A stretch of DNA of 64,000 nt from Sphingomonas sp. LR60 (GTDB taxonomy: Bacteria; Pseudomonadota; Alphaproteobacteria; Sphingomonadales; Sphingomonadaceae), in contig NZ_JASPFK010000001.1 of NCBI RefSeq assembly GCF_036855935.1, forward strand, positions 3,040,501 to 3,104,500. The letters run 5' to 3'. The notes under the pieces were generated by a model, which did no database searches, was not told the DNA's origin, and saw only the letters and a program-made list of their open reading frames with translations. Below, piece by piece: positions 1 to 64,000 of this stretch. The position numbers and the translations under genes are program-made. How positions within the stretch are numbered: the stretch's first letter is position 1; each line of letters begins with the position of its first letter.

Positions 1-1067
1 CGCGGCGGCGAGCACTGCGCGGATCTCGACCGGATGGTGCCCGTAATCGTCGATGATCGTGGCGCCCCCACCCCGGCAAAGGCGACTTCACCGACCTTGG
101 TGAAGCGCCGCTTGACCCCGGAGAAGCGCTCGAACCCCTTCTGGATCGTCGCATCGTCGATCCCCAGTTCCAGCGCGACGCCGATCGCGGCCAGCGCGTT
201 CTGGACGTTGTGCCGCCCCGGCATCGGCAGATCGATCCCCTCGATCGACCGCACCGCGCCGTCGCGCGAGCGGATCATCGCCTCGAAACGGTTGCCGCCC
301 GGATAGGGCGTGACGTTGACCCCGCGCACGTCCGCCGACGCCGCGAAGCCATAGGTGACGATCCGCCGGTCGCGGACGCGCGGGATCAGCGCCTGCACCT
401 CCGGATGGTCGAGGCACAGCAGCGCCGCGCCATAGAAGGGCACGTTCTCGACGAATTCGACATAGGCGTCCTTCGCGCGGTCGAAGCTGCCATAATGGTC
501 GAGATGCTCGGGATCGATATTGGTGACGACCGCGATCGTCCCGTCGAGCCGCAGGAAGCTGCCGTCGCTCTCGTCGGCCTCGACCACCATCCAGTCGCTC
601 GCGCCCAGCCGCGCGTTCGAGCCATAGCTGTTGATGATCCCGCCGTTGATGACGGTCGGATCGACCCCGCCCGCATCCAGCAGCGCTGCGACCATCGAGG
701 TGGTCGTCGTCTTGCCGTGCGTCCCCGCGACCGCGACGGTCGATTTCAGCCGCATCAGCTCGGCGAGCATCTCGGCCCGGCGCACGACGGGGATGCGGTT
801 GCGCAGCGCCGCCTCGACTTCCGGATTGCCGCGCTTCACCGCGGTCGAAGTGACGACCACCGCGACGCCGTCGACGTTGGTGGCGTCATGCCCGATCGTC
901 ACGTCGATGCCGCGCGCGCGCAGCCCCTCGATCACATAGCCCTCGGCAACGTCGGAGCCCTGCACCTTGTAGCCGAGATTGTGCATCACCTCGGCGATGC
1001 CCGACATGCCGATCCCGCCGATCCCGACGAAATGGATCGTCCCGATGTCGGTTGCGACCCCCTTCAT
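1..1067 (-). CDS. murC: UDP-N-acetylmuramate--L-alanine ligase (partial, frame broken near its 3' edge)
   Basis: MurC adds L-alanine to UDP-MurNAc in the cytoplasm, using ATP. My translation from the ATG at 1067 gives the N-terminal [12 protein letters not shown] nucleotide-binding motif, the ATP loop [11 protein letters not shown], and the central-domain motif [11 protein letters not shown]. The start overlaps the murG stop as ATGA. The frame is lost in the C5 run at 65-69: one more base would restore the expected [13 protein letters not shown] segment, whereas the sequence as given turns to nonsense. The gene runs off the left edge. Because murC is essential, the break is probably an artefact. 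The family assignment is certain. Confidence 0.93.
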
Positions 1068-2224
1068 GCGAACGCCTTCCGCGCCTGCGCGACACCCACC
1101 TTGATCCGCGCCCTGGGCGCGTCGAGGCTCTCGACCAGATCGGCGAGGTCGGTGACGGCGTTCGGCGCACCGCACGACCGTGCGCGGGTCGCGGCGTTGC
1201 CGAGCGCTTCGGGATCGAGTCCGAGTTTCTGCATCTGTTTGGCGAGTTCCGTCGGCGTGAAGGCGGTCTGCTGGATGGTACGCGCGCCACCCGCGGCGGT
1301 GATCTCGCGCGCATTGGCGGTCTGGTGGTCGTCGGTCGCCGAGGGCAGCGGCACGAGGATCGCGGGGCGACCGGCGGCGGTCAGCTCGGCGATCGTCGAC
1401 GCCCCGGCGCGCGCGATGACGAGATGCGACCAGCCGAGTTGCTCGGGCAGGTCGGGAAGATAGGTGGCGAGATCGGCGGCGATGTCGAGGCTCGCATATT
1501 TCTCGCGCACCGCATCGATATCCTCGATCCGCGCCTGATGCGTCACCTGCAGGCGGCGACGGAACGCAACCGGCAGCAGCGCCAGCCCGTCGGGCACCAC
1601 CTGGCTCAGTACCGACGCGCCCTGGCTCCCGCCGGTCACCAGCACGCGGAAGATGCCGTCGTCCTCGGGTACCGGATAGGGCTTGGCGCGCAACGCCAGC
1701 ACGCTCTCGCGCACTGGATTGCCGATCAGATGCGCCTTGGCGCGGTGGCGCGGGTTGAGCCGCTCGGTCTCGGCATAGCTGGTCGCGATCGCATCGACGC
1801 GCCCCGCCACCAGCCGGTTGACGCGTCCCAGCACCGCATTCTGCTCATGGATCGCGGTCGGGATCTTCTCGGCGAACGCCGCCGACAGCGCCGGAAACGC
1901 CGGATAGCCGCCGAAGCCGATCACCGCCGCGGGCTTGAAGCTGCGATACAGGTCGCGCGCTATCGCCCGCCCCTGCACCATCAGCCGCGCCGCCTTCGCC
2001 CAGCCGAGCGGCCCGCCTGCAAACCGCCCGGCGGGAATGACATGCGTCTCCACGCCCTCGAAAAGCCCCGGAAAGCGCACCCCGCGCGCATCGCTGACCA
2101 ATGCGACGCGGTGGCCGCGCTTCATCAGCTCGGCGGCGAGCGCGGCGGCCGGCACCATATGCCCGCCGGTCCCGCCGGCGGCGAGCACGTAATGGCGGGG
2201 GCGGAAGTCGCGGACTTGCGTCAT
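1064..2224 (-). CDS. murG: Lipid II synthase: UDP-GlcNAc transferase MurG
   Basis: MurG is the peripheral inner-membrane glycosyltransferase that transfers GlcNAc to lipid I to form lipid II. The 386-aa product has the glycine-rich N-terminal loop [12 protein letters not shown], the [13 protein letters not shown] region, the GGSQGA loop and the [27 protein letters not shown]-GlcNAc signature near residue 270, as in other MurG proteins. Its ATG overlaps the ftsW stop by 4 bp and its stop overlaps the murC start, which indicates translational coupling inside the dcw operon. Confidence 0.97.
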
Positions 2225-3450
2225 TCGGCGCTCCAGCGTTGCTGCGCGATATACGGGCTACGCAGCAGGAACGGATTGCGGCGCGTGAAGGCCAGCAACA
2301 GCCCCATCCCCATCGACAGCGCGACCATCGACGACCCGCCGTAACTAATGAACGGCAGCGTCATGCCCTTCGACGGCGCCAGCCCGGTATTGACCGCCAT
2401 CGAGATCAACGCCTGCGCCCCGAACTGCACCGCCAGCCCGGAGGCGGCGAGCAACCGGAACGGGTCCTGCTCGTCGAGCAGCTTGACGAACACGCGCACC
2501 ACGATCGCCAGGAACACCAGCCCGACGACCATGCACGCCAGCAGCCCGAACTCCTCACCGATCACCGAGAAGATATAGTCGGTATGCGCCTCGGGCAGTC
2601 CGTATTTGACCGTCCCGGCGCCCGGCCCGGTTCCGAACCAGCCGCCGGAGGTCAGCGTGTTGTGCGCGGCATTGGTCTGGAAGTGATCGGCCGCGCCTTC
2701 GCCCTCGACGCCGGGAAACAGGAAGGCGTCGATCCGCTTGCGCGCGGTGCTGTAGAACAGATAGGCCGCGATCAACGCGACCGGCACCATCGACAGGAAG
2801 CCGAAGATCACCCGCGTCGGCGTCCCCGCGATCGTGACGAGCGCCAGCCAGATCACGCAGAACATCACGGTCTGGCCGAAGTCGGGTTGCAGCATCAGCA
2901 GCATCGCGATCAGCCCGGTCAGTCCTGCGGTGATCGCGGTCACGGGCAGCTCGGCATCGCGCGACTTGAACGACAGCAGCCACGCAACCGTGACGACGAA
3001 GAACGGCTTGAGGAATTCGGACGGCTGGAACTGCGCGAACCCGAACCCCACCCAGCGGCGCGCGCCGTTGACGCTGACTCCGACGAACGGCACCAGCACC
3101 ATCAGGGCGACGCACACCGCCGCGCCGATCAGCGACATGCGCCGCGCCATCGTCAGCGGCAGCATCGACACGATGAACAGCACCGGCAGCGACACCGCCA
3201 CCCACATCACCTGCCGCCAGAAATAGTGCAGCGGCGCAAAATGGAGATGCTCGCCCGAATAGCGCGTCGCGCTGACCGGCGAACCGGCCGCGACCGCGAT
3301 CAGCCCGATCGCGATCAGGAACAGCGCGAGCAGCAACAGCACGCGATCGATGTCCCAGAACCACGTGCCGAGCGGCGACGGATCGCCGCGCCCGCCGCGG
3401 TTGCGTAACGAGACGCCGGGACGCGTCGGCTCGGTTCGGGTCGCGCTCAT
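2221..3450 (-). CDS. ftsW: Septal peptidoglycan glycosyltransferase FtsW (SEDS family)
   Basis: FtsW polymerises lipid II at the division septum together with FtsI. The 409-aa product is a polytopic membrane protein with a cytoplasmic N-terminus and about ten hydrophobic segments. It contains SEDS hallmarks such as GARRWVGFGFAQFQPSEFLKP and, near the C-terminus, a PFISYGGSSM segment. It lies between murD and murG, with 4-bp overlaps on both sides. SEDS paralogue RodA is excluded by the dcw context rather than by one residue. Confidence 0.96.
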   Translation of the reverse strand: MSATRTEPTRPGVSLRNRGGRGDPSPLGTWFWDIDRVLLLLALFLIAIGLIAVAAGSPVSATRYSGEHLHFAPLHYFWRQVMWVAVSLPVLFIVSMLPLTMARRMSLIGAAVCVALMVLVPFVGVSVNGARRWVGFGFAQFQPSEFLKPFFVVTVAWLLSFKSRDAELPVTAITAGLTGLIAMLLMLQPDFGQTVMFCVIWLALVTIAGTPTRVIFGFLSMVPVALIAAYLFYSTARKRIDAFLFPGVEGEGAADHFQTNAAHNTLTSGGWFGTGPGAGTVKYGLPEAHTDYIFSVIGEEFGLLACMVVGLVFLAIVVRVFVKLLDEQDPFRLLAASGLAVQFGAQALISMAVNTGLAPSKGMTLPFISYGGSSMVALSMGMGLLLAFTRRNPFLLRSPYIAQQRWSAE

Positions 3451-4838
3451 GCCAGCTCCTCCACCGCCGCGCGGAACGCGGCGCCACGCTGCTCGAAATC
3501 GCGAAACTGGTCGAACGAGGCGGCGGCGGGCGACAGCAGCACGACGTCGCCGCGCGCCGCCTCCTGCGCCGCCAGCTTCACCGCGCGTTCCAGCGTCTCG
3601 ACCTCGGCGACCGGCACGCGGCCCTGCAGCACCGCGGCGAAGCGCGGGCCGCCCTCGCCGATCGTATAGGCGCGGACGACGTTGCCGAGATGCGGCACGC
3701 AGGCGTCGAGATCGTCGCCCTTCACCTTGCCGCCGACGATCCAGTGGATGCGCGAGAAAGCGGCGAGCGCGGGCGCGGCGCTTTCGGGATTGGTCGCCTT
3801 GCTGTCGTTGATCCAGGCCACGCCGTTCAGCGTCGCGATCCGCTCCATGCGATGCGGCAGGCCGGTGAACGTCTCCAGCGCGCGCTCGATCGTCTCGGCG
3901 TCGACGCCCAGCGCCTCGGCGACCGCGACCGCGGCCTTGGCATTCTGTTCGTTGTGCGGGCCTTGCAGCGACGGCCAGCGCGCCTGATCGCCGGGCAACG
4001 GCACGCCGTCGATGAAGCGGAAGTTGAGCCCCGCGGGCGCGTCGGCGAGCACGTCATGCTCGGCCTCCGCCTCGTAATCGACCACCGCGACATGCGCGGC
4101 GGACTGCATCGAGAACAGCCGCGCCTTGCTGGCGGCATAGGCATCGAAGCCGTCGTAGCGGTCGAGATGATCGGGGGTGACGTTGAGCAGCACCGCGACG
4201 TCGCAGTCGGGCGTCTGCGTCAGGTCGATCTGGTAGCTCGACAGTTCGAGCACATAGACGCCACCCTCCGGCAGCGGCTCCTGCGCGAGGATCGGCAGCC
4301 CGATATTGCCGCCCATGCGCGCGGGGATGCCGGCGGTGTCGAGGATGTGATGGACCAGTGCGGTGGTGGTCGACTTGCCGTTGGTGCCGGTGATCCCGAC
4401 GACCTTGTGCGCGGCGAGGTCGGCGCGGGCCTGCGCGAAGAGTTCGATGTCGCCGATGATCGGAACGCCCGCCGCGCGTGCCTTTGCGGCAAGCGGGTGC
4501 GTGTTGAGCGGCACGCCGGGGGAGACGACCAGCGCGTCGACAGTGGCGAGGTCCAGCAGGTCGAGGTCTAGTACTTCTAGCCCTCTCCCCTTTGGGGAGA
4601 GGGTGGGGTGAGGGGCCGGTGTCTCACCGAGATCGGCATCTCTGCGAGACCCCAACCCCTCACCCCAGCCCTCTCCCCGCAGGGGAGAGGGAGCCAAAGC
4701 CGCCCGCTTTTCCGCATCACTATCCCAAGCCGTCACCCGCGCCCCAGCCGCAACCAGCGCACGAACGGTCGCGGCGCCCGAGCGCGCCAGCCCGAGCACC
4801 GCGTAATGTTTCCCCGCCCAGGCGCGCGAGACGATCAT
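3447..4838 (-). CDS. murD: UDP-MurNAc-L-alanine--D-glutamate ligase with an in-frame repeat-derived insert
   Basis: MurD adds D-glutamate to UDP-MurNAc-L-Ala. I chose the ATG at 4838 ([16 protein letters not shown]) because it overlaps the mraY stop as ATGA; an upstream in-frame start would run into mraY. The ATP loop [24 protein letters not shown] and HRME motifs are present, as is the terminal [18 protein letters not shown]. The oddity is an insert of about 37 residues following [10 protein letters not shown]. It is encoded by a palindromic repeat at 4581-4691 and has no counterpart in the family as I know it. The reading frame stays open through it, so the protein is probably functional with a surface loop. 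Confidence 0.95.
4581..4691. repeat. Palindromic dispersed element inserted in frame within murD
   Basis: Two 23-bp hairpins (4581-4603 and 4669-4691), each with CCCTCTCCCC facing GGGGAGAGGG, flank inner arms GTGGGGTGAGGGG and CCCCTCACCCC, so the whole element forms one large inverted repeat. Translated within murD it gives a [12 protein letters not shown]...[10 protein letters not shown] peptide, which I recognise as a common translated repeat in proteobacterial genomes. Here it lies wholly inside a coding gene without breaking the frame. Confidence 0.85.
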
Positions 4839-5905
4839 CGCAGCTTCAACGTCGACAGCCCGGCCAGCGCCAGCACCAGCGAGATGATCCAGAACCGGAT
4901 CACGACCGTCGGCTCGCTCCACCCCAGTTGCTCGAAATGGTGGTGGATCGGCGCCATGCGGAAGATGCGCTTGCCGGTGCGCTTGTACCAGAACACCTGG
5001 ATGATGACGGACAGCGCCTCGACCACGAACAGCCCGCCGATGATCCCCAGGACGATCTCGTGGTGCGCGACCACCGCGATCGTGCCGAGCGCGCCGCCAA
5101 GCGCGAGGCTGCCGGTATCGCCCATGAACACCGCCGCGGGAGGCGCATTATACCACAGGAACGCCAGCCCGCCGCCGATCACCGCCCCGCAGAAGATCGC
5201 CAGCTCGCCCGCGCGCGGCACGTGGGGGATGCCGAGATAGTCGGCGAACTTCACGTTGCCGGCCAGATAGACGATCAGCAGGAACGCGACGCTCGCGATG
5301 ATGACCGGCATGGTCGCGAGGCCATCGAGCCCGTCGGTCAGGTTCACCGCATTGCCGAACGCGACGATCGTGAAGGCGGCGAAGACCGGATAGAAATAGC
5401 CGAGATCGATGAAATAGCGGCTGGTGAACGGGAAATAGAGGCCGGACCCGTTCTCCTGCATCACGATCCACGCCGCCACGCCCGCGATGCCGAACTCCAG
5501 CAACAGCCGCACGCGCCCGGAAACGCCCGCGGTGCTGGCCTTTCGCACCTTGTCGTAATCGTCGAGGAAGCCGATCGCACCGAAGCCGAGGGTGACGAAC
5601 AGGCACGCCCAGACGAACGGATTGCGCAGGTCCATCCAGATCATCACCGACAGCACCAGGCTGGTGAGGATCATCAGGCCGCCCATCGTCGGGGTGCCAC
5701 GCTTGGCGAGATGCGTCTGCGGACCGTCGGCGCGGATCGGCTGTCCCTTGCCCTGCCGAACGCGCAGCCAGCCGATGAAGCGCGGGCCGATGATCAGGCC
5801 GATCAGCAACGCGGTCGCGATCGCCGCCCCGGCGCGGAACGTCTGATAGCGGATCAGGTTGAACCCGCCCGAGAAACCGAGTTGTTCGGCGATCCAGTAC
5901 AGCAA
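4835..5905 (-). CDS. mraY: Phospho-N-acetylmuramoyl-pentapeptide-transferase MraY
   Basis: MraY is the integral membrane enzyme that moves phospho-MurNAc-pentapeptide from UDP to undecaprenyl phosphate to make lipid I. The 356-aa product has about ten membrane segments. It carries the motif KRGTPTMGG near residue 70, the acidic cluster GFLDDYDKV near 125, [13 protein letters not shown] near 200, [12 protein letters not shown] near 260, and the HHHFE motif near the end. It overlaps murD by 4 bp and follows murF by one base. Confidence 0.97.
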
Positions 5906-5906
5906 C

Positions 5907-7277
5907 TCAACTCATCCCGTTGGCAAGGCCGCTGACCAGCCGCGACAGACCGACGCCGTTCGATCCCTTGACGAGCAACGTGTCGCCCGGGCGGATCATG
6001 GCTCGCACGCGGTCGAGCGCCTGGCCGGCATCGGGCACATGGACGAAATCGACTTGCCCCTCAAGCGCTACGGCCAGCGGGCGCATCGCCTCGCCGACCA
6101 GCACGGCCGCTTCGACGCGCGCGGCGACGACATCCTCGGCCAGCCCGGCATGGAAGTCCGCCGACCCCTCGCCCAGCTCGCGCATCTCGCCCAGCACCGC
6201 GACGTGTCGGCCGGCCGCCTGCTCGAGCACCGCCAGCGTCGCGCGCATCGACGCGGGATTGGCGTTGTAGCTTTCGTCGATCACGGTCGCTTCGCCATCG
6301 CCGACGCGCACCGTCAACCGCGCACCGCGCCCTGGCAGGCCACCAAGCTCGCCCAGCGCCAGCCCGGCCAGCGCCAGATCGGCACCGACCGCGTCGGCCA
6401 CCGCGAGAACGGCGAGCGCATTCGACACCCAATGCCGCCCGGGCTGCGCGATCGTGAAGCTCAGGTCGCGCCCGCCGACCCGTGCGGTGACGAAGGTGCC
6501 GCCGCTGCGCACCACCATCGCATCGCTGGCACAGACATCGGCCCCGCGGTCGAGCCCGAAGGTCACGATGCGGCCGGCATAGGGCTTGGCCGCCTCGATC
6601 AGCCGGTCGCGATGCGGGCTGTCGAACGGGACGATCGCGGTTCCGCCGGGCTCCAGGCCGCGGAAGATCTCGCCCTTGGCGTCGGCGATCGCGCTTTCGT
6701 CGGGGAAGAATTCGGTATGCGCGGGCGCGATCGCGGTCACCAGCGCGACATGCGGGCGCACCAATGTGGTCAGATGCGCCAGTTCGCCGGGATGGTTCAT
6801 CCCCATTTCCAGCACCGCGAAATCGGTGTCGGCGGGCATCCGCGCGAGGCTGAGCGGGACGCCGGTATGATTGTTGTAGCTCTTGACCGAGCGGTGCGCG
6901 CGAACGCCGGGCGCACGATCGAGCGCCGCGAACAGCGCCTCCTTGGTCGAGGTCTTGCCGACCGATCCCGTGACGCCGATCACCTTGCCCGCCACCCGCG
7001 CGCGCGCGGCGCGGGCGAGGGCTTCGAGCGCGGCGAAGCTGTCGTCGCCGCGCACCGACGGGTGTGCGGTCGGTTGCGAGACGATCGCGCCGCCCGCCCC
7101 TTGTGCGAACGCCTGATCGAGGAAGCGGTGGCCGTCGGTCGTCTCGCCGGTCAGCGCGATGAACAGGTCGCGTTCGCCAACCTCACGCGAATCGAACGCC
7201 ACGCCGTCGACGGTGAAGTCGGCGGAGGCGGTGCCTCCCGTGGCGGCGGCGATGTCGGCGGCGGTCCAGAGCGTCAT
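5907..7277 (-). CDS. murF: UDP-MurNAc-tripeptide--D-Ala-D-Ala ligase MurF
   Basis: MurF adds the D-Ala-D-Ala dipeptide, completing the cytoplasmic UDP-MurNAc-pentapeptide. The 456-aa product has the N-terminal substrate domain ([20 protein letters not shown]), the ATP loop [13 protein letters not shown] near residue 110, the GMNHPGE motif, and the [13 protein letters not shown] motif near residue 330 that distinguishes MurF from MurE. It ends one base before mraY begins. The gap to murE upstream (7278-7407) is filled by a dispersed repeat. Confidence 0.96.
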
Positions 7278-7295
7278 GCGCGCATCATACCAAAG

Positions 7296-7394
7296 TCGTC
7301 ACCGCCGCGCAGGCGGGGATCCAGACGCGCAGGCCCGTCGACAAGAGAGCGAGCGTCACAGGTTCTGGATTCCCGCGTTCGCGGCAATGATGAA
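7296..7394. repeat. Dispersed inverted repeat between murE and murF
   Basis: The arm around 7300-7325 (CACCGCCGCGCAGGCGGGGA, then TCCAGA) is followed by a second arm at about 7364-7392 reading TCTGGATTCCCGCGTTCGCGG and then CAATGA. This is the common proteobacterial REP-like unit whose translation often appears as WIPAFAA or RAGGDPD peptides. It fills almost the whole intergenic gap inside the operon. Confidence 0.75.
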
Positions 7395-7407
7395 GAACGG
7401 TCAACGC

Positions 7408-8823
7408 TCACGCCGCCACCTCGCGCGCCACCGTCACGTCGTCGAACGGCAGCACGAGATCCCCGACGATCTGCCCCTGTTCGTGGCCCTTGCCCGCGAT
7501 CAGCACGATGTCCCCCGCGCGCGCCTCCGCGATCGCGGCAGCGATCGCGGCGCGACGGTCACCGATCTCGCGCGCGCCGCGCGCGCCTTCCAGCACCGCG
7601 CGTCGGATCGCCGCCGGCTCTTCGGTGCGTGGATTGTCGTCGGTCACGATCACCACGTCGGCGCTCGCCACCGCGGCCTGCCCCATCGGCACGCGCTTGC
7701 CCGCATCCCGGTCGCCGCCGGCCCCGAAGACCAAGAGCAGCCGCCCCTCGACATGTGGGCGCAGCGCGGCGCACGCCGCCTCGATGGCGTCGGGGGTATG
7801 CGCATAATCGACATAGACCGGCACGCCGCCCGCGGTGATCGCGGCGCGCTCCAGTCGCCCCCGCACCGGCTGCAACCGCGCGAGCCCGGCGATCGTCTGC
7901 GCGACATCGCCTCCGGTCGCGATCACCAGCCCCGCCGCGATCAGCGCGTTGGCGGCCTGATACCCGCCGATCAAGGGCAGCGTGACCCGGTGATCGACGT
8001 CCCCGGCGCGGATCGTCAGTCCCTGCCCCAGCAAGGTCGGCGCGCGCGCGACCAATCGCAGGTCGTCGCCATGCTCCCCGACCGTGAAGACACGGTTGCC
8101 GCGTTCGCGCGCGATGTCGATCACCCGCTCCGAATTCGGATCGTCGACCCATACCACCGCGGTCCCGCCATCCCCCAGCACCTGCGCGAACAGCCGCAGC
8201 TTGGCGGTGAAATAGGCGGCCATGTCGCCATGATAGTCGAGATGGTCGCGGCTGAGATTGGTGAACGCCGCGGCGCGCACCGGCAGGCCCTCGGTGCGGT
8301 ACTGGCTCAGCCCGTGGCTCGACGCCTCGAACGCCACATGCGTCACGCCTTCGCGCGCCAGCCCGGCGACGTTCGACAGGAAGGTGACGACGTCGGGCGT
8401 GGTCAACCCGGTCACGACGCGCTCGTCGGCGGTCGCGACGCCCAGCGTGCCGATCGACGCGGCATGATGCCCCGCCATTCGCCACAGCTGCCGCGTCATC
8501 TCGACCGTCGAGGTCTTGCCGTTGGTGCCGGTGACCGCGACCGCGGTGTCGGGGAAGGGCGCGAAGAAGCGGGCGGCCAGCCGCGCAAAGGCTTCGCGCG
8601 GCGTGTAATCGCGGATGTGGAGCGCACCCTCGACGCGCGCGCCGGGCCGCGCGACGACCGCGACCGCACCCGCCTCGATCGCCGCGGGAATGAAGTCTTC
8701 GCCGTTCACCCGCGCGCCTTCGAACGCACCGAAGATCGTACCCGGCGCGACCTTGCGATGGTCGATCGCGAACCCCGTGACCGCCTGCTCGCCGCCGTCC
8801 TGCACCAGTTGCGACAGCTTCAT
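7408..8823 (-). CDS. murE: UDP-MurNAc-tripeptide synthetase MurE
   Basis: MurE adds meso-diaminopimelate to UDP-MurNAc-L-Ala-D-Glu. The ATG at 8823 (MKLSQLVQDGG) is preceded by AGGA at a normal distance and lies just after the ftsI stop; the in-frame GTG at 8844 would overlap ftsI and looks less likely. The product shows the TGTNGKTSTVEM ATP loop, the substrate motif EASSHGLSQYR, VYVDYAHTPDAIE, the DNPRTEEP motif typical of DAP-adding MurE, and the terminal GKGHEQGQI. A repeat separates it from murF. Confidence 0.95.
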   Translation of the reverse strand: MKLSQLVQDGGEQAVTGFAIDHRKVAPGTIFGAFEGARVNGEDFIPAAIEAGAVAVVARPGARVEGALHIRDYTPREAFARLAARFFAPFPDTAVAVTGTNGKTSTVEMTRQLWRMAGHHAASIGTLGVATADERVVTGLTTPDVVTFLSNVAGLAREGVTHVAFEASSHGLSQYRTEGLPVRAAAFTNLSRDHLDYHGDMAAYFTAKLRLFAQVLGDGGTAVVWVDDPNSERVIDIARERGNRVFTVGEHGDDLRLVARAPTLLGQGLTIRAGDVDHRVTLPLIGGYQAANALIAAGLVIATGGDVAQTIAGLARLQPVRGRLERAAITAGGVPVYVDYAHTPDAIEAACAALRPHVEGRLLLVFGAGGDRDAGKRVPMGQAAVASADVVIVTDDNPRTEEPAAIRRAVLEGARGAREIGDRRAAIAAAIAEARAGDIVLIAGKGHEQGQIVGDLVLPFDDVTVAREVAA

Positions 8824-8833
8824 GCCATGGTCC

Positions 8834-10549
8834 TCACTGCCCACCGCTCTTCGGCACGCGATCGGGATCCTCCCAGAGCGTCGGGACGATATCCGACACG
8901 TCGATGTCGTGATGATCGTCGGGGGTCACGCCCAGGATCGCACCGACGCGCGAGATCGTGCGCCCGACCACCGGCGCGACGTTCCAGGCGGCGGTCTTCC
9001 ACCCGAAGGTTTCCTTCGTACCGAGCGGCGAGTCGAGCATCGCCACCACCACATAGCGCGGCGCGTCCATCGGGAAAGCCGCCGCGAAGGTCGCGACGTT
9101 GCGCGACCGGTCGTACCCGCCCGCTACCGCCGCCTCGGCGGTGCCGGTCTTGCCGCCGACGCGGTAGCCGGGCGCGTCACCCTTGCGTCCCGTGCCGCGC
9201 AGCACGATCAGCCGCAGCATCTGGCGCATCCGCGCGCTGGTCGCCTCGCTGATGACACGCCGGCCCGCGACTTCATGACCCGGCTGGACCTTCAGCAGCG
9301 TCGCCGGTCGCCACGTCCCGCCGTTGACCAGCGCCGCATAGGCGTTGGCGAGATGCAGCGGGGTCACCGCGATGCCATGCCCGTAAGCGGTGGTCATCGT
9401 CGTGGTCCGCGCCCAGAAGGTCGGCCACAGCGGGCGTCCCTTTTCGCGGATCTCGATGTCCGGGCGGGTGTCAAAGCCCAGCTTGCGGAACATCTTCTGC
9501 ATCCGCTCCGGCCCGACCTCGTCGGCGACGCGCGCAGTGGCGACGTTGGAGGAATAGATCAGCGTCTCGGCCATGTTGAGCCAGCGCTTGGGATCGCCAC
9601 GCTCGTCATGGATCGTGAAGCGCCCGACCTGCAACGGATGCGTCGCGTCGAAGCGGCGCTCCATCGAGGTGACGACGCCATTGTCGATCGCCGACGCCAT
9701 CGTAATCGGCTTGAAGGTCGATCCCAACTCGAACACGCTCTGCGTCGTGATGTTGCGAAGCTGCTCGCTGCCCGACATGCCGACCCGGTTCGGATTGAAG
9801 GTCGGCAACGACACCATCGCCACCACTTCGCCGGTATGGGCGTCGAGCACGATCCCGCCGCCACCGCGCGCGGAGAAGGTCGTCATCGCGCGGCCCAGCT
9901 CGCTCTCCATCGCCGCCTGGACGCGGGTGTCGATCGACAGCGTGACCGGCTGGTTGATCGTCGCGGGGTTCGTCAGCCGCTCGTCGAGCGCGCGCTCGAT
10001 TCCGCTCATCCCGTGGCCGCCGCTGATGAAGCCGAGCACATGCGCACCGAGCGTCGACTGCGGGTACAGCCGCTGCGTCTCGCGCTCAAAGACGATGCCG
10101 GGCTCGCCGATCGCGTTGACCGCCTCGACCAGCGCGGGGCTGGCGCGGCGGTTGAGATAGGTGAAGCTGACCGGGCGCGTGATCTGCGCGTAGAACCACG
10201 CCTGATCGCCGCGGTCGGGCATCAGGTCGGCCAGCTTCTGCGCGATCTGCGATGGATCGCCGAGCAGCTTCTTGGGATGGACGCCGATCGTCCAGGCATC
10301 GATCGTCCGCGCGAGCGGCGCGCCGTTGCGATCGACGATATCGCCGCGCGGCGCGGCCAGCACCGGCGCGATGCCGCGCTCGCCACCCTCGGTCACGCCA
10401 AGCATCGCCAGCCGCCCGATCACGATCAGCACCGCCGCCGCGAACAGCAGCATCAGCATCATCAGGCGTAGATGTTGCGTCGCCAGCAATTGCTGGCGCT
10501 GGTCGCCCGAGCGGCCGGCGCGAAGTGGTCGGGCGACCAGGGTTGTCAA
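8834..10549 (-). CDS. ftsI: Septal transpeptidase FtsI (penicillin-binding protein 3)
   Basis: FtsI is the class B penicillin-binding protein that cross-links septal peptidoglycan with FtsW. The product has one N-terminal membrane segment (LMMLMLLFAAAVLIVIGRL, about residues 29-47), a PBP dimerisation domain, the nucleophile motif STFK within FELGSTFKPITM near residue 280, the SSN motif, and KTGTAE near residue 465. The start at 10549 is a TTG overlapping the preceding TGA as TTGA. I see no better ATG before the membrane segment. Confidence 0.95.
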   Translation of the reverse strand: MTTLVARPLRAGRSGDQRQQLLATQHLRLMMLMLLFAAAVLIVIGRLAMLGVTEGGERGIAPVLAAPRGDIVDRNGAPLARTIDAWTIGVHPKKLLGDPSQIAQKLADLMPDRGDQAWFYAQITRPVSFTYLNRRASPALVEAVNAIGEPGIVFERETQRLYPQSTLGAHVLGFISGGHGMSGIERALDERLTNPATINQPVTLSIDTRVQAAMESELGRAMTTFSARGGGGIVLDAHTGEVVAMVSLPTFNPNRVGMSGSEQLRNITTQSVFELGSTFKPITMASAIDNGVVTSMERRFDATHPLQVGRFTIHDERGDPKRWLNMAETLIYSSNVATARVADEVGPERMQKMFRKLGFDTRPDIEIREKGRPLWPTFWARTTTMTTAYGHGIAVTPLHLANAYAALVNGGTWRPATLLKVQPGHEVAGRRVISEATSARMRQMLRLIVLRGTGRKGDAPGYRVGGKTGTAEAAVAGGYDRSRNVATFAAAFPMDAPRYVVVAMLDSPLGTKETFGWKTAAWNVAPVVGRTISRVGAILGVTPDDHHDIDVSDIVPTLWEDPDRVPKSGGQ

Positions 10550-11157
10550 CGCAGGCGGCCCCGTTCGGCGCGGGCGCCGCTCAACAGGTCACCCAACGTA
10601 TTGTCGCTGAGCAGTCCGCGGTCGAGCATCGCGACCTTGGCGACCTTGACCGGCGCGGCGACGGCACGCGCGGCGACCTTGGTGACCGTGATCGGGGCGC
10701 TGGCAGCGGCGACCTGCACCGCGGCGACCTTCACGACGGCGGGCGTGGCAGTGGCGGTGCTGGCGGTGGCGACCGCCGGAGTGACGACGACGACCGGCGC
10801 GGCGGGGACGATCAACTGCGCGGTCTGCACCTGCACGTCACGTCCCGGCACCGGCAGCCCCTGCACCGGCGACAGCGCGGCCAGCGCGCGCTCGTCCGAA
10901 ACGAACTGCTGCGCGGTCGGCACCGTCAACGCCAGCGTGTTGCCGTTCCAGCGCTCGAGCTGCGCCAGGTTGGCGCGCACGTCGAACTCGGTCTCCAGCG
11001 CGCGGATATCGCGCTCGGCCGAGGCGATGCGGCGGTCGACCTGGTCGACCCGCTTGCGCTCCGCCGCGACCTGCGAGGATACCAGGTAGAAGCCGATCGC
11101 CACGATCGCGCAGCCGGTCAGCCACCCGAGCCCCTTCAACCGATATATCGCCGCCAT
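10546..11157 (-). CDS. ftsL: Cell division protein FtsL-like bitopic membrane protein
   Basis: FtsL is the small division protein that, with FtsB and FtsQ, links early divisome assembly to FtsW/FtsI activation. The 203-aa product starts MAAIYRLKGLGWLTG, has one membrane segment at about residues 10-28 (TGCAIVAIGFYLVSSQV), and then a heptad-like periplasmic region (AERKRVDQVDRRIASAERDIRALETEFDVRANL). A long Ala/Val-rich tail follows, longer than in enterobacterial FtsL. Identification rests on position between rsmH and ftsI plus topology, since FtsL sequences diverge strongly. The ATG lies 2 bp beyond the rsmH stop. Confidence 0.85.
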   Translation of the reverse strand: MAAIYRLKGLGWLTGCAIVAIGFYLVSSQVAAERKRVDQVDRRIASAERDIRALETEFDVRANLAQLERWNGNTLALTVPTAQQFVSDERALAALSPVQGLPVPGRDVQVQTAQLIVPAAPVVVVTPAVATASTATATPAVVKVAAVQVAAASAPITVTKVAARAVAAPVKVAKVAMLDRGLLSDNTLGDLLSGARAERGRLR

Positions 11158-11159
11158 CG

Positions 11160-12101
11160 TTACGCCTCCAAACGCCAAGGGGCCGCCCCGGTACGCCGGG
11201 CGGTGCGAAGTGTGGCGGAGCGGGCGCGCGGGTTCGCGGCCAGCTCCGCTTCGCCCGCGCGGATCGCACGGGCAGTGATTTCGAACGTCGGCTCGCGCGT
11301 CGGCGCGCTGACCGGCAGATGCCGCGAGCCGGCGGGTGCGGCACCCGACCGGTCGCGCAGGAAGCGCTTGACGATCCGGTCCTCCAGCGAATGGAAGGTC
11401 ACGATCGCCAGCCGGCCGCCGGGCTTGAGCACGCGCTCGGCGGCTTCCAGTCCCTGCGTCAGCTCGTCCAGCTCGCCGTTGATGTGGATGCGCACCGCCT
11501 GGAAGGCACGCGTCGCCGGGTCCTTCTTGTCGTGCGGACGATGCCCGAGCGCCTTGCGGACGACGTTGGCGAACTGCGCGGTCGTGGTGAGCGGGCGCGC
11601 CGCCACCACCGCGCGTGCGATCCGCCGCGACTTGGGCTCCTCGCCATAGCGGTACAGCACGTCGGCGATCGCCTCTTCCTCGGCCTCGTTGAGGAAATCG
11701 GCGGCGGACATGCCTTCCTGGCTCATCCGCATGTCGAGCGGCCCGTCCGACTGGAAGGAGAAGCCGCGCTGCGCCTGGTCGAGCTGCATCGACGACACGC
11801 CGATATCCATCGTCACGCCGTCGACCGGCACCGCATCGCGCGCCGCCAGTTCCGATTCGAGCGCCGAGAAGGTCGCCGACACCAGCGTCAGCGCGGCTTC
11901 CTCCTCCAGCGCGCGACCGTTGGCGATCGCGTCCGGGTCGCGATCGAACGCGATCACCGCCGCACCGGTCGCGAGGATCGCACGGGTATAGCCGCCGGCG
12001 CCGAAGGTCGCGTCGACGTGGCACTCACCGGGGGCAGGGGCGAGCGCGGCGACGACTTCGTCGAGCAGGACGGGGATGTGCGGGGCGACGGTGCTGCTCA
12101 T
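11160..12101 (-). CDS. rsmH: 16S rRNA (cytosine1402-N4)-methyltransferase RsmH
   Basis: RsmH (MraW) methylates N4 of C1402 in 16S rRNA using SAM. The 313-aa product begins [20 protein letters not shown] and has the SAM loop [14 protein letters not shown], the family signature [26 protein letters not shown], and the C-terminal [13 protein letters not shown] motif. The ATG at 12101 overlaps the mraZ stop as ATGA; the upstream alternative at 12128 would lie further inside mraZ. This is its usual second place in the dcw cluster. Confidence 0.96.
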
Positions 12102-12601
12102 GACAGGGGGATCCCCTTGTCCTCGCAAGCGAACTCCACATACTCCTTGAGGAAGGGGTCGATCCCCGGCGTCTCGATCAGGACGTTCGGTGCCCAGATC
12201 GTGATCCAGTTGAACGCGCCGAGGAACACCGCCGCGCCCTGGATGCGGGCGTAGCGACGCTCGAACGTCGGCATGATGAAGCGGCCGGAGCCGTCGAAGG
12301 GCAGCGGCTCGGCACCGCCGGCACGGTCGAGGATATTGTAATCGGTGCGTCCGCTGCTCGCGAACTGCGCGGCATCCAGCGCCTCGAGCTTCGCCTTCCA
12401 GAACGGCACGAAGCCGGGATCATAGGCAATCAGGCAGCGATGTTCGGGGTGCGGCGCGATGATGACGGTGCCGCCATCCTTGCCGTCCTCACGCGGGGCG
12501 TTTTTGGCCAGCGTCGCGCGCAGGGTGTTGGGAATCGCGACCCGGCCCTTGTCGTCGACAAGACCGAGTCCCTTTCCCTGATAATCCACCCTGTCGACCA
12601 C
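12098..12601 (-). CDS. mraZ: Transcriptional regulator MraZ
   Basis: MraZ is the ring-forming DNA-binding protein that represses the dcw operon it heads. The two half-repeats with the SpoVT/AbrB-like fold are visible: [14 protein letters not shown] near residue 16 and [17 protein letters not shown] near residue 100. I chose the GTG at 12601 ([13 protein letters not shown]), which has GAGG five bases upstream and gives a 167-aa protein close to the usual length. Longer upstream starts have no homologous content. Likely autoregulated through the boxes at 12732-12766. Confidence 0.93.
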
Positions 12602-12731
12602 GCCCACCTCGCACCCGGGGCGCACAACCATCCTGCCCGGCGCACAGCCCTCGCCGCGCGCCGACGTTGCCGTCAGCAAACAACAGTGGTTCTGCCCCCA
12701 ATGTCGTTAGGGATAGGTAACAGGGTTGGAT

Positions 12732-12766
12732 GGGGAAGAGAAGGGAAATTCGGGGAAATCCGGGGA
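12732..12766. promoter_or_regulatory. Probable MraZ-binding boxes upstream of the dcw operon
   Basis: Four (A/G)GGGA pentamers start at 12732, 12742, 12752 and 12762 on the plus strand, exactly 10 bp apart, so each is separated by 5 bp. Known MraZ operators are TGGGN direct repeats with 5-bp spacers, which this matches in spacing. The boxes read GGGA on the strand opposite to mraZ and end about 130 bp upstream of its GTG. The rest of the 12602-13035 gap holds no gene I can support; a promoter is expected here but I cannot place it. Confidence 0.6.
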
Positions 12767-13035
12767 GAAGACGGATGCTCCTTAGAATCTCGCACAAATC
12801 CAAGGTGGAGCCTGTGGTGGTGGTTTCGAAAACAGGCTGGCAGGCGCGTCGCGCGGTGTCGCAAACCCCGTATTTTCCGCATTTCGGCGCCCCGTCCCCG
12901 GATTTCCCCGGCGATTTCTCAAGGCCGGAAGGGGCCACATAACGCGCTTACAGGTGGCGAAGGGGGCAATGTGCGCGCGATTCGGGGCGCGGTGCGACAC
13001 GGCTTCGACCGCAGCCGAAGGCCGCGGCATGGCTG

Positions 13036-13391
13036 TCACAACATGCCGTTGGTCGAGGATGCGTCAGCTGCGGGTTGCGAGGGCACGGGCGATTCGACCG
13101 CCGAGGGGGTCGGTGCTGCGCCAGGGTCACGCCCATTTCGGCGAGCGGCTCGTTCGTGGGGCCGGCGGTGGGGGCGGACGCCGGCGCGCTCATGTTCGCA
13201 ACCAGTTCCGGCTGCGATGCTCCGGTCGCATTGACCGGTTGTTGCTGGTTTACCGAAGAAAAGATCGCGCTCGCCAGCCCGATCAGCAGCACCACCGCGG
13301 CGAGGCCGATCATTCCGACACGCACACGCTGCCGGGTCTGTTCTGCCTGCTGCCGTTCGACAGCGGCCTTGTCTTTCGGAGGAGACTTCAT
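13036..13391 (-). pseudogene. Small single-pass membrane protein, apparently frameshifted
   Basis: The first 85 or so codons read MKSPPKDKAAVERQQ..., a basic cytoplasmic start, then a membrane segment (VGMIGLAAVVLLIGLASAIF) and a polar Ala/Pro/Asn-rich tail ending EPLAEMGV. After the GGG at 13124-13126 the frame turns Arg-rich and runs on. Adding one base there gives instead a Pro/Ala/Ser-rich tail like the part before it, ending NGML and a TGA at 13036. I therefore read this as a protein of about 118 aa broken by one missing base. Function unknown; it lies upstream of mraZ on the same strand but too far away to be clearly in its operon. Confidence 0.6.
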
Positions 13392-13430
13392 CGGTCGCGC
13401 ATTTCTAACCGATCGTCGCGCGATTGTCGA

Positions 13431-14420
13431 TCAATTCGTTACCGCCGACGCGCGCACCAATCCTTTCGCGGCAAGCCACGCCGGATCGTAGAGCGTCGAA
13501 AGATAGCGGAACCCCGTGTCGCACAGGATCGTCGCGATCCGCTTGCCGGGCCCGAGCTGCCGCGCAAGTCGCACCGCGCCGGCGACATTGATCCCGGACG
13601 AAAGCCCCAGGCATAGCCCTTCCTCGCGCAACAGCCGGTCGGTCCAGTCCAGCCCCTCCTGATCGGGGATGCGGAATTGCGCGTCGACGGGTGCGCCTTC
13701 CAGATTGGCGGTGATCCGCCCCTGCCCGATCCCCTCGGCGACCGACGAACCCTCGGCGCGCAACTCGCCGCACGCATAATATTCGTAGAGCGCCGCGCCG
13801 TGCGGATCGCTGAGCGCGATGCACACATCGGGATCATGCGCCTTCAGCCCCAGCCCGACCCCCGCAAAGGTGCCGCCGGTCCCGACCGCGCAGGTGAAGC
13901 CATCGATCCGCCCGTCCATCTGCGTCCAGATCTCTTCGGCGGTGCCGACGATATGCGCGCGGCGGTTGGCGATGTTGTCGAACTGGTTCGCCCAGATCGC
14001 GCCGGGCGTCTCTTCCGCGATTCGTCGCGAGGTGTGCACGAAATGCGCCGACGACGCATAAGGCGCGGCCGGAACCGTCACCAGCTCCGCCCCAAGCGCG
14101 CGCAACGTGTCCATTTTCTCCTTGGACTGCGTATCGGGCATCACGATGATCGTGCGATACCCCTTGGCATTGGCGACCAGCGCCAGCCCGATGCCGGTAT
14201 TTCCCGCCGTTCCCTCGACGATCGTGCCACCGGGGGCGAGCACCCCGCGCTCCTCGGCATCGGCGACGATGAACAAGGCCGCCCGGTCCTTCACGCTCGC
14301 GCCCGGGTTGGCGAACTCGCACTTTCCAAAGATGTCGCAGCCGGTTGCCTCGCTCGGCCCCTTCAATCGGACGAGCGGGGTGTTGCCGATCAGGGCCAGC
14401 GTATCGGTGGTGGTATGCAT
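13431..14420 (-). CDS. cysK: PLP-dependent cysteine synthase-family enzyme
   Basis: This is a fold-type II PLP enzyme that probably makes cysteine from O-acetylserine and sulfide. The ATG at 14420 (MHTTTDTLALIGNTPLVRL) was preferred over one 12 codons upstream because it fits the family N-terminus. The PLP lysine lies in NPGASVKDRAAL near residue 42, followed by the substrate loop GTAGNTGIGLA, the phosphate-binding GTGGT and GLSSGIN near residue 270. Cystathionine beta-synthase-like activity cannot be ruled out from sequence alone. It is divergent from the polymerase gene on the right. Confidence 0.85.
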   Translation of the reverse strand: MHTTTDTLALIGNTPLVRLKGPSEATGCDIFGKCEFANPGASVKDRAALFIVADAEERGVLAPGGTIVEGTAGNTGIGLALVANAKGYRTIIVMPDTQSKEKMDTLRALGAELVTVPAAPYASSAHFVHTSRRIAEETPGAIWANQFDNIANRRAHIVGTAEEIWTQMDGRIDGFTCAVGTGGTFAGVGLGLKAHDPDVCIALSDPHGAALYEYYACGELRAEGSSVAEGIGQGRITANLEGAPVDAQFRIPDQEGLDWTDRLLREEGLCLGLSSGINVAGAVRLARQLGPGKRIATILCDTGFRYLSTLYDPAWLAAKGLVRASAVTN

Positions 14421-14556
14421 GGCCGCGTAGATGCGGACGCACCCGCCGATGCGCAAGCGAATGAAACTTTCAGTCCCCCTCTCCCGCCTTCATCACGCTC
14501 GCCAAGCGCCGCCTGATCTGTCATGTTCCTGATATGTTTCCGTTGTCGAGTCACCG

Positions 14557-15840
14557 ATGCACGACCTGCCACCCCGTCCGCTGCGCTGGCTGTTCCTCGA
14601 CCTGAACAGCTATTTCGCGAGCGTCGAGCAGCAATTGCAGCCGAGCCTGCGCGGACGGCCCGTCATCGTCGCGCCGGTCGGCACCGACACGACCGTCGCG
14701 ATCGCGGCCTCGATCGAGGCCAAGCGCTACGGCATCACGACCGGCACCCCGGTGTGGGAGGCCAGGCAACGGTGCCGCGAACTGGTCGTCACCCCCGCTC
14801 GGCACGAACGCTATGTCGAATTCCACCATGCGATCGTCGCGGAAATCGAGGGGCATATCCCGGTCACCAAGGTCTGCTCGATCGACGAAGTGGCATGTCG
14901 CCTGCTCGACAACGAAAACGACCGCGCCCACGCCGAGGCGCTGGCGATGCGGATCAAGCGTGGCATCCGCGAGCGGGTCGGCACCTGCCTGACCTCCTCG
15001 GTCGGGATCGCGCCCAACCGGCTGCTCGCCAAGCTCGCGTCCGACCTGCAAAAACCCGACGGGCTGGTGGTGTTCGAGGCCGCTGACCTGCCGCACGCGC
15101 TGTACCGGCTGTCGCTGCGCGATATCAGCGGGGTCGGCGCCAAGATGGAACGGCGACTGGCGCGCGACGGCGTCAACGACATCCAGCAATTGCTCGCACG
15201 ACGCCCGCGCGATGCCGGCCACGCCTGGGGCGGCACCAATGGCGACCGGCTCTGGTATCTGCTCCACGGCGTCGACCTGGCGGACAAGGCGACGCAGAGC
15301 CGCACGATCGGCCACAGCCATGTCCTGTCGCCCAGCAAGCGCGGCTATGGCGCAGTGCGGCTGACCGCGCGGCGGCTGGCGCTCAAGGCGGCGAGCCGGC
15401 TGCGCCGCAAGGCGTATCGTGCACGATTGCTGGTGCTCCATGCGCGGTTCGAGGACGATAAGAGCATGTGGCGCGCCTCCGCGAAGCTGCCCGCGACGCA
15501 AGACAGTTTCGCGATGCTCACCGCGCTGGACACGCTGCTGCCGCGGCTGCGCGCGCAGGAGATCGGGCATCGCAGCGGCTGCCGCATGATCGGCGTGACG
15601 CTCGCCGAGATCGAGCCGGTCGTCGGGGAGCAGCATTCCCTCTTCGCGCATCTGCCCGCCGACGATCCGCTGGCGCGCGAGACGCGCGGGCTGGCGCTGA
15701 GTCGCGCGATGGACCGGATCAACGAGCGATTCGGCCGCCACGCGGTCTCGGTCGGCGCGATGCACGGTGGCCGCCTGGATCGCGTCGGTACGAAAATTGC
15801 GTTCGGACGCATTCCCGACATGGATGAATTCCACGAATGA
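14557..15840 (+). CDS. Y-family DNA polymerase (DinB/UmuC type)
   Basis: A translesion polymerase of 427 aa. The palm motifs are present: FLDLNSYFASVEQQ near residue 14 carries the first catalytic Asp, and CSIDEVACRL near residue 108 has the SIDE-type acidic pair. A helix-hairpin-helix-like thumb (LRDISGVGAKMERRLARDGV) follows near residue 190, and a little-finger region occupies the C-terminus. It differs from canonical DinB (DMDxFFAxVE) and is closer to the divergent Y-family proteins of alphaproteobacteria, so I leave the symbol empty. No imuA- or dnaE2-like neighbour is visible. Confidence 0.85.
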   Translation: MHDLPPRPLRWLFLDLNSYFASVEQQLQPSLRGRPVIVAPVGTDTTVAIAASIEAKRYGITTGTPVWEARQRCRELVVTPARHERYVEFHHAIVAEIEGHIPVTKVCSIDEVACRLLDNENDRAHAEALAMRIKRGIRERVGTCLTSSVGIAPNRLLAKLASDLQKPDGLVVFEAADLPHALYRLSLRDISGVGAKMERRLARDGVNDIQQLLARRPRDAGHAWGGTNGDRLWYLLHGVDLADKATQSRTIGHSHVLSPSKRGYGAVRLTARRLALKAASRLRRKAYRARLLVLHARFEDDKSMWRASAKLPATQDSFAMLTALDTLLPRLRAQEIGHRSGCRMIGVTLAEIEPVVGEQHSLFAHLPADDPLARETRGLALSRAMDRINERFGRHAVSVGAMHGGRLDRVGTKIAFGRIPDMDEFHE

Positions 15841-15911
15841 GCCAGACTCTGATGCACCGCAACAATCCGTGACTTGACGGAGTAAAGCGCATGGGCGAAG
15901 CGGCGCATATT

Positions 15912-16298
15912 ATGCAGAAGCTCCTCCCCCTCTCGCTGGCCGCCGCTCTGCTGGCGCTGTCGGCCTGCAACTCCGAACCGTCCTCGCCGCAGGTGCTGGA
16001 CAGCAATCCCGATCCGATGGCCTCGACGCTCGCCAACGCCGCGCCGATCGAGCTGCCGCCCGCCATCAAGGCCGACAAGACCATGCGCTGCAAGGATCAG
16101 AGCCTTGCCTATGTCACCTTCTTCGATGGCGACAAGCAGGCGGTCGTCCGCACCGAAAAGGGCGGCGCCGCGACCACGCTGAAGGCAGCGAAGGCTGGCG
16201 ATCCGCTGACCGCCGAGGGCGGCTGGAAGATGACCGGCACCACCAGCGAGATCAAGCTGACCCGCCCGGGCAAGCCCGAGCTGGTTTGCCACTCGTAA
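15912..16298 (+). CDS. Predicted lipoprotein
   Basis: The 128-aa product starts MQKLLPLSLAAALLALSAC, a lipoprotein signal peptide with the lipobox LSAC, so Cys19 should be lipidated. No Asp follows the Cys (it reads CNSEP), so outer-membrane sorting is plausible. The mature part has two further cysteines (MRCKD and the terminal LVCHS) and ends in a compact beta-rich stretch. I do not recognise a named domain. An upstream in-frame ATG at 15891 is possible, but the signal peptide favours 15912. Confidence 0.75.
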   Translation: MQKLLPLSLAAALLALSACNSEPSSPQVLDSNPDPMASTLANAAPIELPPAIKADKTMRCKDQSLAYVTFFDGDKQAVVRTEKGGAATTLKAAKAGDPLTAEGGWKMTGTTSEIKLTRPGKPELVCHS

Positions 16299-16314
16299 TC
16301 TCGTTCACTTTCCT

Positions 16315-16400
16315 GACGTCGTTCCGGACTTGATCCGGGACGACGATTCCTCCTGCTGCGACTGGGCTTGCGGCCCCTCCGGATCCTGTCCGGGATGACG
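16315..16400. repeat. Dispersed palindromic repeat
   Basis: A near-palindrome, GTCGTTCCGGACTTGATCCGG then GACGAC (about 16319-16345), is followed by a related arm TCCGGATCCTGTCCGGGATGA. A shorter relative (CCCCGGACTCGATCCGGGG) occurs at about 26211. No gene is visible between 16299 and 16515. Confidence 0.7.
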
Positions 16401-16515
16401 CCGGGAAATCGCGGGCACGACCGTAGCCCACCCCTGACCCGCCATGGCGCGGGGCGCCTTCCAATCTACATCATCTTCCTTGCTCTGCGTCCGGCCGGAC
16501 CGTAGCGTCGCGCCC

Positions 16516-17222
16516 ATGACGACGGTGGCGATCTACAGCGTGAAGGGGGCGTCGGCAAAACGACGCTCGCGATCAATCTGGCGTGGTGCGCGGCGACGCT
16601 GTCGGCACGGCGCACGCTGTTGTGGGATCTCGATCCGCAGGCATCCGCGACCTGGGCGCTGGGCGACGGCCGCGCGCATGATCGCGCCGGCGCGTTGTTC
16701 GCCAAGGGCGTGTCGCCCACCAAGCTGATCACGCCGACCGCGTTCGACCGGCTGGACCTGCTCCCTGCCGACGCTTCGCTGCGAGAGCTGAACCATCAGC
16801 TGCGCGAACTCGACAAGAAGCGCCGGCTGCGCAAGTTGATCGCCGAGCTTGGCGATCACGATACGGTGGTGCTCGATTGCCCACCCGGCTTGACCGAAAC
16901 CGCCGATCAAGTGGTGCGCGCCGCCGATCTGCTTGTGGTGCCGGTGGTGCCCTCCGCCCTCTCGCAACAGGCGTTCGCGACGCTCGATCGGGAATTCGGC
17001 GGACAGGTGCCGATCCTGCCGGTGCACGTAATGGTCGACCGCCGCCGCGCACTCCATGCCGAGGCGCTCGCGCGCAATCCCGACTGGCCGGTGATCCCGA
17101 TGGCGAGCGCGGTGGAGAATGCCACGGCGCAACGGGTGCCGGTCGGCGTGGCCGCGCCCCGTAGCGTCGCCGCAACCGCTTTTGCGCAATTGTGGCGAAC
17201 GATCGAGCAGCGGCGGGCTTGA
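16516..17222 (+). pseudogene. ParA/MinD-like ATPase, frameshifted in the Walker A loop
   Basis: The gene begins MTTVAIYSVKG and then loses frame in the G5 run at 16545-16549. One extra G gives the standard deviant Walker A, KGGVGKTTLAINLAW, after which the sequence continues in the other frame (LLWDLDPQASATWALGDGR...) to the TGA at 17222. The full product would be about 235 aa with the Walker B-like VVLDCPPGLTETADQ and VVPVVPSALSQQAF motifs. The lack of a neighbouring parB makes chromosome partitioning unlikely; this is an orphan ParA-type ATPase. The break is probably a sequencing deletion. Confidence 0.8.
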
Positions 17223-17947
17223 CCAGTCCGGGCACACTCGATCCGGGGTTGTTGCTCGGTGCCTATTCGGTCGGCGTGTTCCCGATGGCCGACAGCCGCG
17301 ATTCCGCCAGCATCTATTGGGTGGAGCCGCGCCGCCGCGCCATTCTGCCACTCGAAGGTTTTCATCTGTCACGCTCGCTGCGGCGCGTGATCGCGGCCGA
17401 CCGCTTCCGCGTCACCGTCGATCGGGCGTTCGGGCAGATCATCGCCCTGTGCGCCGAGGCGGCGGTGGACCGACCGGATACGTGGATCAATGCGATGATC
17501 GAGGAAGCGTTCCTGCGCCTCCACGCGCTCGGCCATGCGCATTCGGTCGAGTGCTGGGACGGCGATCGGCTGGTCGGCGGGCTCTACGGGCTCGCGGTCG
17601 GCCGAGCCTTCTTCGGCGAGAGCATGGTCAGCCGCGCGCCCAATGCCTCGAAGGTCGCGATCGCCTCGCTGGTCGCACGGTTGCGCGCCGGCGGCTTCTC
17701 GCTGCTCGACTGCCAGTTCATGACCGCGCACCTCGCCTCGCTGGGCGCGCAGGAGATCGATCGCGCCGATTACATGGAATTGTTGGGGGCGGCGCTTTCC
17801 TCGATCGGCTCGTCGGCGGCCTCGTCATCCGCAGCCGCGGTTGCGGACGTCGCGACAGGCGACTTCTTCGCGCTGGATGCCTTGGCCGGCGTGGACGGCG
17901 CGGTGCCGGGGAAGGTCGTGGCGCAGCTTCTCGTCCACACGTCATAG
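17192..17947 (+). CDS. aat: Leucyl/phenylalanyl-tRNA--protein transferase
   Basis: Aat attaches Leu or Phe to N-terminal Arg or Lys of proteins, marking them for ClpAP through the N-end rule. The product carries LLLGAYSVGVFPMADSRD, YWVEPRRRAILPLEGFHLSRSL, GLYGLAVGRAFFGESMVSR and FSLLDCQFMTAHLASLGAQEI, all hallmarks of the family. The GTG at 17192 lies inside the ParA-like gene; a TTG at 17219 overlapping that gene's stop is an equally plausible start. The last 178 bp run antisense to the DUF2155 gene. Confidence 0.93.
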   Translation: MANDRAAAGLTSPGTLDPGLLLGAYSVGVFPMADSRDSASIYWVEPRRRAILPLEGFHLSRSLRRVIAADRFRVTVDRAFGQIIALCAEAAVDRPDTWINAMIEEAFLRLHALGHAHSVECWDGDRLVGGLYGLAVGRAFFGESMVSRAPNASKVAIASLVARLRAGGFSLLDCQFMTAHLASLGAQEIDRADYMELLGAALSSIGSSAASSSAAAVADVATGDFFALDALAGVDGAVPGKVVAQLLVHTS

Positions 17948-18438
17948 ACCGGGTGGATGACGACGTTGAGCGCGGGACGCTCCTTGTAGAGCCAGCCCGA
18001 AAACACGCGTCGCCAATGCGAGTCCGCACCGCGGACGTCGAGCTGGACGAACGCACCGGTCAATTGCACGGGCTCCCACGGCGCGGTCTGTTCGCAGGCC
18101 CGCAATCGTACGATCACGTCGCCGACGCGTCCGGCCTGGCCGGGGCGGAGCGTCAGCTCGCGGCTGACGCCGTTGCGCTTGTTGAGCAGCCCCAGCACCG
18201 CGACGCGCTGCGCCATCGGCGTGGTGCCGGCATCGACGGCAGCCTCCTGCGCATCGTCGCGCACCTCGTCGGCGGCGGGGGACGGCGCGGCGTCGGGCAG
18301 CGTCTCCGGCACCGCCTTGCTCACGATCGGTGCGTCGGGCGCTGGCGCGCGCGCGTTGGGGCGGAGGCTCAGCCCCGCCCAGGTCACCCCAGCTGCCGCC
18401 ACCAGAACCAGCCCGCCGATCGCGAGCGGACGCTTCAC
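17770..18438 (-). CDS. DUF2155 domain-containing exported protein
   Basis: The N-terminus has a short basic start and a hydrophobic stretch (LAIGGLVLVAAAGVTWAGLSL), a signal peptide or anchor. A low-complexity acidic/Ala linker follows, then the DUF2155 core (AVLGLLNKRNGVSRELTLRPG...VRLRACEQTAPWEPVQLTGAFVQLD...VFSGWLYKERPALNVVIHPVYDVWTRSC) with two cysteines that may pair. The GTG at 18438 overlaps the NDUFA12 stop as GTGA; an ATG at 18453 is an alternative. The tail after WTRSC is Ala/Ser-rich and overlaps aat on the other strand. Function of DUF2155 is unknown to me. Confidence 0.88.
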   Translation of the reverse strand: MKRPLAIGGLVLVAAAGVTWAGLSLRPNARAPAPDAPIVSKAVPETLPDAAPSPAADEVRDDAQEAAVDAGTTPMAQRVAVLGLLNKRNGVSRELTLRPGQAGRVGDVIVRLRACEQTAPWEPVQLTGAFVQLDVRGADSHWRRVFSGWLYKERPALNVVIHPVYDVWTRSCATTFPGTAPSTPAKASSAKKSPVATSATAAADDEAADEPIEESAAPNNSM

Positions 18439-18830
18439 GCGTCGGGGCTCCATGCCTCGTAATCGCCGGTCGCGGCGGCACGGTGTCCGCCCTTCTCCAG
18501 CGCACCTTGCGGGCGATAGGCGAAGGCGGTGCCGGTCATGTTCGGCACGGCAGGCTTTTCCCACTGCCGCGGCGCGGGCAGCACGTCGGTGGGCACACCG
18601 TCGAGTTGGCGGTGAAGCCAGCCATACCATTCCGGCGGTACGCGGCTGACGTCGTTCGCGCCCGCGTAGATCACCCAGCGGCGCGGCTCGCCCGCGGTAT
18701 CGCGGCCACCCTCCCAATAGGTGTTGCCGAGATAATCCTCGCCAACCTGACGCTTGCCGCGCAGGCCGTAGAAGATGGTGCCCCAGCTTGCGCCGTTCCA
18801 CCAGGTGAAGGGGTTGAGATTGATGCCCAT
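18435..18830 (-). CDS. NADH:ubiquinone oxidoreductase subunit NDUFA12
   Basis: This 131-aa protein is the alphaproteobacterial homologue of the mitochondrial complex I accessory subunit NDUFA12 (B17.2). The ATG at 18830 gives MGINLNPFTWWNGASWGTIFYGLRGKRQVGEDYLGNTYWEGG. The segment RRWVIYAGANDVSRVPPEWYGWLHRQLD is the family signature, and it ends in the usual Pro-rich, aromatic C-terminus. It is followed directly by the DUF2155 gene, a pairing I know from other sphingomonads. Its presence supports an alphaproteobacterial origin. Confidence 0.93.
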   Translation of the reverse strand: MGINLNPFTWWNGASWGTIFYGLRGKRQVGEDYLGNTYWEGGRDTAGEPRRWVIYAGANDVSRVPPEWYGWLHRQLDGVPTDVLPAPRQWEKPAVPNMTGTAFAYRPQGALEKGGHRAAATGDYEAWSPDA

Positions 18831-18878
18831 CGTGGCGCCTCGCTTACCCGCGTGCGCCCGCCCGTTCAATGCCCCGAT

Positions 18879-19460
18879 TCACTCGGCCGGCGCGACGCCC
18901 ACCGCAAGCGGCCCCTTGCGCCCCTGCACCACCCGCGCGCGCAACCGTTGCTCAGGCTCGACATCCGCGATCCCGGCGCGGCGCAACGTCTCCATATGGA
19001 CGAAGATGTCGCCCGGCCGCGCGAGCGCGACCAGAAAGCCATAGCCCTTGATGCGGTTGAACCATTTGACGCTGACGTCTTCCCACTGCGCCTGAGCGGC
19101 GGCATCGTCGGGCGTGAGTTCGGGGACCAGTCGCTCCCGATCGCGGTCGCGCACCGTTTCGGTCGCGGCGGCCAGATCAAGCGCGGAGATTTCGGTCGCC
19201 TGCCACCCACGCGGCCCCTGCGCGGCCAGCCCCTCCAACCGCGTCCCCTCGGGCAGGGTGCGGCGGCCGTATGCTTGCAAGACGCTGAAATGGAGCAGCA
19301 CGTCGCCCATCGCCGCGTCGTCGGGAACGATGAAGCCGAAGCCGCGCGTGGCATCGAACCATTTCAGCACGCCCGACAGCGCGACGCCCGGCGACACGCT
19401 CTCGGTCGTTCCGGCGTGGGATTCAACGCCTTCGCTCGATGTGCCAGGCCCGTCGTGCAC
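18879..19460 (-). CDS. Double cold-shock-domain protein
   Basis: The 193-aa product has two cold-shock domains, each an OB fold binding single-stranded RNA or DNA. The first contains [17 protein letters not shown] with LLHFSVL (residues about 32-70), the second [29 protein letters not shown] (about 130-160). RNP1-like (GFGFI, GYGFL) and RNP2-like (LLHFS, IFVHM) motifs are both visible. Two-domain cold-shock proteins of this length are common in alphaproteobacteria. It is monocistronic, with 48 bp separating it from the NDUFA12 start. Confidence 0.93.
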
Positions 19461-19534
19461 GTCGCGTCCAGCCCCTTTTCATGCCCGGATCACATCGGTG
19501 CACTGCACCATGAGCGAAAGCAAGTCGGGATATG

Positions 19535-20115
19535 TCAGTCTATTTCGGGAATCTCTCCCGGTGCGCTATCCACCACGCGCCGCGCGGTCTGTGAATCATG
19601 GCCGGCCCGCAACAATGCGGCCAGGTGCCGCTCGCGCTCACGGGGGTCGGCACGCGCGGCGGCGAACGGCCCGATCCGCTTGCGTCGCGCGAGCCGCAAC
19701 GCACTTTCTAGAGCGGCGGCGCGCGCTTCCTCGACCGCCGGCGCGCGATCTTCCTCCTCGAGCCCGGCCGCGCGCAGCGTTTCGGCAACCCGCCGCGCCC
19801 CGTAGCCACGCCGCGCCAGCGACGCGCCTTTTGCTCGGCGAAGCTGCGATCGTCGACATAGCCAGCGTCGGCCATCCGCTGCGCCACCGCACGCGGATCG
19901 ACCGGCACGCCGTCCCAGCCCCGCTCGCGTATCTTGCGCGCGAGATAATCGGCCAGCTTACCGCGCGAGGTCGCGAACCGCTCGACATAGCGCAGCGCCA
20001 GCCGCTCCAACGCGGCTGCGTCCAACGGGGCGGTGCGCGGCGCGACGTGCGCGACGTGCGCGACGTGGAGCGGGTCGCAGAGGAGGGTGTCAGGGCCACG
20101 CCTTGATTGTGCCAC
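19535..20115 (-). pseudogene. recX: Regulatory protein RecX, frameshifted
   Basis: RecX inhibits RecA filament growth. The N-terminal half reads LERLALRYVERFATSRGKLADYLARKIRERGW...VDPRAVAQRMADAGYVDDRSFAEQK, typical RecX. At the A4 run (TTTT at 19829-19832 on the plus strand) one base appears missing. The other frame continues ASLARRGYGARRVAETLRAAGLEEEDRAPAVEEARAAALESALR... to a TGA at 19535 after GEIPEID. The exact start is uncertain: GTG at 20115 includes a 9-bp tandem repeat encoding HVA units. The neighbouring coding content argues for a sequence error rather than a true loss. Confidence 0.8.
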
Positions 20116-20219
20116 ACTGACCGTGGATCCTAATGCTCAAAATTTTAATATCTCCGGCAAACCGCCATTTTTGCCGGTCAACCATTGCGCACGCATGACA
20201 GGTGCGACAGGAACACAGG

Positions 20220-21983
20220 ATGACGATCGACCTCGCCACGAAGACCGCCCCCGCGACGGTTGCGCCGACGGCAACCCCGACCGAGGACCGGCTGCCGCGC
20301 CGCTTCTCGGATTTCGCGACGCTGGGCGAGGCACTCGATTACGCCGCCTCCGGCGTGCGCGGGCTCAACTTCCACGACGCACGCGGTACCTTGGTACGCA
20401 GCTACCCCTTCGCTCAGCTTCGCGCCGATGCTCATGATGCGGCGCTGCGGCTGATCGCCGCCGGTGTCGCGCCGGGCGATCGCGTCGCGCTGATCGCCGA
20501 GACGAGTGCCGAGTTCGGCGCGCTGTTCTTCGGTACGGTGCTGGCCGGGGCGTGGCCGGTGCCCTTGCCGCTGCCGACCTCGTTCGGTGGACGTGAATCC
20601 TATATCGATCAGCTGCGTGTCCAGCTGGCGAGCTGCGATCCGAAGCTGCTGATCTACCCGGAGGAGCTGGCGCAGATGGCCGGTGCCGCCGCCGAGGCAT
20701 CGGGCGTGACCGGAGCCGATTGGGTCGAGTTCGCGACACGCGCCGCGCCGCCCGTGGCGCTGCCCGGCGCCGATGCCGACGACGTGTGCTACCTGCAATA
20801 TTCGAGCGGGTCGACGCGCTTCCCGCACGGCGTCGCGGTGACGCACCGTGCCTTGCTCAGCAATCTCGCGGCGCACGCGCACGGGATGCAGATCGCCGAA
20901 ACCGATCGCTGCATCTCGTGGCTGCCGTGGTATCACGACATGGGGCTGGTCGGCTGCTTCCTGTCGCCGCTCGCCAATCAGGTGTCGACCGATTACCTGA
21001 AGACCGAGGATTTCGCGCGGCGTCCGCTGTCATGGCTCGACCTCATCAGCCGCAATCAGGGCACATCGCTCAGCTATTCGCCGACGTTCGGCTATGACAT
21101 TTGCGCGCGCCGCATCTCGTCGCAGACCAAGGCGTCGGATCGCTTCGACCTGTCGCGCTGGCGCGTCGCGGGCAATGGAGCGGACATGATCCGCCCGGAC
21201 GTGATGCAGGCGTTCGTCGACGCCTTCGCCGACGCCGGCTTCCAGGCGACCGCCTTCCTGCCCAGCTATGGCCTTGCCGAAGCGACGCTCGCCGTGTCGC
21301 TGATGCCGGTCGGCGAAGGCATTCGCGTCGAGCTGGTCGAGGAGACCGAACTGTCGGGGATGCACCATGGCGAGGACCGCCCGCAGCGGTATCGCGCGAT
21401 CGTGAACTGCGGCAAGGCGGTGCGCGACATGGAAATCCAGGTTCGCGAGGAAGACGGCACCCCGCTGCCCGACGGCGCGATCGGCAAGGTGTGGTGCCGC
21501 GGGCCGAGCGTGATGGTCGGCTATTTCCGCGATCAGGCCTCGACCGACGCCTGTCTGGTCGACGGTTGGCTCGATACCGGCGACATGGGATATATGTCGG
21601 ACGGCTATATCTTCATCGTCGGCCGCGCCAAGGACATGATCATCATCAACGGCCGCAACCACTGGCCGCAGGATATCGAATGGGCGGTCGAGCAGTTGCC
21701 CGGCTTCAAGGCCGGCGACATCGCCGCCTTCGCGATCACCACGCCCGGTGGCGAGGAAACGCCCGCGGTGCTGGTGCAATGCCGTAGCTCCGACGAGGCC
21801 GAGCGTGTCCGGTTGCGCGACGAGATCCGTGACCGCGTGCGGTCGGTGACGGGCATGAATTGCGTCGTCGAACTGATCCCGCCGCGTACACTGCCGCGCA
21901 CCAGCTCGGGCAAGCTGAGCCGTGCCAAGGCGCGCAACCTGTACCTGGCGGGCGAGATCAAGCCGTACGATCTGGCGGCCTGA
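20220..21983 (+). CDS. Fatty acyl-AMP ligase (FAAL/FadD32-like)
   Basis: The 587-aa product is an ANL-superfamily adenylating enzyme that activates a fatty acid as acyl-AMP. Motifs in order are LQYSSGSTRFPHGVAVTHRALLSN near residue 195 (phosphate loop), SWLPWYHDMGLVG near 235, SYGLAEATLAVSL near 355, and GWLDTGDMGYMSDGYIFIVGRAKDMIIINGRNHWPQDIE near 450. The YHDMGLVG motif and overall pattern match fatty acyl-AMP ligases rather than acyl-CoA synthetases. AGGA sits just before the ATG at 20220. No acyl carrier protein or PKS neighbour is visible, so the product pathway is unknown. Confidence 0.88.
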   Translation: MTIDLATKTAPATVAPTATPTEDRLPRRFSDFATLGEALDYAASGVRGLNFHDARGTLVRSYPFAQLRADAHDAALRLIAAGVAPGDRVALIAETSAEFGALFFGTVLAGAWPVPLPLPTSFGGRESYIDQLRVQLASCDPKLLIYPEELAQMAGAAAEASGVTGADWVEFATRAAPPVALPGADADDVCYLQYSSGSTRFPHGVAVTHRALLSNLAAHAHGMQIAETDRCISWLPWYHDMGLVGCFLSPLANQVSTDYLKTEDFARRPLSWLDLISRNQGTSLSYSPTFGYDICARRISSQTKASDRFDLSRWRVAGNGADMIRPDVMQAFVDAFADAGFQATAFLPSYGLAEATLAVSLMPVGEGIRVELVEETELSGMHHGEDRPQRYRAIVNCGKAVRDMEIQVREEDGTPLPDGAIGKVWCRGPSVMVGYFRDQASTDACLVDGWLDTGDMGYMSDGYIFIVGRAKDMIIINGRNHWPQDIEWAVEQLPGFKAGDIAAFAITTPGGEETPAVLVQCRSSDEAERVRLRDEIRDRVRSVTGMNCVVELIPPRTLPRTSSGKLSRAKARNLYLAGEIKPYDLAA

Positions 21984-22147
21984 TCGGAGACGCGGGTTCG
22001 ATCCGCGAACTCGCGACCCCGGGACACTGTCGGCACTAAGTGAGGGCTGAGGAGACGGCCGCCGGTTTCGTCTCAGCGCGAGCGGCCTCGAATGATGCCC
22101 GGCCCTTTACGAGACCTATGCGGAAGTCCGGAAGTCGTCCTCGATGC

Positions 22148-22250
22148 TCAGTCATCCCAGACGTGTTCCGGGGTCCACTGATCCGCGAAGCCACCGGCTG
22201 ACGCGTTTGCGGAACGGTGGATGCCGGAACACGTCCGGCATGACGTATGA
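22148..22250. repeat. Dispersed inverted repeat downstream of the acyl-AMP ligase
   Basis: The arm GTCATCCCAGACGTGTTCCGG at about 22152 is mirrored by CCGGAACACGTCCGGCATGAC at about 22222. This is a different family from those near murE and the lipoprotein. The gap 21984-22315 contains nothing else I can support. Confidence 0.7.
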
Positions 22251-22315
22251 GTTCGCACAAGTCTCGCCCTTCACGGGCAACGCTTCGTCAACCAGCGCGC
22301 GTGTAGGTTGGCCCG

Positions 22316-24666
22316 GTGACCACCTTTTCCGCCTCGCCGCTCGCGCATCAACCGCCGCTTTCCGCGCTGTTCGGGCTGAGCAATGGCGACGATCCCGACC
22401 TTTGGGGACGGATCCGTGCCGCGCAGTTGCTCGCGGTGCGGCAGCGCGCGCTGTTGTTGCTGGCGGCGAACCTGACCGGCGCCGCACTGGTCGTCATGTT
22501 GCTCGAGGCCTGCGTGCCGGCGCTGTGGCTGACGATCTGGCTGATCGCGATCGGTGTGGGCTCGGTGATAACCACCGTCCGGCGGCTGGGCAGCCCGAAA
22601 AAGGCCGGCGGCTATGCCGATCTCGCCGCACTGCGCGCACCGGTCGTCGAAGCCGGCGTGATGGCGCTGATGTGGTGCGTCGTGCCGTTGCTGTTCGGCG
22701 CGCACCTCCACGTCGCCACGGTGCTGGCGATGCACGTCGTGCTCGCGGTGCTGATGGCGGCCTATGCGATGGCGACCGTCTCGGTGCCGCTGGCGACGAT
22801 CGTGTTCATCGGCGGGACCACATTGACGGGCGCGGTCGCCTTGCTCGTCACCGGCCATGCCGCGGTCGCGCTCGCCGACCTGCTGTTTGCCGCGTTGCTC
22901 TGCATCGGCACCTTCGATCGTGCGCGCGCGCTGGCGATGCTGCATGCCGGGGGAGTAACGCTCGCCGAGCGGGACGGAACGATCGGGTTGTTGCTACGCG
23001 ACTTCGACGAATTCTCGCCCGACTGGTTGTGGCAGACCGATGCATCGCGCCGGATCGTCCAGCCGAGCGCGCGCTTCGCCGCGGCCTGCGGCGTCGAGCG
23101 TGGCGAGCTGGAAGGGCGTCCCCTGCTGGAGGTGCTGGCCGGCGCGGGCTGGGACAGCGGACAGGTCGCGCCGGTGCTCCGCGAACTTGCGATGCGGCTG
23201 CGCAATCGTGAGGCGATCCGCGACCTTACCCTGCCGATTACGGTAACGGGCGAACAACGCTGGTGGCGGATCGCCGCCTCGCCGCGGCGCGATGCCGATG
23301 GCCATTTCGGCGGCTTCCGCGGCGTCGCCTCCGACGTCACCGAGGAGCGCGCCTCCGCCGAGAAGATCGAGCGGCTCGCCCGCTTCGACACGCTGACCGG
23401 CCTCCCCAACCGTCTGTCGGTGAACGAGGCGCTGGCCGAAGCGGTCGCCCATGCAGAGCGCGAACGGGCACGATGCGCACTGATGATGATCGACCTCGAT
23501 CGCTTCAAGGCGGTCAACGACACGCTCGGCCATCCGGTCGGCGACCGGCTGCTCGGCCGGGTGTCGGAGCGGCTGGCGACTTTGCTCGCCGATCGCGAGA
23601 TCGTCGGACGGCTGGGCGGAGACGAATTCGCGGTCGTCGTGCGCGACGCTTCCGATCCGCTCCGCGTCGAGCGCTTGGCGCGCGCGATCATCGAGACGCT
23701 GTCGCGTCCCTATGAGGTCGATCAGCACACGTTGTATATCGGTGCCTCGGTCGGCGTCGCGACCAGCCCGCGCGACGGGCGCAGCGCCGAAACGCTGATC
23801 CGCTCTGCCGACCTGGCGCTGTACCGGTCGAAGGATCAGGGCGGCGGCGTCTTCCACGCCTACGAGCCACAGCTTCATGCCGAGGCAGAGGAGCGCCGCG
23901 TGCTCGAAATGGCGCTGCGTCGCGCGCTCGAGAACGAGGAGCTGTCGCTCGACTACCAGCCGGTCGTCGATGCGCGCACCGGCGCGCTGCGCGGGTTCGA
24001 GGCGCTGCTGCGCTGGCGGCACCCAAGCTTCGGGCAGATCCCCCGTCCAAGTTCATCCCGATCGCGGAGGAAGCGCGGCTGATCGCGTCGATCGGCGAAT
24101 GGGTGGTACGGACCGCCTGCGCGGAGGCCGCGGCGTGGCCGGACGGCGTGCACGTCGCGGTCAACGTCTCCCCCGAACAACTCCACAATCCGCAATTCGT
24201 GACCATCGTCGCCGAGGCGCTGGGCGACAGCGGCCTGCCCGCACGCCGCCTCGAACTGGAAGTCACCGAAAGCGTGTTCCTGCGGGAGGGCACCGGCGCG
24301 ACGCGGGTCCTTGGGGATATCCAGGCGCTGGGGGTCGGGCTCAGCCTCGACGATTTCGGCACCGGCTATTCCTCGCTCGGCTATCTCAGCTCCACCCGCT
24401 TCTCCTCGATCAAGATCGACCGCAGCTTCGTCCAGACCGCCGCTGCCGGCCGGGTCGAGGCGATCGCGATCATCCGCGCGGTGGTGGCGATGGCCGACAG
24501 CCTCGACATGACCACCACTGCCGAGGGCGTGGAAACCGAAGCCGAGTTACGGCTGGTGCAGGAACTTGGCTGTCGCAGCATCCAGGGCTATTATTTCGGA
24601 CGCCCGCTGCCGGTGGCCGAGGCGCGCGCGCTGACGCTGCGTCATCTTCACACACAGGCTGCGTGA
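22316..24666 (+). pseudogene. Membrane-bound GGDEF-EAL c-di-GMP enzyme, frameshifted
   Basis: The N-terminal third has several membrane segments (about residues 45-200), then a PAS-like region (FSPDWLWQTDASRRIVQPSARF...EQRWWRIAASPRRDADG), a GGDEF domain with intact GGDEF near residue 440, and the start of an EAL domain (GFEALLRWRHP). The frame stops at 24082 because the C5 run at 24040-24044 appears one base short. With one more C it reads IPPSKFIPIAEEARLIASIGEWVVRTACAEA and continues through LDDFGTGYSSLGYL to 24666. Both synthase and phosphodiesterase motifs look intact. Likely one functional bifunctional gene split by a sequence error. Confidence 0.85.
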
Positions 24667-24725
24667 CGGCGGTCGAGCAATCGCTTGACGAACGCCGCCA
24701 ATCCGTTCAACAGCAGCGCCCACAC

Positions 24726-24800
24726 AGGAGTGTAGCTCAGTTGGTAGAGCATCGGTCTCCAAAACCGAGGGCCGTGGGTTCGAGTCCCCCACTCCTGCCA
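24726..24800 (+). tRNA. tRNA-Trp (CCA anticodon), T-stem apparently one base short
   Basis: The acceptor arm AGGAGTG pairs with CACTCCT, and the 3' end is GCCA. The D arm (GCTC/GAGC) and anticodon arm (TCGGT CTCCAAA ACCGA, anticodon CCA) are perfect. The T arm reads GTGGG TTCGAGT, after which only CCCC remains before the acceptor strand, so one T-stem base is missing and the molecule is 75 nt. It sits upstream of secE-nusG, a common arrangement. Confidence 0.95.
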
Positions 24801-24899
24801 GAAACCTTTTGTAAACCTGGAGCCAATACGCCGCTTGCGTGTTGTGCCGCACAGCGCCATAGCGCGAACTGGGTTTAAGTAACTTAAGGGAGTTCTACC

Positions 24900-25139
24900 A
24901 TGCGTTCGATCCTCGCAGGCGCCGCTGCGCTCAGCCTCATCGCCACCCCGGCGTTCGCCGCGAACAGCAACCCGGCCGCCAGCCTGTCGGTCGCGCAGTC
25001 GCGCGCCGCTACCCCGTCGGCCAAGAAGAGCGAGCTGGCCGGTGCCGGCCTGTTCGGCGTCATCATCGCCGCCGGCATTGCCGCCATCGGCGTGATCGCG
25101 ATCGTCAACGACAGCAACGACGACTCCGACAGCAACTGA
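24900..25139 (+). CDS. Small exported protein with a C-terminal hydrophobic segment
   Basis: The 79-aa product begins MRSILAGAAALSLIATPAFAANS, a clear signal peptide with AFA cleavage, followed by a short Ser/Ala linker, a hydrophobic stretch (LFGVIIAAGIAAIGVIAIV) and a very acidic tail (NDSNDDSDSN). GGGAG about 8 bases before the ATG is a good ribosome binding site. Two hairpin terminators follow immediately. Function unknown; I have seen similar small secreted proteins in sphingomonads, but I cannot name a family. Confidence 0.8.
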   Translation: MRSILAGAAALSLIATPAFAANSNPAASLSVAQSRAATPSAKKSELAGAGLFGVIIAAGIAAIGVIAIVNDSNDDSDSN

Positions 25140-25147
25140 TCGGACGC

Positions 25148-25178
25148 GCGCGCGGCCCTGCGGGCTGCGTGCGTTTTT
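25148..25178 (+). terminator. Rho-independent terminator
   Basis: An 11-bp stem (GCGCGCGGCCC against GGGCTGCGTGC, with two G-U pairs) and a 3-nt loop are followed by GTTTTT. It lies 9 bp after the stop of the small exported protein gene. Confidence 0.8.
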
Positions 25179-25188
25179 CGTTGAAGAG

Positions 25189-25219
25189 GGTCGGGCGCCA
25201 TGCGCGCCCGGCCCTTTTT
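25189..25219 (+). terminator. Second, tandem rho-independent terminator
   Basis: A 10-bp stem (GGTCGGGCGC against GCGCCCGGCC) with a short loop is followed by CTTTTT. Together with the hairpin just upstream it should insulate secE-nusG. The rest of the gap to 25443 shows no gene. Confidence 0.8.
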
Positions 25220-25443
25220 CGTGTCGCAACGGCGGCCGGTCGGGATAGCGGCGGCGCTCTGGTCGGACAGCAAGCTGCCCCGCTTGCCTTTTGTCGAGCA
25301 CGATCCTATGTCCGATGGCATATCCGACATCGCGGAAGGCTTGCCGACCGCTTCCCGGTTTCGGACCGGGCAGCGGTAGCGATCCTATGCCGGGACTTCA
25401 TTTACAGGCTCAACCGGGCCAGGGCTCAACGAAGGCGCATTTC

Positions 25444-25641
25444 GTGGCGAAGACGACTCCGATCGAATTCATCCGTCAGGTGCGGACCGAGACCGCGAAG
25501 GTCGTGTGGCCGACCGGGCGCGAAACGGTGATGACCGGCGTGATGGTCGTCATCATGACGACGGTGCTCGCGTTGTTCTTCCTCTCGGTCGATTCGATCT
25601 TCAACGCCGTCGTGAAGGCGTTGCTGAGCCTGGCGCAGTAA
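25444..25641 (+). CDS. secE: Preprotein translocase subunit SecE
   Basis: SecE clamps SecY in the Sec translocon. The 65-aa single-pass protein reads TTPIEFIRQVRTETAKVVWPTGRETVMTG, with the conserved amphipathic helix and VVWPTxxET motif, followed by one membrane segment (VMVVIMTTVLALFFLSV). The start is a GTG at 25444; no ATG fits. It is followed after 17 bp by nusG, the conserved pair. Confidence 0.95.
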   Translation: MAKTTPIEFIRQVRTETAKVVWPTGRETVMTGVMVVIMTTVLALFFLSVDSIFNAVVKALLSLAQ

Positions 25642-25658
25642 GGACGGAATTCCAAAAG

Positions 25659-26195
25659 ATGGCGCGCTGGTACATCATCCACGCTTACTCGGGCTTCGAG
25701 GGCAAGGTCCGCGATTCGATTATGTCGGAGGCCACGCGGATGGGCCTCGAGCAACTGGTCGAGCAGATCGAGGTGCCCACCGAGACGGTCACCGAAGCGC
25801 GCCGCGGAAAGAAGATCGCGGTCGAGCGCAAGTTCATGCCGGGCTACGTCCTCGCCAAGCTGGCGATGAACGACGACGTCTATCACCTCGTCAAGAACAC
25901 CCCCAAGGTCACGGGCTTCCTCGGTTCGTCGGGCAAGCCGCAGCCGATCTCGGATGCCGAGGCGGCGCGGATGCTCAATTCGAAGGAAGAGGCGGCCGCC
26001 GCACCGAAGACCAAGGTCAAGGTCGATTACGAGATCGGCGATGCGGTCAAGGTGCTGGAAGGCCCGTTCGCGAGCTTCAACGGGACGGTCGAGGAACTCG
26101 ACTTCGACAAGTCGAAGGTCAAGGTCTCGGTCAGCATCTTCGGCCGCGCGACGCCGGTCGAACTCGACTTCGAACAGGTCGAGCGCAGCAAGTAA
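25659..26195 (+). CDS. nusG: Transcription termination/antitermination factor NusG
   Basis: NusG binds RNA polymerase, suppresses pausing and links it to Rho or ribosomes. The 178-aa product has the NGN domain ([21 protein letters not shown]...[31 protein letters not shown]) and the C-terminal KOW domain ([52 protein letters not shown]). The ATG at 25659 fits the family start exactly. It is co-transcribed with secE. Confidence 0.97.
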
Positions 26196-26204
26196 TCCGG
26201 CTTA

Positions 26205-26300
26205 AATCGCCCCGGACTCGATCCGGGGCGCAGCTTCTTGCCGCCCGGTCCACCAAGTTTCGTCATTGCGAGCGTAGCGAAGCAATAACGCATATTCTGG
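26205..26300. repeat. Composite of two dispersed repeat fragments
   Basis: CGCCCCGGACTCGATCCGGGG (about 26210-26230) is a palindrome related to the one at 16319. GTCATTGCGAGCGTAGCGAA plus GCAAT (about 26264-26288) matches the arm of the repeat at 31738-31815. The two lie side by side between convergent genes. Confidence 0.65.
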
Positions 26301-26307
26301 ACCGGGC

Positions 26308-27248
26308 CTAAGCCCCCGCCCCCGCCCCGCTGGCAATCCCCGCCTCGTCGCGCCACGGTGCTGCGACGACATGCGGCGCGAGATCGACGCGCTTGCGTTG
26401 CTGGCGCACCTCCAGCCCCGGCGTGAACAGCATCGTCTCCGACCGGCGGAATTGCGCGGGCGTCATGCCGACGAATTGCCGGAACTCGCGATTGAGGTGC
26501 GACGCGTCGTAGAAGCGCAGCTCGGCCAGTTCGTCGGCCGTCGGCACCGCCAGTCCGCGCATCACCGCTGCCATATCGAGGAACCGACTGCGGCGCAGCA
26601 CCGTCTTCGGCAGATGCCCGAAATGCGCGCGCACGGTGCGATCGAGTCGCCGCCCCGACATGCCGACCTCCGCTGCGATCTCAGCAACGGGACGGACGGG
26701 ATCGATCTCGCGCGATCTCGCTCGAACGTGGCGCTGACCGGATCGGTCGGCGTGGCGCGCACGATCACGCGTTCGAGCACCACCTGCTCCAGCCGCGCAA
26801 ATGTTTGTTCGTGATCGTAGATGTCCTGGGTCGCCCAGCGCAGCGCCGCACCCCAGTCGCCACCGATCGGAAGCAGCCGGTCCGCCATCTGATCGGCGCT
26901 CTCATCGCAGAACGAGAACCACGCGCTCGGCCGAATCATGAACCCCGCCGCGATGATCGGCCCGCGACAACGCACCGCAAACCGCCGCTCCTGCGCCCCA
27001 AACAGCATCGGCCCCTCATAGCCGACCCAGCGGTCGTCGATCAGCGTCTCCCACGTGCCGACCACCGGCACGCGGACATAGGCGTTCTCATGGAGCAGGA
27101 AATCGTCGAGCAACGCATCGGCGGGACGCTCGATGATCGTCACGAAGAAGCGCGCGATATGGTCGGCGAGCGCGGCAGTGGGTGTGCGACTCAGCGACAG
27201 CGGCGCGCCGCCGAGAGATGCACCAGTACGCGGAATCGCCCCACCCAT
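26308..27248 (-). pseudogene. AraC-family transcriptional regulator, frameshifted
   Basis: The N-terminal part (residues about 1-170 from 27248) is a cupin-like sensor region (FLLHENAYVRVPVVGTWETLIDDRWVGYEGPMLFGAQERRF). The C-terminal helix-turn-helix domain lies in another frame: [37 protein letters not shown]...[24 protein letters not shown], ending at 26308. The frame appears to be lost near 26705-26715; adding one base joins the halves through [21 protein letters not shown]. The ligand and target genes are unknown. It separates nusG from rplK, which is unusual for this region. Confidence 0.8.
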
Positions 27249-27511
27249 GATTTGTGGCTACGACAACCAAGGCCGATGCGGCAGCGAAACCTCACCTGCA
27301 TTAGTTTATGTCATGTCGGTGTGTCCTCTACGCCACGGGTCGATGGCACATGCCGGTTGCGTGATCAGCGTTGATCCGCTAACGGCGCACGCTTCCCTGT
27401 CATCATCGACCTGGAACTGCGGGAGGGTGTCGCTTTGGCGGCGCCCAGACGAACCGCTAGACTTGAACCGGGCGCAACGGCGACGACGCGCCCCGTAACA
27501 GAGTGAGACGC

Positions 27512-27943
27512 ATGGCAAAGAAGATCACAGGCTATATTAAGCTGCAGGTCCCGGCCGGTTCCGCCAACCCCTCGCCGCCGATCGGTCCGGCGCTGGGTCA
27601 GCGTGGCGTGAACATCATGGAATTCTGCAAGGCGTTCAACGCACAGACCGCGGAAATGGAAAAGGGTTCGCCCCTCCCCACCGTCATCACCGTCTATGCC
27701 GACCGCTCCTTCTCGTTCGTGACGAAGACGCCGCCGGCGACCTTCCTCATCAAGAAGGCGGCGAACCTGAAGTCGGGCTCGAAGGAGCCGGGCAAGGTTT
27801 CGGCGGGCAAGATCAAGCGGTCGCAGCTGGTCGAGGTCGCGCAGGCGAAGATGAAGGATCTGAACGCCAACGACATCGAGGCAGCGACCAAGATCATCGA
27901 AGGCTCGGCCCGCGCAATGGGCCTCGAAGTGGTGGAGGGCTGA
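27512..27943 (+). CDS. rplK: 50S ribosomal protein L11
   Basis: L11 forms the GTPase-associated stalk base on 23S rRNA. The 143-aa product reads [43 protein letters not shown] at the N-terminus and has the C-terminal RNA-binding domain ([13 protein letters not shown]...[14 protein letters not shown]). GAGTGAGACGC precedes the ATG at 27512. The 27249-27511 upstream gap should hold its promoter and perhaps an L1-binding leader, but I cannot place either. rplA follows after 4 bp. Confidence 0.97.
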
Positions 27944-27947
27944 GATC

Positions 27948-28637
27948 ATGGCATTGAGCAAGAAGCAGAAGGCCATCACGATCGATCGTGAAAAGCTGCA
28001 CGGCGTCGACGAGGCGATCGCGCTGGCGAAGTCGGGGGCGACCTCGAAGTTCGACGAGACGATCGAAGTCGCGCTGAACCTGGGCGTCGATCCGCGTCAC
28101 GCCGACCAGATGGTCCGCGGCGTCGTCACGTTGCCCGCAGGCACCGGCAAGACGGTGCGCGTCGGCGTGTTCGCGCGCGGTGCGAAGGCCGACGAGGCGC
28201 GCGCTGCCGGTGCGGACGTCGTCGGTGCCGAAGACCTGATGGAGACCATCCAAGGCGGCACGATCGACTTCGATCGCTGCATCGCGACCCCGGACATGAT
28301 GGGCGTCGTCGGCCGCCTCGGTAAGGTGCTGGGCCCCAAGGGCCTGATGCCGAACCCGAAGCTGGGCACGGTCACCATGAACGTCGCGGAAGCCGTCAAG
28401 GCAGCCAAGGGCGGTCAGGTCGAGTATCGCGTCGAGAAGGCGGGCATTATCCACTCGGGCATCGGCAAGGCGTCGTTCGCGCAGGAAGACCTGCGTCGCA
28501 ACTTCGACGCGCTGGTCGACGCGGTGGTGAAGGCCAAGCCGTCGGGCGCCAAGGGCAAGTATGTTCGCAAGGTCGCCGTCAGCTCGACAATGGGCCCGGG
28601 CATCAAGGTCGACACCGCGGAAGTCGCGGGGGCGTAA
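27948..28637 (+). CDS. rplA: 50S ribosomal protein L1
   Basis: L1 binds 23S rRNA at the E-site stalk and, as known in other bacteria, its own mRNA leader. The 229-aa product shows the signature [44 protein letters not shown] and [48 protein letters not shown]. It is followed by a strong terminator at 28663, so rplK-rplA end as a two-gene unit; rplJ is not in this window downstream. Confidence 0.97.
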
Positions 28638-28662
28638 GCCCGACGCGACGAAGGTGGTGAGA

Positions 28663-28699
28663 AAAGCCGGCGTGCTCGCAAGAGCGCGCCGGCTTTTTC
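28663..28699 (+). terminator. Rho-independent terminator after rplA
   Basis: A stem of about 11 bp (AAAAGCCGGCG against CGCCGGCTTTT) around a loop containing TGCTCGCAAGAG is followed by T residues. It begins 25 bp after the rplA stop. Confidence 0.88.
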
Positions 28700-28756
28700 G
28701 TGTCTGCTTTGGACACACTGGGGTTTGAGTATGAAGCGACCGCATCAACGAAGGCA

Positions 28757-28845
28757 ACAGACATAGGCCCCTGCCTTCGCAGGGGCGACGTTGCCTCAAT
28801 CAGGCGTCGCCCCTGCGCAGGCAGGGGCCCATGTCTGTGTCGTCC
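28757..28845. repeat. Dispersed inverted repeat
   Basis: The arm ACAGACATAGGCCCCTGCC...GCAGGGGCGACG is mirrored by CGTCGCCCCTGCGCAGG...GGGGCCCATGTCTGT, about 30 bp per arm, with an inner hairpin in each arm. This is another repeat family of the host. Nothing else is visible in 28700-28980. Confidence 0.8.
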
Positions 28846-28980
28846 CGCAAGACGCCGCCGCTACCGCGACGTGGAGTGGCCGGACCGGAAAAACCCCGCC
28901 TTTCCAACGCTCCTTCCGCCGCATCCCCATCGACAAGCCTGCCGCCGACCGGCACTCTCCGTCGCCATACGGAGAGGATC

Positions 28981-30144
28981 ATGCCGCATTACGGCGACTA
29001 TCAGAACGCGATCTATTTCGCGGGCCTGTCGGGAATCGTGCCGGAGTGGCCGGTCGATCACGCCGGGCTGCGCGCGCGCGCCGAGGCGCATTGGTCGCCA
29101 TCGGTGCGCGACTATGTTCAGGGCGGCTGCGGGGACGAGCGGACGCAGGAGGTGAACGCCACCGCCTTCGCGCATTGGGGCATGGTCCCGCGGATGATGG
29201 TCGACACCGCAACCCGCGATTTATCCACGACATTGTTCGGGCGCCGGCTGCCTTCCCCGTTGTTCATGGCCCCGATCGGGGTCAACGGCATCTGCACCGA
29301 TGACGGACATGGCGATCTCGCCGCGGCGCGGGCGTCGGCGGAAACCGGGGTGCCGTTCTGTGCGTCGACGCTCGGCAACGATCCGCTGGAGGCGGTGCGC
29401 GTCGCGTGCGGAGAAACTCCGACGCTTTTTCAACTCTATACCTCGCGCAACGACGATGTCGTCGCCAGCATCGTCGCGCGGGCCGAGGCGGCTGGTTATG
29501 CGGCACTGGTGGTGACGCTCGACACCTGGGTGACCGGCTGGCGGCCACGCGACCTCAATACCGGCAACTTCCCGCAACTGCGCGGGCACGTCCTGGCTAA
29601 CTACTTCGGAGACCCCGCCTTTCGTGCGTTGCTCGCCCGACCGCCCGAAGACGATCCGCAAACGGCCGTCGCGACGTGGGCGGCGACGTTCGGGCGCGTG
29701 CTGACGTGGGACGACATGGCGTGGCTGCGCTCGCTGACCAAGTTGCCGATCGTTCTCAAGGGCATCTGCCACCCCGACGACGCGCGGCGCGCGATCGATG
29801 GCGGCGCGGACGGCATCTACGTCTCCAACCACGGCGGGCGACAGGCGAATGGCGGGATCGCCGCGATCGATCTGTTGCCCGCGGTCGCCGAGGTGGTGGC
29901 GAGCCGGGTGCCGGTGCTGTTCGACAGCGGCGTGCGCTCCGGGACCGACCTGATCAAGGCGGTCGCACTCGGTGCCGATTTTGTCGGCCTCGGGCGCCCT
30001 TATTGCTACGGATTAGCACTGGGTGGCGCGGTCGGGTGCGCGCACGTACTCAAATGCGTACTCGCCGAGGCCGATCTGTTGATGGCGGTGAACGGTTGGC
30101 CGACCTTGTCCATGGTTCGCGAGGCCGGCGCCCGGCGACTCTGA
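28981..30144 (+). CDS. FMN-dependent alpha-hydroxy-acid oxidase/dehydrogenase
   Basis: The 387-aa product belongs to the glycolate oxidase/lactate monooxygenase family of TIM-barrel flavoenzymes. It shows SPLFMAPIGVNGICTDDGHGDLAAARAS, the LFQLY segment, the FMN-binding LPIVLKGICHPDDARRAIDGGADGIYVSNHGGRQANG with the catalytic His in SNHGGRQ near residue 285, and FDSGVRSGTDLIKAVALGADFVGLGRPYCYGL. AGAGGATC precedes the ATG at 28981. Lactate 2-monooxygenase-like by overall pattern; the substrate cannot be set from sequence. Confidence 0.88.
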   Translation: MPHYGDYQNAIYFAGLSGIVPEWPVDHAGLRARAEAHWSPSVRDYVQGGCGDERTQEVNATAFAHWGMVPRMMVDTATRDLSTTLFGRRLPSPLFMAPIGVNGICTDDGHGDLAAARASAETGVPFCASTLGNDPLEAVRVACGETPTLFQLYTSRNDDVVASIVARAEAAGYAALVVTLDTWVTGWRPRDLNTGNFPQLRGHVLANYFGDPAFRALLARPPEDDPQTAVATWAATFGRVLTWDDMAWLRSLTKLPIVLKGICHPDDARRAIDGGADGIYVSNHGGRQANGGIAAIDLLPAVAEVVASRVPVLFDSGVRSGTDLIKAVALGADFVGLGRPYCYGLALGGAVGCAHVLKCVLAEADLLMAVNGWPTLSMVREAGARRL

Positions 30145-30209
30145 AACCCGCTGTCCTACATCCTCCAACATCTGCCAGCCCGATCGCATCGAACGGCACG
30201 GAGCAGATG

Positions 30210-30662
30210 ATGCAGGAACTGGTGGAGCAGACGATCGATGCGCACGGGCGGCGCGGCACCGGCGGCGGGCGGCGCGTCACCGTCAACCGCCGCGAATCAC
30301 CGCTCGCGTGGCTCGCCGCGCGGCGACTGGTGACCGCGCGCCAGAACGAGGCGGGCGAGCGGTTGCAGGGTGATTACGAGCGCGCCGCCCTCGGCCCGGC
30401 GGTGACGATGCGCTGGACGCTGCGCGTCGATGGCGGCGGAGAGCGTGCCGATCCGGCAGTCGCGCAGCTCGCCGCCAAGCGCCGCTTCGACGCCGCGATC
30501 GCTGCGGTCGGCCCCGGCCTGTCGGATGTGCTGTGGCGTGTGGTGTGCGCAGGCGAGACGCTGCCCGACAGCGAACGCGCGCTCGGCTGGCCGACGCGTA
30601 GCGGGCAACTGGTGCTGACGCTCGCACTCGATCGCCTGGCCGATCATTACGGCCTGCGCTGA
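30210..30662 (+). CDS. DUF6456 domain-containing protein
   Basis: The 150-aa product contains the pattern RRVTVNRRESPLAWLAARR...NEAGERLQGDYERAALGPAVTMRW...RFDAAIAAVGPGLSDVLWRVVCAGETLPDSERALGWPTRSGQLVLTLALDRLADHYGL, which I recognise as the alphaproteobacterial DUF6456 family, likely a helix-turn-helix type DNA-binding protein. GGAG lies 6 bases before the ATG at 30210; an ATG one codon upstream is also possible. It sits between the flavoenzyme gene and dapF with no operon evidence. Confidence 0.8.
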   Translation: MQELVEQTIDAHGRRGTGGGRRVTVNRRESPLAWLAARRLVTARQNEAGERLQGDYERAALGPAVTMRWTLRVDGGGERADPAVAQLAAKRRFDAAIAAVGPGLSDVLWRVVCAGETLPDSERALGWPTRSGQLVLTLALDRLADHYGLR

Positions 30663-30702
30663 CCCTCTTGCTGCGCGCGCGCCGCGTCCGCAGATAGGGT
30701 CG

Positions 30703-31647
30703 ATGGACATCAGTTTCACCAAATGCCACGGTTCGGGCAACGACTTCCCGCTGGTCGACGGGCGCACGCTGACGCTGTCGGAGCCGGAATGGGCGCAACT
30801 GGCGCGCGCGCTCGCCGATCGCAGCGGGCCGGTCGGCGGCGATGGCCTGCTGGTGCTGACCGACGGCGACGCGCAGGCGGCGTTCGGGATGCGGATGTTC
30901 AACAGCGACGGATCGGAGGCGGAGACATGCCTCAACGGCCTGCGCTGCGTCGCGCGTGCGGGCTTTGAGGCGCTCGGGATCGGGCGCGCGACCGCGAAGC
31001 TCAAGACCAGCCATGCCGCGGTCGCGCACGCCACGCCGCTCGCCGAGCATGTCTATACCATCGAAGAGACCGCGGGGCCGGCGACGCTCGACCTCGCGCG
31101 CTGGCCGCTGACCGGTGCGGGTGAGCGGCTGATCGACGCCCCGCTCGCGACATTGCCGGGAGTGCGGCGTTTTACCGCGGTCGCGATGCCCAACCCGCAT
31201 CTGGTGACGTTCGTCGACTCGGTCGCCGAGGACGAACTGGTCGCGATCGGGAAGATCTGCGAGGCTGCGCCGTCGTGGCTGCCCAACCGGGCCAACGTCT
31301 CGTTCGTCGAGGTGCGCGACGCCGATACCTTGTTCGTGCGCACCTTCGAGCGCGGTGTGGGGCTGACCGACAGTTGCGGCAGCGCGATGGCCGCTTCCAC
31401 CTATGCGGCCTGCCTGACCGGGCGGATCGCGTACGATCATGAGGTGACGGTGCTCAACCGCGGCGGGCTGGTGCGCGCGCGCGCCACCGAGGCCGCAATG
31501 GTGACGCTGCATGGCAATGCGACATGGGAATGGGACGGCGTCGTCGCGGTCGATCTGGCGCAGGCGCGGGCGGGCGACCTACGCGTGCTGCGGCACTACG
31601 ATGCGGAGATCGCGGCATGGGCGCGCGTCGCGGATAGCGTGTGCTGA
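30703..31647 (+). CDS. dapF: Diaminopimelate epimerase (variant motifs)
   Basis: DapF interconverts LL- and meso-diaminopimelate, the murein and lysine precursor. The 314-aa product has FTKCHGSGNDFPLVDGR at the start, FNSDGSEAETCLNGLRCVAR near residue 68, VAMPNPHLVTFVD near 165 and ERGVGLTDSCGSAMAAS near 220. Both active-site cysteines are retained, but their surroundings differ from the usual CGNGxRC and ACGTG (here CLNGLRC and SCGSA). It is most likely dapF or a paralogue of it. The start overlaps nothing. Confidence 0.85.
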   Translation: MDISFTKCHGSGNDFPLVDGRTLTLSEPEWAQLARALADRSGPVGGDGLLVLTDGDAQAAFGMRMFNSDGSEAETCLNGLRCVARAGFEALGIGRATAKLKTSHAAVAHATPLAEHVYTIEETAGPATLDLARWPLTGAGERLIDAPLATLPGVRRFTAVAMPNPHLVTFVDSVAEDELVAIGKICEAAPSWLPNRANVSFVEVRDADTLFVRTFERGVGLTDSCGSAMAASTYAACLTGRIAYDHEVTVLNRGGLVRARATEAAMVTLHGNATWEWDGVVAVDLAQARAGDLRVLRHYDAEIAAWARVADSVC

Positions 31648-31737
31648 CCTTCGATCGGGTCGTTACACGTTCGTCGGAATGTTGATACGGCGGCCGGCTT
31701 CATCGCGACCGCATGGTGACGTGAGGCCGCTTCAAGC

Positions 31738-31815
31738 CGTCATTGCGAGCGGAGCGAAGCAATCCAGAGCGTCCTGGCTGTGGCCCTGGATTGCTTCGCT
31801 GCGCTCGCAATGACG
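31738..31815. repeat. Dispersed inverted repeat (CATTGCGAGCGnAGCGAAGCAATCC family)
   Basis: CGTCATTGCGAGCGGAGCGA then AGCAATCCAG is mirrored by CTGGATTGCTTCGCTGCGCT then CGCAATGACG, with a central spacer near 31775. A partial copy is at about 26264. The gap 31648-31919 contains nothing else I can support. Confidence 0.85.
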
Positions 31816-31919
31816 ATGCCAGGTACAGGCGAGGTCATCACCGGCTAAGCCCCCGCGTCGCCGGGGTCAGTTCCAAACCGGGTCGATCAAGCGCCGGTAG
31901 AGCGGCCGCCCGCCCCTAT

Positions 31920-33028
31920 TCACGCATCGGCGCGGGCGACCTGGTTCTTGCCGCGGTTCTTCGCCGCATAGAGCGCGCGGTCGGCCGCGGTCATCGCATC
32001 CTCGTCCGTGGCCTTCGCGACGCCCGCGGAGAAGGTGATGTGCCCGATCGACTCACCGCTCTCCTGATGCACCAGCGAGCGCTGCGACAGGCGCTCGCGC
32101 ACCTTCTCCAGCGCCGCCACCGCCTGATCGACCGACATGCCAGTGAACAGCAACGAAAACTCTTCGCCGCCGTAGCGGGCCAGCAACACGTCGCGCGGCA
32201 GGGCGGCGCGGACGAAGGCGGCGACGAACTTCAGCACGCGATCGCCCGCGGCATGGCCGAACCGGTCGTTGACCTGTTTGAAGTCGTCGATGTCGATCAA
32301 CGCGACGACTGCCTTGCCGCCCTCGGTGCCGCCGATCGTCGCGCGCAGCCGCTGTTCGAAACTGCGGCGGTTGGGCAGCCCCGTCAGGTGGTCGTGCTCG
32401 GCGGCCTGTCGCGCGCGGTGCAGTTCGTTGCGCAGCGCATCGGCTTCCTGCCGCGCATTATGGAGTTGCGCCTCGACCAGCCGCGCCGCCTCGACCGCGG
32501 CTTCGGTCAGCCCGATGATCCGCGCGATCGTCGCCTGCGGATCGCTGCTCAACCGACCGGCCTCGACATGCAGCGCATTGCCGAACGTCTCCGCGGAGCC
32601 GCGCGACTCGCCGACCGCGGCGAGACAGTCGCCGATCCGCGCCTCCAGCGCGTCGGCGATCCGGCTGAGCGCGCCCGCCTGCGCCGCATCGTTGCGCGCC
32701 GCGATTCGCGCGATGCCCGCGTCGGTAAGGCCCTGCCCGCTGCGCAACTGCTCGGCGACCGCCGCCCCCGTCCCCGGATCCTCGCCGGAGACATAGGCGT
32801 GGAGCACTTCGTAAGCGCACGGTGACGGCGTCAGCGCGTGCGAGAAGATCAGCGTGCCGATATCGTCGAACAGCCGGCGCAGCACGGCGGTGCGCTGTTG
32901 CGAGACACTGCCCGTCGGCGGCGGCGGCGATGCCGGCGGCGGTGGGGAGTCGCGTCGTCGCCACCGAACCAGCCCAGCATCCCGCGACGACGCCGCGACG
33001 CGACGGGGATCGAAGACGAGGCGGTCAC
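31920..33028 (-). CDS. Diguanylate cyclase (GGDEF), frame broken near the N-terminus
   Basis: This makes c-di-GMP from two GTP. The long helical N-terminal region (about 220 residues, no membrane segment) precedes a GGDEF domain: DHLTGLPNRRSFEQRLRA, ALIDIDDFKQVNDRFGHAAGDRVL, ARYGGEEFSLLF near residue 300, and AADRALYAAKNRGKNQV at the end. The likely start is the GTG at 33028, overlapping the HD-GYP stop as GTGA, reading TASSSIPVASRRRRGMLGWFG. The frame then needs one extra base near 32958-32964 to join RRRDSPPPPASPPPPTG. No in-frame start is plausible without that correction. Confidence 0.85.
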
Positions 33029-34308
33029 GACAGGGCTCCCTTCGATGTCGCAGGGCACATGGCGGACGAGTGGCCGTCCAATATCTCGATCTCGAGCGCG
33101 TCCCACCGTTCGCCGAACCAGCGCTGCCCGCATTCGGCGCGGTGGATCGGATCGGCCGCGATCGTCGCATTCAGGTCGTAGGGCGCGATGAAGCGCTGCG
33201 CCGGAATATCGTAGAAGACGCGGACGCGCGGCTGGGTCGGCTCCTGATCGTTGCCCGCGATCACGATCGCCAGCCGGCTCGATTGGAGCCGCACCAGCCC
33301 GCCGACCGGGTGGATGCCGATGCTCTCGATGAAGAGATCGAGCAGTTCGGGGTCGAAATGCCCGCTCCACGAGCGCATCCGCGACAGCGCCTCGCTCGGC
33401 GACCACGGCCGCTTGTAGGGACGCTGCGAGGTGACGGCATCATAGACGTCGCAGATCGAACTCATCCGCGCCGCCAGCGACAATTGATCGCCGCGCAGCC
33501 CCTTGGGATAGCCGCGGCCATCGCATCGCTCGTGATGGTGGAGGCACACGTCGAGCACCACCTCCGGCAATCCGCGCCCGGCGCTCAACAGCGCATGGCC
33601 CTTTTCCGGGTGATGGCGCAGCACCGCCATTTCGGGCGGCTCCAGCTTGCCGGGCTTGTCGAGCAGCGCCTTGGGCACCGCCATCTTGCCGATGTCGTGG
33701 AGCAGCCCGGCGAGGCCGAGCGCGCTGACCTCCGCCTCGGGCAGTTTCAGCGTCTGCGCGAAATGGACCAGCAGCGCGGCGACCGCGATCGAATGGACGT
33801 AGGTATATTCGTCCTTGGTCTTGAGCCGCGTGACGTTCAGCATCGCGGCGGCGTCGCGCGTCACCGATTCGACGATCCGTTCGGCGATCGGCGCCAGCGC
33901 GTCGATGTCGAGCGCGCGGCCCAGGCGAACGTCTTCGAACATCGCCTTCACCACGACCTTCGATGCGTCGACCATCGCCTGTGCGCGCTGCTCATGCGAG
34001 ATCGGCGTGCGACGGCGGCGCGCAGGGAGGTGTGGCTCTTGAGGATAAGGCGATGCCTCGGGTTCCACCTGCACGGCGTCGACCCCGCCTGCCACCGCCG
34101 CGGCGATCGGCTGCGCCGCCGCCGGGCCGAGGCCCTTCGACAGGTCGATCACGATCTCCGCGATCCCGCCCTCGAGCAGCTTCTTGAGGTCCGCGGCCTT
34201 GGTGAGCACGAACTGACGACGCCAGAACGGGCTGGCCATCCACCCACCCGCAACGGCGTGTACGAACATGCCGAGCCGCGCATCCTCCGTCTTGATCGTT
34301 ACCAGCAC
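33025..34308 (-). CDS. HD-GYP domain c-di-GMP phosphodiesterase with N-terminal DUF3391
   Basis: HD-GYP proteins hydrolyse c-di-GMP. The 427-aa product starts with a DUF3391-like region (MLVTIKTEDARLGMFVHAVAGGWMASPFWRRQFVLT) and has the HD-GYP core: LAGLLHDIGKMAVPKALLDKPGKL (HD pair), HHPEKGHALL, LHHHERCDGRGYPKGLRG (GYP) and CDVYDAVTSQRPYKRPWSPSEAL. It forms a two-gene unit with the diguanylate cyclase downstream, an arrangement that would balance c-di-GMP synthesis and breakdown. The prophage lies immediately upstream of it. Confidence 0.92.
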   Translation of the reverse strand: MLVTIKTEDARLGMFVHAVAGGWMASPFWRRQFVLTKAADLKKLLEGGIAEIVIDLSKGLGPAAAQPIAAAVAGGVDAVQVEPEASPYPQEPHLPARRRRTPISHEQRAQAMVDASKVVVKAMFEDVRLGRALDIDALAPIAERIVESVTRDAAAMLNVTRLKTKDEYTYVHSIAVAALLVHFAQTLKLPEAEVSALGLAGLLHDIGKMAVPKALLDKPGKLEPPEMAVLRHHPEKGHALLSAGRGLPEVVLDVCLHHHERCDGRGYPKGLRGDQLSLAARMSSICDVYDAVTSQRPYKRPWSPSEALSRMRSWSGHFDPELLDLFIESIGIHPVGGLVRLQSSRLAIVIAGNDQEPTQPRVRVFYDIPAQRFIAPYDLNATIAADPIHRAECGQRWFGERWDALEIEILDGHSSAMCPATSKGALS

Positions 34309-34612
34309 CGCTCTTCAAGCCCCCTTGATGGAAGGCCTTTGCAGCAGATGTGATTAAGGACCGGTATGGAAGATCAAGAAATCAGGGCAAAATCGCAAAA
34401 GCGCCCGACGCGGGAAGGCGCCCGACCGTCATTTGGCGAGATCTTGGCTGGCGAGTTCTTGGCTGGCGACATCGGCCGGGGCGGGCCCGCAGCCCGATGG
34501 CCGCGGGTGGTGGAAGGGGCTGCTGCCGGTACATGCTCATGAAACCCTTTAAAATCCGTCATTTTCTTCTGGTCTTGCGTGATCGGTGCCCCCTGCGGTG
34601 CCCCCAAGATTG
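34309..34612. other. Left prophage junction region; no gene recognised
   Basis: These 304 bases lie between the last host gene and the first prophage gene. The only structure I see is a direct repeat near 34588-34611 that reads GGGGGCACC-N3-GGGGGCACC on the minus strand (12-bp period). Such tandem repeats resemble arm-type sites of tyrosine integrases, but this is inference. No integrase and no obvious tRNA fragment is present, so the exact attachment core cannot be set. Confidence 0.45.
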
Positions 34613-34849
34613 TCACGCTGAGGCACCGGAAAGACGTTCATCCAGCCACTTCGACACGTCGGCTTCCCACCAACCGACCGATCGAGCGGTGAGCTGGATC
34701 GGCTTCGGGAAGTCCCCTGCCCCGACCATTCGGTAGATCGAAGTGCGGCTGAGACCGATGGTCGCGATCACGTCCTTGATCCGCAGAAAGCGGCCGTGCG
34801 CGGCTGGGCTTCCATCACGCTTTGCCTGAGCAAGCGTCCGGGGGCTCAC
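34613..34849 (-). CDS. AlpA-family DNA-binding regulator
   Basis: The 78-aa product has the AlpA/MerR-like winged helix: RFLRIKDVIATIGLSRTSIYRMVGAGDFPKPIQLTARSVGWWEADVSKWLDERL. AlpA proteins activate excision or integrase genes in P4-like elements and prophages. The GTG start overlaps the upstream gene's stop as GTGA. It is the last gene of the leftward prophage operon, where an excisionase-type regulator is expected, although no integrase adjoins it. Confidence 0.88.
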   Translation of the reverse strand: MSPRTLAQAKRDGSPAAHGRFLRIKDVIATIGLSRTSIYRMVGAGDFPKPIQLTARSVGWWEADVSKWLDERLSGASA

Positions 34850-35067
34850 AGGCCACCGAACATTACGGCGACGCTTGGCCAGCCGAATAGGAAGTGGCCA
34901 AGCTGGATGAAGGGCAGCGGCCCAATGAGGCCGGCGATAATCTGCAGCGACACAGCGTTGAGGGGGCTCAGACCCGGCTCGCGTGTCACGGAGGGTGCTC
35001 GGAACATCGGAGTGGCGGCGCGCGCGCGATCGTGGCGGCGCGGTGCGGGGGCGGTGACGTGAGGCAT
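34846..35067 (-). CDS. Small prophage protein of unknown function
   Basis: A 73-aa product with a basic, Ala/Arg-rich first half and a hydrophobic second half (LNAVSLQIIAGLIGPLPFIQLGHFLFGWPSVAVMFGG). It overlaps both neighbours by a few bases, which supports it as a real coupled gene. A small membrane protein is plausible; I recognise no family. Confidence 0.55.
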   Translation of the reverse strand: MPHVTAPAPRRHDRARAATPMFRAPSVTREPGLSPLNAVSLQIIAGLIGPLPFIQLGHFLFGWPSVAVMFGGL

Positions 35068-35255
35068 CAGCGATCTCCGGGGAAGATCAGCTCGCGCAGG
35101 ACGGCGAGCGTGACGGCAAAAGCGAGGACCACGACGGCGAGCGCGATGCGCGCCGCGTCGACGAAGAAGAGCAGCAGCAGTGCGATGCCGAGGAGGATCC
35201 CGGCTATCGCGAGCGGAAGAGCGAGGTTGTCTCGCTGGTCACGACGAGGCGTCAT
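35067..35255 (-). CDS. Small two-segment membrane protein
   Basis: The 62-aa product has a charged start (MTPRRDQRDN) followed by two closely spaced hydrophobic helices (LALPLAIAGILLGIALLLLFFV and ALAVVVLAFAVTLAVLREL). It touches or overlaps both neighbours, as the other genes of this leftward operon do. Function unknown. Confidence 0.6.
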   Translation of the reverse strand: MTPRRDQRDNLALPLAIAGILLGIALLLLFFVDAARIALAVVVLAFAVTLAVLRELIFPGDR

Positions 35256-35602
35256 GCGGCTGCGCGCAGCTTCAGCCGCGCCAGCATGATGGTGATGCCG
35301 GCGATCGCGCGGTTGAGATCATGGAGCGCGACGCCGCCGGGGCCGTGAAGGTGTGGAGCGTCGAGGATCACCAGCTCGAGCACGCCGCGTTGCACCAGCA
35401 GATCGTCGAGGATCGCAGTGACGACCCGCGCGCGCCCGTTGATGGGGAACTCGCGAAGCGCGAGCCCGGGTCGATTGAGCGCCGCGATCGCGCCCGCGAG
35501 ATCCGCGATCGCGTCGATGAAGTCGGCGGTATTTGCCACTGCCAGCTCGCCGCGCAGGACGTTCAAGCAGGACCTGGTGGTATCGAGATCGTCGAGGGTC
35601 AC
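35252..35602 (-). CDS. Hypothetical prophage protein
   Basis: I chose the GTG at 35602 (MTLDDLDTTRSCLNVLRGELAV), which has GAAGGA at good spacing; longer starts would run into the upstream gene on the same strand. The 116-aa product is mostly helical (ANTADFIDAIADLAGAIAALN...LDDLLVQRGVLELVILDAPHLH...LNRAIAGITIMLARL). No family recognised. It is coupled to the membrane protein gene downstream by a 4-bp overlap. Confidence 0.6.
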   Translation of the reverse strand: MTLDDLDTTRSCLNVLRGELAVANTADFIDAIADLAGAIAALNRPGLALREFPINGRARVVTAILDDLLVQRGVLELVILDAPHLHGPGGVALHDLNRAIAGITIMLARLKLRAAA

Positions 35603-35696
35603 GGGCGAGTCCTTCGGGCAGCAGAAAGCCGTTCCCGAAAGCACGTAGCGATCAGGTCCGGCGGTTAGGTCGGGGAAGCGGCAGAGGTGGCCGGGT

Positions 35697-36182
35697 TCAG
35701 GAACTGTCGAGCATAGGATCACGAGCGCGATTGAGAGCCTGACGTACAATCGCAATCGCCGCGCCAGTTGCCGCGTCAGACTGCTCGAGCTCACGAAGAG
35801 CTGTCGTCAGTGTCTCGAGACTGTTGTTGCTGGGGAGGGTGGCGGCGACCAAGGCGGCAGTTGCCTCGCCGGCCTCCCGCGCATGATCGATCGTTGCACG
35901 GCCGATCGCCGCCTCGTCCACGAAGCGCTCGGCACGCGCACAATCCAGCCGACGACCGAGCGCTTCGTAGAGGGGAAAGCCGCGACCGTGCTGGGCGTGA
36001 GCCTCAAGGTCGAGCAGCTCGAGATCGCGCGCGGTCAGCTGCTGATCCTTGTCGGGATCGGCGGCCGCGCGAAGGTAGTGGGGTTCCCGGCCTGTTACCT
36101 CGGCCGCGCGCTCGATCGTGATCGAGCCCAGCACGAGATACAGGGCATTTTCCATCGTCACGGGGTCGCGCAGCTTGGTCAT
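35697..36182 (-). CDS. Phage regulatory protein, CII-like position
   Basis: The 161-aa product starts MTKLRDPVTMENALYLVLGSITIERAAEVTGREPHYLRAAADPDKDQQLTARDLELLDLEAH, which has the look of an N-terminal helix-turn-helix, followed by a helical C-terminal half. I recognise the pattern from prophage genes next to repressor loci in alphaproteobacteria but cannot name a characterised member. It follows the Cro-like gene on the same strand, the place a CII-type or early activator gene would take. A 219-bp gap (36183-36401) separates them; I see no gene in it. Confidence 0.65.
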   Translation of the reverse strand: MTKLRDPVTMENALYLVLGSITIERAAEVTGREPHYLRAAADPDKDQQLTARDLELLDLEAHAQHGRGFPLYEALGRRLDCARAERFVDEAAIGRATIDHAREAGEATAALVAATLPSNNSLETLTTALRELEQSDAATGAAIAIVRQALNRARDPMLDSS

Positions 36183-36401
36183 GCCGACGTTCCCTCAAAG
36201 AGTGACGCCGATCGAGATAGACGACCGGCGTCACAGGTTGGACGGTACAGAAATGCGCAGACTGCTTCACCGCTACGGAGATACGGGGGAGGCGCGGTGA
36301 CTGGCCGGTCTGCAAGCGGCCGATGGGTGAAAGAAATAGGCCCTTGGAGGTCGGGCTGGACGCTCGACGTGGTCCGGTTATCGTTGTTGTCGCATCACCC
36401 T

Positions 36402-36689
36402 TCATCGTGCAGGCGCCAGATAGCTAGGTTCCGCGTGATTGCCGGCCGTCTCGCGAGGGTAGAGGTCGGGACGGAGGTCGTGGCGGCTGATGCCTGTCGC
36501 GCCCTCGACCTTGAGAACGTGCTCACCAGGCAAGGGCTTGCCGTTCTTCAGCCAGGCCCAAACGGAAGGCTGGGTAATGCCCAAGAGGCGCGCAGTGGCT
36601 GCTTGGCCTCCGAGGTGCTGCACGGCATCTACCAAGGCCTCACTGGCGCAGGACGAGTCTGTTTCCTCTGATGTTTGACATCGTGACAC
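36402..36689 (-). CDS. Cro-like (YdaS-type) regulator
   Basis: The 95-aa product contains LVDAVQHLGGQAATARLLGITQPSVWAWLKNGKPLPGEHVLKVEGATGISRHDLRPDLYP, the helix-turn-helix pattern of YdaS/Cro-type phage regulators. The start is a GTG at 36689. It is transcribed away from the repressor gene, and the 89-bp gap between them carries two palindromic operators, so the pair forms a lambda-like lysis/lysogeny switch. Confidence 0.88.
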   Translation of the reverse strand: MSRCQTSEETDSSCASEALVDAVQHLGGQAATARLLGITQPSVWAWLKNGKPLPGEHVLKVEGATGISRHDLRPDLYPRETAGNHAEPSYLAPAR

Positions 36690-36703
36690 CGCGATTTGTC
36701 CCC

Positions 36704-36719
36704 AATAGGCATGCCTATT
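36704..36719. promoter_or_regulatory. Palindromic operator 1 of the lysogeny switch
   Basis: AATAGGCATGCCTATT is a perfect 16-bp palindrome in the gap between the Cro-like gene and the repressor gene, about 15 bp from the Cro-like start. It is repeated almost exactly at 36752, which supports an operator for one or both regulators. Confidence 0.75.
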
Positions 36720-36751
36720 GCACTCGACTAAGGTATTCCGGGGTCGCTTGC

Positions 36752-36767
36752 AATAGGGATGCCTATA
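36752..36767. promoter_or_regulatory. Palindromic operator 2 of the lysogeny switch
   Basis: AATAGGGATGCCTATA differs from operator 1 at two positions and lies 48 bp from it centre to centre, 11 bp before the repressor GTG. Its position suits autorepression of the repressor gene. Confidence 0.72.
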
Positions 36768-36778
36768 ACTAGTTCGCC

Positions 36779-37117
36779 GTGATTATCGGCGATCGAGTCA
36801 GAGAGCGGATGAACGCTAGTGAGCTTTCGCAGGCTGAGCTTGCACGGCGGGTTGGCGTGTCGCAGCCGACGATTTATAGCTTGGTTCACAGCAATAAGGT
36901 CGGGTCGAAGCATCTGCACAAGATTGCAAGGGTTCTTGGAACAACGCCAGCATACCTATCCGGCGAGACCGACGATCCGCTCTCAGATGCCCCTCCACCT
37001 CCTGAGCTCTCGACCGAGGAGATAGAGCTCATCGAGATTTTCCGGCGTTTGCAGCCGGCAATCAAAGGCGCCGCGATGATACTGCTTGGAGGCCTAGTGG
37101 ATCAGGCTTCCTCTTGA
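36779..37117 (+). CDS. XRE-family phage repressor
   Basis: The 112-aa product has an N-terminal lambda-repressor-like helix-turn-helix: VRERMNASELSQAELARRVGVSQPTIYSLVHSNKVGSKHLHKIARVLGTTPAYLSGETDD (residues about 5-65). An acidic linker and a short helical tail follow, possibly for oligomerisation. It lacks the LexA/CI-like protease domain, so induction by RecA-stimulated self-cleavage is not expected. The start is GTG. It should bind the palindromes at 36704 and 36752 and maintain lysogeny. Confidence 0.9.
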   Translation: MIIGDRVRERMNASELSQAELARRVGVSQPTIYSLVHSNKVGSKHLHKIARVLGTTPAYLSGETDDPLSDAPPPPELSTEEIELIEIFRRLQPAIKGAAMILLGGLVDQASS

Positions 37118-37120
37118 TCC

Positions 37121-37136
37121 AATAGGTAGAGCTATA
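37121..37136. promoter_or_regulatory. Possible third, degenerate operator
   Basis: AATAGGTAGAGCTATA, starting 4 bp after the repressor stop, shares the outer half-site bases with the two operators but is imperfect. The remaining gap up to 37227 holds nothing I can support. Confidence 0.35.
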
Positions 37137-37227
37137 TCAATTTGCGCTGTACCTAGCGATCGGTTTAGACCTGCAAGCACACATACCGGCGCGGGCTGCC
37201 GCGCCCTGCTCCATTTCCGGCCAGGGT

Positions 37228-37322
37228 GCGGGTACGGCGCGGGTACTGGCACGTTTTGACGCTCTGACATGCCAGCCTTCCCGCGGAGTTGTAATGACCG
37301 AGGCGGAGGATCTCTCCGCCTC
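37228..37322. repeat. Composite element copy A
   Basis: CGGGTA occurs at 37229 and 37240 (11-bp period). A 23-bp hairpin GAGGCGGAG-N5-CTCCGCCTC lies at 37300-37322, 60 bp after the second CGGGTA, about one helical turn farther than in the other copies. It is the first of five such elements that separate the accessory cargo of this prophage. There is no T-run after the hairpin, so it is not a classic terminator. No gene is visible between it and 37406. Confidence 0.75.
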
Positions 37323-37412
37323 AGCTGCGATCGAGGCACCTGTTAGCTAAGTAACCTGGCTTTTCTTGCTCTATGTGTACAACCGATCCGGACGATCCGT
37401 TAAGATTTGCCC

Positions 37413-37664
37413 GTGGGCAACTTGGCGAACTTACTGAATGTCACGCCAGATGAGCTGCGCGGCCCGGATGCGAGCACGCTGCGTCATGTGGCTTGGATCG
37501 CTCGTTCTAAGGCGAAGTCCCTCTTCAATCCCCAGCTTCCTGCAACGCCCCTCGAGGCAGCGGAGGCCGCGCTGCAAGGATTGGCAAACGAATTAGATGA
37601 GATCGCTGCTACGATAGAGGCTTGCGGCATCACCTCAGCTTGTGGCGGCAACAGCCCGCGTTGA
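37413..37664 (+). CDS. Small ORF, possible truncated helix-turn-helix protein
   Basis: From the GTG at 37413 the product is 83 aa. It begins GNLANLLNVTPDELRGPDAS, like the end of an XRE helix-turn-helix domain, and continues with a helical tail (AAEAALQGLANELDEIAATIEACGI). A TTG two codons earlier is an alternative start. The missing first half of the domain suggests a remnant or another frame error upstream. It is the only cargo between composite elements A and B. Confidence 0.45.
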   Translation: MGNLANLLNVTPDELRGPDASTLRHVAWIARSKAKSLFNPQLPATPLEAAEAALQGLANELDEIAATIEACGITSACGGNSPR

Positions 37665-37665
37665 G

Positions 37666-37749
37666 CGGGTGCCTGACGGGTACCATCGAGGCCGTTCGCC
37701 TCCTCCGCGAAGGGAGAAAGGTGACCGAGGCGGAGGGTCTCTCCGCCGC
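37666..37749. repeat. Composite element copy B
   Basis: CGGGTG at 37666 and CGGGTA at 37677 (11-bp period) are followed exactly 50 bp after the second by the hairpin GAGGCGGAG-N5-CTCCGCCGC at 37727-37749. It starts immediately after the stop codon of the small ORF and ends about 80 bp before the NYN gene. Nothing else is seen between 37750 and 37832. Confidence 0.78.
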
Positions 37750-37832
37750 GCTCATGCTTCGATCATTGGACCAAAATTGAATAGACGCGTGCCACTTTTC
37801 CTGTTTGATGGATCTGCAGAAAATCGAGGTAT

Positions 37833-38492
37833 ATGACGACTCGTCCGATCCCTGTTCACGTTCTAGTCGACTGGAACAGCGAGCTTCACGCTTTCAAAAA
37901 TCTTGGTGACAGGGAAAGTCCCGAGGTCGCCCGAAGAATATTGCGGTTACTCTGCCGCAATGTTGGAAAAATGCTTCACGATATTGCAGATGCCCAAGCG
38001 TTTTTTCTCCACTTCAGATTTTATAGTGGCTGGCGAATTCAATCTAAGGTTACGCGGAGACGGGATTCTCTCGAGGCGGCAAGGGTTTATGACCCAGCTA
38101 ACGTTCAAGATCGAGGCTTGGCGGAGTACTCGCCGAGGAGTTCGCAGGTGATCCGCTCCATTGCATTTGGCGATCGACTGCTCGGCGCCCGTGACGATCG
38201 ACTATGTGGCCCTAGGCTCGACCATCATCTACCTAGCACCTACCAGAAAAGCCGGGACGAGTTATGGGGTGAGAAAATGGTCGATACCGCTTTGATTTCT
38301 GACCTCCTACTTCTAGCAATCGAAAACGATGGAAGCTGGCTTGTTGTAGTCGGTCAGGACGCTGACCTGGTCCCAGGAATTCTTACGGCGGAGGGGCTGC
38401 TTCATGGTACAGACCGACGTACAATCTATTTTTCCCGTGGGGGCATCAACAACAGCAACCCCAAAATGATGGATCTGGTATGCCGGCGCTGA
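37833..38492 (+). CDS. NYN-domain (PIN-like) nuclease
   Basis: The 219-aa product has a beta-strand start HVLVDWNSE with Asp13 and Asn15, then KMVDTALISDLLLLA with Asp151 and Asp157, and WLVVVGQDADLVPGI with Asp176 and Asp178. That spacing and order of acidic residues is the active site of NYN/LabA-type PIN-fold nucleases, which usually cut RNA. GC content falls below that of the host. Its last 13 bp overlap the start of the NTPase gene, so the two are translated together. I propose it as the effector of an NTPase-controlled defence module; that is inference. Confidence 0.78.
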   Translation: MTTRPIPVHVLVDWNSELHAFKNLGDRESPEVARRILRLLCRNVGKMLHDIADAQAFFLHFRFYSGWRIQSKVTRRRDSLEAARVYDPANVQDRGLAEYSPRSSQVIRSIAFGDRLLGARDDRLCGPRLDHHLPSTYQKSRDELWGEKMVDTALISDLLLLAIENDGSWLVVVGQDADLVPGILTAEGLLHGTDRRTIYFSRGGINNSNPKMMDLVCRR

Positions 38493-40775
38493 CGCTAATT
38501 CTCGACGACCTGATGCCCTTCGCCGATTTCGGCAGCACCGCCGAAGAGGGAGATGGCTCATTCTCACTTTACCGTAACGGCCTTCTGACTGAGGTGGTGC
38601 CCACCGAAGCAGGCTACATCGTGCGCACGCCGCAGGAGCCAGAGCAACTCTTGAAGAACGCTGGTGCCTTGCTAGCTAGCAGTCGTTTCGCCGATCTCGG
38701 TCGCATCGCTCAGAACCAAGCGGTAGTGCTCGGAGCCGTACGCATGCGCAGCTCGCCAGTCCCGATCACAAGCGAATTGAAGCAGGTGGCCGGCTCAGTC
38801 CCGGACTTTATCGCAACAGCCGAACCTTGGAAGGCGCTCGACTCTTGGTTGCAGAACCTGGAGCAAACCAAGCAGGAGGACAGCATCGACCTCCTGCTCA
38901 TTGACGGGCCCGCGGGCGTCGGAAAGACCACTATCGTCCGGGAAGCTGCTCTTCTACGCGCCGAAAGCTACGATGGATCGCTTCCATTGATAGTGCAGAT
39001 TGTCAGCCGTGGTCGAGTATTACAAAACATCTCGGATCTAATTGCATTTGCCCTCCAAGACGTGAGAGCAAATCTTACGATTCGTGAGTTAATGGTCCTG
39101 ATACGACATGGCTTGATCACTCTAGCCATTGACGGCTTTGATGAACTCTCAGATCCTAATGGATTTCAAACAGCCTGGAGCGGCCTGAACACCCTATTTG
39201 AAGGCGCGCGCGGCGTTGCCACCATTCTGCTTGCTGGTCGCGAGACATTCATTTCAACTCAAACGATCCAACGACAGCTAACCTCTTTCCGGCCCACGAA
39301 CGATCGCCTAAGCTCTCTTTCATTAAGTGATCCCTATCCCGAAGCCGCCCGCGCTTGGCTTCTAAATCAGCCGGGTTGGAACGCGGATCTTCTTACCTTA
39401 GATTTTGTCGAGCCGATTTTCGTGTCGAAGTCGTACGCTTTACGCCCGTTCTTCCTCGACGTTATCGCACGCGAGCCCGATGCGCTCCGTGACAGCGAGC
39501 CGCCAGCTTCAGATCTTTTGACCTATCTGGTTGACGTGATGTCGCGGCGCGAAGCGCAGAAATTCTTCGAAAGCCTTGATCCTCCGAACGGGAACGAAGC
39601 AATCAAGGTGTATGGAGAGTATGTAGGCCGCTTCCTTGAGGAAGTGGCCCGCGATCTCGCAGAGAATCAGACCGACGCGCTTGCCGATGATGCCCTTGAT
39701 CTACTCGCAACAGTCGCTGCTAACGGCTTGCTGCCAGATGATCAAATACCGGCCGTTGTTCAACGCGCCAGAACAATCGTCTTTCTGGCAAACGATGTTC
39801 AGCCTGGTCATGTCCGTTTCGCGCATGAGCAGCTCCAGCAGCACTTTTAGCGCGAGAGGCGCTCCGCTCCGTCGGCGCTGGAGAGATACCGCGTTACGTG
39901 CGACGCAACCTCTTCGGCCGCGAGTCGCTGGAGGTTTTTGGCCATGTCGCGAAGGGAAGGCCGAACGACGCTATTTGCTTTTGGAAGCTGCTCGGAGAGT
40001 GATTGCCGCGCCGTCGCGCGATCGGACTGCAACAAATTTATCGGTTCTAGCTGTCGCGGCAGCTTGCGGAGCTTCTCCTGATGATGCCTCTTTGCACATT
40101 CGAGATGTCGGCATCAGTGAGGTGCACTTCCCATTTTCACCGCCGACAGGCATCACCTTTAAGGACACGGTGATAAGCATCTTGCACGCCTCTGGCGTTG
40201 ATTTGACAGCCGTGACCTTCGATAACGGGGTTAACATCGCGACCCTTGAGATGGATCGGCAAACCCTCCTTCCGTCATCATTTCCTCAACCTCAGCTAAT
40301 AGAAACTGGCGATCGAACGATAGCCGATCAACGTGAAATAAAGCAGATGCTCAACCCTGATGTTGCTGCAGAACAGAGCAACGAGCTAGAATGGTCAAAT
40401 GGCATGACTGAGCTTCTCGGCAGGGTCGAACGGTATCGCCCGTTTTGGTTGCGCACCAACATCGAGGACACGGATCCGCAGGGGCGGCGCATCATTTCGC
40501 ACGGAGACTGGCCGGCCCTGTACGAGGCCCTAAAGCAGCTCGATCTTGTTACAATCAGGTCACGTCAAGCGGCTGGAGTCCGAGCCGACTTCGTCCACTT
40601 CAAGCAAGATGTTAAGTTGTCCGTGTATGAGGAGCTTCACGCGCTTTTTAATGATGACTGTGCGGAGAGAGCATCGCCAACTAATCAGGCGTTAACTGCT
40701 GTCGCGCGAACACAAGCGGGTATTGATCGGGTACAATCACGACCTTTCACCCGATTTGTCGAGGACAAATTGTGA
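38480..40775 (+). CDS. NACHT/STAND-like P-loop NTPase with C-terminal repeat region (two apparent frame breaks)
   Basis: Walker A is GPAGVGKTT at residues 143-151 and Walker B is LAIDGFDEL with Asp218, Asp221 and Glu222, the hhhhDGhDE form seen in NACHT/STAND ATPases. The first frame stops at 39850 in HEQLQQHF; one more T in the T4 run there continues LAREALRSVGAGEIPRYVRRNLFGRESLEVFGHVAKG. One more G near 39955-39960 then joins ERRYLLLEAARRVIAAP and runs to 40775. The repaired protein is about 765 aa. A late segment (SEVHFPFSPPTGITFKDTVIS...DLTAVTFDNGVNIATLEMD) resembles pentapeptide-like beta-helix repeats. Likely a sensor or switch partner of the NYN protein. Confidence 0.7.
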
Positions 40776-40800
40776 GCGCGGCGGAGGGTTCCTCCGCCCT
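40717..40800. repeat. Composite element copy C
   Basis: CGGGTA at 40717 and 40728 (11-bp period) is followed exactly 50 bp after the second by the hairpin GCGGCGGAG-N5-CTCCGCCCT at 40778-40800. The CGGGTA pair lies inside the last codons of the NTPase gene (encoding AGIDRVQS), so the element overlaps coding sequence and the gene ends 2 bp before the hairpin. Confidence 0.78.
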
Positions 40801-40824
40801 ATTCGGAGCGCTGGCCGAGGCCAC

Positions 40825-41349
40825 TCACCGAAACTGCGCCCATACCGAATGGCCGCGCTTGATCAGCGCCGCCACGATCCAGCCATGGGCGAAGTGGGTC
40901 TCATGCGCTGGGTTTGTCTTCGCCGACACCGCCTCCTCCCAGAACCGCACCAGCAACGTCCGATCAGTGAGGAACGGCCGCAGCACGCGTAGCGCCAGAC
41001 GCACCGCTGGCGTCGACGCGTCATGCTGGCTTGCGCAGCACGCGGCATCCTTAAGCACGGTGAGCGCGAGGTTGATGACCAGCGTCTCGGCCCGGCGCGT
41101 GCGCAGCTCGCGGTCCGTACCGCCGAATGGGATGATCCCGATCGTCACGGCTGTGCGCTCGGGCGAGCATTTCCAGCACCAAGCGTCGCGCAGGAACACT
41201 TGCCAGTCGAGCGACTGGCGTTGGAAGCTGCGCTCGCGGATTAACTCCTCGAGGTCGCGTACCTTGACCGTCCCGCAGGCGGCGCAGGTCTGGCTGATCG
41301 ATCCATGAATTCTACGGACGTCGTAGAGCGTCTTGGGCTGGCCGACCAC
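40825..41349 (-). CDS. Hypothetical protein with a zinc-ribbon-like CxxC pair
   Basis: The 174-aa product contains QTCAACGTVKVRDLEELIRERSFQRQSLDWQVFLRDAWCWKCSPER, where CAAC and CWKC could bind one zinc ion. The rest is mostly helical and ends AHGWIVAALIKRGHSVWAQF. It is the downstream gene of a leftward pair in the segment between composite elements C and D, opposite in direction to the other cargo. I recognise no named family. Confidence 0.6.
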   Translation of the reverse strand: MVGQPKTLYDVRRIHGSISQTCAACGTVKVRDLEELIRERSFQRQSLDWQVFLRDAWCWKCSPERTAVTIGIIPFGGTDRELRTRRAETLVINLALTVLKDAACCASQHDASTPAVRLALRVLRPFLTDRTLLVRFWEEAVSAKTNPAHETHFAHGWIVAALIKRGHSVWAQFR

Positions 41350-41358
41350 ATCCGCAGG

Positions 41359-41562
41359 TTACGCGAGCGCCGGCAACGGCAATTGCTCACCGCGCACCAG
41401 CAGCACCGCGCGCGCCTGCATCGCGGCGTCGACCGCCTGGCGGTAGTGCACGGTCGCGCAGCGCTCGGCCTCGTCGAAGCCGATCGGCGACCAATCCTCG
41501 CTGGGATAGCAGGCGTCGTAGATCGCGCGCGCGGCTGCACGCAGCAGGAGGTCGTGCTCCAT
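41359..41562 (-). CDS. Small hypothetical protein, upstream partner of the zinc-ribbon gene
   Basis: The 67-aa product MEHDLLLRAAARAIYDACYPSEDWSPIGFDEAERCATVHYRQAVDAAMQARAVLL... is soluble, acidic and probably helical. It ends 9 bp before the next gene on the same strand. AAAGGAGC precedes its ATG on the minus strand, a strong ribosome binding site. Similar small proteins occur in phage early regions, but I cannot assign a function. Confidence 0.65.
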   Translation of the reverse strand: MEHDLLLRAAARAIYDACYPSEDWSPIGFDEAERCATVHYRQAVDAAMQARAVLLVRGEQLPLPALA

Positions 41563-41736
41563 GCCAAAGCTCCTTCGATGTCAATGCGCCGGCAATCGGC
41601 GATGCGGCAAGCTACGCTGATCGCCGTGTGATTCGCAAGAACATTGAGGGAACAAAGGTTCGAGGTCAACGCGGTCTGGTGGCGGCGCCTAGTGTCCGAT
41701 ACGGAATGGCGCGCGCCGCGCGGCTGGGCAGCGAGG

Positions 41737-41821
41737 CGGGTAACGGGCGGGTACATCGGGCCTGAAATTGCTTCCCATGCCCTGGGCAGAAGACGACCGA
41801 GGCGGAGCGATCCTTCGCGTC
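41737..41821. repeat. Composite element copy D (degenerate hairpin)
   Basis: CGGGTA at 41737 and 41748 (11-bp period) is followed 51 bp after the second by GAGGCGGAG-N5-CTTCGCGTC at 41799-41821, whose right arm has lost some pairing. It sits in the 347-bp gap between the leftward pair and the OLD nuclease gene, in the same orientation as the other copies. No gene is visible in 41563-41909. Confidence 0.7.
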
Positions 41822-41909
41822 AATGATCGCGATTGGTGGATTACGGACTAGTCGATTGAGATTTCACGGCTGCATTCCCAGCCGTTCGTTCACCCGCTAG
41901 ACTGCTTAC

Positions 41910-43802
41910 ATGGAACTCTTCTCCGTCACGATCTCCGGCTTTCGCAAAATCGCACGCAAGGCCACACTTCGCACTAATGGCAAGGCGCTTGCACTCGTGG
42001 GCCCGAATGAAGCCGGGAAGTCGTCGGTGCTGGACGCGATCCGGTCGCTGGGCAACTCTGAAGCGTTCGAGGTGGCCGATGTATCGCGCGGTATGGGCGA
42101 GGACGATTTGGAGATAGTAGGGCGCTTTCTCCTTGATGATGACGAGCTGGAAGTCGCCGGACTGTCAGGGCCCAGCTGGCTGCAGGTCTACAAAGAATTC
42201 AGTGGCCGTCGCTCATATGGGTTCGTTCCATCACCGCCGGCTCGGGACACTAGTCACCGGGTGGTTGCGATCGATACGCTTGTCCAGCTTCTTGGGACGC
42301 GCGAGTTTGGCAATCAGCTCAGCGCGGACCTGCTGGCGCTCTTAAAAGAGTCGATAGAACAGGTGCGTGACGCCGGCTCAGATATGGATGCTGAGACGTT
42401 GAAAACAGTGCGCTCGGCAGTATCAGCGCTGAAAGACCTGACAGCGCTGCTGCCTGAGCTTGAGACCCTCGTCGTGGCGACTCGGCTCTGGACGGAGCTG
42501 GCAGAGATCGAGCGGGCACCGAACCCGGTTCGACGTGCGATCAACTCGCTTCATGATCGAGTGCCTACAATATTGTTCTTTGACGAGGATGCGAGAAATC
42601 TCGCATCTACTTACTCGATACAGCATCTAAGGCAAAAAATGCCGCGTGCGCTGCAGTCTCTGCTGGTGCTTGCCGACCTGAGACCCGACGATGTGTTCGC
42701 CGCGATTGATGCCAACGATACTGCCCGGCTTACGACCTTGGAGCATCGAGCTAACCGAACGCTCGAACGCAGCTTTAAGGAAGCGTGGCGCCAATCCGGT
42801 ATCGCAGTTGCGCTGCGGCTCACTCTTGTGCAACTGGACATACAGGTCATCAATGAGCAATCAGATTTTACGCCATTAGCTGAGCGTAGCGACGGGCTCC
42901 GACAATTCGTCGCTCTTCATTCGTTTATTTCAATCAGTAGGGCGGACCGACCTGTTCTCCTGATCGACGAGGCCGAGCAAAAACTACACTATGATGCACA
43001 AGCTGACCTTGTGCAGATGTTGACCCGGCAACGTGTCGCCTCGAAGGTAATTTTCACGACGCACTCGGCCGGCTGCCTGCCTGAGGATCTCGGCCACGGA
43101 GTGCGCTTGGTGCAGCCGTGCACTGACGACGTCACGTGCAGCGCGATTGTCAACAAGTTCTGGGCTCAGGGCAGCGGCGGGTTCTCGCCTCTCCTTTTTG
43201 GGATGGGCGCGACCACACTGGCGTTCTTTCCGACCCGGCATGCCGTCTGCGTCGAGGGTCCAGGCGACATGCTGCTGTACCCCACAATGTTTCGCGAGGC
43301 GTTGAAGGTGCATGATCTCGGTTTTCAGGTGGTTCCAAACTTGTCGTCCGCGGCGCGTGGGCTGATGCCGCTGCTGCCCGAGGAGGCAAGCGGAATTGCC
43401 TTCTTGGTCGACGGAGACAATGGGGGCCTTGCAATAAGGGAAAGTCTTCTCGAGGAAGGGCTAAATGCCGAACGCATCATCATTCTCGGCGAGAGTGAAG
43501 GGCTTGAACTAGAAGATTTTGTGGCGCCTGAGTTGCTCCTGAGGGCGGCAAATTCGCTTATCAACCGTCATCACAGCGCCGCCGATCCGCTCGGCGCCGA
43601 CGTAGTCGCCGGCGCACGGCGAATGGCGGCGCTGGAGCAGGCGTATGCAAATTCGACGGGGGTTGCGCTTCCAAAAGTCGAACTCGCATACGAGCTTCTC
43701 GACTTACTAGACGTGGATCCGAGCCTGCACCTGCTGGATGCGGGTAGAAGCGCCGAACTTAAAGAAATCGCTTTAAAGGTGATGGCGGCTGTGGGCGCCT
43801 GA
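41910..43802 (+). CDS. OLD-family ATP-dependent nuclease (ABC ATPase plus TOPRIM)
   Basis: The 630-aa product opens with an SMC/RecF-like ATPase: ISGFRKIARKATLRTNGKALALVGPNEAGKSSVLDAIRSL (Walker A at residues 31-39), and LLIDEAEQKLH near residue 350 (Walker B) with THSAGCLP after it. A TOPRIM domain follows: VCVEGPGDMLLYP near 446 (catalytic Glu) and AFLVDGDNGG near 498 (DxD). This is the OLD layout of phage P2 Old and GajA. No UvrD-like gajB partner is next to it, so I read it as a stand-alone OLD defence or exclusion gene carried by the prophage. Confidence 0.85.
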   Translation: MELFSVTISGFRKIARKATLRTNGKALALVGPNEAGKSSVLDAIRSLGNSEAFEVADVSRGMGEDDLEIVGRFLLDDDELEVAGLSGPSWLQVYKEFSGRRSYGFVPSPPARDTSHRVVAIDTLVQLLGTREFGNQLSADLLALLKESIEQVRDAGSDMDAETLKTVRSAVSALKDLTALLPELETLVVATRLWTELAEIERAPNPVRRAINSLHDRVPTILFFDEDARNLASTYSIQHLRQKMPRALQSLLVLADLRPDDVFAAIDANDTARLTTLEHRANRTLERSFKEAWRQSGIAVALRLTLVQLDIQVINEQSDFTPLAERSDGLRQFVALHSFISISRADRPVLLIDEAEQKLHYDAQADLVQMLTRQRVASKVIFTTHSAGCLPEDLGHGVRLVQPCTDDVTCSAIVNKFWAQGSGGFSPLLFGMGATTLAFFPTRHAVCVEGPGDMLLYPTMFREALKVHDLGFQVVPNLSSAARGLMPLLPEEASGIAFLVDGDNGGLAIRESLLEEGLNAERIIILGESEGLELEDFVAPELLLRAANSLINRHHSAADPLGADVVAGARRMAALEQAYANSTGVALPKVELAYELLDLLDVDPSLHLLDAGRSAELKEIALKVMAAVGA

Positions 43803-43997
43803 CGATCGCTTCGACTTGTTCAGCTTAGCTTCCGTCAGCGGCTTTCAGATATATACCAATGCCAATCAATCACGCTCCTGTCTGCCGCTGCACTTGGCCG
43901 ATCGATGTTAAAACTTGAACTTGAACGATTGACAGGACTGGGGGAGGACCAAGGTGCGCCGAACATCGCTTTCTGAGCGGAAGCAGACGAGCGTTTG

Positions 43998-44081
43998 CGG
44001 GTATCCGACGGGTATAATCGGTGCCGATCGCCCTCATGCCCTAGGATGAGAGGCGATTGAGGCGGAGGGCCTCTCCGCCTC
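43998..44081. repeat. Composite element copy E
   Basis: CGGGTA at 43998 and 44009 (11-bp period) is followed exactly 50 bp after the second by the perfect 9-bp-stem hairpin GAGGCGGAG-N5-CTCCGCCTC at 44059-44081. In this copy the second repeat runs into TATAAT. It lies in the 349-bp gap between the OLD gene and the IHF/HU-like gene, which contains no other feature I can support. Confidence 0.78.
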
Positions 44082-44151
44082 GGTCAACCAGCCGTCTTGG
44101 CTTGAGTATCTTCGGCTTTGCTCAGCGTCAGCGCGGCCCCTCGAAGATCCG

Positions 44152-44454
44152 TCAGCGTTTAAGCGGTGAAGACGACGCAGCGTTCAGAAGGATCTGCAGG
44201 TCTCTGCCAGCCCGGAAGAGCGGTCTACGGAATGCCTCCACCTCGACCGACACGCCAGTCTTGGGGTTTCTTCCAGTTCGCGCTTGTTGGGGACGAGTAG
44301 TGAACGTGCCGAAGCCCCGCAGTTCGACACGACCACCTTTAGACAGGCGATCGATAATCTCGTCGAAAAAGACGGAGACGATCGCGTCCACATCCTTAGC
44401 GTTGAGGGTGGAATTCCCCTCCAGCAAGGCGCTTTTCAGCTCCGAGCGAATCAC
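44152..44454 (-). CDS. IHF/HU-family DNA-bending protein
   Basis: The 100-aa product has the HU/IHF pattern: MIRSELKSALLEGNSTLNAKDVDAIVSVFFDEIIDRLSKGGRVELRGFGTFTTRPQQARTGRNPKTGVSVEVEAFRRPLFRAGRDLQILLN. The GRNPKTG beta-arm tip and RGFGTF turn are diagnostic. Overall it is closer to IHF-beta than to HU. As a prophage-borne copy it could serve packaging, regulation or site-specific recombination. It is leftward, directly beyond composite element E. Confidence 0.88.
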   Translation of the reverse strand: MIRSELKSALLEGNSTLNAKDVDAIVSVFFDEIIDRLSKGGRVELRGFGTFTTRPQQARTGRNPKTGVSVEVEAFRRPLFRAGRDLQILLNAASSSPLKR

Positions 44455-44737
44455 TCATTCTTCTCCATCGCCTGGTTGATTGACCTGATGTAAGTCAGGC
44501 TCTGACTGCGTCTGCCGTCCTCAGATAACGATTGCAAACACACAACGGGTGACGGGAGCGTGACAATTTTTACAACTATCCTTTGAGCATGGACGATCGC
44601 TAGCGATTCCTCTGCGATCACAGCGGGGTCGGATTTCCAATATAAGGTTTTGGCAATGGCTCAAACGGCGGCGGCGCCTCGCCTCGGCCCGCTCCTCGTC
44701 ACTTTCAATTTAACAAGGGTCCCGCTATGTTCCGTGG

Positions 44738-45160
44738 ATGGGTGTTCCTCATGCATTGACAATCGAGGATGCCCGCCCGGCGAGCCGGCGGGACGAGGCT
44801 TACGACTTCATCCGATCGTACATCGTGCGGCACGGCCACAGCCCCTCGATGGAGGACGTCCGCATCGCGCTCGGCGTCAGCAAGACGCGGGCGAAGGCGT
44901 TGGTTCACCAGCTCGCCACGGCCAAGATGATTGAGCGCGTGCCCGGCGCTCAGCGCGGCATCAGCATTCCCGGCCTCTTCCGTCAGCTGGTGCTCGATGA
45001 GCTGCGGCGCGATGGGTATGTCGTCGACGCCGACGTCGTTTCGGGCGGGCCGTGTACTCAAGGTCATCTGCCCCTGATCGCGATCCTGGAGCATGTCCCT
45101 GGCCTCGTAGCCGGGGACCATCATGACCAATCAGAACACGGCGGCACTGCCCGCCTTTAG
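44738..45160 (+). CDS. LexA-like winged-helix DNA-binding protein
   Basis: The first half (RRDEAYDFIRSYIVRHGHSPSMEDVRIALGVSKTRAKALVHQLATAKMIERVPGAQRGISI) matches a LexA-type N-terminal winged helix. The C-terminal half has no Ser/Lys protease motif, so it cannot self-cleave like LexA. The exact start among several close options (44738 is an ATG) is uncertain. It opens the rightward prophage transcript and overlaps the next gene by 38 bp. A 283-bp gap upstream (44455-44737) should hold its promoter, which I cannot place. Confidence 0.7.
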   Translation: MGVPHALTIEDARPASRRDEAYDFIRSYIVRHGHSPSMEDVRIALGVSKTRAKALVHQLATAKMIERVPGAQRGISIPGLFRQLVLDELRRDGYVVDADVVSGGPCTQGHLPLIAILEHVPGLVAGDHHDQSEHGGTARL

Positions 45161-45737
45161 CGCTGCCGAGCGCGAACAGCAGCGCATCACTCACCTCGTG
45201 CTCGGCGCGCCGCGCCCGCGCCGGAAGATCACCAGCAAGCGGAAAAAGACGAAGGCACCCGTCGTGCTGCTCGCTCCGGGCATTGAGGAACGCGTCCAGC
45301 TGCGCGAGGCATGGTCGCACAAGCAGGGTACGCCCGAGACGCACGCCTATGCCGCAGCGCTCGCCAAGCTCGACGGCTCACTTGCCCGGCTTCAGCGCTC
45401 CGGCGCGATCGATGCGCACCAGGCGGCGGCGGCCGAGCTGATCGTCGCAGCGCACGAGCGCATCACGGCCGACGTGGCGGTGCGGACGGCCAAGCTCGAG
45501 CCGCGCAGCTCCGGCGGCGGCGCGAACGCAGCGTCGGCCGAGAGGCTCGCCGCGGTGATCCTCGAGCGGCGCTACACCGAGTGGCGCGAGCGCGTTGGCC
45601 CGTTCGCCGCCATGATGCTTGCGATCATCGTCGACAACATGACGCTCAGCGCGGCGGCGCGGCGGTGGCGCATGTCCGATCGGCGAGCGCGCGGGCTCCT
45701 GGTCGACGCGCTCGATCAGTGGGGACGTGCCCGCTGA
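45123..45737 (+). CDS. Hypothetical prophage regulator-like protein
   Basis: The 204-aa product has a basic N-terminal part (RPRRKITSKRKKTKAPV), a helical middle, and a C-terminal region AMMLAIIVDNMTLSAAARRWRMSDRRARGLLVDALDQW that looks like a sigma-4-type helix-turn-helix. In phages, small proteins of this shape before the packaging genes often control late transcription, so that is a guess at its role. I recognise no specific family. Confidence 0.6.
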   Translation: MTNQNTAALPAFSAAEREQQRITHLVLGAPRPRRKITSKRKKTKAPVVLLAPGIEERVQLREAWSHKQGTPETHAYAAALAKLDGSLARLQRSGAIDAHQAAAAELIVAAHERITADVAVRTAKLEPRSSGGGANAASAERLAAVILERRYTEWRERVGPFAAMMLAIIVDNMTLSAAARRWRMSDRRARGLLVDALDQWGRAR

Positions 45738-45830
45738 CATAGGGGTGACCTTGTGGGCAGTGTCCCCAAGGTCACGGTGCGAAACGGTCGTGAGACCGGC
45801 ACAAACGACCCCGCCATAGTTGCGCCCATG

Positions 45831-45862
45831 AGCCCGCCTGCTCCCCGGAGCGGCGGGCTTTT
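45831..45862 (+). terminator. Rho-independent terminator
   Basis: GCCCGCC (45832-45838) pairs with GGCGGGC (45852-45858), and TTTT follows. It lies about 95 bp after the regulator-like gene and 16 bp before the next start, so the following genes may depend on antitermination or on their own promoter. Confidence 0.75.
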
Positions 45863-45878
45863 GCGTGGAGGTGTCCAG

Positions 45879-46169
45879 ATGCCCCTTCCCCCGGCTCCCG
45901 ACCACTCTGCGAGCGGACTTCGGCACCGTCGCGTCATCAACGCGGCGACCCAGCCGCGCCCGAACGTAGCAGACCAGCTCGAACGCCTTACCCCGCGCTT
46001 CGACGAGCTGGCCTACCGGGCGCGGTTGGCCAAAACCCAAGCTGATGTCGACGATATAGACGAGCTGGTCCTGAATTTCTGTCGGGATCTGCGCGCGGTC
46101 GTGCGGTCGCCGGCGCCCAAGGCGGCGCCGCTCTACGTCTCACCCGACGGAACCGGAGCGATGTTCTGA
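45879..46169 (+). CDS. Hypothetical prophage protein
   Basis: GGAGG seven bases before the ATG at 45879 fixes the start just after the terminator hairpin. The 96-aa product (MPLPPAPDHSASGLRHRRVINAATQ...RLTPRFDELAYRARLAKTQADVDDIDELVLNFCRDLRAVV...) has a central helical part. No family recognised. The stop shares one base with the next start (TGATG). Confidence 0.65.
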   Translation: MPLPPAPDHSASGLRHRRVINAATQPRPNVADQLERLTPRFDELAYRARLAKTQADVDDIDELVLNFCRDLRAVVRSPAPKAAPLYVSPDGTGAMF

Positions 46170-46339
46170 TGAAGACCGAACCGACCCGCCTGCGCGACAT
46201 CCTCGCCGCCGGCCACCCCGACAACGCGCTCGTCGGCGTGACAATCGGCATGCTGAAGGGCTGGGTCGCGCTCAACCCGGCCGCTGCCGACCTGGCCGCC
46301 ACGCCTTACGTCGGCACCGTGCAGAGCGCCGCCGCATGA
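46169..46339 (+). CDS. Small prophage ORF (56 aa)
   Basis: The ATG at 46169 shares a base with the previous stop, and the stop overlaps the next start as ATGA, so the ORF is well supported by coupling. The product is MKTEPTRLRDILAAGHPDNA...TIGMLKGWVALNPAAADLAATPYVGTVQSAAA. Function unknown. Confidence 0.65.
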   Translation: MKTEPTRLRDILAAGHPDNALVGVTIGMLKGWVALNPAAADLAATPYVGTVQSAAA

Positions 46340-46887
46340 CCAGCGCACCTGCCGCCAACCGGTTCGCGCTGCGCGACAACGCCACGCTCGAGAAGGCAAC
46401 GCCGCTGCTCCAGCGCTTCGCCCAGCTCGGCTTCGAGATCGCTGCTGCCGAGACGGCCCGCAACAAGCAGATCGCCGAGACCAACGCCATCGCAGACGAG
46501 ATCGTCGCCCCGCTGGTGCAGGAGCGTGAGCGCCTGCGCGCCTCGATCGAGCCGTGGTGGCGTCGCACCGGCTTCGGCATGCTGCCGGGCAAGCGCAAGA
46601 CCATGGAGCTGCTCGGCTGCATCATCGGGAGCAAGTCGGGCCGCAGCAAGCTCATGATCCCGGGCGACGACGAGGCAGCCGTGAAGGCCCTCAAGGCGTA
46701 TCGCTGGGGCAAGGACTTCATCCGCGTCACCGAGGCTGTCGACAAGGCGGCAGTGGGCGCGGCGCTCAAGGGGAAGAACGGCGATCGCCTGCGTGCGATG
46801 GGCTTCTATACGTCGACCCCAGGCGAAGAGTTCGTCCTGGAAGCCGGCGAGCAGCAGGGCACCGCCGGCAACGCCACGGCCGCCTGA
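46336..46887 (+). CDS. Host-nuclease inhibitor Gam-like protein
   Basis: The 183-aa product contains ATLEKATPLLQRFAQLGFEIAAAETARNKQIAETNAIADEIVAPLVQERERLRASIEPWW...GRSKLMIPGDDEAAVKALKAYRWGKDFIRVTEAVDKAAVGAALKGKNGD, the long helical hairpin typical of Mu-type Gam proteins. These bind DNA ends and block RecBCD-like exonucleases, as Ku does. There are no Mu transposase genes here, so it is best read as a stand-alone end-protection gene of a tailed phage. Confidence 0.82.
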   Translation: MTSAPAANRFALRDNATLEKATPLLQRFAQLGFEIAAAETARNKQIAETNAIADEIVAPLVQERERLRASIEPWWRRTGFGMLPGKRKTMELLGCIIGSKSGRSKLMIPGDDEAAVKALKAYRWGKDFIRVTEAVDKAAVGAALKGKNGDRLRAMGFYTSTPGEEFVLEAGEQQGTAGNATAA

Positions 46888-46891
46888 TCAG

Positions 46892-47248
46892 GTGGGCAAG
46901 CTCAAGGCGATCGGCAGCAACCTCTCGAGGCTCAAGCCAGCGCTCGGCAGCCTGCCACCCGTCGAGCGCACCGCCAGCGCCGAGCGCCAGCTCTTTTCGC
47001 CATGGCGTACCTGGTACAAGTCAGCACGATGGCGCGCCCTGCGCCTGCTCGCCTTCGCCCGGGACCTGTACACCTGCCAGTGGCCTGGCTGCGGCTTCAC
47101 GACCGCCAACACGTCGCTGCTGGTGGCCGACCACCGCAAGCCGCACCGCGGCGACGAAGGTCTGTTCTGGGACATCGACAACCTTCAGACGCTCTGCAAG
47201 CCGTGCCACGATCGACACAAGCAGCGGGCTGAGCGCCGCGGGGAGTGA
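46892..47248 (+). CDS. HNH endonuclease
   Basis: The GTG at 46892 starts a 118-aa product with YKSARWRALRLLAFARDLYTCQWPGCGFTTANTSLLVADHRKPHRGDEGLFWDIDNLQTLCKPCHDRHKQR. The two CxxC-type pairs and the ADHRKPH and CHDRHK motifs form the HNH active site and zinc site. Phage HNH proteins of this size beside terminase genes assist DNA packaging in HK97-type phages. The gap 47249-47474 to the terminase gene shows no clear feature. Confidence 0.9.
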   Translation: MGKLKAIGSNLSRLKPALGSLPPVERTASAERQLFSPWRTWYKSARWRALRLLAFARDLYTCQWPGCGFTTANTSLLVADHRKPHRGDEGLFWDIDNLQTLCKPCHDRHKQRAERRGE

Positions 47249-47474
47249 CGCCGGGGCTCCACCTTTCGGGTGGATCACGGCCTAGCCGTCGCCTGCGTGA
47301 GGATCGCTCCACCCCAGCTGCAGCCTGATTCCACGGCGCCGCTTGATTGGCAACCCGGGGGTGGGTCCGATCTCTAGGGGCGCCGCCTCCCGGGACCGGT
47401 CTCCGAGTCACGCAGAGAATTTTTCCTCGTCGGCGCCTTCGAGGTGCGCACTTTGAGGTCGGGGAGCTTGTTGA

Positions 47475-48044
47475 ATGGCTTCTCGTAAATCTGCTGCTGA
47501 ATGGTCGCGGATACAAAGTGAATACTTGTCGAGCGACGACTCGATCCGCGAAATAGCTGATCGGCACGAGATTTCCGAAGCAGCTATTCGGAAGAAAGCA
47601 AAGGCCGAGGGCTGGGATCGCCCGGTTCGCACCCGCAAACCGGTGCGCACTTTGCTGCCGGTACCGCGACCGGAGCCGACGGTGATCGAGCCGCGCGCGC
47701 CGGCCGAGCCGGTCGAAGCCGGCGCGATCGCCGACCACGGCCGGCAGCTGGTCGCCCGCATGTTCGACGAGCTCGACGCGATGACGAGCTACCAGGGCGA
47801 GCTCGAGGAGCTGATCGAGGTCGCGACCGCGAGCGACGAGGACGATCGCCGCCGCGAGGCGATGATGAAGGCGGTTTCGCTGCCCGCGCGCTCGCAGATC
47901 GCGAAGAACCTCGCGACGACGCTCAAGACGATCAACGAGGCGGCTGCGCCGGCGAAGGGGAAGAAGGCGCAGGCGCAGGAGCGCGCAGCCGCGGTTGGGC
48001 GCAAGTTCGGCGCGATCGGCGCGCCGACCAGGACGATCAACTGA
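47475..48044 (+). CDS. Terminase small subunit
   Basis: The 189-aa product begins MASRKSAAEWSRIQSEYLSSDDSIREIADRHEISEAAIRKKAKAEGWDRPVR, a helix-turn-helix that would recognise the packaging site. An acidic helical region follows (QGELEELIEVATASDEDDRRREAMMKAVSLPARSQIAKNLATTLKTINEAAA). Its place directly before the large subunit gene supports the call. Confidence 0.87.
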   Translation: MASRKSAAEWSRIQSEYLSSDDSIREIADRHEISEAAIRKKAKAEGWDRPVRTRKPVRTLLPVPRPEPTVIEPRAPAEPVEAGAIADHGRQLVARMFDELDAMTSYQGELEELIEVATASDEDDRRREAMMKAVSLPARSQIAKNLATTLKTINEAAAPAKGKKAQAQERAAAVGRKFGAIGAPTRTIN

Positions 48045-48045
48045 C

Positions 48046-49746
48046 ATGGCCGCCTGGTCGACCGCCTGCCCCGACTGGAAGGATCGGATCCGCGATCGCC
48101 GACCGCTAATCCCGTTCTCGCCGCTCTTCCCGGCGTCGGCCGAGGCGAAGATGGCGGTCTTCACCGCGCTACGCATCGCCGACCTGGGCGTGAACCCGGC
48201 GACCGACGAGACCTGGACGATCGGGGAATCGGCCGACGCCTGGCTGCTCGACTTCGCCGCTGCGATCTTCGGCGCGTACAACGCTGAAACGGGCGAGCAG
48301 ATGATCCGCCAGGGCATGCTGCTCGTGTCGAAGAAGAACACGAAGTCGACGATCGCCGCCGGCATCATGCTCACCGAGCTGATCTGCGGATGGCGGCCGT
48401 CGGACGAGAACCTGATCCTGGCGCCGACGATCGAGGTCGCCGGCAACAGCTTCAAGCCGGCCTGCGATATGATCCGCGCGGACGAGGAGATGAGCGACCT
48501 GCTCCACATCCAGGAGCACTACCGGCTCATCACGAACCGCGAGACCAAGGCGACGCTGAAGGTGGTCGCGGCCGACGCAGCGACGGTCTCGGGCAAGAAG
48601 GCCAGCCGGGTGCTCGTCGACGAGCTGTGGCTGTTCGGCAAGAAGGCCAACGCGGACTCGATGCTGCGGGAAGCGACCGGCGGCCAGGTCTCGCGGCCGG
48701 AAGGATATACGCTCTACCTCACGACGCAGTCGGACGAACCGCCCGCCGGCGTCTTCAAGGAGAAGCTCGCTTACGCCCGCGACGTGCGCGACGGCATCGT
48801 CGTCAACGATCAGTTCCTGCCGGTCCTCTACGAGTTCCCGCCTGAAATGCTCGCGGCCGACGAGCACCTGTTCCCGGCCAACTTCTATATCACCAACCCG
48901 AACCTCGGCCGATCGGTCAGCCAGAAGTGGCTCGAGAGCGAGTTCGCCGAGGTCGCCAACGCCGAGGACGGCACCAAGCAGGTCTTCTACGCCAAGCACC
49001 TCAACGTCGAGATCGGCGTCGGGCTGCGGCACGATGCCTGGATCGGCGCGACCTATTGGGCGCAGGCGAAAGCGGCGGTGGAGATCTGGGACGGCTCGAT
49101 CGAGCAGTTCCTCGAGCTGGTCGAGGTCGCGGTCGCCGGCATCGATGGCGGCGGCCTCGACGATCTGTTCGGCCTGGCGCTGCTCGGCCGCCTGCGCGCG
49201 GATCCGCGCACCTGGCTGATGTGGAACCATGCCTGGGCGCACCTCGACGTGTTCGAGCGCCGCAAGGATATCGTCAGCCGGCTCAACGACTTCGTCGCCG
49301 AGAAGACGCTGATCCGCTGCGAGGATCCGACACAGGACCTGGTCGAGGTCGCCGACGTGCTCGACCGCGTGCGCGAGGCGGGGCTGTTCCCGTCCGAGGC
49401 GGCGATCGGGCTGGATCCGCAAGGCGTCGCCGCGCTGGTCGACGAGGTTATCGGGCGCGGCTTCACGGCCGAGCAGCTGGTCGCGGTGCCGCAGGGCTTC
49501 CGCCTGACCGGCGCGATCAAGGGCACCGAGCGCAAGCTCAAGGACGGCACCCTGCTCCATGCGGGTCAGGGGCTGATGAATTGGTGCGTCGGCAACGCGA
49601 AGGTGGAGCCGCGCGGCAGCGCGATCCTCATCACCAAGCAGGTCTCCGGCACGGCGAAGATCGACCCGCTGCTCGCGGGCTTCAACGCCGTCGTGCTGAT
49701 GACCCGCAACCCGCGGGCCGACGCCTTCGAATATACGGGGATCTGA
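48046..49746 (+). CDS. Terminase large subunit
   Basis: This is the packaging motor ATPase and nuclease. The ATG at 48046 (MAAWSTACPDWKDRIRD) lies one base after the small-subunit stop. The 566-aa product has a variant Walker A region (LLVSKKNTKSTIAAGIMLTELI), the Walker B-like RVLVDELWLFG, and the C-terminal RNase H-like nuclease domain opening with VAGIDGGGLDDLFGLALLGR. The layout matches phage terminases of the HK97/Terminase_1 type. Confidence 0.93.
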   Translation: MAAWSTACPDWKDRIRDRRPLIPFSPLFPASAEAKMAVFTALRIADLGVNPATDETWTIGESADAWLLDFAAAIFGAYNAETGEQMIRQGMLLVSKKNTKSTIAAGIMLTELICGWRPSDENLILAPTIEVAGNSFKPACDMIRADEEMSDLLHIQEHYRLITNRETKATLKVVAADAATVSGKKASRVLVDELWLFGKKANADSMLREATGGQVSRPEGYTLYLTTQSDEPPAGVFKEKLAYARDVRDGIVVNDQFLPVLYEFPPEMLAADEHLFPANFYITNPNLGRSVSQKWLESEFAEVANAEDGTKQVFYAKHLNVEIGVGLRHDAWIGATYWAQAKAAVEIWDGSIEQFLELVEVAVAGIDGGGLDDLFGLALLGRLRADPRTWLMWNHAWAHLDVFERRKDIVSRLNDFVAEKTLIRCEDPTQDLVEVADVLDRVREAGLFPSEAAIGLDPQGVAALVDEVIGRGFTAEQLVAVPQGFRLTGAIKGTERKLKDGTLLHAGQGLMNWCVGNAKVEPRGSAILITKQVSGTAKIDPLLAGFNAVVLMTRNPRADAFEYTGI

Positions 49747-49748
49747 GC

Positions 49749-51041
49749 ATGGGAATGATGGACCGTGCTCGAGCAGCTGTTCGTGCCTGGCGCTATACGA
49801 GCAGCTCCGACGCGATCGTCGCCGGCGACGACGGCCTCAATGACACCGGCGGCATGACGGTGCTCAACCTGCTGGGCGCCGGCGGCCGCGGGGCGCCGAT
49901 GGGCGAGCACGAGGCGCTGAGCGTGCCGGCGGTGCTGCGCGCGCTGGAGGTCCTCTGCGGCCTCTTCGCCATGACGCCGTTCCATTATTACAAGCTGACC
50001 GATCAGGGGAAGGTGCGCGTCGACGATGCACCGCAGGCGCTGCTGTTCTCGACCAGCGCCAACTCGGTGCAGCCGGCGTTCCTGCTGAAGGAGCTGATGC
50101 TGGGCGACCTGCTGATGTGCGGGCGCTTCGGCAGCTACATTCACCGCGATCCCCTCTATCGGCCGATGGCGCTGTCGCGGCTGCTGCCGCACGCGATCGA
50201 GCCGGTCCAGCATTGGAACAAGGCCGACGGGCTCGAGGTCTTCTACGACGCCAGCCTGCCGGACGGCTCGCGCGAGCGGCTGACGCGCAACGACCTGTGG
50301 TTCGTGCCCGGCTTCAGCCGCGACGGCCTGCTCGGGCTCGATCGGCTCAAGCTGCTCTCCAACACCTTCGAGAACGCGGCGTCGACCAACGAGTTTGCGA
50401 CCCGCTTCTGGAACAACAACGCCCAGCCCTCGACCGTGCTGACCACCAAGGCGAAGGTCGGCGCCGACGAAAAGAAGCAGATCCGCGCCGATTGGCAGCA
50501 GCGCTTCGCCGGTCCGCGCAACGCCGGCGCGACCGCGGTGCTCGACCAGGAGATGAAGGCCGAGTTCCTCTCGCACAACAACAAGGAGGCGCAGTTCATC
50601 GAATCGCGCAGCTTCTCAGTTGTCGAGGTGGCGCGTGCGTTCGGCGTGCCGCCGCATGTGCTCTTCGAGCTGGCGCGCGCGACCTTCTCCAACATCGAGC
50701 AGCAGAGCCTCGAGCTCTACCTCTACACCATGCTCGGCCATTTCGGCCGCGCGCAGGCGCACATGACGCATCAGTTCGCTGAGCCGGGGCACTTCTTCGA
50801 GGCTAACCCGGATGCGCTGCTGAAGGGCGACATCAAGAGCCGGTACGAGGCCTATTCGATCGCGATCGACAAGGGGATCCTCAACCCGGACGAGGTTCGC
50901 AACCTCGAGAACCGCAACAAGCGGCCCGGCGGCGACGAGTACCGCGTCGGATCCGGCTCGACGCTCGAGAGCCAGCAGCCCTCCAAGCCGGTCGACCATC
51001 GCCCGCCGGCGCCCGCCCAGCCCCAAGAGGACGACGAATGA
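49749..51041 (+). CDS. Phage portal protein
   Basis: The portal is the dodecameric head vertex through which DNA enters. The 430-aa product, from the ATG at 49749, contains LSVPAVLRALEVLCGLFAMTPFHYY, LMLGDLLMCGRFGSYIHRD, VPGFSRDGLLGLDRLKLLSNTFENA and FGVPPHVLFELARATFSNIEQQSLELYLYTM, the familiar pattern of HK97-family portals. It follows the terminase gene and overlaps the protease gene by 4 bp. Confidence 0.93.
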   Translation: MGMMDRARAAVRAWRYTSSSDAIVAGDDGLNDTGGMTVLNLLGAGGRGAPMGEHEALSVPAVLRALEVLCGLFAMTPFHYYKLTDQGKVRVDDAPQALLFSTSANSVQPAFLLKELMLGDLLMCGRFGSYIHRDPLYRPMALSRLLPHAIEPVQHWNKADGLEVFYDASLPDGSRERLTRNDLWFVPGFSRDGLLGLDRLKLLSNTFENAASTNEFATRFWNNNAQPSTVLTTKAKVGADEKKQIRADWQQRFAGPRNAGATAVLDQEMKAEFLSHNNKEAQFIESRSFSVVEVARAFGVPPHVLFELARATFSNIEQQSLELYLYTMLGHFGRAQAHMTHQFAEPGHFFEANPDALLKGDIKSRYEAYSIAIDKGILNPDEVRNLENRNKRPGGDEYRVGSGSTLESQQPSKPVDHRPPAPAQPQEDDE

Positions 51042-51967
51042 AGCACCATGTGCTCGCTGCGATCCGGTCGCAGCCCTGGGCGATCATGCCCGGCTATCTC
51101 GAGGCGATCGAGGCGATCGCGCTGCGCGTCCTCGACGATCCGGCGGTGATGGCGCTCAAGGGCGACGGCCACCAGGAGCGCCAGGTCTCGGCAGTCGCCT
51201 CCATGGGCGCCCGCGCGCCGGCGACGCGCACCTCGATGCTGCGCGACGGTGTCGGCATGCTCCCGCTGCTGGGCCCGGTCTTTCCGCGCGCCAACATCAT
51301 GACGGAATATTCCGGCGCGGCATCGCTCGACGTTGCGGCTGCCGATCTGCGCGCGCTGCAGGCCTCGCCTGACGTGCGCCACATCCTCATGGTGATCGAC
51401 AGCCCGGGCGGCGCGGTTGCGCAGGTGAACGACTTCGCACGCCTGGTCGCGGCCTCGCCGAAGCCGGTGTCGGTTCACATCACCGGCCTGTGCTGCTCGG
51501 CTGCCTATTGGATCGGGAGCTCGGCCGCCGGCGGCATGAGCCTCGACCCGACCGGCGTCGTTGGCTCGATCGGCGTGCTGATCTCCACCTCCTACCAGGT
51601 CGAGCCGGACGCCAACGGCCGGCGCGACCTCGACATTGCCAGTTCCAACGCGCCGAACAAGCGGCCCGACCTCTCGAGTGAGGAAGGCCAGGCGCAGATC
51701 CGCCAGATGCTGGACGCGATCGAGGACGTCTTCATCGCGAACGTGGCGAAGGGCCGCGGCGTGACCGAGGCCGTCGTTCGCAACGAGTTCGGCAAGGGCG
51801 GCACCCTGACCGGAAAGGCGGCCAAGGCGGCCGGCATGGTCGACCGCATCGAGCCCGACGGCCTCGATGGGGCGATCCGCCGGCTCGCCAAGTCCGGCCC
51901 GGCAACGCCTCGGCGGACGGCCGCGGCGAACACCCTGGCTCTCGCGCAGATCCGCGCGAGAAGCTGA
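51038..51967 (+). CDS. S49-family prohead protease/ClpP-like peptidase
   Basis: This protease processes capsid or scaffold protein during head maturation. The 309-aa product has the SppA-type signature ILMVIDSPGGAVAQVNDFARLVAASPKPVSVHITGLCCSAAYWIGSSAAGGMSLDPTGVVGSIGVLIS. The nucleophile would be the Ser in LCCSAAYW near residue 152. The C-terminal Lys-containing stretch GKGGTLTGKAAKAAGMVDRI is typical. It uses the S49 rather than the U35 protease class. Confidence 0.9.
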   Translation: MKHHVLAAIRSQPWAIMPGYLEAIEAIALRVLDDPAVMALKGDGHQERQVSAVASMGARAPATRTSMLRDGVGMLPLLGPVFPRANIMTEYSGAASLDVAAADLRALQASPDVRHILMVIDSPGGAVAQVNDFARLVAASPKPVSVHITGLCCSAAYWIGSSAAGGMSLDPTGVVGSIGVLISTSYQVEPDANGRRDLDIASSNAPNKRPDLSSEEGQAQIRQMLDAIEDVFIANVAKGRGVTEAVVRNEFGKGGTLTGKAAKAAGMVDRIEPDGLDGAIRRLAKSGPATPRRTAAANTLALAQIRARS

Positions 51968-51989
51968 AACCCACCAAGGAGACGTGTCC

Positions 51990-53306
51990 ATGCGCATCAC
52001 CGCGCTCAAGACCAGCCTGGCGGCCGTCGTTGCATCGATGGACGGCATTCTGGCGACTGCTGCCAACGACAATACTCGCGACCTCACCGCCGAGGAGCAG
52101 ACCGCGTTCGACGCCAAGGCGGAGGAAGCCAAGGGCCTGCAGGCGAAGATCGCCCGCGAGGAAAACCTGCTGGCGCTGAAGTCGAGCGCCGCGGCGCCCG
52201 TCACGATCCCCGGCGCGACCAACACGCCTGGCACCCAGCCCGGGCGCGTGCCCGCGGCCGTTGCCGAGAAGCCGGAGCCCGGCGCGATGGTCGGCCGTGT
52301 GGCGCTCGCGATCGCGGCGACCGGCGGCGAGGACCAGCGCCGCATGGCCGACTATTCGCAGCAGGTCTGGGGTGACGAGACCGGCCAGATCGTCGCGAAC
52401 ATGGAGCAGGCGACCAACACCAAGGGCGGCTACCTGGTCGACACCGCGTACAGCCGCGACTTCATCGGCCTGCTGCGCCCGCGTGTCGTGATCCGCGCCG
52501 CCGGCGCGCGCTCGGTCCCGATGCCGGACGGCAACCTGACGATGCGCAAGCAGACCGGCAGCACCAACGCGGGCTATGTCGGCGAGCGCACGCCGGCGCC
52601 GACCACCGACCTGACCGTCGGCACGCTCAACATGTCGGCCAAGACGCTGCGCGCGCTGGTGCCGATCACCAACCAGCTGATCCGCCGCGCCTCGTACGGC
52701 GTCGACGCCATGGTGCGCGACGACCTGATCACCTCGGCCGCGATCAAGGAGGACATGCAGTTCCTCCGCGGCGCCGGCTCGTCGGTGGCCCCGACCGGCC
52801 TGCGCTCGCTGATCGTCGCCGGCAACGTGCTGACGATGACGGCCAACCCAACGCTGGTGACGGTGCGCTCGGACATGGCGCGCCTGAAGCTCAAGGTGGT
52901 CAACGCCAACGTGCCGCTGTCGAAGTGCGCGTACATCATGTCGCCGACCGTCAAGTCGTTCCTCGAGAACATCACCGACGGCAACGGCAACAAGGCGTTC
53001 CCGGAAGTCGCGGAGGGTCGCTTCGGCACCTACCCGATCTTCGAGACCACGTCGGTGCCGGACAATCTCGGCGCGGGCACGAACGAGTCGGAGGTCTACT
53101 TCGGCGACTTCGAGCAGTTCCTGATCGGCGACACCCAGCAGGTGACGCTCGCCGCTTCGGACAGCGCCGCCTACGACGACAACGGGACGATGCGCTCGGC
53201 GTTCTCCAACGACGAGACGGTGATCCGCCTCATCGAGGAGCACGACACCCAGCTGCGCTACGACGCCGCCTTCGCGGTGCTCACCGGCGTCACCTGGAAG
53301 CCGTAA
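51990..53306 (+). CDS. Major capsid protein (HK97 fold)
   Basis: The ATG at 51990 follows AAGGAG. The 438-aa product has an N-terminal helical region of about 110 residues (ITALKTSLAAVVASM...EEQTAFDAKAEEAKGLQAKIAREENL), which is likely a delta/scaffold domain removed by the protease. The HK97-like shell domain follows (YLVDTAYSRDFIGLLRPRVVIRAAGARSVPMPDGNLTMRKQTGST...YGVDAMVRDDLITSAAIKEDMQFLRGAG...RLIEEHDTQLRYDAAFAVLTGVTW). Confidence 0.92.
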   Translation: MRITALKTSLAAVVASMDGILATAANDNTRDLTAEEQTAFDAKAEEAKGLQAKIAREENLLALKSSAAAPVTIPGATNTPGTQPGRVPAAVAEKPEPGAMVGRVALAIAATGGEDQRRMADYSQQVWGDETGQIVANMEQATNTKGGYLVDTAYSRDFIGLLRPRVVIRAAGARSVPMPDGNLTMRKQTGSTNAGYVGERTPAPTTDLTVGTLNMSAKTLRALVPITNQLIRRASYGVDAMVRDDLITSAAIKEDMQFLRGAGSSVAPTGLRSLIVAGNVLTMTANPTLVTVRSDMARLKLKVVNANVPLSKCAYIMSPTVKSFLENITDGNGNKAFPEVAEGRFGTYPIFETTSVPDNLGAGTNESEVYFGDFEQFLIGDTQQVTLAASDSAAYDDNGTMRSAFSNDETVIRLIEEHDTQLRYDAAFAVLTGVTWKP

Positions 53307-53337
53307 CAGCTTCGCCGCCACCCACCATCACCACCCT

Positions 53338-53367
53338 CGAAGGGCGTCCGTAAGCGGGCGCCCTTCG
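53338..53367 (+). terminator. Hairpin after the capsid gene, probable partial terminator
   Basis: CGAAGGGCG (53338-53346) pairs perfectly with CGCCCTTCG (53359-53367), followed by CGTTT. It lies 31 bp after the capsid stop and could reduce transcription into the connector genes or stabilise capsid mRNA. Confidence 0.65.
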
Positions 53368-53385
53368 CGTTTCTGGAGAGCCATC

Positions 53386-53541
53386 ATGGCCGTCAAATTC
53401 CTCGAAGCCTGCCAGCAGGGCTCGCTTTACAACAAGGGCGAGATCGCCGGTTTCGACAAGGAAACCGAGAAGCGCCTGATCGAGCAGAAGTTCGCCGAGC
53501 CGTACAAGGCGCCGGCGGGCAAGACCGAGCCGGCCGCCTAA
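53386..53541 (+). CDS. Small head protein (51 aa), probable head decoration or completion
   Basis: The ATG at 53386 is preceded by GGAGAG. The product MAVKFLEACQQGSLYNKGEIAGFDKETEKRLIEQKFAEPYKAPAGKTEPAA has the pattern of small proteins that commonly follow the capsid gene in HK97-type phages. The next gene starts one base after its stop. A related, longer small protein lies at 55171 (similar YNKGEI.../RNFTAGE... core). Confidence 0.7.
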   Translation: MAVKFLEACQQGSLYNKGEIAGFDKETEKRLIEQKFAEPYKAPAGKTEPAA

Positions 53542-53542
53542 G

Positions 53543-53851
53543 ATGGCCGGCGTGGTGGGGAGCGATGGCACCGTGCTGACGCTCGCCGCCGCGCGCGAGC
53601 ACCTGCGCATCGGCAGCCAGCCGCTGGACGCTGGCCTGTTCGCCGCGGCCGAAGGACGCATCGAAGCGTTTCTCGGCCGCGAGCTGGTCGGTGCTACCGG
53701 CTGGGCGACCGCCGAGGAGGTCCCGGCGCTGGTGATCCACTGCGTCAAGCTCGCGCTGTCGGATCTGTTCGTGAACCGCGAAGCGCCCGAGCTTACCGAT
53801 GACCAGCTGCGCCCGATGATCGGCCGGCACATGGTGATCACGCTCGGATGA
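53543..53851 (+). CDS. Head-tail connector (gp6-like)
   Basis: The 102-aa product TLAAAREHLRIGSQPLDAGLFAAAEGRIEAFLGRELVG...EEVPALVIHCVKLALSDLFVNRE is the all-helical adaptor that binds the portal in HK97-like phages (QLRG/gp6 family). It is in the expected place after the capsid genes and overlaps the next gene by 4 bp. Confidence 0.85.
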   Translation: MAGVVGSDGTVLTLAAAREHLRIGSQPLDAGLFAAAEGRIEAFLGRELVGATGWATAEEVPALVIHCVKLALSDLFVNREAPELTDDQLRPMIGRHMVITLG

Positions 53852-54198
53852 TCGTCGTGCGCCCCAGCGAGCTGGACACGCCGGCGCGGCTCGAGCGGCC
53901 GATCGCCGACGATAGCTTCACCGGTGCCGGCTCCGGCGCATGGGCGCTGGTCGACGAGATCTGGATCGGGATCCGCGACCTGTTGCCAAGCCGGGGCGAG
54001 CAGACCGCCAATGGCGCTACCGTTGCCACGCGCCGTTCGCGCGTGCGCATGTATTTCCGCGACGACGTGACGCCAGACATGCGGCTGGTGACCGCCGATC
54101 GCACGATGCAGCTGGTATCCGAGCCGGCGATGCTCGGCCGGCGCTCCGGCCTCGAGCTCATGGTCGAGGATTACCGCCCGGCCGGGAACGCCGCCTGA
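53848..54198 (+). CDS. Head closure/head-tail adaptor protein
   Basis: The 116-aa product RPSELDTPARLERPIADDSFTGAGSGAWALVDEIWIGIRDLLPSRGEQTANGATVATRRSRVRMYFRDDVTPDMRLVTADRTMQLVSEPAMLGRRSGLELMVEDY matches the phage head-tail joining (SPP1 gp16-like) family of small beta-barrel proteins. It is part of a run of overlapping connector genes. Confidence 0.88.
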   Translation: MIVVRPSELDTPARLERPIADDSFTGAGSGAWALVDEIWIGIRDLLPSRGEQTANGATVATRRSRVRMYFRDDVTPDMRLVTADRTMQLVSEPAMLGRRSGLELMVEDYRPAGNAA

Positions 54199-54719
54199 TG
54201 ACCGTGACCGTCAAAGGCTTGGATCAGGTCCAGCGCTATATCAGGAATGCGCCCACCCGCATCACCCGGGTGCTGCAGGGCGCCGGTCGCATTTCAGGCA
54301 AGGTGGTCGGCCAAGAGGCGCAGGAAAACGCGCCCTCCGACGAGGTAGAGGTAACCGTCGCCGCCAAGGCCCTCGATGGCCGCATCAAGGTGCGGATCGA
54401 TGTCGCCAAAGGCTGGGGCCGATCGCTCGCGATCTGGGCCGAATACGGCACCGCGGGCCACTACATCAGCGTCGACGCGCGTCAGTCGGGCGGAAGGACC
54501 GCGCGGCGCACCAATAAGCTCGAGCGCGACGGCGTGCTGGTCATCAACGGCCAGCCGGTCGGCAAAACCGTCTGGCACCCGGGCGCGAAGCAGGAAGCCT
54601 TTATGCGGCCCGCGCTCGACAAGAAGCGCGCCGAGGCGATCCGTGCCGGGCAGGCCTTCATCAACGAGCAGGTCCGCAAAGGTGCCCTGGCTGGTCGCCC
54701 GATCGACGAGGTGGACTGA
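54198..54719 (+). CDS. HK97 gp10-family tail completion protein
   Basis: The 173-aa product VTVKGLDQVQRYIRNAPTRITRVLQGAGRISGKVVGQEAQENAPSDE...WAEYGTAGHYISVDARQSGGRT...WHPGAKQEAFMRPALDKKRAEAI has the HK97-gp10-like pattern, with the AEYGT and HPGxxxxPFMRPAxxxK-type motifs. It overlaps the preceding stop by one base and shares a base with the next start. Confidence 0.88.
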   Translation: MTVTVKGLDQVQRYIRNAPTRITRVLQGAGRISGKVVGQEAQENAPSDEVEVTVAAKALDGRIKVRIDVAKGWGRSLAIWAEYGTAGHYISVDARQSGGRTARRTNKLERDGVLVINGQPVGKTVWHPGAKQEAFMRPALDKKRAEAIRAGQAFINEQVRKGALAGRPIDEVD

Positions 54720-55120
54720 TGACCAGCGTCGAGATCCTCGGGTTGCTCCTGCGCGGTCATGAGCCGCTGACGGACGTGGTGCCGATCGCGCGCATCAAGG
54801 CTGGCCGGCTGCCGGAAGACGCCGCCTTGCCATCACTGCTGATCCGCGAGGTCAGCATCGTTGATCGGCACACGCTCAGGCGCACCGGCTGGTCGCGCTC
54901 GACCGCGCGCGTGTCGGTGATGGTGCGCGCCGTCTCCTACGCCGACCAGCTCGCGGTGATGAAGCTGGTCCGCGGAATCCCGACCGGCGCGATCGGCGCG
55001 GTCGGCGATGCCGGCAGCGTGGTGGTTCATCTCGCCGGCGGTGGCCCTGACGTGATCGGGCCGGCCGACACCTTCGAGAAGACGCAAGATTTCCGGGTGG
55101 CCTTCGACACCCTGGACTGA
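54719..55120 (+). CDS. Tail terminator-like protein (DUF3168-type)
   Basis: The 133-aa product EILGLLLRGHEPLTDVVPIARIKAGRLPEDAALPSLLIREVSIVDRHTLRRTGWSRSTARVSVMVRAVSYADQLAVMKLVRGI...FEKTQDFRVAFDTLD has the size, order and strand pattern of tail terminator or tail completion proteins in this gene position. The family match is by pattern, so the name is provisional. Confidence 0.75.
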   Translation: MTSVEILGLLLRGHEPLTDVVPIARIKAGRLPEDAALPSLLIREVSIVDRHTLRRTGWSRSTARVSVMVRAVSYADQLAVMKLVRGIPTGAIGAVGDAGSVVVHLAGGGPDVIGPADTFEKTQDFRVAFDTLD

Positions 55121-55170
55121 CCTTCCGCCCGGCCCCTCCCGCCGTGCGGCTGTTCCCCTGGAGAAACCGC

Positions 55171-55407
55171 ATGAACAAGAAGCATTACGCCGCGCGTGAT
55201 TTCAGCGACGCGGGCACGCAGCGCAATTTCACCGCCGGCGAGCACGTCGACGTGAGCGCGGCCGAGCTGGCCAACTACCGCGCAGCCGGCCTGGTCAACA
55301 CCGACGGGCCGCAGGAGCCTGAGGCTGCTGTCGCCGAGGTCACCACCACCACCGCGGCGCCGGCGAAGCCGAAGCGCACGCGCAAGTCGAGCAAGACGCT
55401 CAACTGA
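55171..55407 (+). CDS. Small phage structural protein (78 aa)
   Basis: The ATG at 55171 follows GGAGAAACC. The product begins MNKKHYAARDFSDAGTQRNFTAGEHVDVSAAELANYRAAGLV and ends in an Ala/Thr/Lys-rich tail. It resembles in outline the 51-aa protein at 53386, and the two may be related. Role unknown; it is placed between the terminator and tail tube genes. Confidence 0.7.
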   Translation: MNKKHYAARDFSDAGTQRNFTAGEHVDVSAAELANYRAAGLVNTDGPQEPEAAVAEVTTTTAAPAKPKRTRKSSKTLN

Positions 55408-55475
55408 CCCGCCTTGCCCGCATCCGCGGGTGACTGCAGCCGGCAGTTCCGGCTCGCCCACAGGGAGAAAACACC

Positions 55476-55916
55476 ATGGGTTCCACCACCGCGGCGGGCA
55501 CGGCGCTCGCCATTTCCGCCGGCGCCCCGGCCGCACAGACCGCGGCCGGCTTCGCAGCGCTCGCCTTCACCGAGATCGGCGGCATCGACAAGATCGGCAC
55601 GATCGGCGCGAGCTTCGGCAAGACCGAGTTCCAGCCGCTCAAGGGGCCGAAGGACAAGCTGAAGGGGGCGGTCGATTACGGCCAGCTCTCGCCGTCGGCC
55701 GCTTACGACGAGGCCGACGCTGGTCAGACCCTGCTGCGCACCGCCGCTGAGGACGAGACCAACAAGCTCTACGCCTTCAAGGTCACGTATCCGACCGGCG
55801 CAGTCCGCTACTGCCAGGGCCGCGTGTTCGGTGCGCCCGAAAGCGTCGATGGTGCGGAATCGGTGCTGATGATCAACGCCGACATCGGCATCTGCACCAA
55901 GCCCATCAAGGCCTGA
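55476..55916 (+). CDS. Major tail tube protein
   Basis: The 146-aa product has a glycine/alanine-rich start, then FAALAFTEIGGIDKIGTIGASFGKTEFQPLKGPKDKLKGAVDYGQLSPSAAYDEADAGQTLLRTAAEDETNKLYAFKVTYPTGAVRYCQGRVFGAPES, the pattern of siphophage tail tube proteins (beta-sandwich ring subunits). GGGAGAAAAC precedes the ATG. A strong hairpin follows it, and the tail chaperone genes come next as expected. Confidence 0.85.
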   Translation: MGSTTAAGTALAISAGAPAAQTAAGFAALAFTEIGGIDKIGTIGASFGKTEFQPLKGPKDKLKGAVDYGQLSPSAAYDEADAGQTLLRTAAEDETNKLYAFKVTYPTGAVRYCQGRVFGAPESVDGAESVLMINADIGICTKPIKA

Positions 55917-55951
55917 TCCCAACCCCATTCCGGCCCCTAGCCGGATCATGA

Positions 55952-55995
55952 GCATCGGCCCGCCCTGCGCTTCGCGGGACGGGGCGGGCCGGTGC
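55952..55995 (+). terminator. Strong hairpin after the tail tube gene
   Basis: GCATCGGCCCGCC (55952-55964) pairs with GGCGGGCCGGTGC (55983-55995), a stem of about 13 bp with a loop that itself can fold. There is no T-run. As with the hairpin after the capsid gene, it follows a gene whose product is needed in many copies. Confidence 0.6.
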
Positions 55996-56030
55996 ATCCC
56001 GCGAAACTTCCCGCGAAGGAAACATTTGCC

Positions 56031-56453
56031 ATGAAGATTGCCTTGCTCGCCTCGGTTGCGACCGCCTTTTGCCACCTCAAGGGTCCCGACGGGGTCCCGC
56101 TCTTCGACGCCGGCGAGAAGGTCGGCATCGACCTGTTCGGCCCGGGCTCGGCCGAGCACGGCCAGATCGAGGAGCGTCAGTCGGCGCGCGTCGTGAAGCG
56201 CATGGCCGACAACGAGAACAAGATCGCGCACGTGCCGCTGGCCACCCGCCGCGTCGAGGCGGCCGAGGATCTGGCTACGCTGACCGCCGGCTTCCGCCAC
56301 ATCGAGCATGATGGGCCCGACGGCACCCCGCTTTCCGGCACGGCGCTCTACCACGCGGTCTATTCCGACCCGGCGCTCGGCTGGATCAAGGAGCAGGTCG
56401 TCAAGTTCGTTGGTGACTGGGGAAAGTTCACGCCCGGCTCGCCGACGAGCTGA
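56031..56453 (+). CDS. Tail assembly chaperone, short form (lambda gpG analogue)
   Basis: AAGGAAAC precedes the ATG at 56031. The 140-aa product is KIALLASVATAFCHLKGPDGVPLFDAGEKVGIDLFGPGSAEHGQIEERQSARVVKRMADN...LYHAVYSDPALGWIKEQVVKFVGDWGKFTPGSPTS. It would coat the tape measure protein during tail assembly. Near its 3' end the GGGAAAG heptamer allows a -1 shift into the next frame, producing a longer fused form. Identification rests on position before the tape measure gene and on the frameshift site. Confidence 0.82.
   Translation: MKIALLASVATAFCHLKGPDGVPLFDAGEKVGIDLFGPGSAEHGQIEERQSARVVKRMADNENKIAHVPLATRRVEAAEDLATLTAGFRHIEHDGPDGTPLSGTALYHAVYSDPALGWIKEQVVKFVGDWGKFTPGSPTS
56420..56426 (+). promoter_or_regulatory. 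Programmed -1 ribosomal frameshift site GGGAAAG
   Basis: In the zero frame of the chaperone gene the bases read G GGA AAG, which is the X XXY YYZ slippery pattern and the same heptamer used by lambda G/GT. A -1 shift after AAG continues VHARLADELILWVRQMAWLNA in the overlapping frame without a stop until 56884. Confidence 0.85.
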
Positions 56454-56884
56454 TCCTCTGGGTGCGGCAGATGGCGTGGCTCAATGCCACGCCGAAGCCG
56501 CCCACCGGATCCAGGCGAGCCGATCCGGAGCGTCAGGTCAGCCGCCTGACGCGGATCGACCAGCTGAAACGGGACAAGCTGCCGATCCCGATGCCGCCGA
56601 ACCCGGCGCCGCACATCACCGGCTGGCTGATCGCCATGGGCATCGTCCAGCCGACCGGCATGGGGATCGCGGCGCTGGGATGGGCGGAGATCGCCGGCTG
56701 GCAGCAGTCGATGTGCATCCGCCTGTCGCCCTGGGAAGCCAACCTGCTGCGCACGCTGTCCTCGGCCTACGTGGCCGAGAGCCGCCGGGCCGAGAGCGAA
56801 TTGTGCTCCGCCCCGCATCAGGTCGCGGTCACGCAACGCGAAATCGACGTCGAAGTAGCGCGGCTCGAGCAGCTGCTGGGATGA
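56426..56884 (+). CDS. Tail assembly chaperone extension (T part of a G-GT fusion)
   Basis: This frame is entered by the -1 shift at 56420-56426 and yields, with the first part, a fusion of about 284 aa. It could also start alone at the GTG at 56462 or ATG at 56471, but both lie very near the stop of the short form and the frame is open upstream to the slip site. The product contains LTRIDQLKRDKLPIPMPPNPAPHITGWLIAMGIVQPTGMGIAALGWAEIAGWQQSMCIRLSPWEANLLRTLSSAYVAESRRAES. In lambda the T domain recruits tail tube subunits. Confidence 0.8.
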   Translation, partial: VHARLADELILWVRQMAWLNATPKPPTGSRRADPERQVSRLTRIDQLKRDKLPIPMPPNPAPHITGWLIAMGIVQPTGMGIAALGWAEIAGWQQSMCIRLSPWEANLLRTLSSAYVAESRRAESELCSAPHQVAVTQREIDVEVARLEQLLG

Positions 56885-56894
56885 GGAGGTCCGC

Positions 56895-59800
56895 ATGGAC
56901 GAAGACGGCTCCCCCGGCTTTGGCGTCGGTTTCGACATCGACTTCGGCGACAGCTTCGGCGGGCTCAAGACGCTCGACGATCTGATCGGCTCGACGGCTG
57001 CCAACGCGGTGCGCGAATTCCAGCGCATCCAGGGCGCGGTGGTGAGCGGCACCGACCTCAAGCGCGCGGCCGACGAGTTCCGCTCGCTTGGCCGCGAGAC
57101 CCGCAGCGCCGCGCAGGACTTCGCCCGGGTCGAGCGCGAGACCGAAAGCCTGGTGCGTCAGCTCGAGCGGCAGAACGCCACCTTCGGCATGTCGCGCCAG
57201 GAGCTGCAATCGCTCAAGATCGCGACAGCGGCCAAGGCGGCCGAAGACCGCGGCATGGTCGAGCTGGTCGGCCGCCTGCGCACCGAGGAAGCGCTCCTCA
57301 ACGATCAGCGCGCCAAGGCCGCCGCGGCAACCGCGGCCGAGGCGCAGGCGACGCGCGAGGCAGCGCAGGCCTATCACATGTTCGAGGCGGCCGCCCGGAA
57401 GGGCGCCGAGGCGATGCGTGAGGCGGCCGCGGCCGAGAAGGCGTTGGACGCCGAGCGCCATGCGCAGGGGATCCGCTCGGCCGCGCTCGCCTATGAGATG
57501 TTCGAGGCCCGGGCCCGGGCAGGCGCGCGGGCGATGCGCGAGGCCGATGCCGAAGCGCGTAAGCTGTCGCTCGAGCAGACCGCCCAGGAGGCGCGCAGCG
57601 CTGCGCTCGGCTTCCAGCTCTTCGAGACGCACGCCCGCCAGATGGCGCAGGCCGCGCGCGATGCCGCCCAGGCGGAGGCCACGCTCGCGCGCGAGACTTC
57701 CGCGGTTCGTGCGTCGCTCGACCCGATGTTCGCTGCGCAGCGCCGTTTCGACGACGAGATGGATCGCGCCGATCGGCTGCTGGCCGCCGGCGCGATCAGG
57801 CAGCACGAATATGCCGCCGAGACGAACCGCGCGCGTGAGGCGCTGGCAGCGCACGCGCGCCAAGTCGCCGGCACCGGCGACGTCGTTGCAACCGGCTCGA
57901 AGAAGTTCGCCGCCGGCGTCGACGAGGTCGAGAAGTCGGTTCGTCGGCAGGGCTTCGCCGTCCAGCAGCTCGCGCTGCAGTCGCCCGACATCATCCAGGG
58001 CCTGCTCACCGGGCAGAAGCCGCTGACGGTCCTGATCCAGCAGGGCGGCCAGCTCGTGCAGGTGGCAATGATGGCGCAGGGCGGGATCCGCGGCTTTGCC
58101 GCCGAGATCGGCATGTTCGCGCTGCGCTTCGCGCCGCTGATCGGCCTCGTCGGCGCCGCGACTGCTGGCTTTGCGCTGTTCAACCGCTGGATCAACCAGG
58201 GCGTCACCAACGACGATCTGACCCGTAACCTCGGCAAGATCACCGGCGGCGCGAACGCGACCAAGGCCGAGCTGTTCAAGCTGAAGGACGAGACGGTCAC
58301 CTGGGCCGACACGTCCAAGGCCATGTTCGATGTGGTTGGCAAGGACGTGATGGCCGTCTTCGTCAACGACGTGAAGTCGATGGGCAAGGACGTGAAGACG
58401 CTGCTCGACGATCTCACCTCCTACGGGCGGCAGGCATTGGCAGGCCTGTACGCCGGTCTCGCGGGCACGAAGTCCTATCTCGGCGAGATCGAGAAGGGTG
58501 GCTTCCTGGGGCTGGGCAAGATGCTCGTCGGACAGGGCGATCCCAAGCTGCTCGAAAAGACCTATGGCGCTGCGTACAACGCGGCCGATAGCTATCTGAC
58601 GAAGCTGGGCGGCCGGATCCGCAAGGCGGCCGTTGACAATGCTCGCGACCGGCTCGCCGACAAGATTGGCTTCAATGATCCAAAGTCGCCGAAGGTAGAC
58701 CGCCACGCCGAGCAGCTCGCGCGCCTGGCCGCGGCCGAAGAGGCGCAGATCGCCGGCCAGTACAAGATCGCGGCTGCGTACCGGGTATCGGGCGCCGCAG
58801 CGCTGATCGCCGAGGCCGAGGTGAAGGCTGAGACCGCGGCAATCCTCAAGCGCGGCGAGGCCGAGGCGTTCATCTCGCGCCAGATCCGGCTTGCGGTCGC
58901 GCAGCGCGTCGCGGATTCCGCGCGAAGCTCGGCCGCCATGCGGGAGCAGGCCGCGCAGCAGCAGCTGGTCAACGACGACGTTGCCGCCGGCGTCATCCCG
59001 GCCGAGCGCGCCGCGGAGCTGCTGAAGGACCGCATGGCGGATCTTCCGCTGCTCGCCGCGCTCGAGGCCGCGCGCACCATCAAGGGCAAGGAGGGCACGC
59101 GCGCCGTCGAGGAGGCCAACAAGGCGCTCGCCGACGCTCGCGCGGCACGCGACGCGCTCACCGATGCCGAGCGCCGCGCCGCACTGCAGGCCGCGCAGGG
59201 CGGTGCCAACGATCGGCTCGAGCAGCTCCAGGAAGAGATCCGCCTGATCGGTGCGACTGACGCGGCGCGCGCGCGATCGATGGCGATCCTCACCGCGACC
59301 CAGGAGGCCGCGCGCCGGCAGTGGACCGGGCCCGATGCGGCGAAATACATCGAGACGCAGGCGAAGATCGCCGAGGGCGAGGTGCAGCGCCAGCTGCTCA
59401 CCGACGCGCTCAACAACAGCCTCAACCATCAATCCGAGCTGCTCGACGGCATCGCCACCAACGTCACCAACGCTGCGCGCGGCATGGCCGACGCGTTCGG
59501 CGACGTCGGGCGTGCGATCGGCGATACCGCCGCGATCTTCGCGCAGTTCCGTGCCGACCAGCAGCGCCTGACCGACGTCTATCGCCAGCAGCTGAAGATC
59601 GCGAACCAGCTGCCGGCAGGTGAGGCGAAGACGGCCGCGCTGCGCCGCGCCAACGCGCAGTATGAGGTGCGAACCGCGACCGCCCAGATCGGGCTCTACG
59701 GCGACATGACCTCGGCCGCGAAGGGCCTCTTCGATGAGAAGAGCCGCGGCTATGCCGCCCTCATGGCGGCCGAGAAGGTCTACCGCGCCTTCGAGTTCGC

Positions 59801-61880
59801 CATGTCGGTCCGCGCGATGGTCCAGGACGTCAGCGAGACGATCGCGTCGGTCGCGAACAGCGGCGCCCGTGCTGCGGCGAACGGCGCCGAGGGCGTGTCG
59901 GCGCAGGCCAAGCTGCCCTTCCCGTTCAACCTGGCCGCCATGGCAGCGACCGCGGCCGCGCTTGTTGCCGCCGGCGTCACGATCTTCTCGTCGCGCAGCA
60001 GCGGCGCGAGCGCGCCGGTGACCAACACCGGCACCGGTACCGTGCTCGGCGATCCCGCCAAGCAGTCGGAGAGCCTCAAGCGCTCGGTCGACAACCTGGC
60101 CGGCATCGAATCCGCCACCAGCATCTACACGCGCGAGATGCTGGCTTCGCTGCGCTCGATCGAGGGCGCGATCGGCGGGGTTGCGGCGCAGATCGTACGC
60201 GCCGGCGACGTCGACGCGTCGGCCGGCGTGACCGAGGGTTTCCAGAAGAACCTGATCGGCTCTGTGCTCAGCAAGATCCCGCTGATCGGCGGCATCCTGG
60301 GCGGGCTGTTCGGCAGCAAGACCGAGGTGACTGGCAGCGGCCTGTTCGCCAAGGATCAGACCCTCGAAAGCATCCTCTCGCGCGGCTTCGACGCGTCCTA
60401 CTATTCGGACGTCAAGAAGACCTCGAGCTTCCTCGGCATCAAGACGGGGTCGAAGACCTCGACGCAATACACCGGCGCGAGCGGCGAGCTCGAGGGGCAG
60501 TTCACACTGATCCTGCGCCAGTTCAACGACGCGATCGCGTCGGCCGCCGGGCCGCTCGGCCAATCGACCGACGAGATCCAGCGCCGGCTTAACGGCTTCG
60601 TGCTCAACCTCGGCAAGGTCGATCTCAAGGGCCTGACGGGCGAGCAGATCGAGGAGAAGCTCAACGCCGTGTTCGGCGCCGCGGCCGACAACATGGCCGC
60701 GGCCGCGTTCCCGGGCCTGTCGCGCTTCCAGAAGGCCGGCGAGGGTGCATTCGAGACGCTGACGCGCGTCGCCTCGACCGTCGAGGCTGTCACCACCGCG
60801 CTCGATCTCCTGGGCGGCAGCAGCCGCGTGCTGGGCATCGACATGAAGGTGGCGCTTGCCGATCAGTTCGACAGCGTCAGCGACTTCACCGGGGCGGTGC
60901 AGGCCTATGCCGACGCCTATTACACCCAGGAGGAGAAGCAGGCGGCGCAGGCGGCGCAGATGAACCGCGTGTTCGCGAGCCTCGGCCTGACGGTACCGCA
61001 GACGCTCGCCGGCTTCCGCCAGCTCGTCGAGGCGCAGGACCTCACCACCGCGGCCGGGCGCTCGACCTATGCCGCGCTGCTCAACCTGGCGCCGGCGTTC
61101 GCAGATCTGAAGACCGCCATGGACGGTGCCAAGAGCGCAGCCGACGTGCTCGCCGAGCGGCAGGATCTCGAGCGCCAGCTGCTCGAGCTGTCGGGCAACA
61201 CCGCGGCGATCCGCGCGCTCGAGCTCGCCAAGCTCGATGCCAGCAACCGCGCGCTGCAGGAGCAGATCTGGACGCTCCAGGACGCGCAGGAAGCGGTCAA
61301 GGCGGCCAAGGAGCTGAGCGACGCGTGGAAGTCGGTCGGCGACACCATCATGGACGAGGTCAACCGGATCCGCGGCTTGAACGAGGCCGACACCGCCGGC
61401 GGGTTCGCGGCGATCATGAGCCGCTTCAACATCGCCTCGAACGCTGCGCGAGGCGGCGACCAGGACGCCGCCAAGACCCTGCCGCAGCTATCGCAGGCGC
61501 TGCTCGCGGCGGCCGCGAACGCTGCGACCAGCAAGCAGGAGCTCGACCGGGTCAAGGCGCAGACGGCGGCATCGCTCGAGGCGACCTACTCGGCGATCAG
61601 CATCTTCGCGGCGAACGCCGGTGGGCCTGGCACGGCCGCGAACGATCAGCTGAGCGCCAGCTCGGCGGCGAATGAGGCGGCGAGCGCATCGCAGCTCTCG
61701 GAAGACACGCTGGCCGAGACGCTGGCGCAGCTGCTCGAGGAGACCGTCGGTATGCGTCGCGAGAACAACGCCGGCCATGCCGCCACTGCCGGCAACACCG
61801 GTCGCATCGCAAAGAAGTGGGATGCCGTGACCGAGGCCAGCGGCGGCGACGCGATCAGCATGACGCTGGCCGCCGCATGA
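56895..61880 (+). CDS. Tail tape measure protein
   Basis: The tape measure sets tail length. The 1661-aa product is helical and Ala/Glu/Arg-rich at the N-terminus (about residues 50-330, coiled coil, with repeated MFEAAARKGAEAMREA / MFEARARAGARAMREA units). It has hydrophobic stretches near residues 390-430 (MFALRFAPLIGLVGAATAGFALF) and 1010-1035 (FNLAAMAATAAALVAAGVTIF), and a long C-terminal region. GAGGAGG lies six bases before the ATG. It follows the chaperone frameshift pair and its stop overlaps the next start as ATGA. Confidence 0.93.
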   Translation: MDEDGSPGFGVGFDIDFGDSFGGLKTLDDLIGSTAANAVREFQRIQGAVVSGTDLKRAADEFRSLGRETRSAAQDFARVERETESLVRQLERQNATFGMSRQELQSLKIATAAKAAEDRGMVELVGRLRTEEALLNDQRAKAAAATAAEAQATREAAQAYHMFEAAARKGAEAMREAAAAEKALDAERHAQGIRSAALAYEMFEARARAGARAMREADAEARKLSLEQTAQEARSAALGFQLFETHARQMAQAARDAAQAEATLARETSAVRASLDPMFAAQRRFDDEMDRADRLLAAGAIRQHEYAAETNRAREALAAHARQVAGTGDVVATGSKKFAAGVDEVEKSVRRQGFAVQQLALQSPDIIQGLLTGQKPLTVLIQQGGQLVQVAMMAQGGIRGFAAEIGMFALRFAPLIGLVGAATAGFALFNRWINQGVTNDDLTRNLGKITGGANATKAELFKLKDETVTWADTSKAMFDVVGKDVMAVFVNDVKSMGKDVKTLLDDLTSYGRQALAGLYAGLAGTKSYLGEIEKGGFLGLGKMLVGQGDPKLLEKTYGAAYNAADSYLTKLGGRIRKAAVDNARDRLADKIGFNDPKSPKVDRHAEQLARLAAAEEAQIAGQYKIAAAYRVSGAAALIAEAEVKAETAAILKRGEAEAFISRQIRLAVAQRVADSARSSAAMREQAAQQQLVNDDVAAGVIPAERAAELLKDRMADLPLLAALEAARTIKGKEGTRAVEEANKALADARAARDALTDAERRAALQAAQGGANDRLEQLQEEIRLIGATDAARARSMAILTATQEAARRQWTGPDAAKYIETQAKIAEGEVQRQLLTDALNNSLNHQSELLDGIATNVTNAARGMADAFGDVGRAIGDTAAIFAQFRADQQRLTDVYRQQLKIANQLPAGEAKTAALRRANAQYEVRTATAQIGLYGDMTSAAKGLFDEKSRGYAALMAAEKVYRAFEFAMSVRAMVQDVSETIASVANSGARAAANGAEGVSAQAKLPFPFNLAAMAATAAALVAAGVTIFSSRSSGASAPVTNTGTGTVLGDPAKQSESLKRSVDNLAGIESATSIYTREMLASLRSIEGAIGGVAAQIVRAGDVDASAGVTEGFQKNLIGSVLSKIPLIGGILGGLFGSKTEVTGSGLFAKDQTLESILSRGFDASYYSDVKKTSSFLGIKTGSKTSTQYTGASGELEGQFTLILRQFNDAIASAAGPLGQSTDEIQRRLNGFVLNLGKVDLKGLTGEQIEEKLNAVFGAAADNMAAAAFPGLSRFQKAGEGAFETLTRVASTVEAVTTALDLLGGSSRVLGIDMKVALADQFDSVSDFTGAVQAYADAYYTQEEKQAAQAAQMNRVFASLGLTVPQTLAGFRQLVEAQDLTTAAGRSTYAALLNLAPAFADLKTAMDGAKSAADVLAERQDLERQLLELSGNTAAIRALELAKLDASNRALQEQIWTLQDAQEAVKAAKELSDAWKSVGDTIMDEVNRIRGLNEADTAGGFAAIMSRFNIASNAARGGDQDAAKTLPQLSQALLAAAANAATSKQELDRVKAQTAASLEATYSAISIFAANAGGPGTAANDQLSASSAANEAASASQLSEDTLAETLAQLLEETVGMRRENNAGHAATAGNTGRIAKKWDAVTEASGGDAISMTLAAA

Positions 61881-64000
61881 GGGTCGTCCTGGACAGCGGC
61901 GAGTCGATCGAGCTCGGCACGGTCGAGACCGCGCCGACAATCACGATCACCGACTATAGCCGGCGCGTGACCGATGACTTCGGCGTGACGACGGTCGTGG
62001 AGCGCGGCTTCTCGCGCCGCATGTCGGTCAAGCTGAAGCTGCCGTTCGCCGACGTCGACGTGCTGCAGCGCAGGCTGGCGAGCCTTCGCGCGACGCCGGC
62101 GAAGTGGATCGCGGACGAGCAGATCGCCTGGCTGTCCGCGCGCGGCTTCTTCAAGGACTTCGATCTCGACCTCAACCTTCCGCCGGTCAGCTATTGCACG
62201 CTGAGCGTCGAAGGGTTCGCGCAGACCGAAACGGCAGCGGATCCGGGCATCAACCCGACCCTTAGCGGCGGCACCCCTACCCTGCGCCTGCTGCAGCCGG
62301 TCGCGCTGGGCGAGGCGATGCTGGCGCAAAGCAGCGTCGCGGAGAACGATGAGGCATCGTGGGCAGCCGCGACCACCTACGCCGCCGGCGTGCGCGTCAT
62401 GCGGGCGCATGTCGTCTACGAGAGCCTCGTCGCCGGCAACAAGGGGCGCGATCCCGTCAACGATCCGGCGGCCTGGCTCACCGTCGGGCCGACGAACCGC
62501 TGGGCGATGTTCGACCAGGCGCTCGGCACCGCGACCACCGCCAGCGGCTCGATCGTGGTCGGCCTCGAGGCAGGCTCGGTCAACGCCGTCGCGCTGCTCG
62601 ACGTTGCCGGCAGCACGGTGCGGGTGCAGGCAACCGGCTACGATCGCACGGTCGCGGTCGGCGCCGGCGCGATCACGTTCCTCGACCTTCCGACGACGAG
62701 CGGCCGGGTCACGGTCACGATCGCCGGCAGCGGGCAAGTTTCCGTTGGCACGCTCCTGGTCGGCACGGTCGTCGGGCTTGGCACCACCGAGCAATCACCG
62801 AGTGCTGGCATTACCGATTACAGCCGCAAGGAGGTCGACGACTTCGGCGGCGTGACGGTGGTGCCGCGATCGTGGGCGAAGCGCATGTCGGTCCGCGGCA
62901 TGCTGCGCACCGATGCAGTCGACGCGGTTGCCAACCGGATCGCCGCCGTTCGCGCGCGTCCCTCGCTGTGGATCGGCGACGCCGGCACCGACAGCCTGAC
63001 GGTCTACGGCCTCTTCAAGGAATTCTCGATCGAGGTCGGCGAGCGCTACAGCAAGCTGTCGCTGTCGATCGAGGGGCTGAGCGAAGCCGCGCCGATCAAC
63101 CCGGGCCTGCCGACCGGCGGCAACACGGCCTGGCCGGACGTGACCGATCCGCTCGGCACGAAGCCGACCGACAACGCCGACAAGACGAGCGCCAACACCT
63201 CGAAGGACACCGCGGCGGTCGGCGGCAAGCCTTCGGCCGACGTGCTGAAGGAAATCGCGGCAACCACCGCGCAGCAGAAGCAGCTGACGGACGTCACGAT
63301 CCCGGCCGTTAACAAGGCGGTGGCCGACGCCGGCGACAGGATCACGGCCGCCCAGGCACGCGCCGACCTCGCTATTCAGAACGCCGACACGGTCAACAAG
63401 CGCGTCGACACGCTGATCGCCGAAGGGGGCGATGGCAGCGACGGCGTCGACACAGTCGCTCGCGCCGAGATCCAGCGCGTTGATGAGGCGGCAATCAGCC
63501 GCGATGCCGCCGCGGCGCGCGAAAGCGTCGCGATCGAGGCGCGGATGAGCGAGCGGGTCAGCGCCAGCGCCCGCGACCTCACAACGGCCTACACCGAAGC
63601 GGATCGGGCGCTGGGCAGCCGGTCGACGGTACTCGAAGCCTCGGCAGTCGCGGCGAAACCGGGCTCCCTAGTGGCAAACAGCAACTTCGCGTTTTGGCCC
63701 GACGCTGCTGTGATTCCACCGGGTTGGGTCGTGTGGAACCAGCCGATGCAATTGAGCAGGGTTCTGCCGGATGGATCGAGCGCCGGCTGGGCCATGAGAG
63801 CTGCCGCACCTGAGGACTATCAAACCGGCATCGCTCAGTTCGCGATGCGTTTCCAGCCAGGCTGGTACGTCATGGAGGCCGACGCGGCTTTGATGGGCGG
63901 CGATTGGAGCGGAAGCGGTCTGACGATTCAAGGATATACTTCGCTCGATTTCGCTAGGGAGCCGGATGCATCCGGGGCCGTCGGGCGTAATCCCGCGGGG
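61877..64000 (+). CDS. Phage tail tip/host-specificity protein (partial)
   Basis: The ORF starts at ATG 61877, overlapping the tape measure stop, and runs off the right edge after 708 codons. Two related modules are visible: ITITDYSRRVTDDFGVTTVVERGFSRRMSVKLKL near residue 29 and AGITDYSRKEVDDFGGVTVVPRSWAKRMSVRGML near residue 310, each about 120 residues and ending in a YxxLSLxxEG-like segment. A Thr/Ala-rich helical linker follows (residues about 440-590), then a beta-rich region (NSNFAFWPDAAVIPPGWVVWN) typical of receptor-binding or carbohydrate-binding domains. Probably a distal tail or tail tip fibre protein. Confidence 0.7.
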   Translation, partial: MRVVLDSGESIELGTVETAPTITITDYSRRVTDDFGVTTVVERGFSRRMSVKLKLPFADVDVLQRRLASLRATPAKWIADEQIAWLSARGFFKDFDLDLNLPPVSYCTLSVEGFAQTETAADPGINPTLSGGTPTLRLLQPVALGEAMLAQSSVAENDEASWAAATTYAAGVRVMRAHVVYESLVAGNKGRDPVNDPAAWLTVGPTNRWAMFDQALGTATTASGSIVVGLEAGSVNAVALLDVAGSTVRVQATGYDRTVAVGAGAITFLDLPTTSGRVTVTIAGSGQVSVGTLLVGTVVGLGTTEQSPSAGITDYSRKEVDDFGGVTVVPRSWAKRMSVRGMLRTDAVDAVANRIAAVRARPSLWIGDAGTDSLTVYGLFKEFSIEVGERYSKLSLSIEGLSEAAPINPGLPTGGNTAWPDVTDPLGTKPTDNADKTSANTSKDTAAVGGKPSADVLKEIAATTAQQKQLTDVTIPAVNKAVADAGDRITAAQARADLAIQNADTVNKRVDTLIAEGGDGSDGVDTVARAEIQRVDEAAISRDAAAARESVAIEARMSERVSASARDLTTAYTEADRALGSRSTVLEASAVAAKPGSLVANSNFAFWPDAAVIPPGWVVWNQPMQLSRVLPDGSSAGWAMRAAAPEDYQTGIAQFAMRFQPGWYVMEADAALMGGDWSGSGLTIQGYTSLDFAREPDASGAVGRNPAG

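Follow-up and report, generated by a model that had tools for sequence, protein, structure and literature searches.

Composite hexamer–palindrome elements as candidate recombination sites of a phage-borne cassette system in Sphingomonas

Promoter/stem-loop cassettes, or PeSLs, were reportedly described in T4-like phages by Arbiol (2010) and Comeau (2014). The attC sites of integrons carry boxes of the consensus RYYYAAC ... GTTRRRY. Integron integrases are classed with the simple recombinases (PMC8138268), and integrons have been reported in phages (PMC9892861). In the attL region of KplE1, a tRNA-inserted prophage, the integrase promoter is overlapped by arm-type sites (PMC2951348). Prophages gather defence genes at fixed hotspots and exchange them there by a route that is still an open question; work on the P2/P4 hotspots defers the recombination pathway to later experiments (PMC9122126).

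Here we analyse an array of five composite elements in a Sphingomonas prophage that we read as the likely sites of recombination in an integron-like cassette system carried by phage (probability roughly 0.6). With a defined site, a candidate enzyme and joints that can be predicted, exchange at such hotspots becomes testable. If the reading is true, cassette handling of the integron kind evolved twice, the second time from attachment-site integrases, and accessory genes could be mined with the element model. Our search of titles and abstract openings returned no paper describing this element.

Composite elements in slot 1 of the prophage

The window, by which we mean the whole 64,000-nucleotide stretch analysed, is positions 3,040,501–3,104,500 of contig NZ_JASPFK010000001.1 (GCF_036855935.1) from Sphingomonas sp. 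LR60. Its array comprises five elements, each consisting of two CGGGTA-type hexamers 11 bp apart, a spacer and a hairpin of 9-5-9 layout: A (37229–37322; hexamer pair 37229–37245, hairpin 37300–37322), B (37666–37749; 37666–37682, 37727–37749), C (40717–40800; 40717–40733, 40778–40800), D (41737–41821; 41737–41753, 41799–41821, the hairpin with two mismatches to consensus) and E (43998–44081; 43998–44014, 44059–44081). Four contain exact CGGGTA-N5-CGGGTA and one CGGGTG-N5-CGGGTA. The sequence-only reading had listed all five composites; the first begins one base later than the 37228 given there, and both the shared orientation (all on the + strand) and the spacing between second hexamer and hairpin (60, 50, 50, 51 and 50 bp in A to E) were confirmed. 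With up to three mismatches, the hairpin pattern occurs five times in the window, at A to E, against 0.23 expected; the hexamer-pair pattern, with up to two, occurs nine times against 2.70. In the organism's own genome the strict composite pattern has five matches, all at this array, and its reversed control has none. Just 5′ of the right border gene, positions 44660–44690 (+) may hold the hairpin remnant of a sixth element: homology to a related prophage (L172) starts at 44667, facing the hairpin of that prophage's last element, and the covariance model did not detect a match there.

The array occupies slot 1 of a tRNA-integrated temperate phage, bounded on the left by an HTH_3 repressor-like gene (36779–37117, +) and on the right by a gene for a protein with a LexA-type DNA-binding domain (44738–45160, +). 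Its cargo begins with a small ORF (37407–37664, +) and a 219-aa ORF (37833–38492, +), both without a family match. There follow an NTPase region (38480–40775, +), in which the NTPase ORF at 38480–39850 overlaps a second ORF at 39636–40775 in a different frame, a leftward pair of 174 and 67 aa (40825–41562, −; no family match), a 630-aa OLD/AbiLi/AriA-like ATPase (41910–43802, +) and an HU/IHF-family protein (44152–44454, −). Pfam places a NACHT domain in the NTPase, and the OLD-like gene is recognised by AAA_21/AAA_15 (Pfam) and by the PADLOC models AriA, AbiLi, GajA and Old. The proposed NYN nuclease (219 aa) and zinc-ribbon protein (174 aa) had no Pfam match at E ≤ 0.001. The prophage cargo is accessory, and part of it resembles anti-phage defence genes; the idea of an array devoted to defence was too narrow, as its range is not limited to defence.

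A 15-bp attL core lies at 34508–34522, and the identical 15 bp end a tRNA-Tyr gene in another locus (L161, 11420–11434). About 60 bp from this core, two CGGTGCCCCC direct repeats 12 bp apart (34584–34605) probably serve the tRNA-site integrase of this prophage as arm-type sites, and they offer a yardstick for the elements.

Distribution and cargo turnover

With a covariance model the element was detected in 81 of the 295 genus genomes, frequently as arrays. Counts rest on 198 of 256 matches. Loci beyond the window and L161–L240 were excluded as overlapping or viral, and so were matches that covered just the hairpin half and some ten full-length matches lying on the opposite strand across a kept element's palindrome. 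Up to 14 candidates were scored per genome, so copy numbers per genome are lower bounds; genes were called with a simple in-house caller. Adjacent elements lie on the same strand in 114 pairs and on opposite strands in 3, a ratio that depends on leaving out those roughly ten overlapping matches, and same-strand neighbours are mostly 0.3–4 kb apart, a distance of one or a few genes. Total length is about 90–100 bp, with well-conserved blocks and a covarying palindrome; among 195 elements, 72 measure 88–91 bp, 93 measure 98–101 bp and 12 measure 92–97 bp. The two lengths may represent two lineages; elements of both lengths went into the model.

The phage genes fix the orientation of the elements, and we set aside a replichore effect on that ground. 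In loci that hold the border genes, the repressor family lies upstream on the element's strand in 26 of 26 and the LexA-like family downstream in 26 of 26 (three of the latter counted inside an array), and the elements point the same way as these rightward genes. A palindrome pattern beside some elements had 0 matches in the organism's own genome and 0–17 in ten others (≤2 mismatches), and a genus-wide REP was rejected. The arrays may extend beyond phages: two (L162 and L165) lie among genes that, in the few scanned, gave no phage match. Arrays in such settings are possibly prophage remnants, and another, which holds a broken LexA-like relative (L163), may be one too.

Cargo changes between related prophages coincide with element edges, as the sequence-only reading had anticipated. 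Homology between loci ends at elements in 49 of 691 cases, compared with a mean of 0.435 and a maximum of 3 in 200 shifts. The suggestion that the hairpin marks a boundary gains from the left ends in register with the element, 14 of 21 of which begin at the palindrome. Among 46 right ends in register, 17 terminate no more than 5 bp from where the element ends and 11 more stop 24–40 bp past it; a joint at the palindrome does not suit 11 of these 46 or 7 of the 21 left ends. The ends are not independent, because many come from one 84-aa cargo family. Related prophages retain the slot flanks (83–96% identity) with differing cargo, and in one pair (L172 and L164) both flanks of slot 1 are kept around different cargo. 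Two genomes, at loci L167 and L168, have four blocks in common (98–100% identity), in reversed order and unchanged orientation. Only 6–11 bp are common at their junctions, and these, the best resolved, lie in palindromes 20–40 bp outside the elements and not in the element's own palindrome. One cargo of about 590 bp recurs behind an element at three sites: slot 2 of the window prophage, slot 1 of L183, and L173. A search for near-identical pairs in viral contigs yielded 0 loci through the LexA-like gene and 5 through the integrase; none of 14 pairs among ten further loci had a clean one-cassette difference, and a 2.3-kb difference (L302 versus L307) includes part of the integrase.

A candidate integrase and rival explanations

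Slot 2 sits upstream of a tyrosine integrase, S2, with an arm-binding domain (Arm-DNA-bind_3 with Phage_int_M; Phage_integrase below its cut-off). In NCBIfam its only match at E ≤ 0.01 is PRK09692, below that model's cut-off. A same-strand element match lies upstream of S2 at 25 of 30 loci fetched by the integrase, 22 of them full-length, and is absent at the other 5; none was found at eight control integrases. Ten of the prophages fetched carry S2 and a second integrase: the element is upstream of S2 in nine, and a tRNA gene is at the other integrase in nine. S2 and the tRNA-type integrases form separate clades in the tree (support 100/100). The tRNA-type enzymes have GGGGGCA-type repeats before the start codon, often 11 bp apart; a 6-base repeat at exactly 11 bp precedes 13 of 20 (0.79 expected), and 10-bp spacing is also raised (6 versus 0.67 expected). 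Given these repeats in a relative of S2, the CGGGTA pair is probably an arm-type site and a candidate for binding by S2; the earlier suggestion that the hexamers are recombinase arm sites therefore appears likely. Apart from the elements, no CGGGTA pairs were seen near slot-2 integrases.

In 49 genomes S2 is found together with the LexA-like gene, and 23 genomes have elements and neither gene. Because of this co-occurrence, association between genomes cannot separate the enzyme from the phage family, and we discarded it as proof of the recombinase. Eight S2-scored genomes lack elements; two (G114 and G118) fall in the tRNA clade, and searching the locus by itself revealed an element in a third (G268) and a marginal one in a fourth (G113).

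If S2 acts on the elements, the hexamer direct repeat would bind its arm domain, and strands would be exchanged at or near the palindrome; the crossover may fall within this palindrome or within others immediately flanking the element. Recombination between two co-oriented sites would release a circle that could re-enter at another element, so that accessory genes would be inserted, lost or reshuffled. Two spacer lengths about 10 bp apart would keep arm and core on the same helix face, and an IHF-like cargo protein could bend the spacer. Palindrome centres differ between elements, a difference that many tyrosine recombinases would not tolerate.

The elements could instead be regulatory or neutral linkers like PeSLs, with modules swapped by homologous recombination and no dedicated enzyme, which we consider unlikely. 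Their size and conserved blocks, and homology ends in or beside them, would suit such linkers, as would TATAAT or TACAAT after the second hexamer in some copies only. The first downstream gene lies on the element's strand in just 96 of 190 scored cases, which weakens a promoter for each gene; with 78 of 109 slot-1 cargo genes on that strand, the earlier alternative of a repeated regulatory unit is weakened but keeps some support. The 6–11 bp common to the L167/L168 junctions are short for homologous recombination, and linkers leave aside the element's place upstream of one integrase clade, its absence at control integrases and the resemblance of the hexamer pair to that family's repeats. For PeSLs themselves, a role in module shuffling among T4-like phages has been reported (PMC4503421).

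A still less probable reading is tandem accretion, with the elements as old attL and attR sites of small integrative elements and the arrays as fossils. Accretion of elements that keep att sites and lose the integrase has been described (PMC5704250), the element is laid out like an attachment site and the window prophage's S2 gene is frame-broken; yet 109 cargo genes in 18 slot-1 arrays include no integrase of the S2 family, neighbour spacing leaves room for one or a few genes, and near-identical blocks reordered in the same orientation point to recent activity. Least credible, in our view, is an element acting as RNA in the rightward phage transcript, such as a put-like antiterminator or an insulator. 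It would account for the palindrome's covariation, for the excess of G-T over A-C mismatches (79 versus 56) and for alignment with the rightward border genes in 26 of 26 loci. We found two-hairpin folds in C, E and L122/L127, but the folding of B and D did not surpass that of shuffles, and put-like antitermination was rejected. The consensus fold (RNAalifold) supports one hairpin, plus pairing within the hexamers that we judged spurious; the spacer fold is not conserved, and the 10-bp step between the two lengths points to duplex DNA. Rfam returned nothing at gathering score across 36900–44700 and a single sub-threshold match, away from the elements. An intrinsic terminator was also dismissed, with no T run (T ≤ 0.32 at each of ten positions after the element).

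Comparison with known systems

The recombination-site reading places the system beside several described ones. At P2/P4 hotspots, too, the accessory and defence genes vary within one fixed slot of the phage, beside an integrase gene, although no repeated element is mentioned in the accessible part of that report (PMC9122126). KplE1-type attL sites also have arm-type repeats tens of base pairs from the core, beside the integrase start (PMC2951348), whereas the present elements occur in many copies per genome, far from the integrase and with cargo between them. PeSLs are short composite elements that place a stem-loop between the genes of variable phage regions (PMC4503421); our elements differ in having no consistent promoter or gene strand, an integrase link, an arm-like repeat and a tRNA-integrated temperate host phage that is not T4-like. 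In CIMEs, att-like sites flank recombinase-free DNA (PMC5704250), and here too direct att-like sites, putatively arm-like in layout, enclose 109 slot-1 genes that include no integrase of this family. Here, however, the cassettes comprise one or a few genes, an integrase lies beside one slot, and both fixed slots are inside the phage genome; its tRNA attachment site lies elsewhere, and the slots are not in a host target gene.

The likeness to integrons covers several features: accessory cassettes that are mostly small, neighbours separated by single co-oriented sites, an integrase beside one array, and cassettes common to several arrays and reordered without inversion. The sequence-only proposal of an integron-like cassette array survives in that cargo exchange has its edges at elements, and fails as integron membership. 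The attC boxes were found in 0 of 198 elements on either strand (shuffles: mean 0.38, maximum 3), S2 has an arm-binding domain in place of the simple architecture of IntI-type recombinases, the sites resemble duplex arm-plus-core sites and cargo lies on both strands. The best reading is a system that works like an integron and is not one. We would give even odds that it represents a new cassette-collecting class, in which a phage arm-binding tyrosine integrase, of its own clade next to the tRNA-site enzymes, serves repeated double-stranded sites, each with an arm repeat, a phased spacer and a core palindrome, to stock and rearrange accessory and defence genes in two fixed slots, and in which nothing is owed to IntI or attC.

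Anatomy and distribution of the element

Five composite elements, A to E (37229..44081, all on the forward strand), each a pair of CGGGTA-type hexamers 11 bp apart followed by a spacer and a 9-5-9 palindrome, are present where the sequence-only reading had placed them, with one start off by a base. The hairpin pattern matched five times in the window (0.23 expected), and the strict composite pattern had no further match elsewhere in the genome. With a covariance model (R1) built on an alignment (A2) of 28 copies, five from the window and 23 that an exact-pattern search had retrieved from other Sphingomonas genomes or viral contigs, we detected the element in 81 of 295 genomes of the genus (E up to 0.01). 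In a family sample of 298 genomes (E up to 0.001), matches fell in LR60 itself and in six genomes of other genera, three of which carry two copies 27–30 kb apart on one strand. A literature search at the level of titles and abstract openings gave no earlier description of the element.

Across the 198 copies kept from 81 loci, adjacent elements share a strand in 114 cases versus 3 on opposite strands, and none lies wholly within a called gene with 60 bp to spare. Among 190 scored cases, the element shares its strand with the first downstream gene in 96 and with the last upstream gene in 114. Sequence conservation does not extend beyond the element. The palindrome covaries, most clearly at its second pair (126 Watson–Crick combinations versus a shuffle maximum of 102) and ninth pair (149 versus 128); the first (132 versus 131) and eighth (186 versus 185) barely exceed the shuffle maximum, and Watson–Crick counts at the remaining five are not above shuffles. 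Palindrome centers vary between elements. Element length is bimodal (n = 195), with 72 copies at 88–91 bp, 93 at 98–101, 12 at 92–97 and 18 elsewhere. Ten base pairs make one helical turn, and this difference would fit proteins assembled as a complex on duplex DNA; one insertion setting two lineages apart would give the same picture.

Prophage setting, slots and cargo

A 15-bp repeat at 34508 has a second copy 40.9 kb away in L161, beside an integrase, where it forms the 3' end of a tRNA-Tyr gene. The window array thus lies inside a prophage, and L161 holds the right end of that prophage. Two further elements (L161 6378 and 7083) are near this right end, as is an S2-type integrase that aligns as two pieces in different frames (L161 7846–9031). 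An intact tRNA-Tyr integrase of another clade occupies L161 9992–11260. Because the S2 gene of this prophage is frame-broken, its array may be a fossil or may be served by another phage's enzyme.

Elements occupy two recurrent slots. Slot 1 lies between an HTH_3 repressor-like gene and a LexA-like gene; both borders are found in 18 loci, with one to six elements each, all co-oriented, and 78 of 109 slot-1 cargo genes are on the element's strand. Slot 2 lies upstream of S2, a tyrosine integrase with Arm-DNA-bind_3 and Phage_int_M domains. In L044 and L127, TTCGTGCTTTC, part of the integrase leader, begins at most about 10 bp after the palindrome; L190, L191 and L181 have 0.14–0.33 kb more between the two. 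Some arrays (L162, L163 and L165) sit amid TonB receptor, MreB, EAL/GGDEF and transporter genes. These may be prophage remnants, among them L163, which has a broken LexA-like relative close to its array. In L181, L187 and L302, slot 1, the LexA-like or neighboring genes, an element and S2 all fall within about 5–9 kb, a span too small for structural genes, so these are possibly satellite-like elements.

A restriction of the cargo to defense genes is not supported: defense-like cargo is frequent, but not universal. The window carries a NACHT NTPase, an OLD/AbiLi/AriA-like ATPase and an HU/IHF-family protein. Among ten larger cargo proteins from other loci, five matched PADLOC models (REase_II, MTase_II, IetS, PDC-S49 and SoFic) and one further protein has a HEPN/Toprim assignment in Pfam, which also assigns ArsB, a chemotaxis signaling domain, an acyltransferase and a protease to the remaining four; SRAP and Imm11 also appeared in domain scans of the loci. 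At 38480–40775, a second long reading frame follows and overlaps that of the NACHT NTPase, is out of frame with it and extends into element C, suggesting either a frame break or a pair of genes. The HU/IHF-family protein (44152–44454) scored highest against IHF-beta models, below the cut-off, and could supply an IHF-like bender as a helper of such sites. Element E and a homologous stretch recur in L166 at 75% identity.

Cargo turnover at element edges and reordering of blocks

The expectation that cargo changes at element edges was borne out. When all loci were compared, 49 of the 691 ends of homology had an element no more than 30 bp away in each of the two sequences; random shifting, repeated 200 times, placed 0.435 there on average and never more than 3. 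Among ends in register with an element, left ends begin at the palindrome in 14 of 21 cases, at 42 to 11 bp ahead of the element end, and further upstream in the other 7. The 46 right ends stop no more than 5 bp from the element end in 17 cases, at 15–18 bp before it in 7, at 24–40 bp beyond it in 11 and further upstream in 11. These ends are not independent, as many come from one 84-aa cargo family. The window and L172 are 95–96% identical from the LexA-like gene on and 89% beyond the repressor, and their arrays have no cargo in common; L164 shows the same pattern at 83–85% identity. Part of the leftward pair between C and D (41253–41663) recurs at 86% identity at the far, chromosome-side end of the L172 prophage, and no element was detected at that copy. 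One cargo segment of about 590 bp is found after an element in three places, namely slot 2 of the window's prophage (L161), slot 1 of L183, and L173 (84–85% identity). L173 and L174 are 93% identical until 5 bp past a common array-start element and divergent after it.

L167 and L168 share four blocks in the orders W-Z-Y-X and X-Y-Z-W with orientation unchanged, three at 99.9–100% identity and one as segments of 98.0–99.6%. Two excision and re-insertion steps can account for these orders; one inversion cannot. Five junctions have ...TGGGCG in common and five ...AAAGCGGA. All sit in palindromes just outside the elements, and so favor site-specific exchange without favoring a cut in the element's own palindrome. 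Such outer palindromes, GTCCG-N4-TGGG...AAGCGGAC, occur just before or after some elements (L167, L168, L169, L177 and L192), with 25 strong matches in the 81 loci versus 3 in the control. They are the joints of the reordered blocks. Turnover and reordering are comparative traces rather than observed recombination.

Integrase S2, putative arm-type sites and known systems

Elements occur in 51 of the 59 genomes (among 295) with an integrase match at E below 1e-99 versus 30 of the 236 others (Fisher 1.8e-27), the latter comprising 18 of 117 with weaker integrase matches only and 12 of 119 with none. Forty-nine genomes have both S2 and the LexA-like gene (45 of them with elements), 10 have S2 only (6 with elements) and 9 the LexA-like gene only (6 with elements); because of this co-occurrence, the genome-level association cannot separate the enzyme from the phage family. 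Elements are also present in 23 genomes that lack both the LexA-like gene and S2, even when truncated S2 copies are included. The link is sharper at the level of loci, where a same-strand element match lies upstream in 25 of 30 integrase-fetched loci, 22 of them full-length. In ten two-integrase prophages, an element precedes S2 in nine and a tRNA gene adjoins the other integrase in nine; among eight control integrases, none has an element and seven have a tRNA gene. The two types form separate clades (support 100/100). Given this split in context and clade, it is probably the tRNA-side enzyme that carries out prophage integration, which would leave S2 free for another task.

Integrases of the tRNA type have upstream repeats such as TGGGGGCATTTTGGGGGCAC; within 100 nt upstream, 13 of 20 have direct repeats of 6 bases whose spacing is exactly 11 bp (0.79 expected); 10-bp spacing is also enriched (6 versus 0.67). 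The L282 sequence GGGGGTATATCGGGGGTACGG is close to the element class GGGGTATCGCCGGGGTAC, and in the attL of the window's own prophage CGGTGCCCCC stands twice at a 12-bp spacing, some 60 bp away from the att core. By analogy with these repeats, the hexamer pair of the element would be an arm-type site.

The array had been read as integron-like, and it would work like an integron. It departs from one in its sites, which lack the attC boxes found there, and in S2, which differs from the type of integrase described for integrons (PMC8138268). The closest known process is the accretion of cis-mobilizable elements (PMC5704250).
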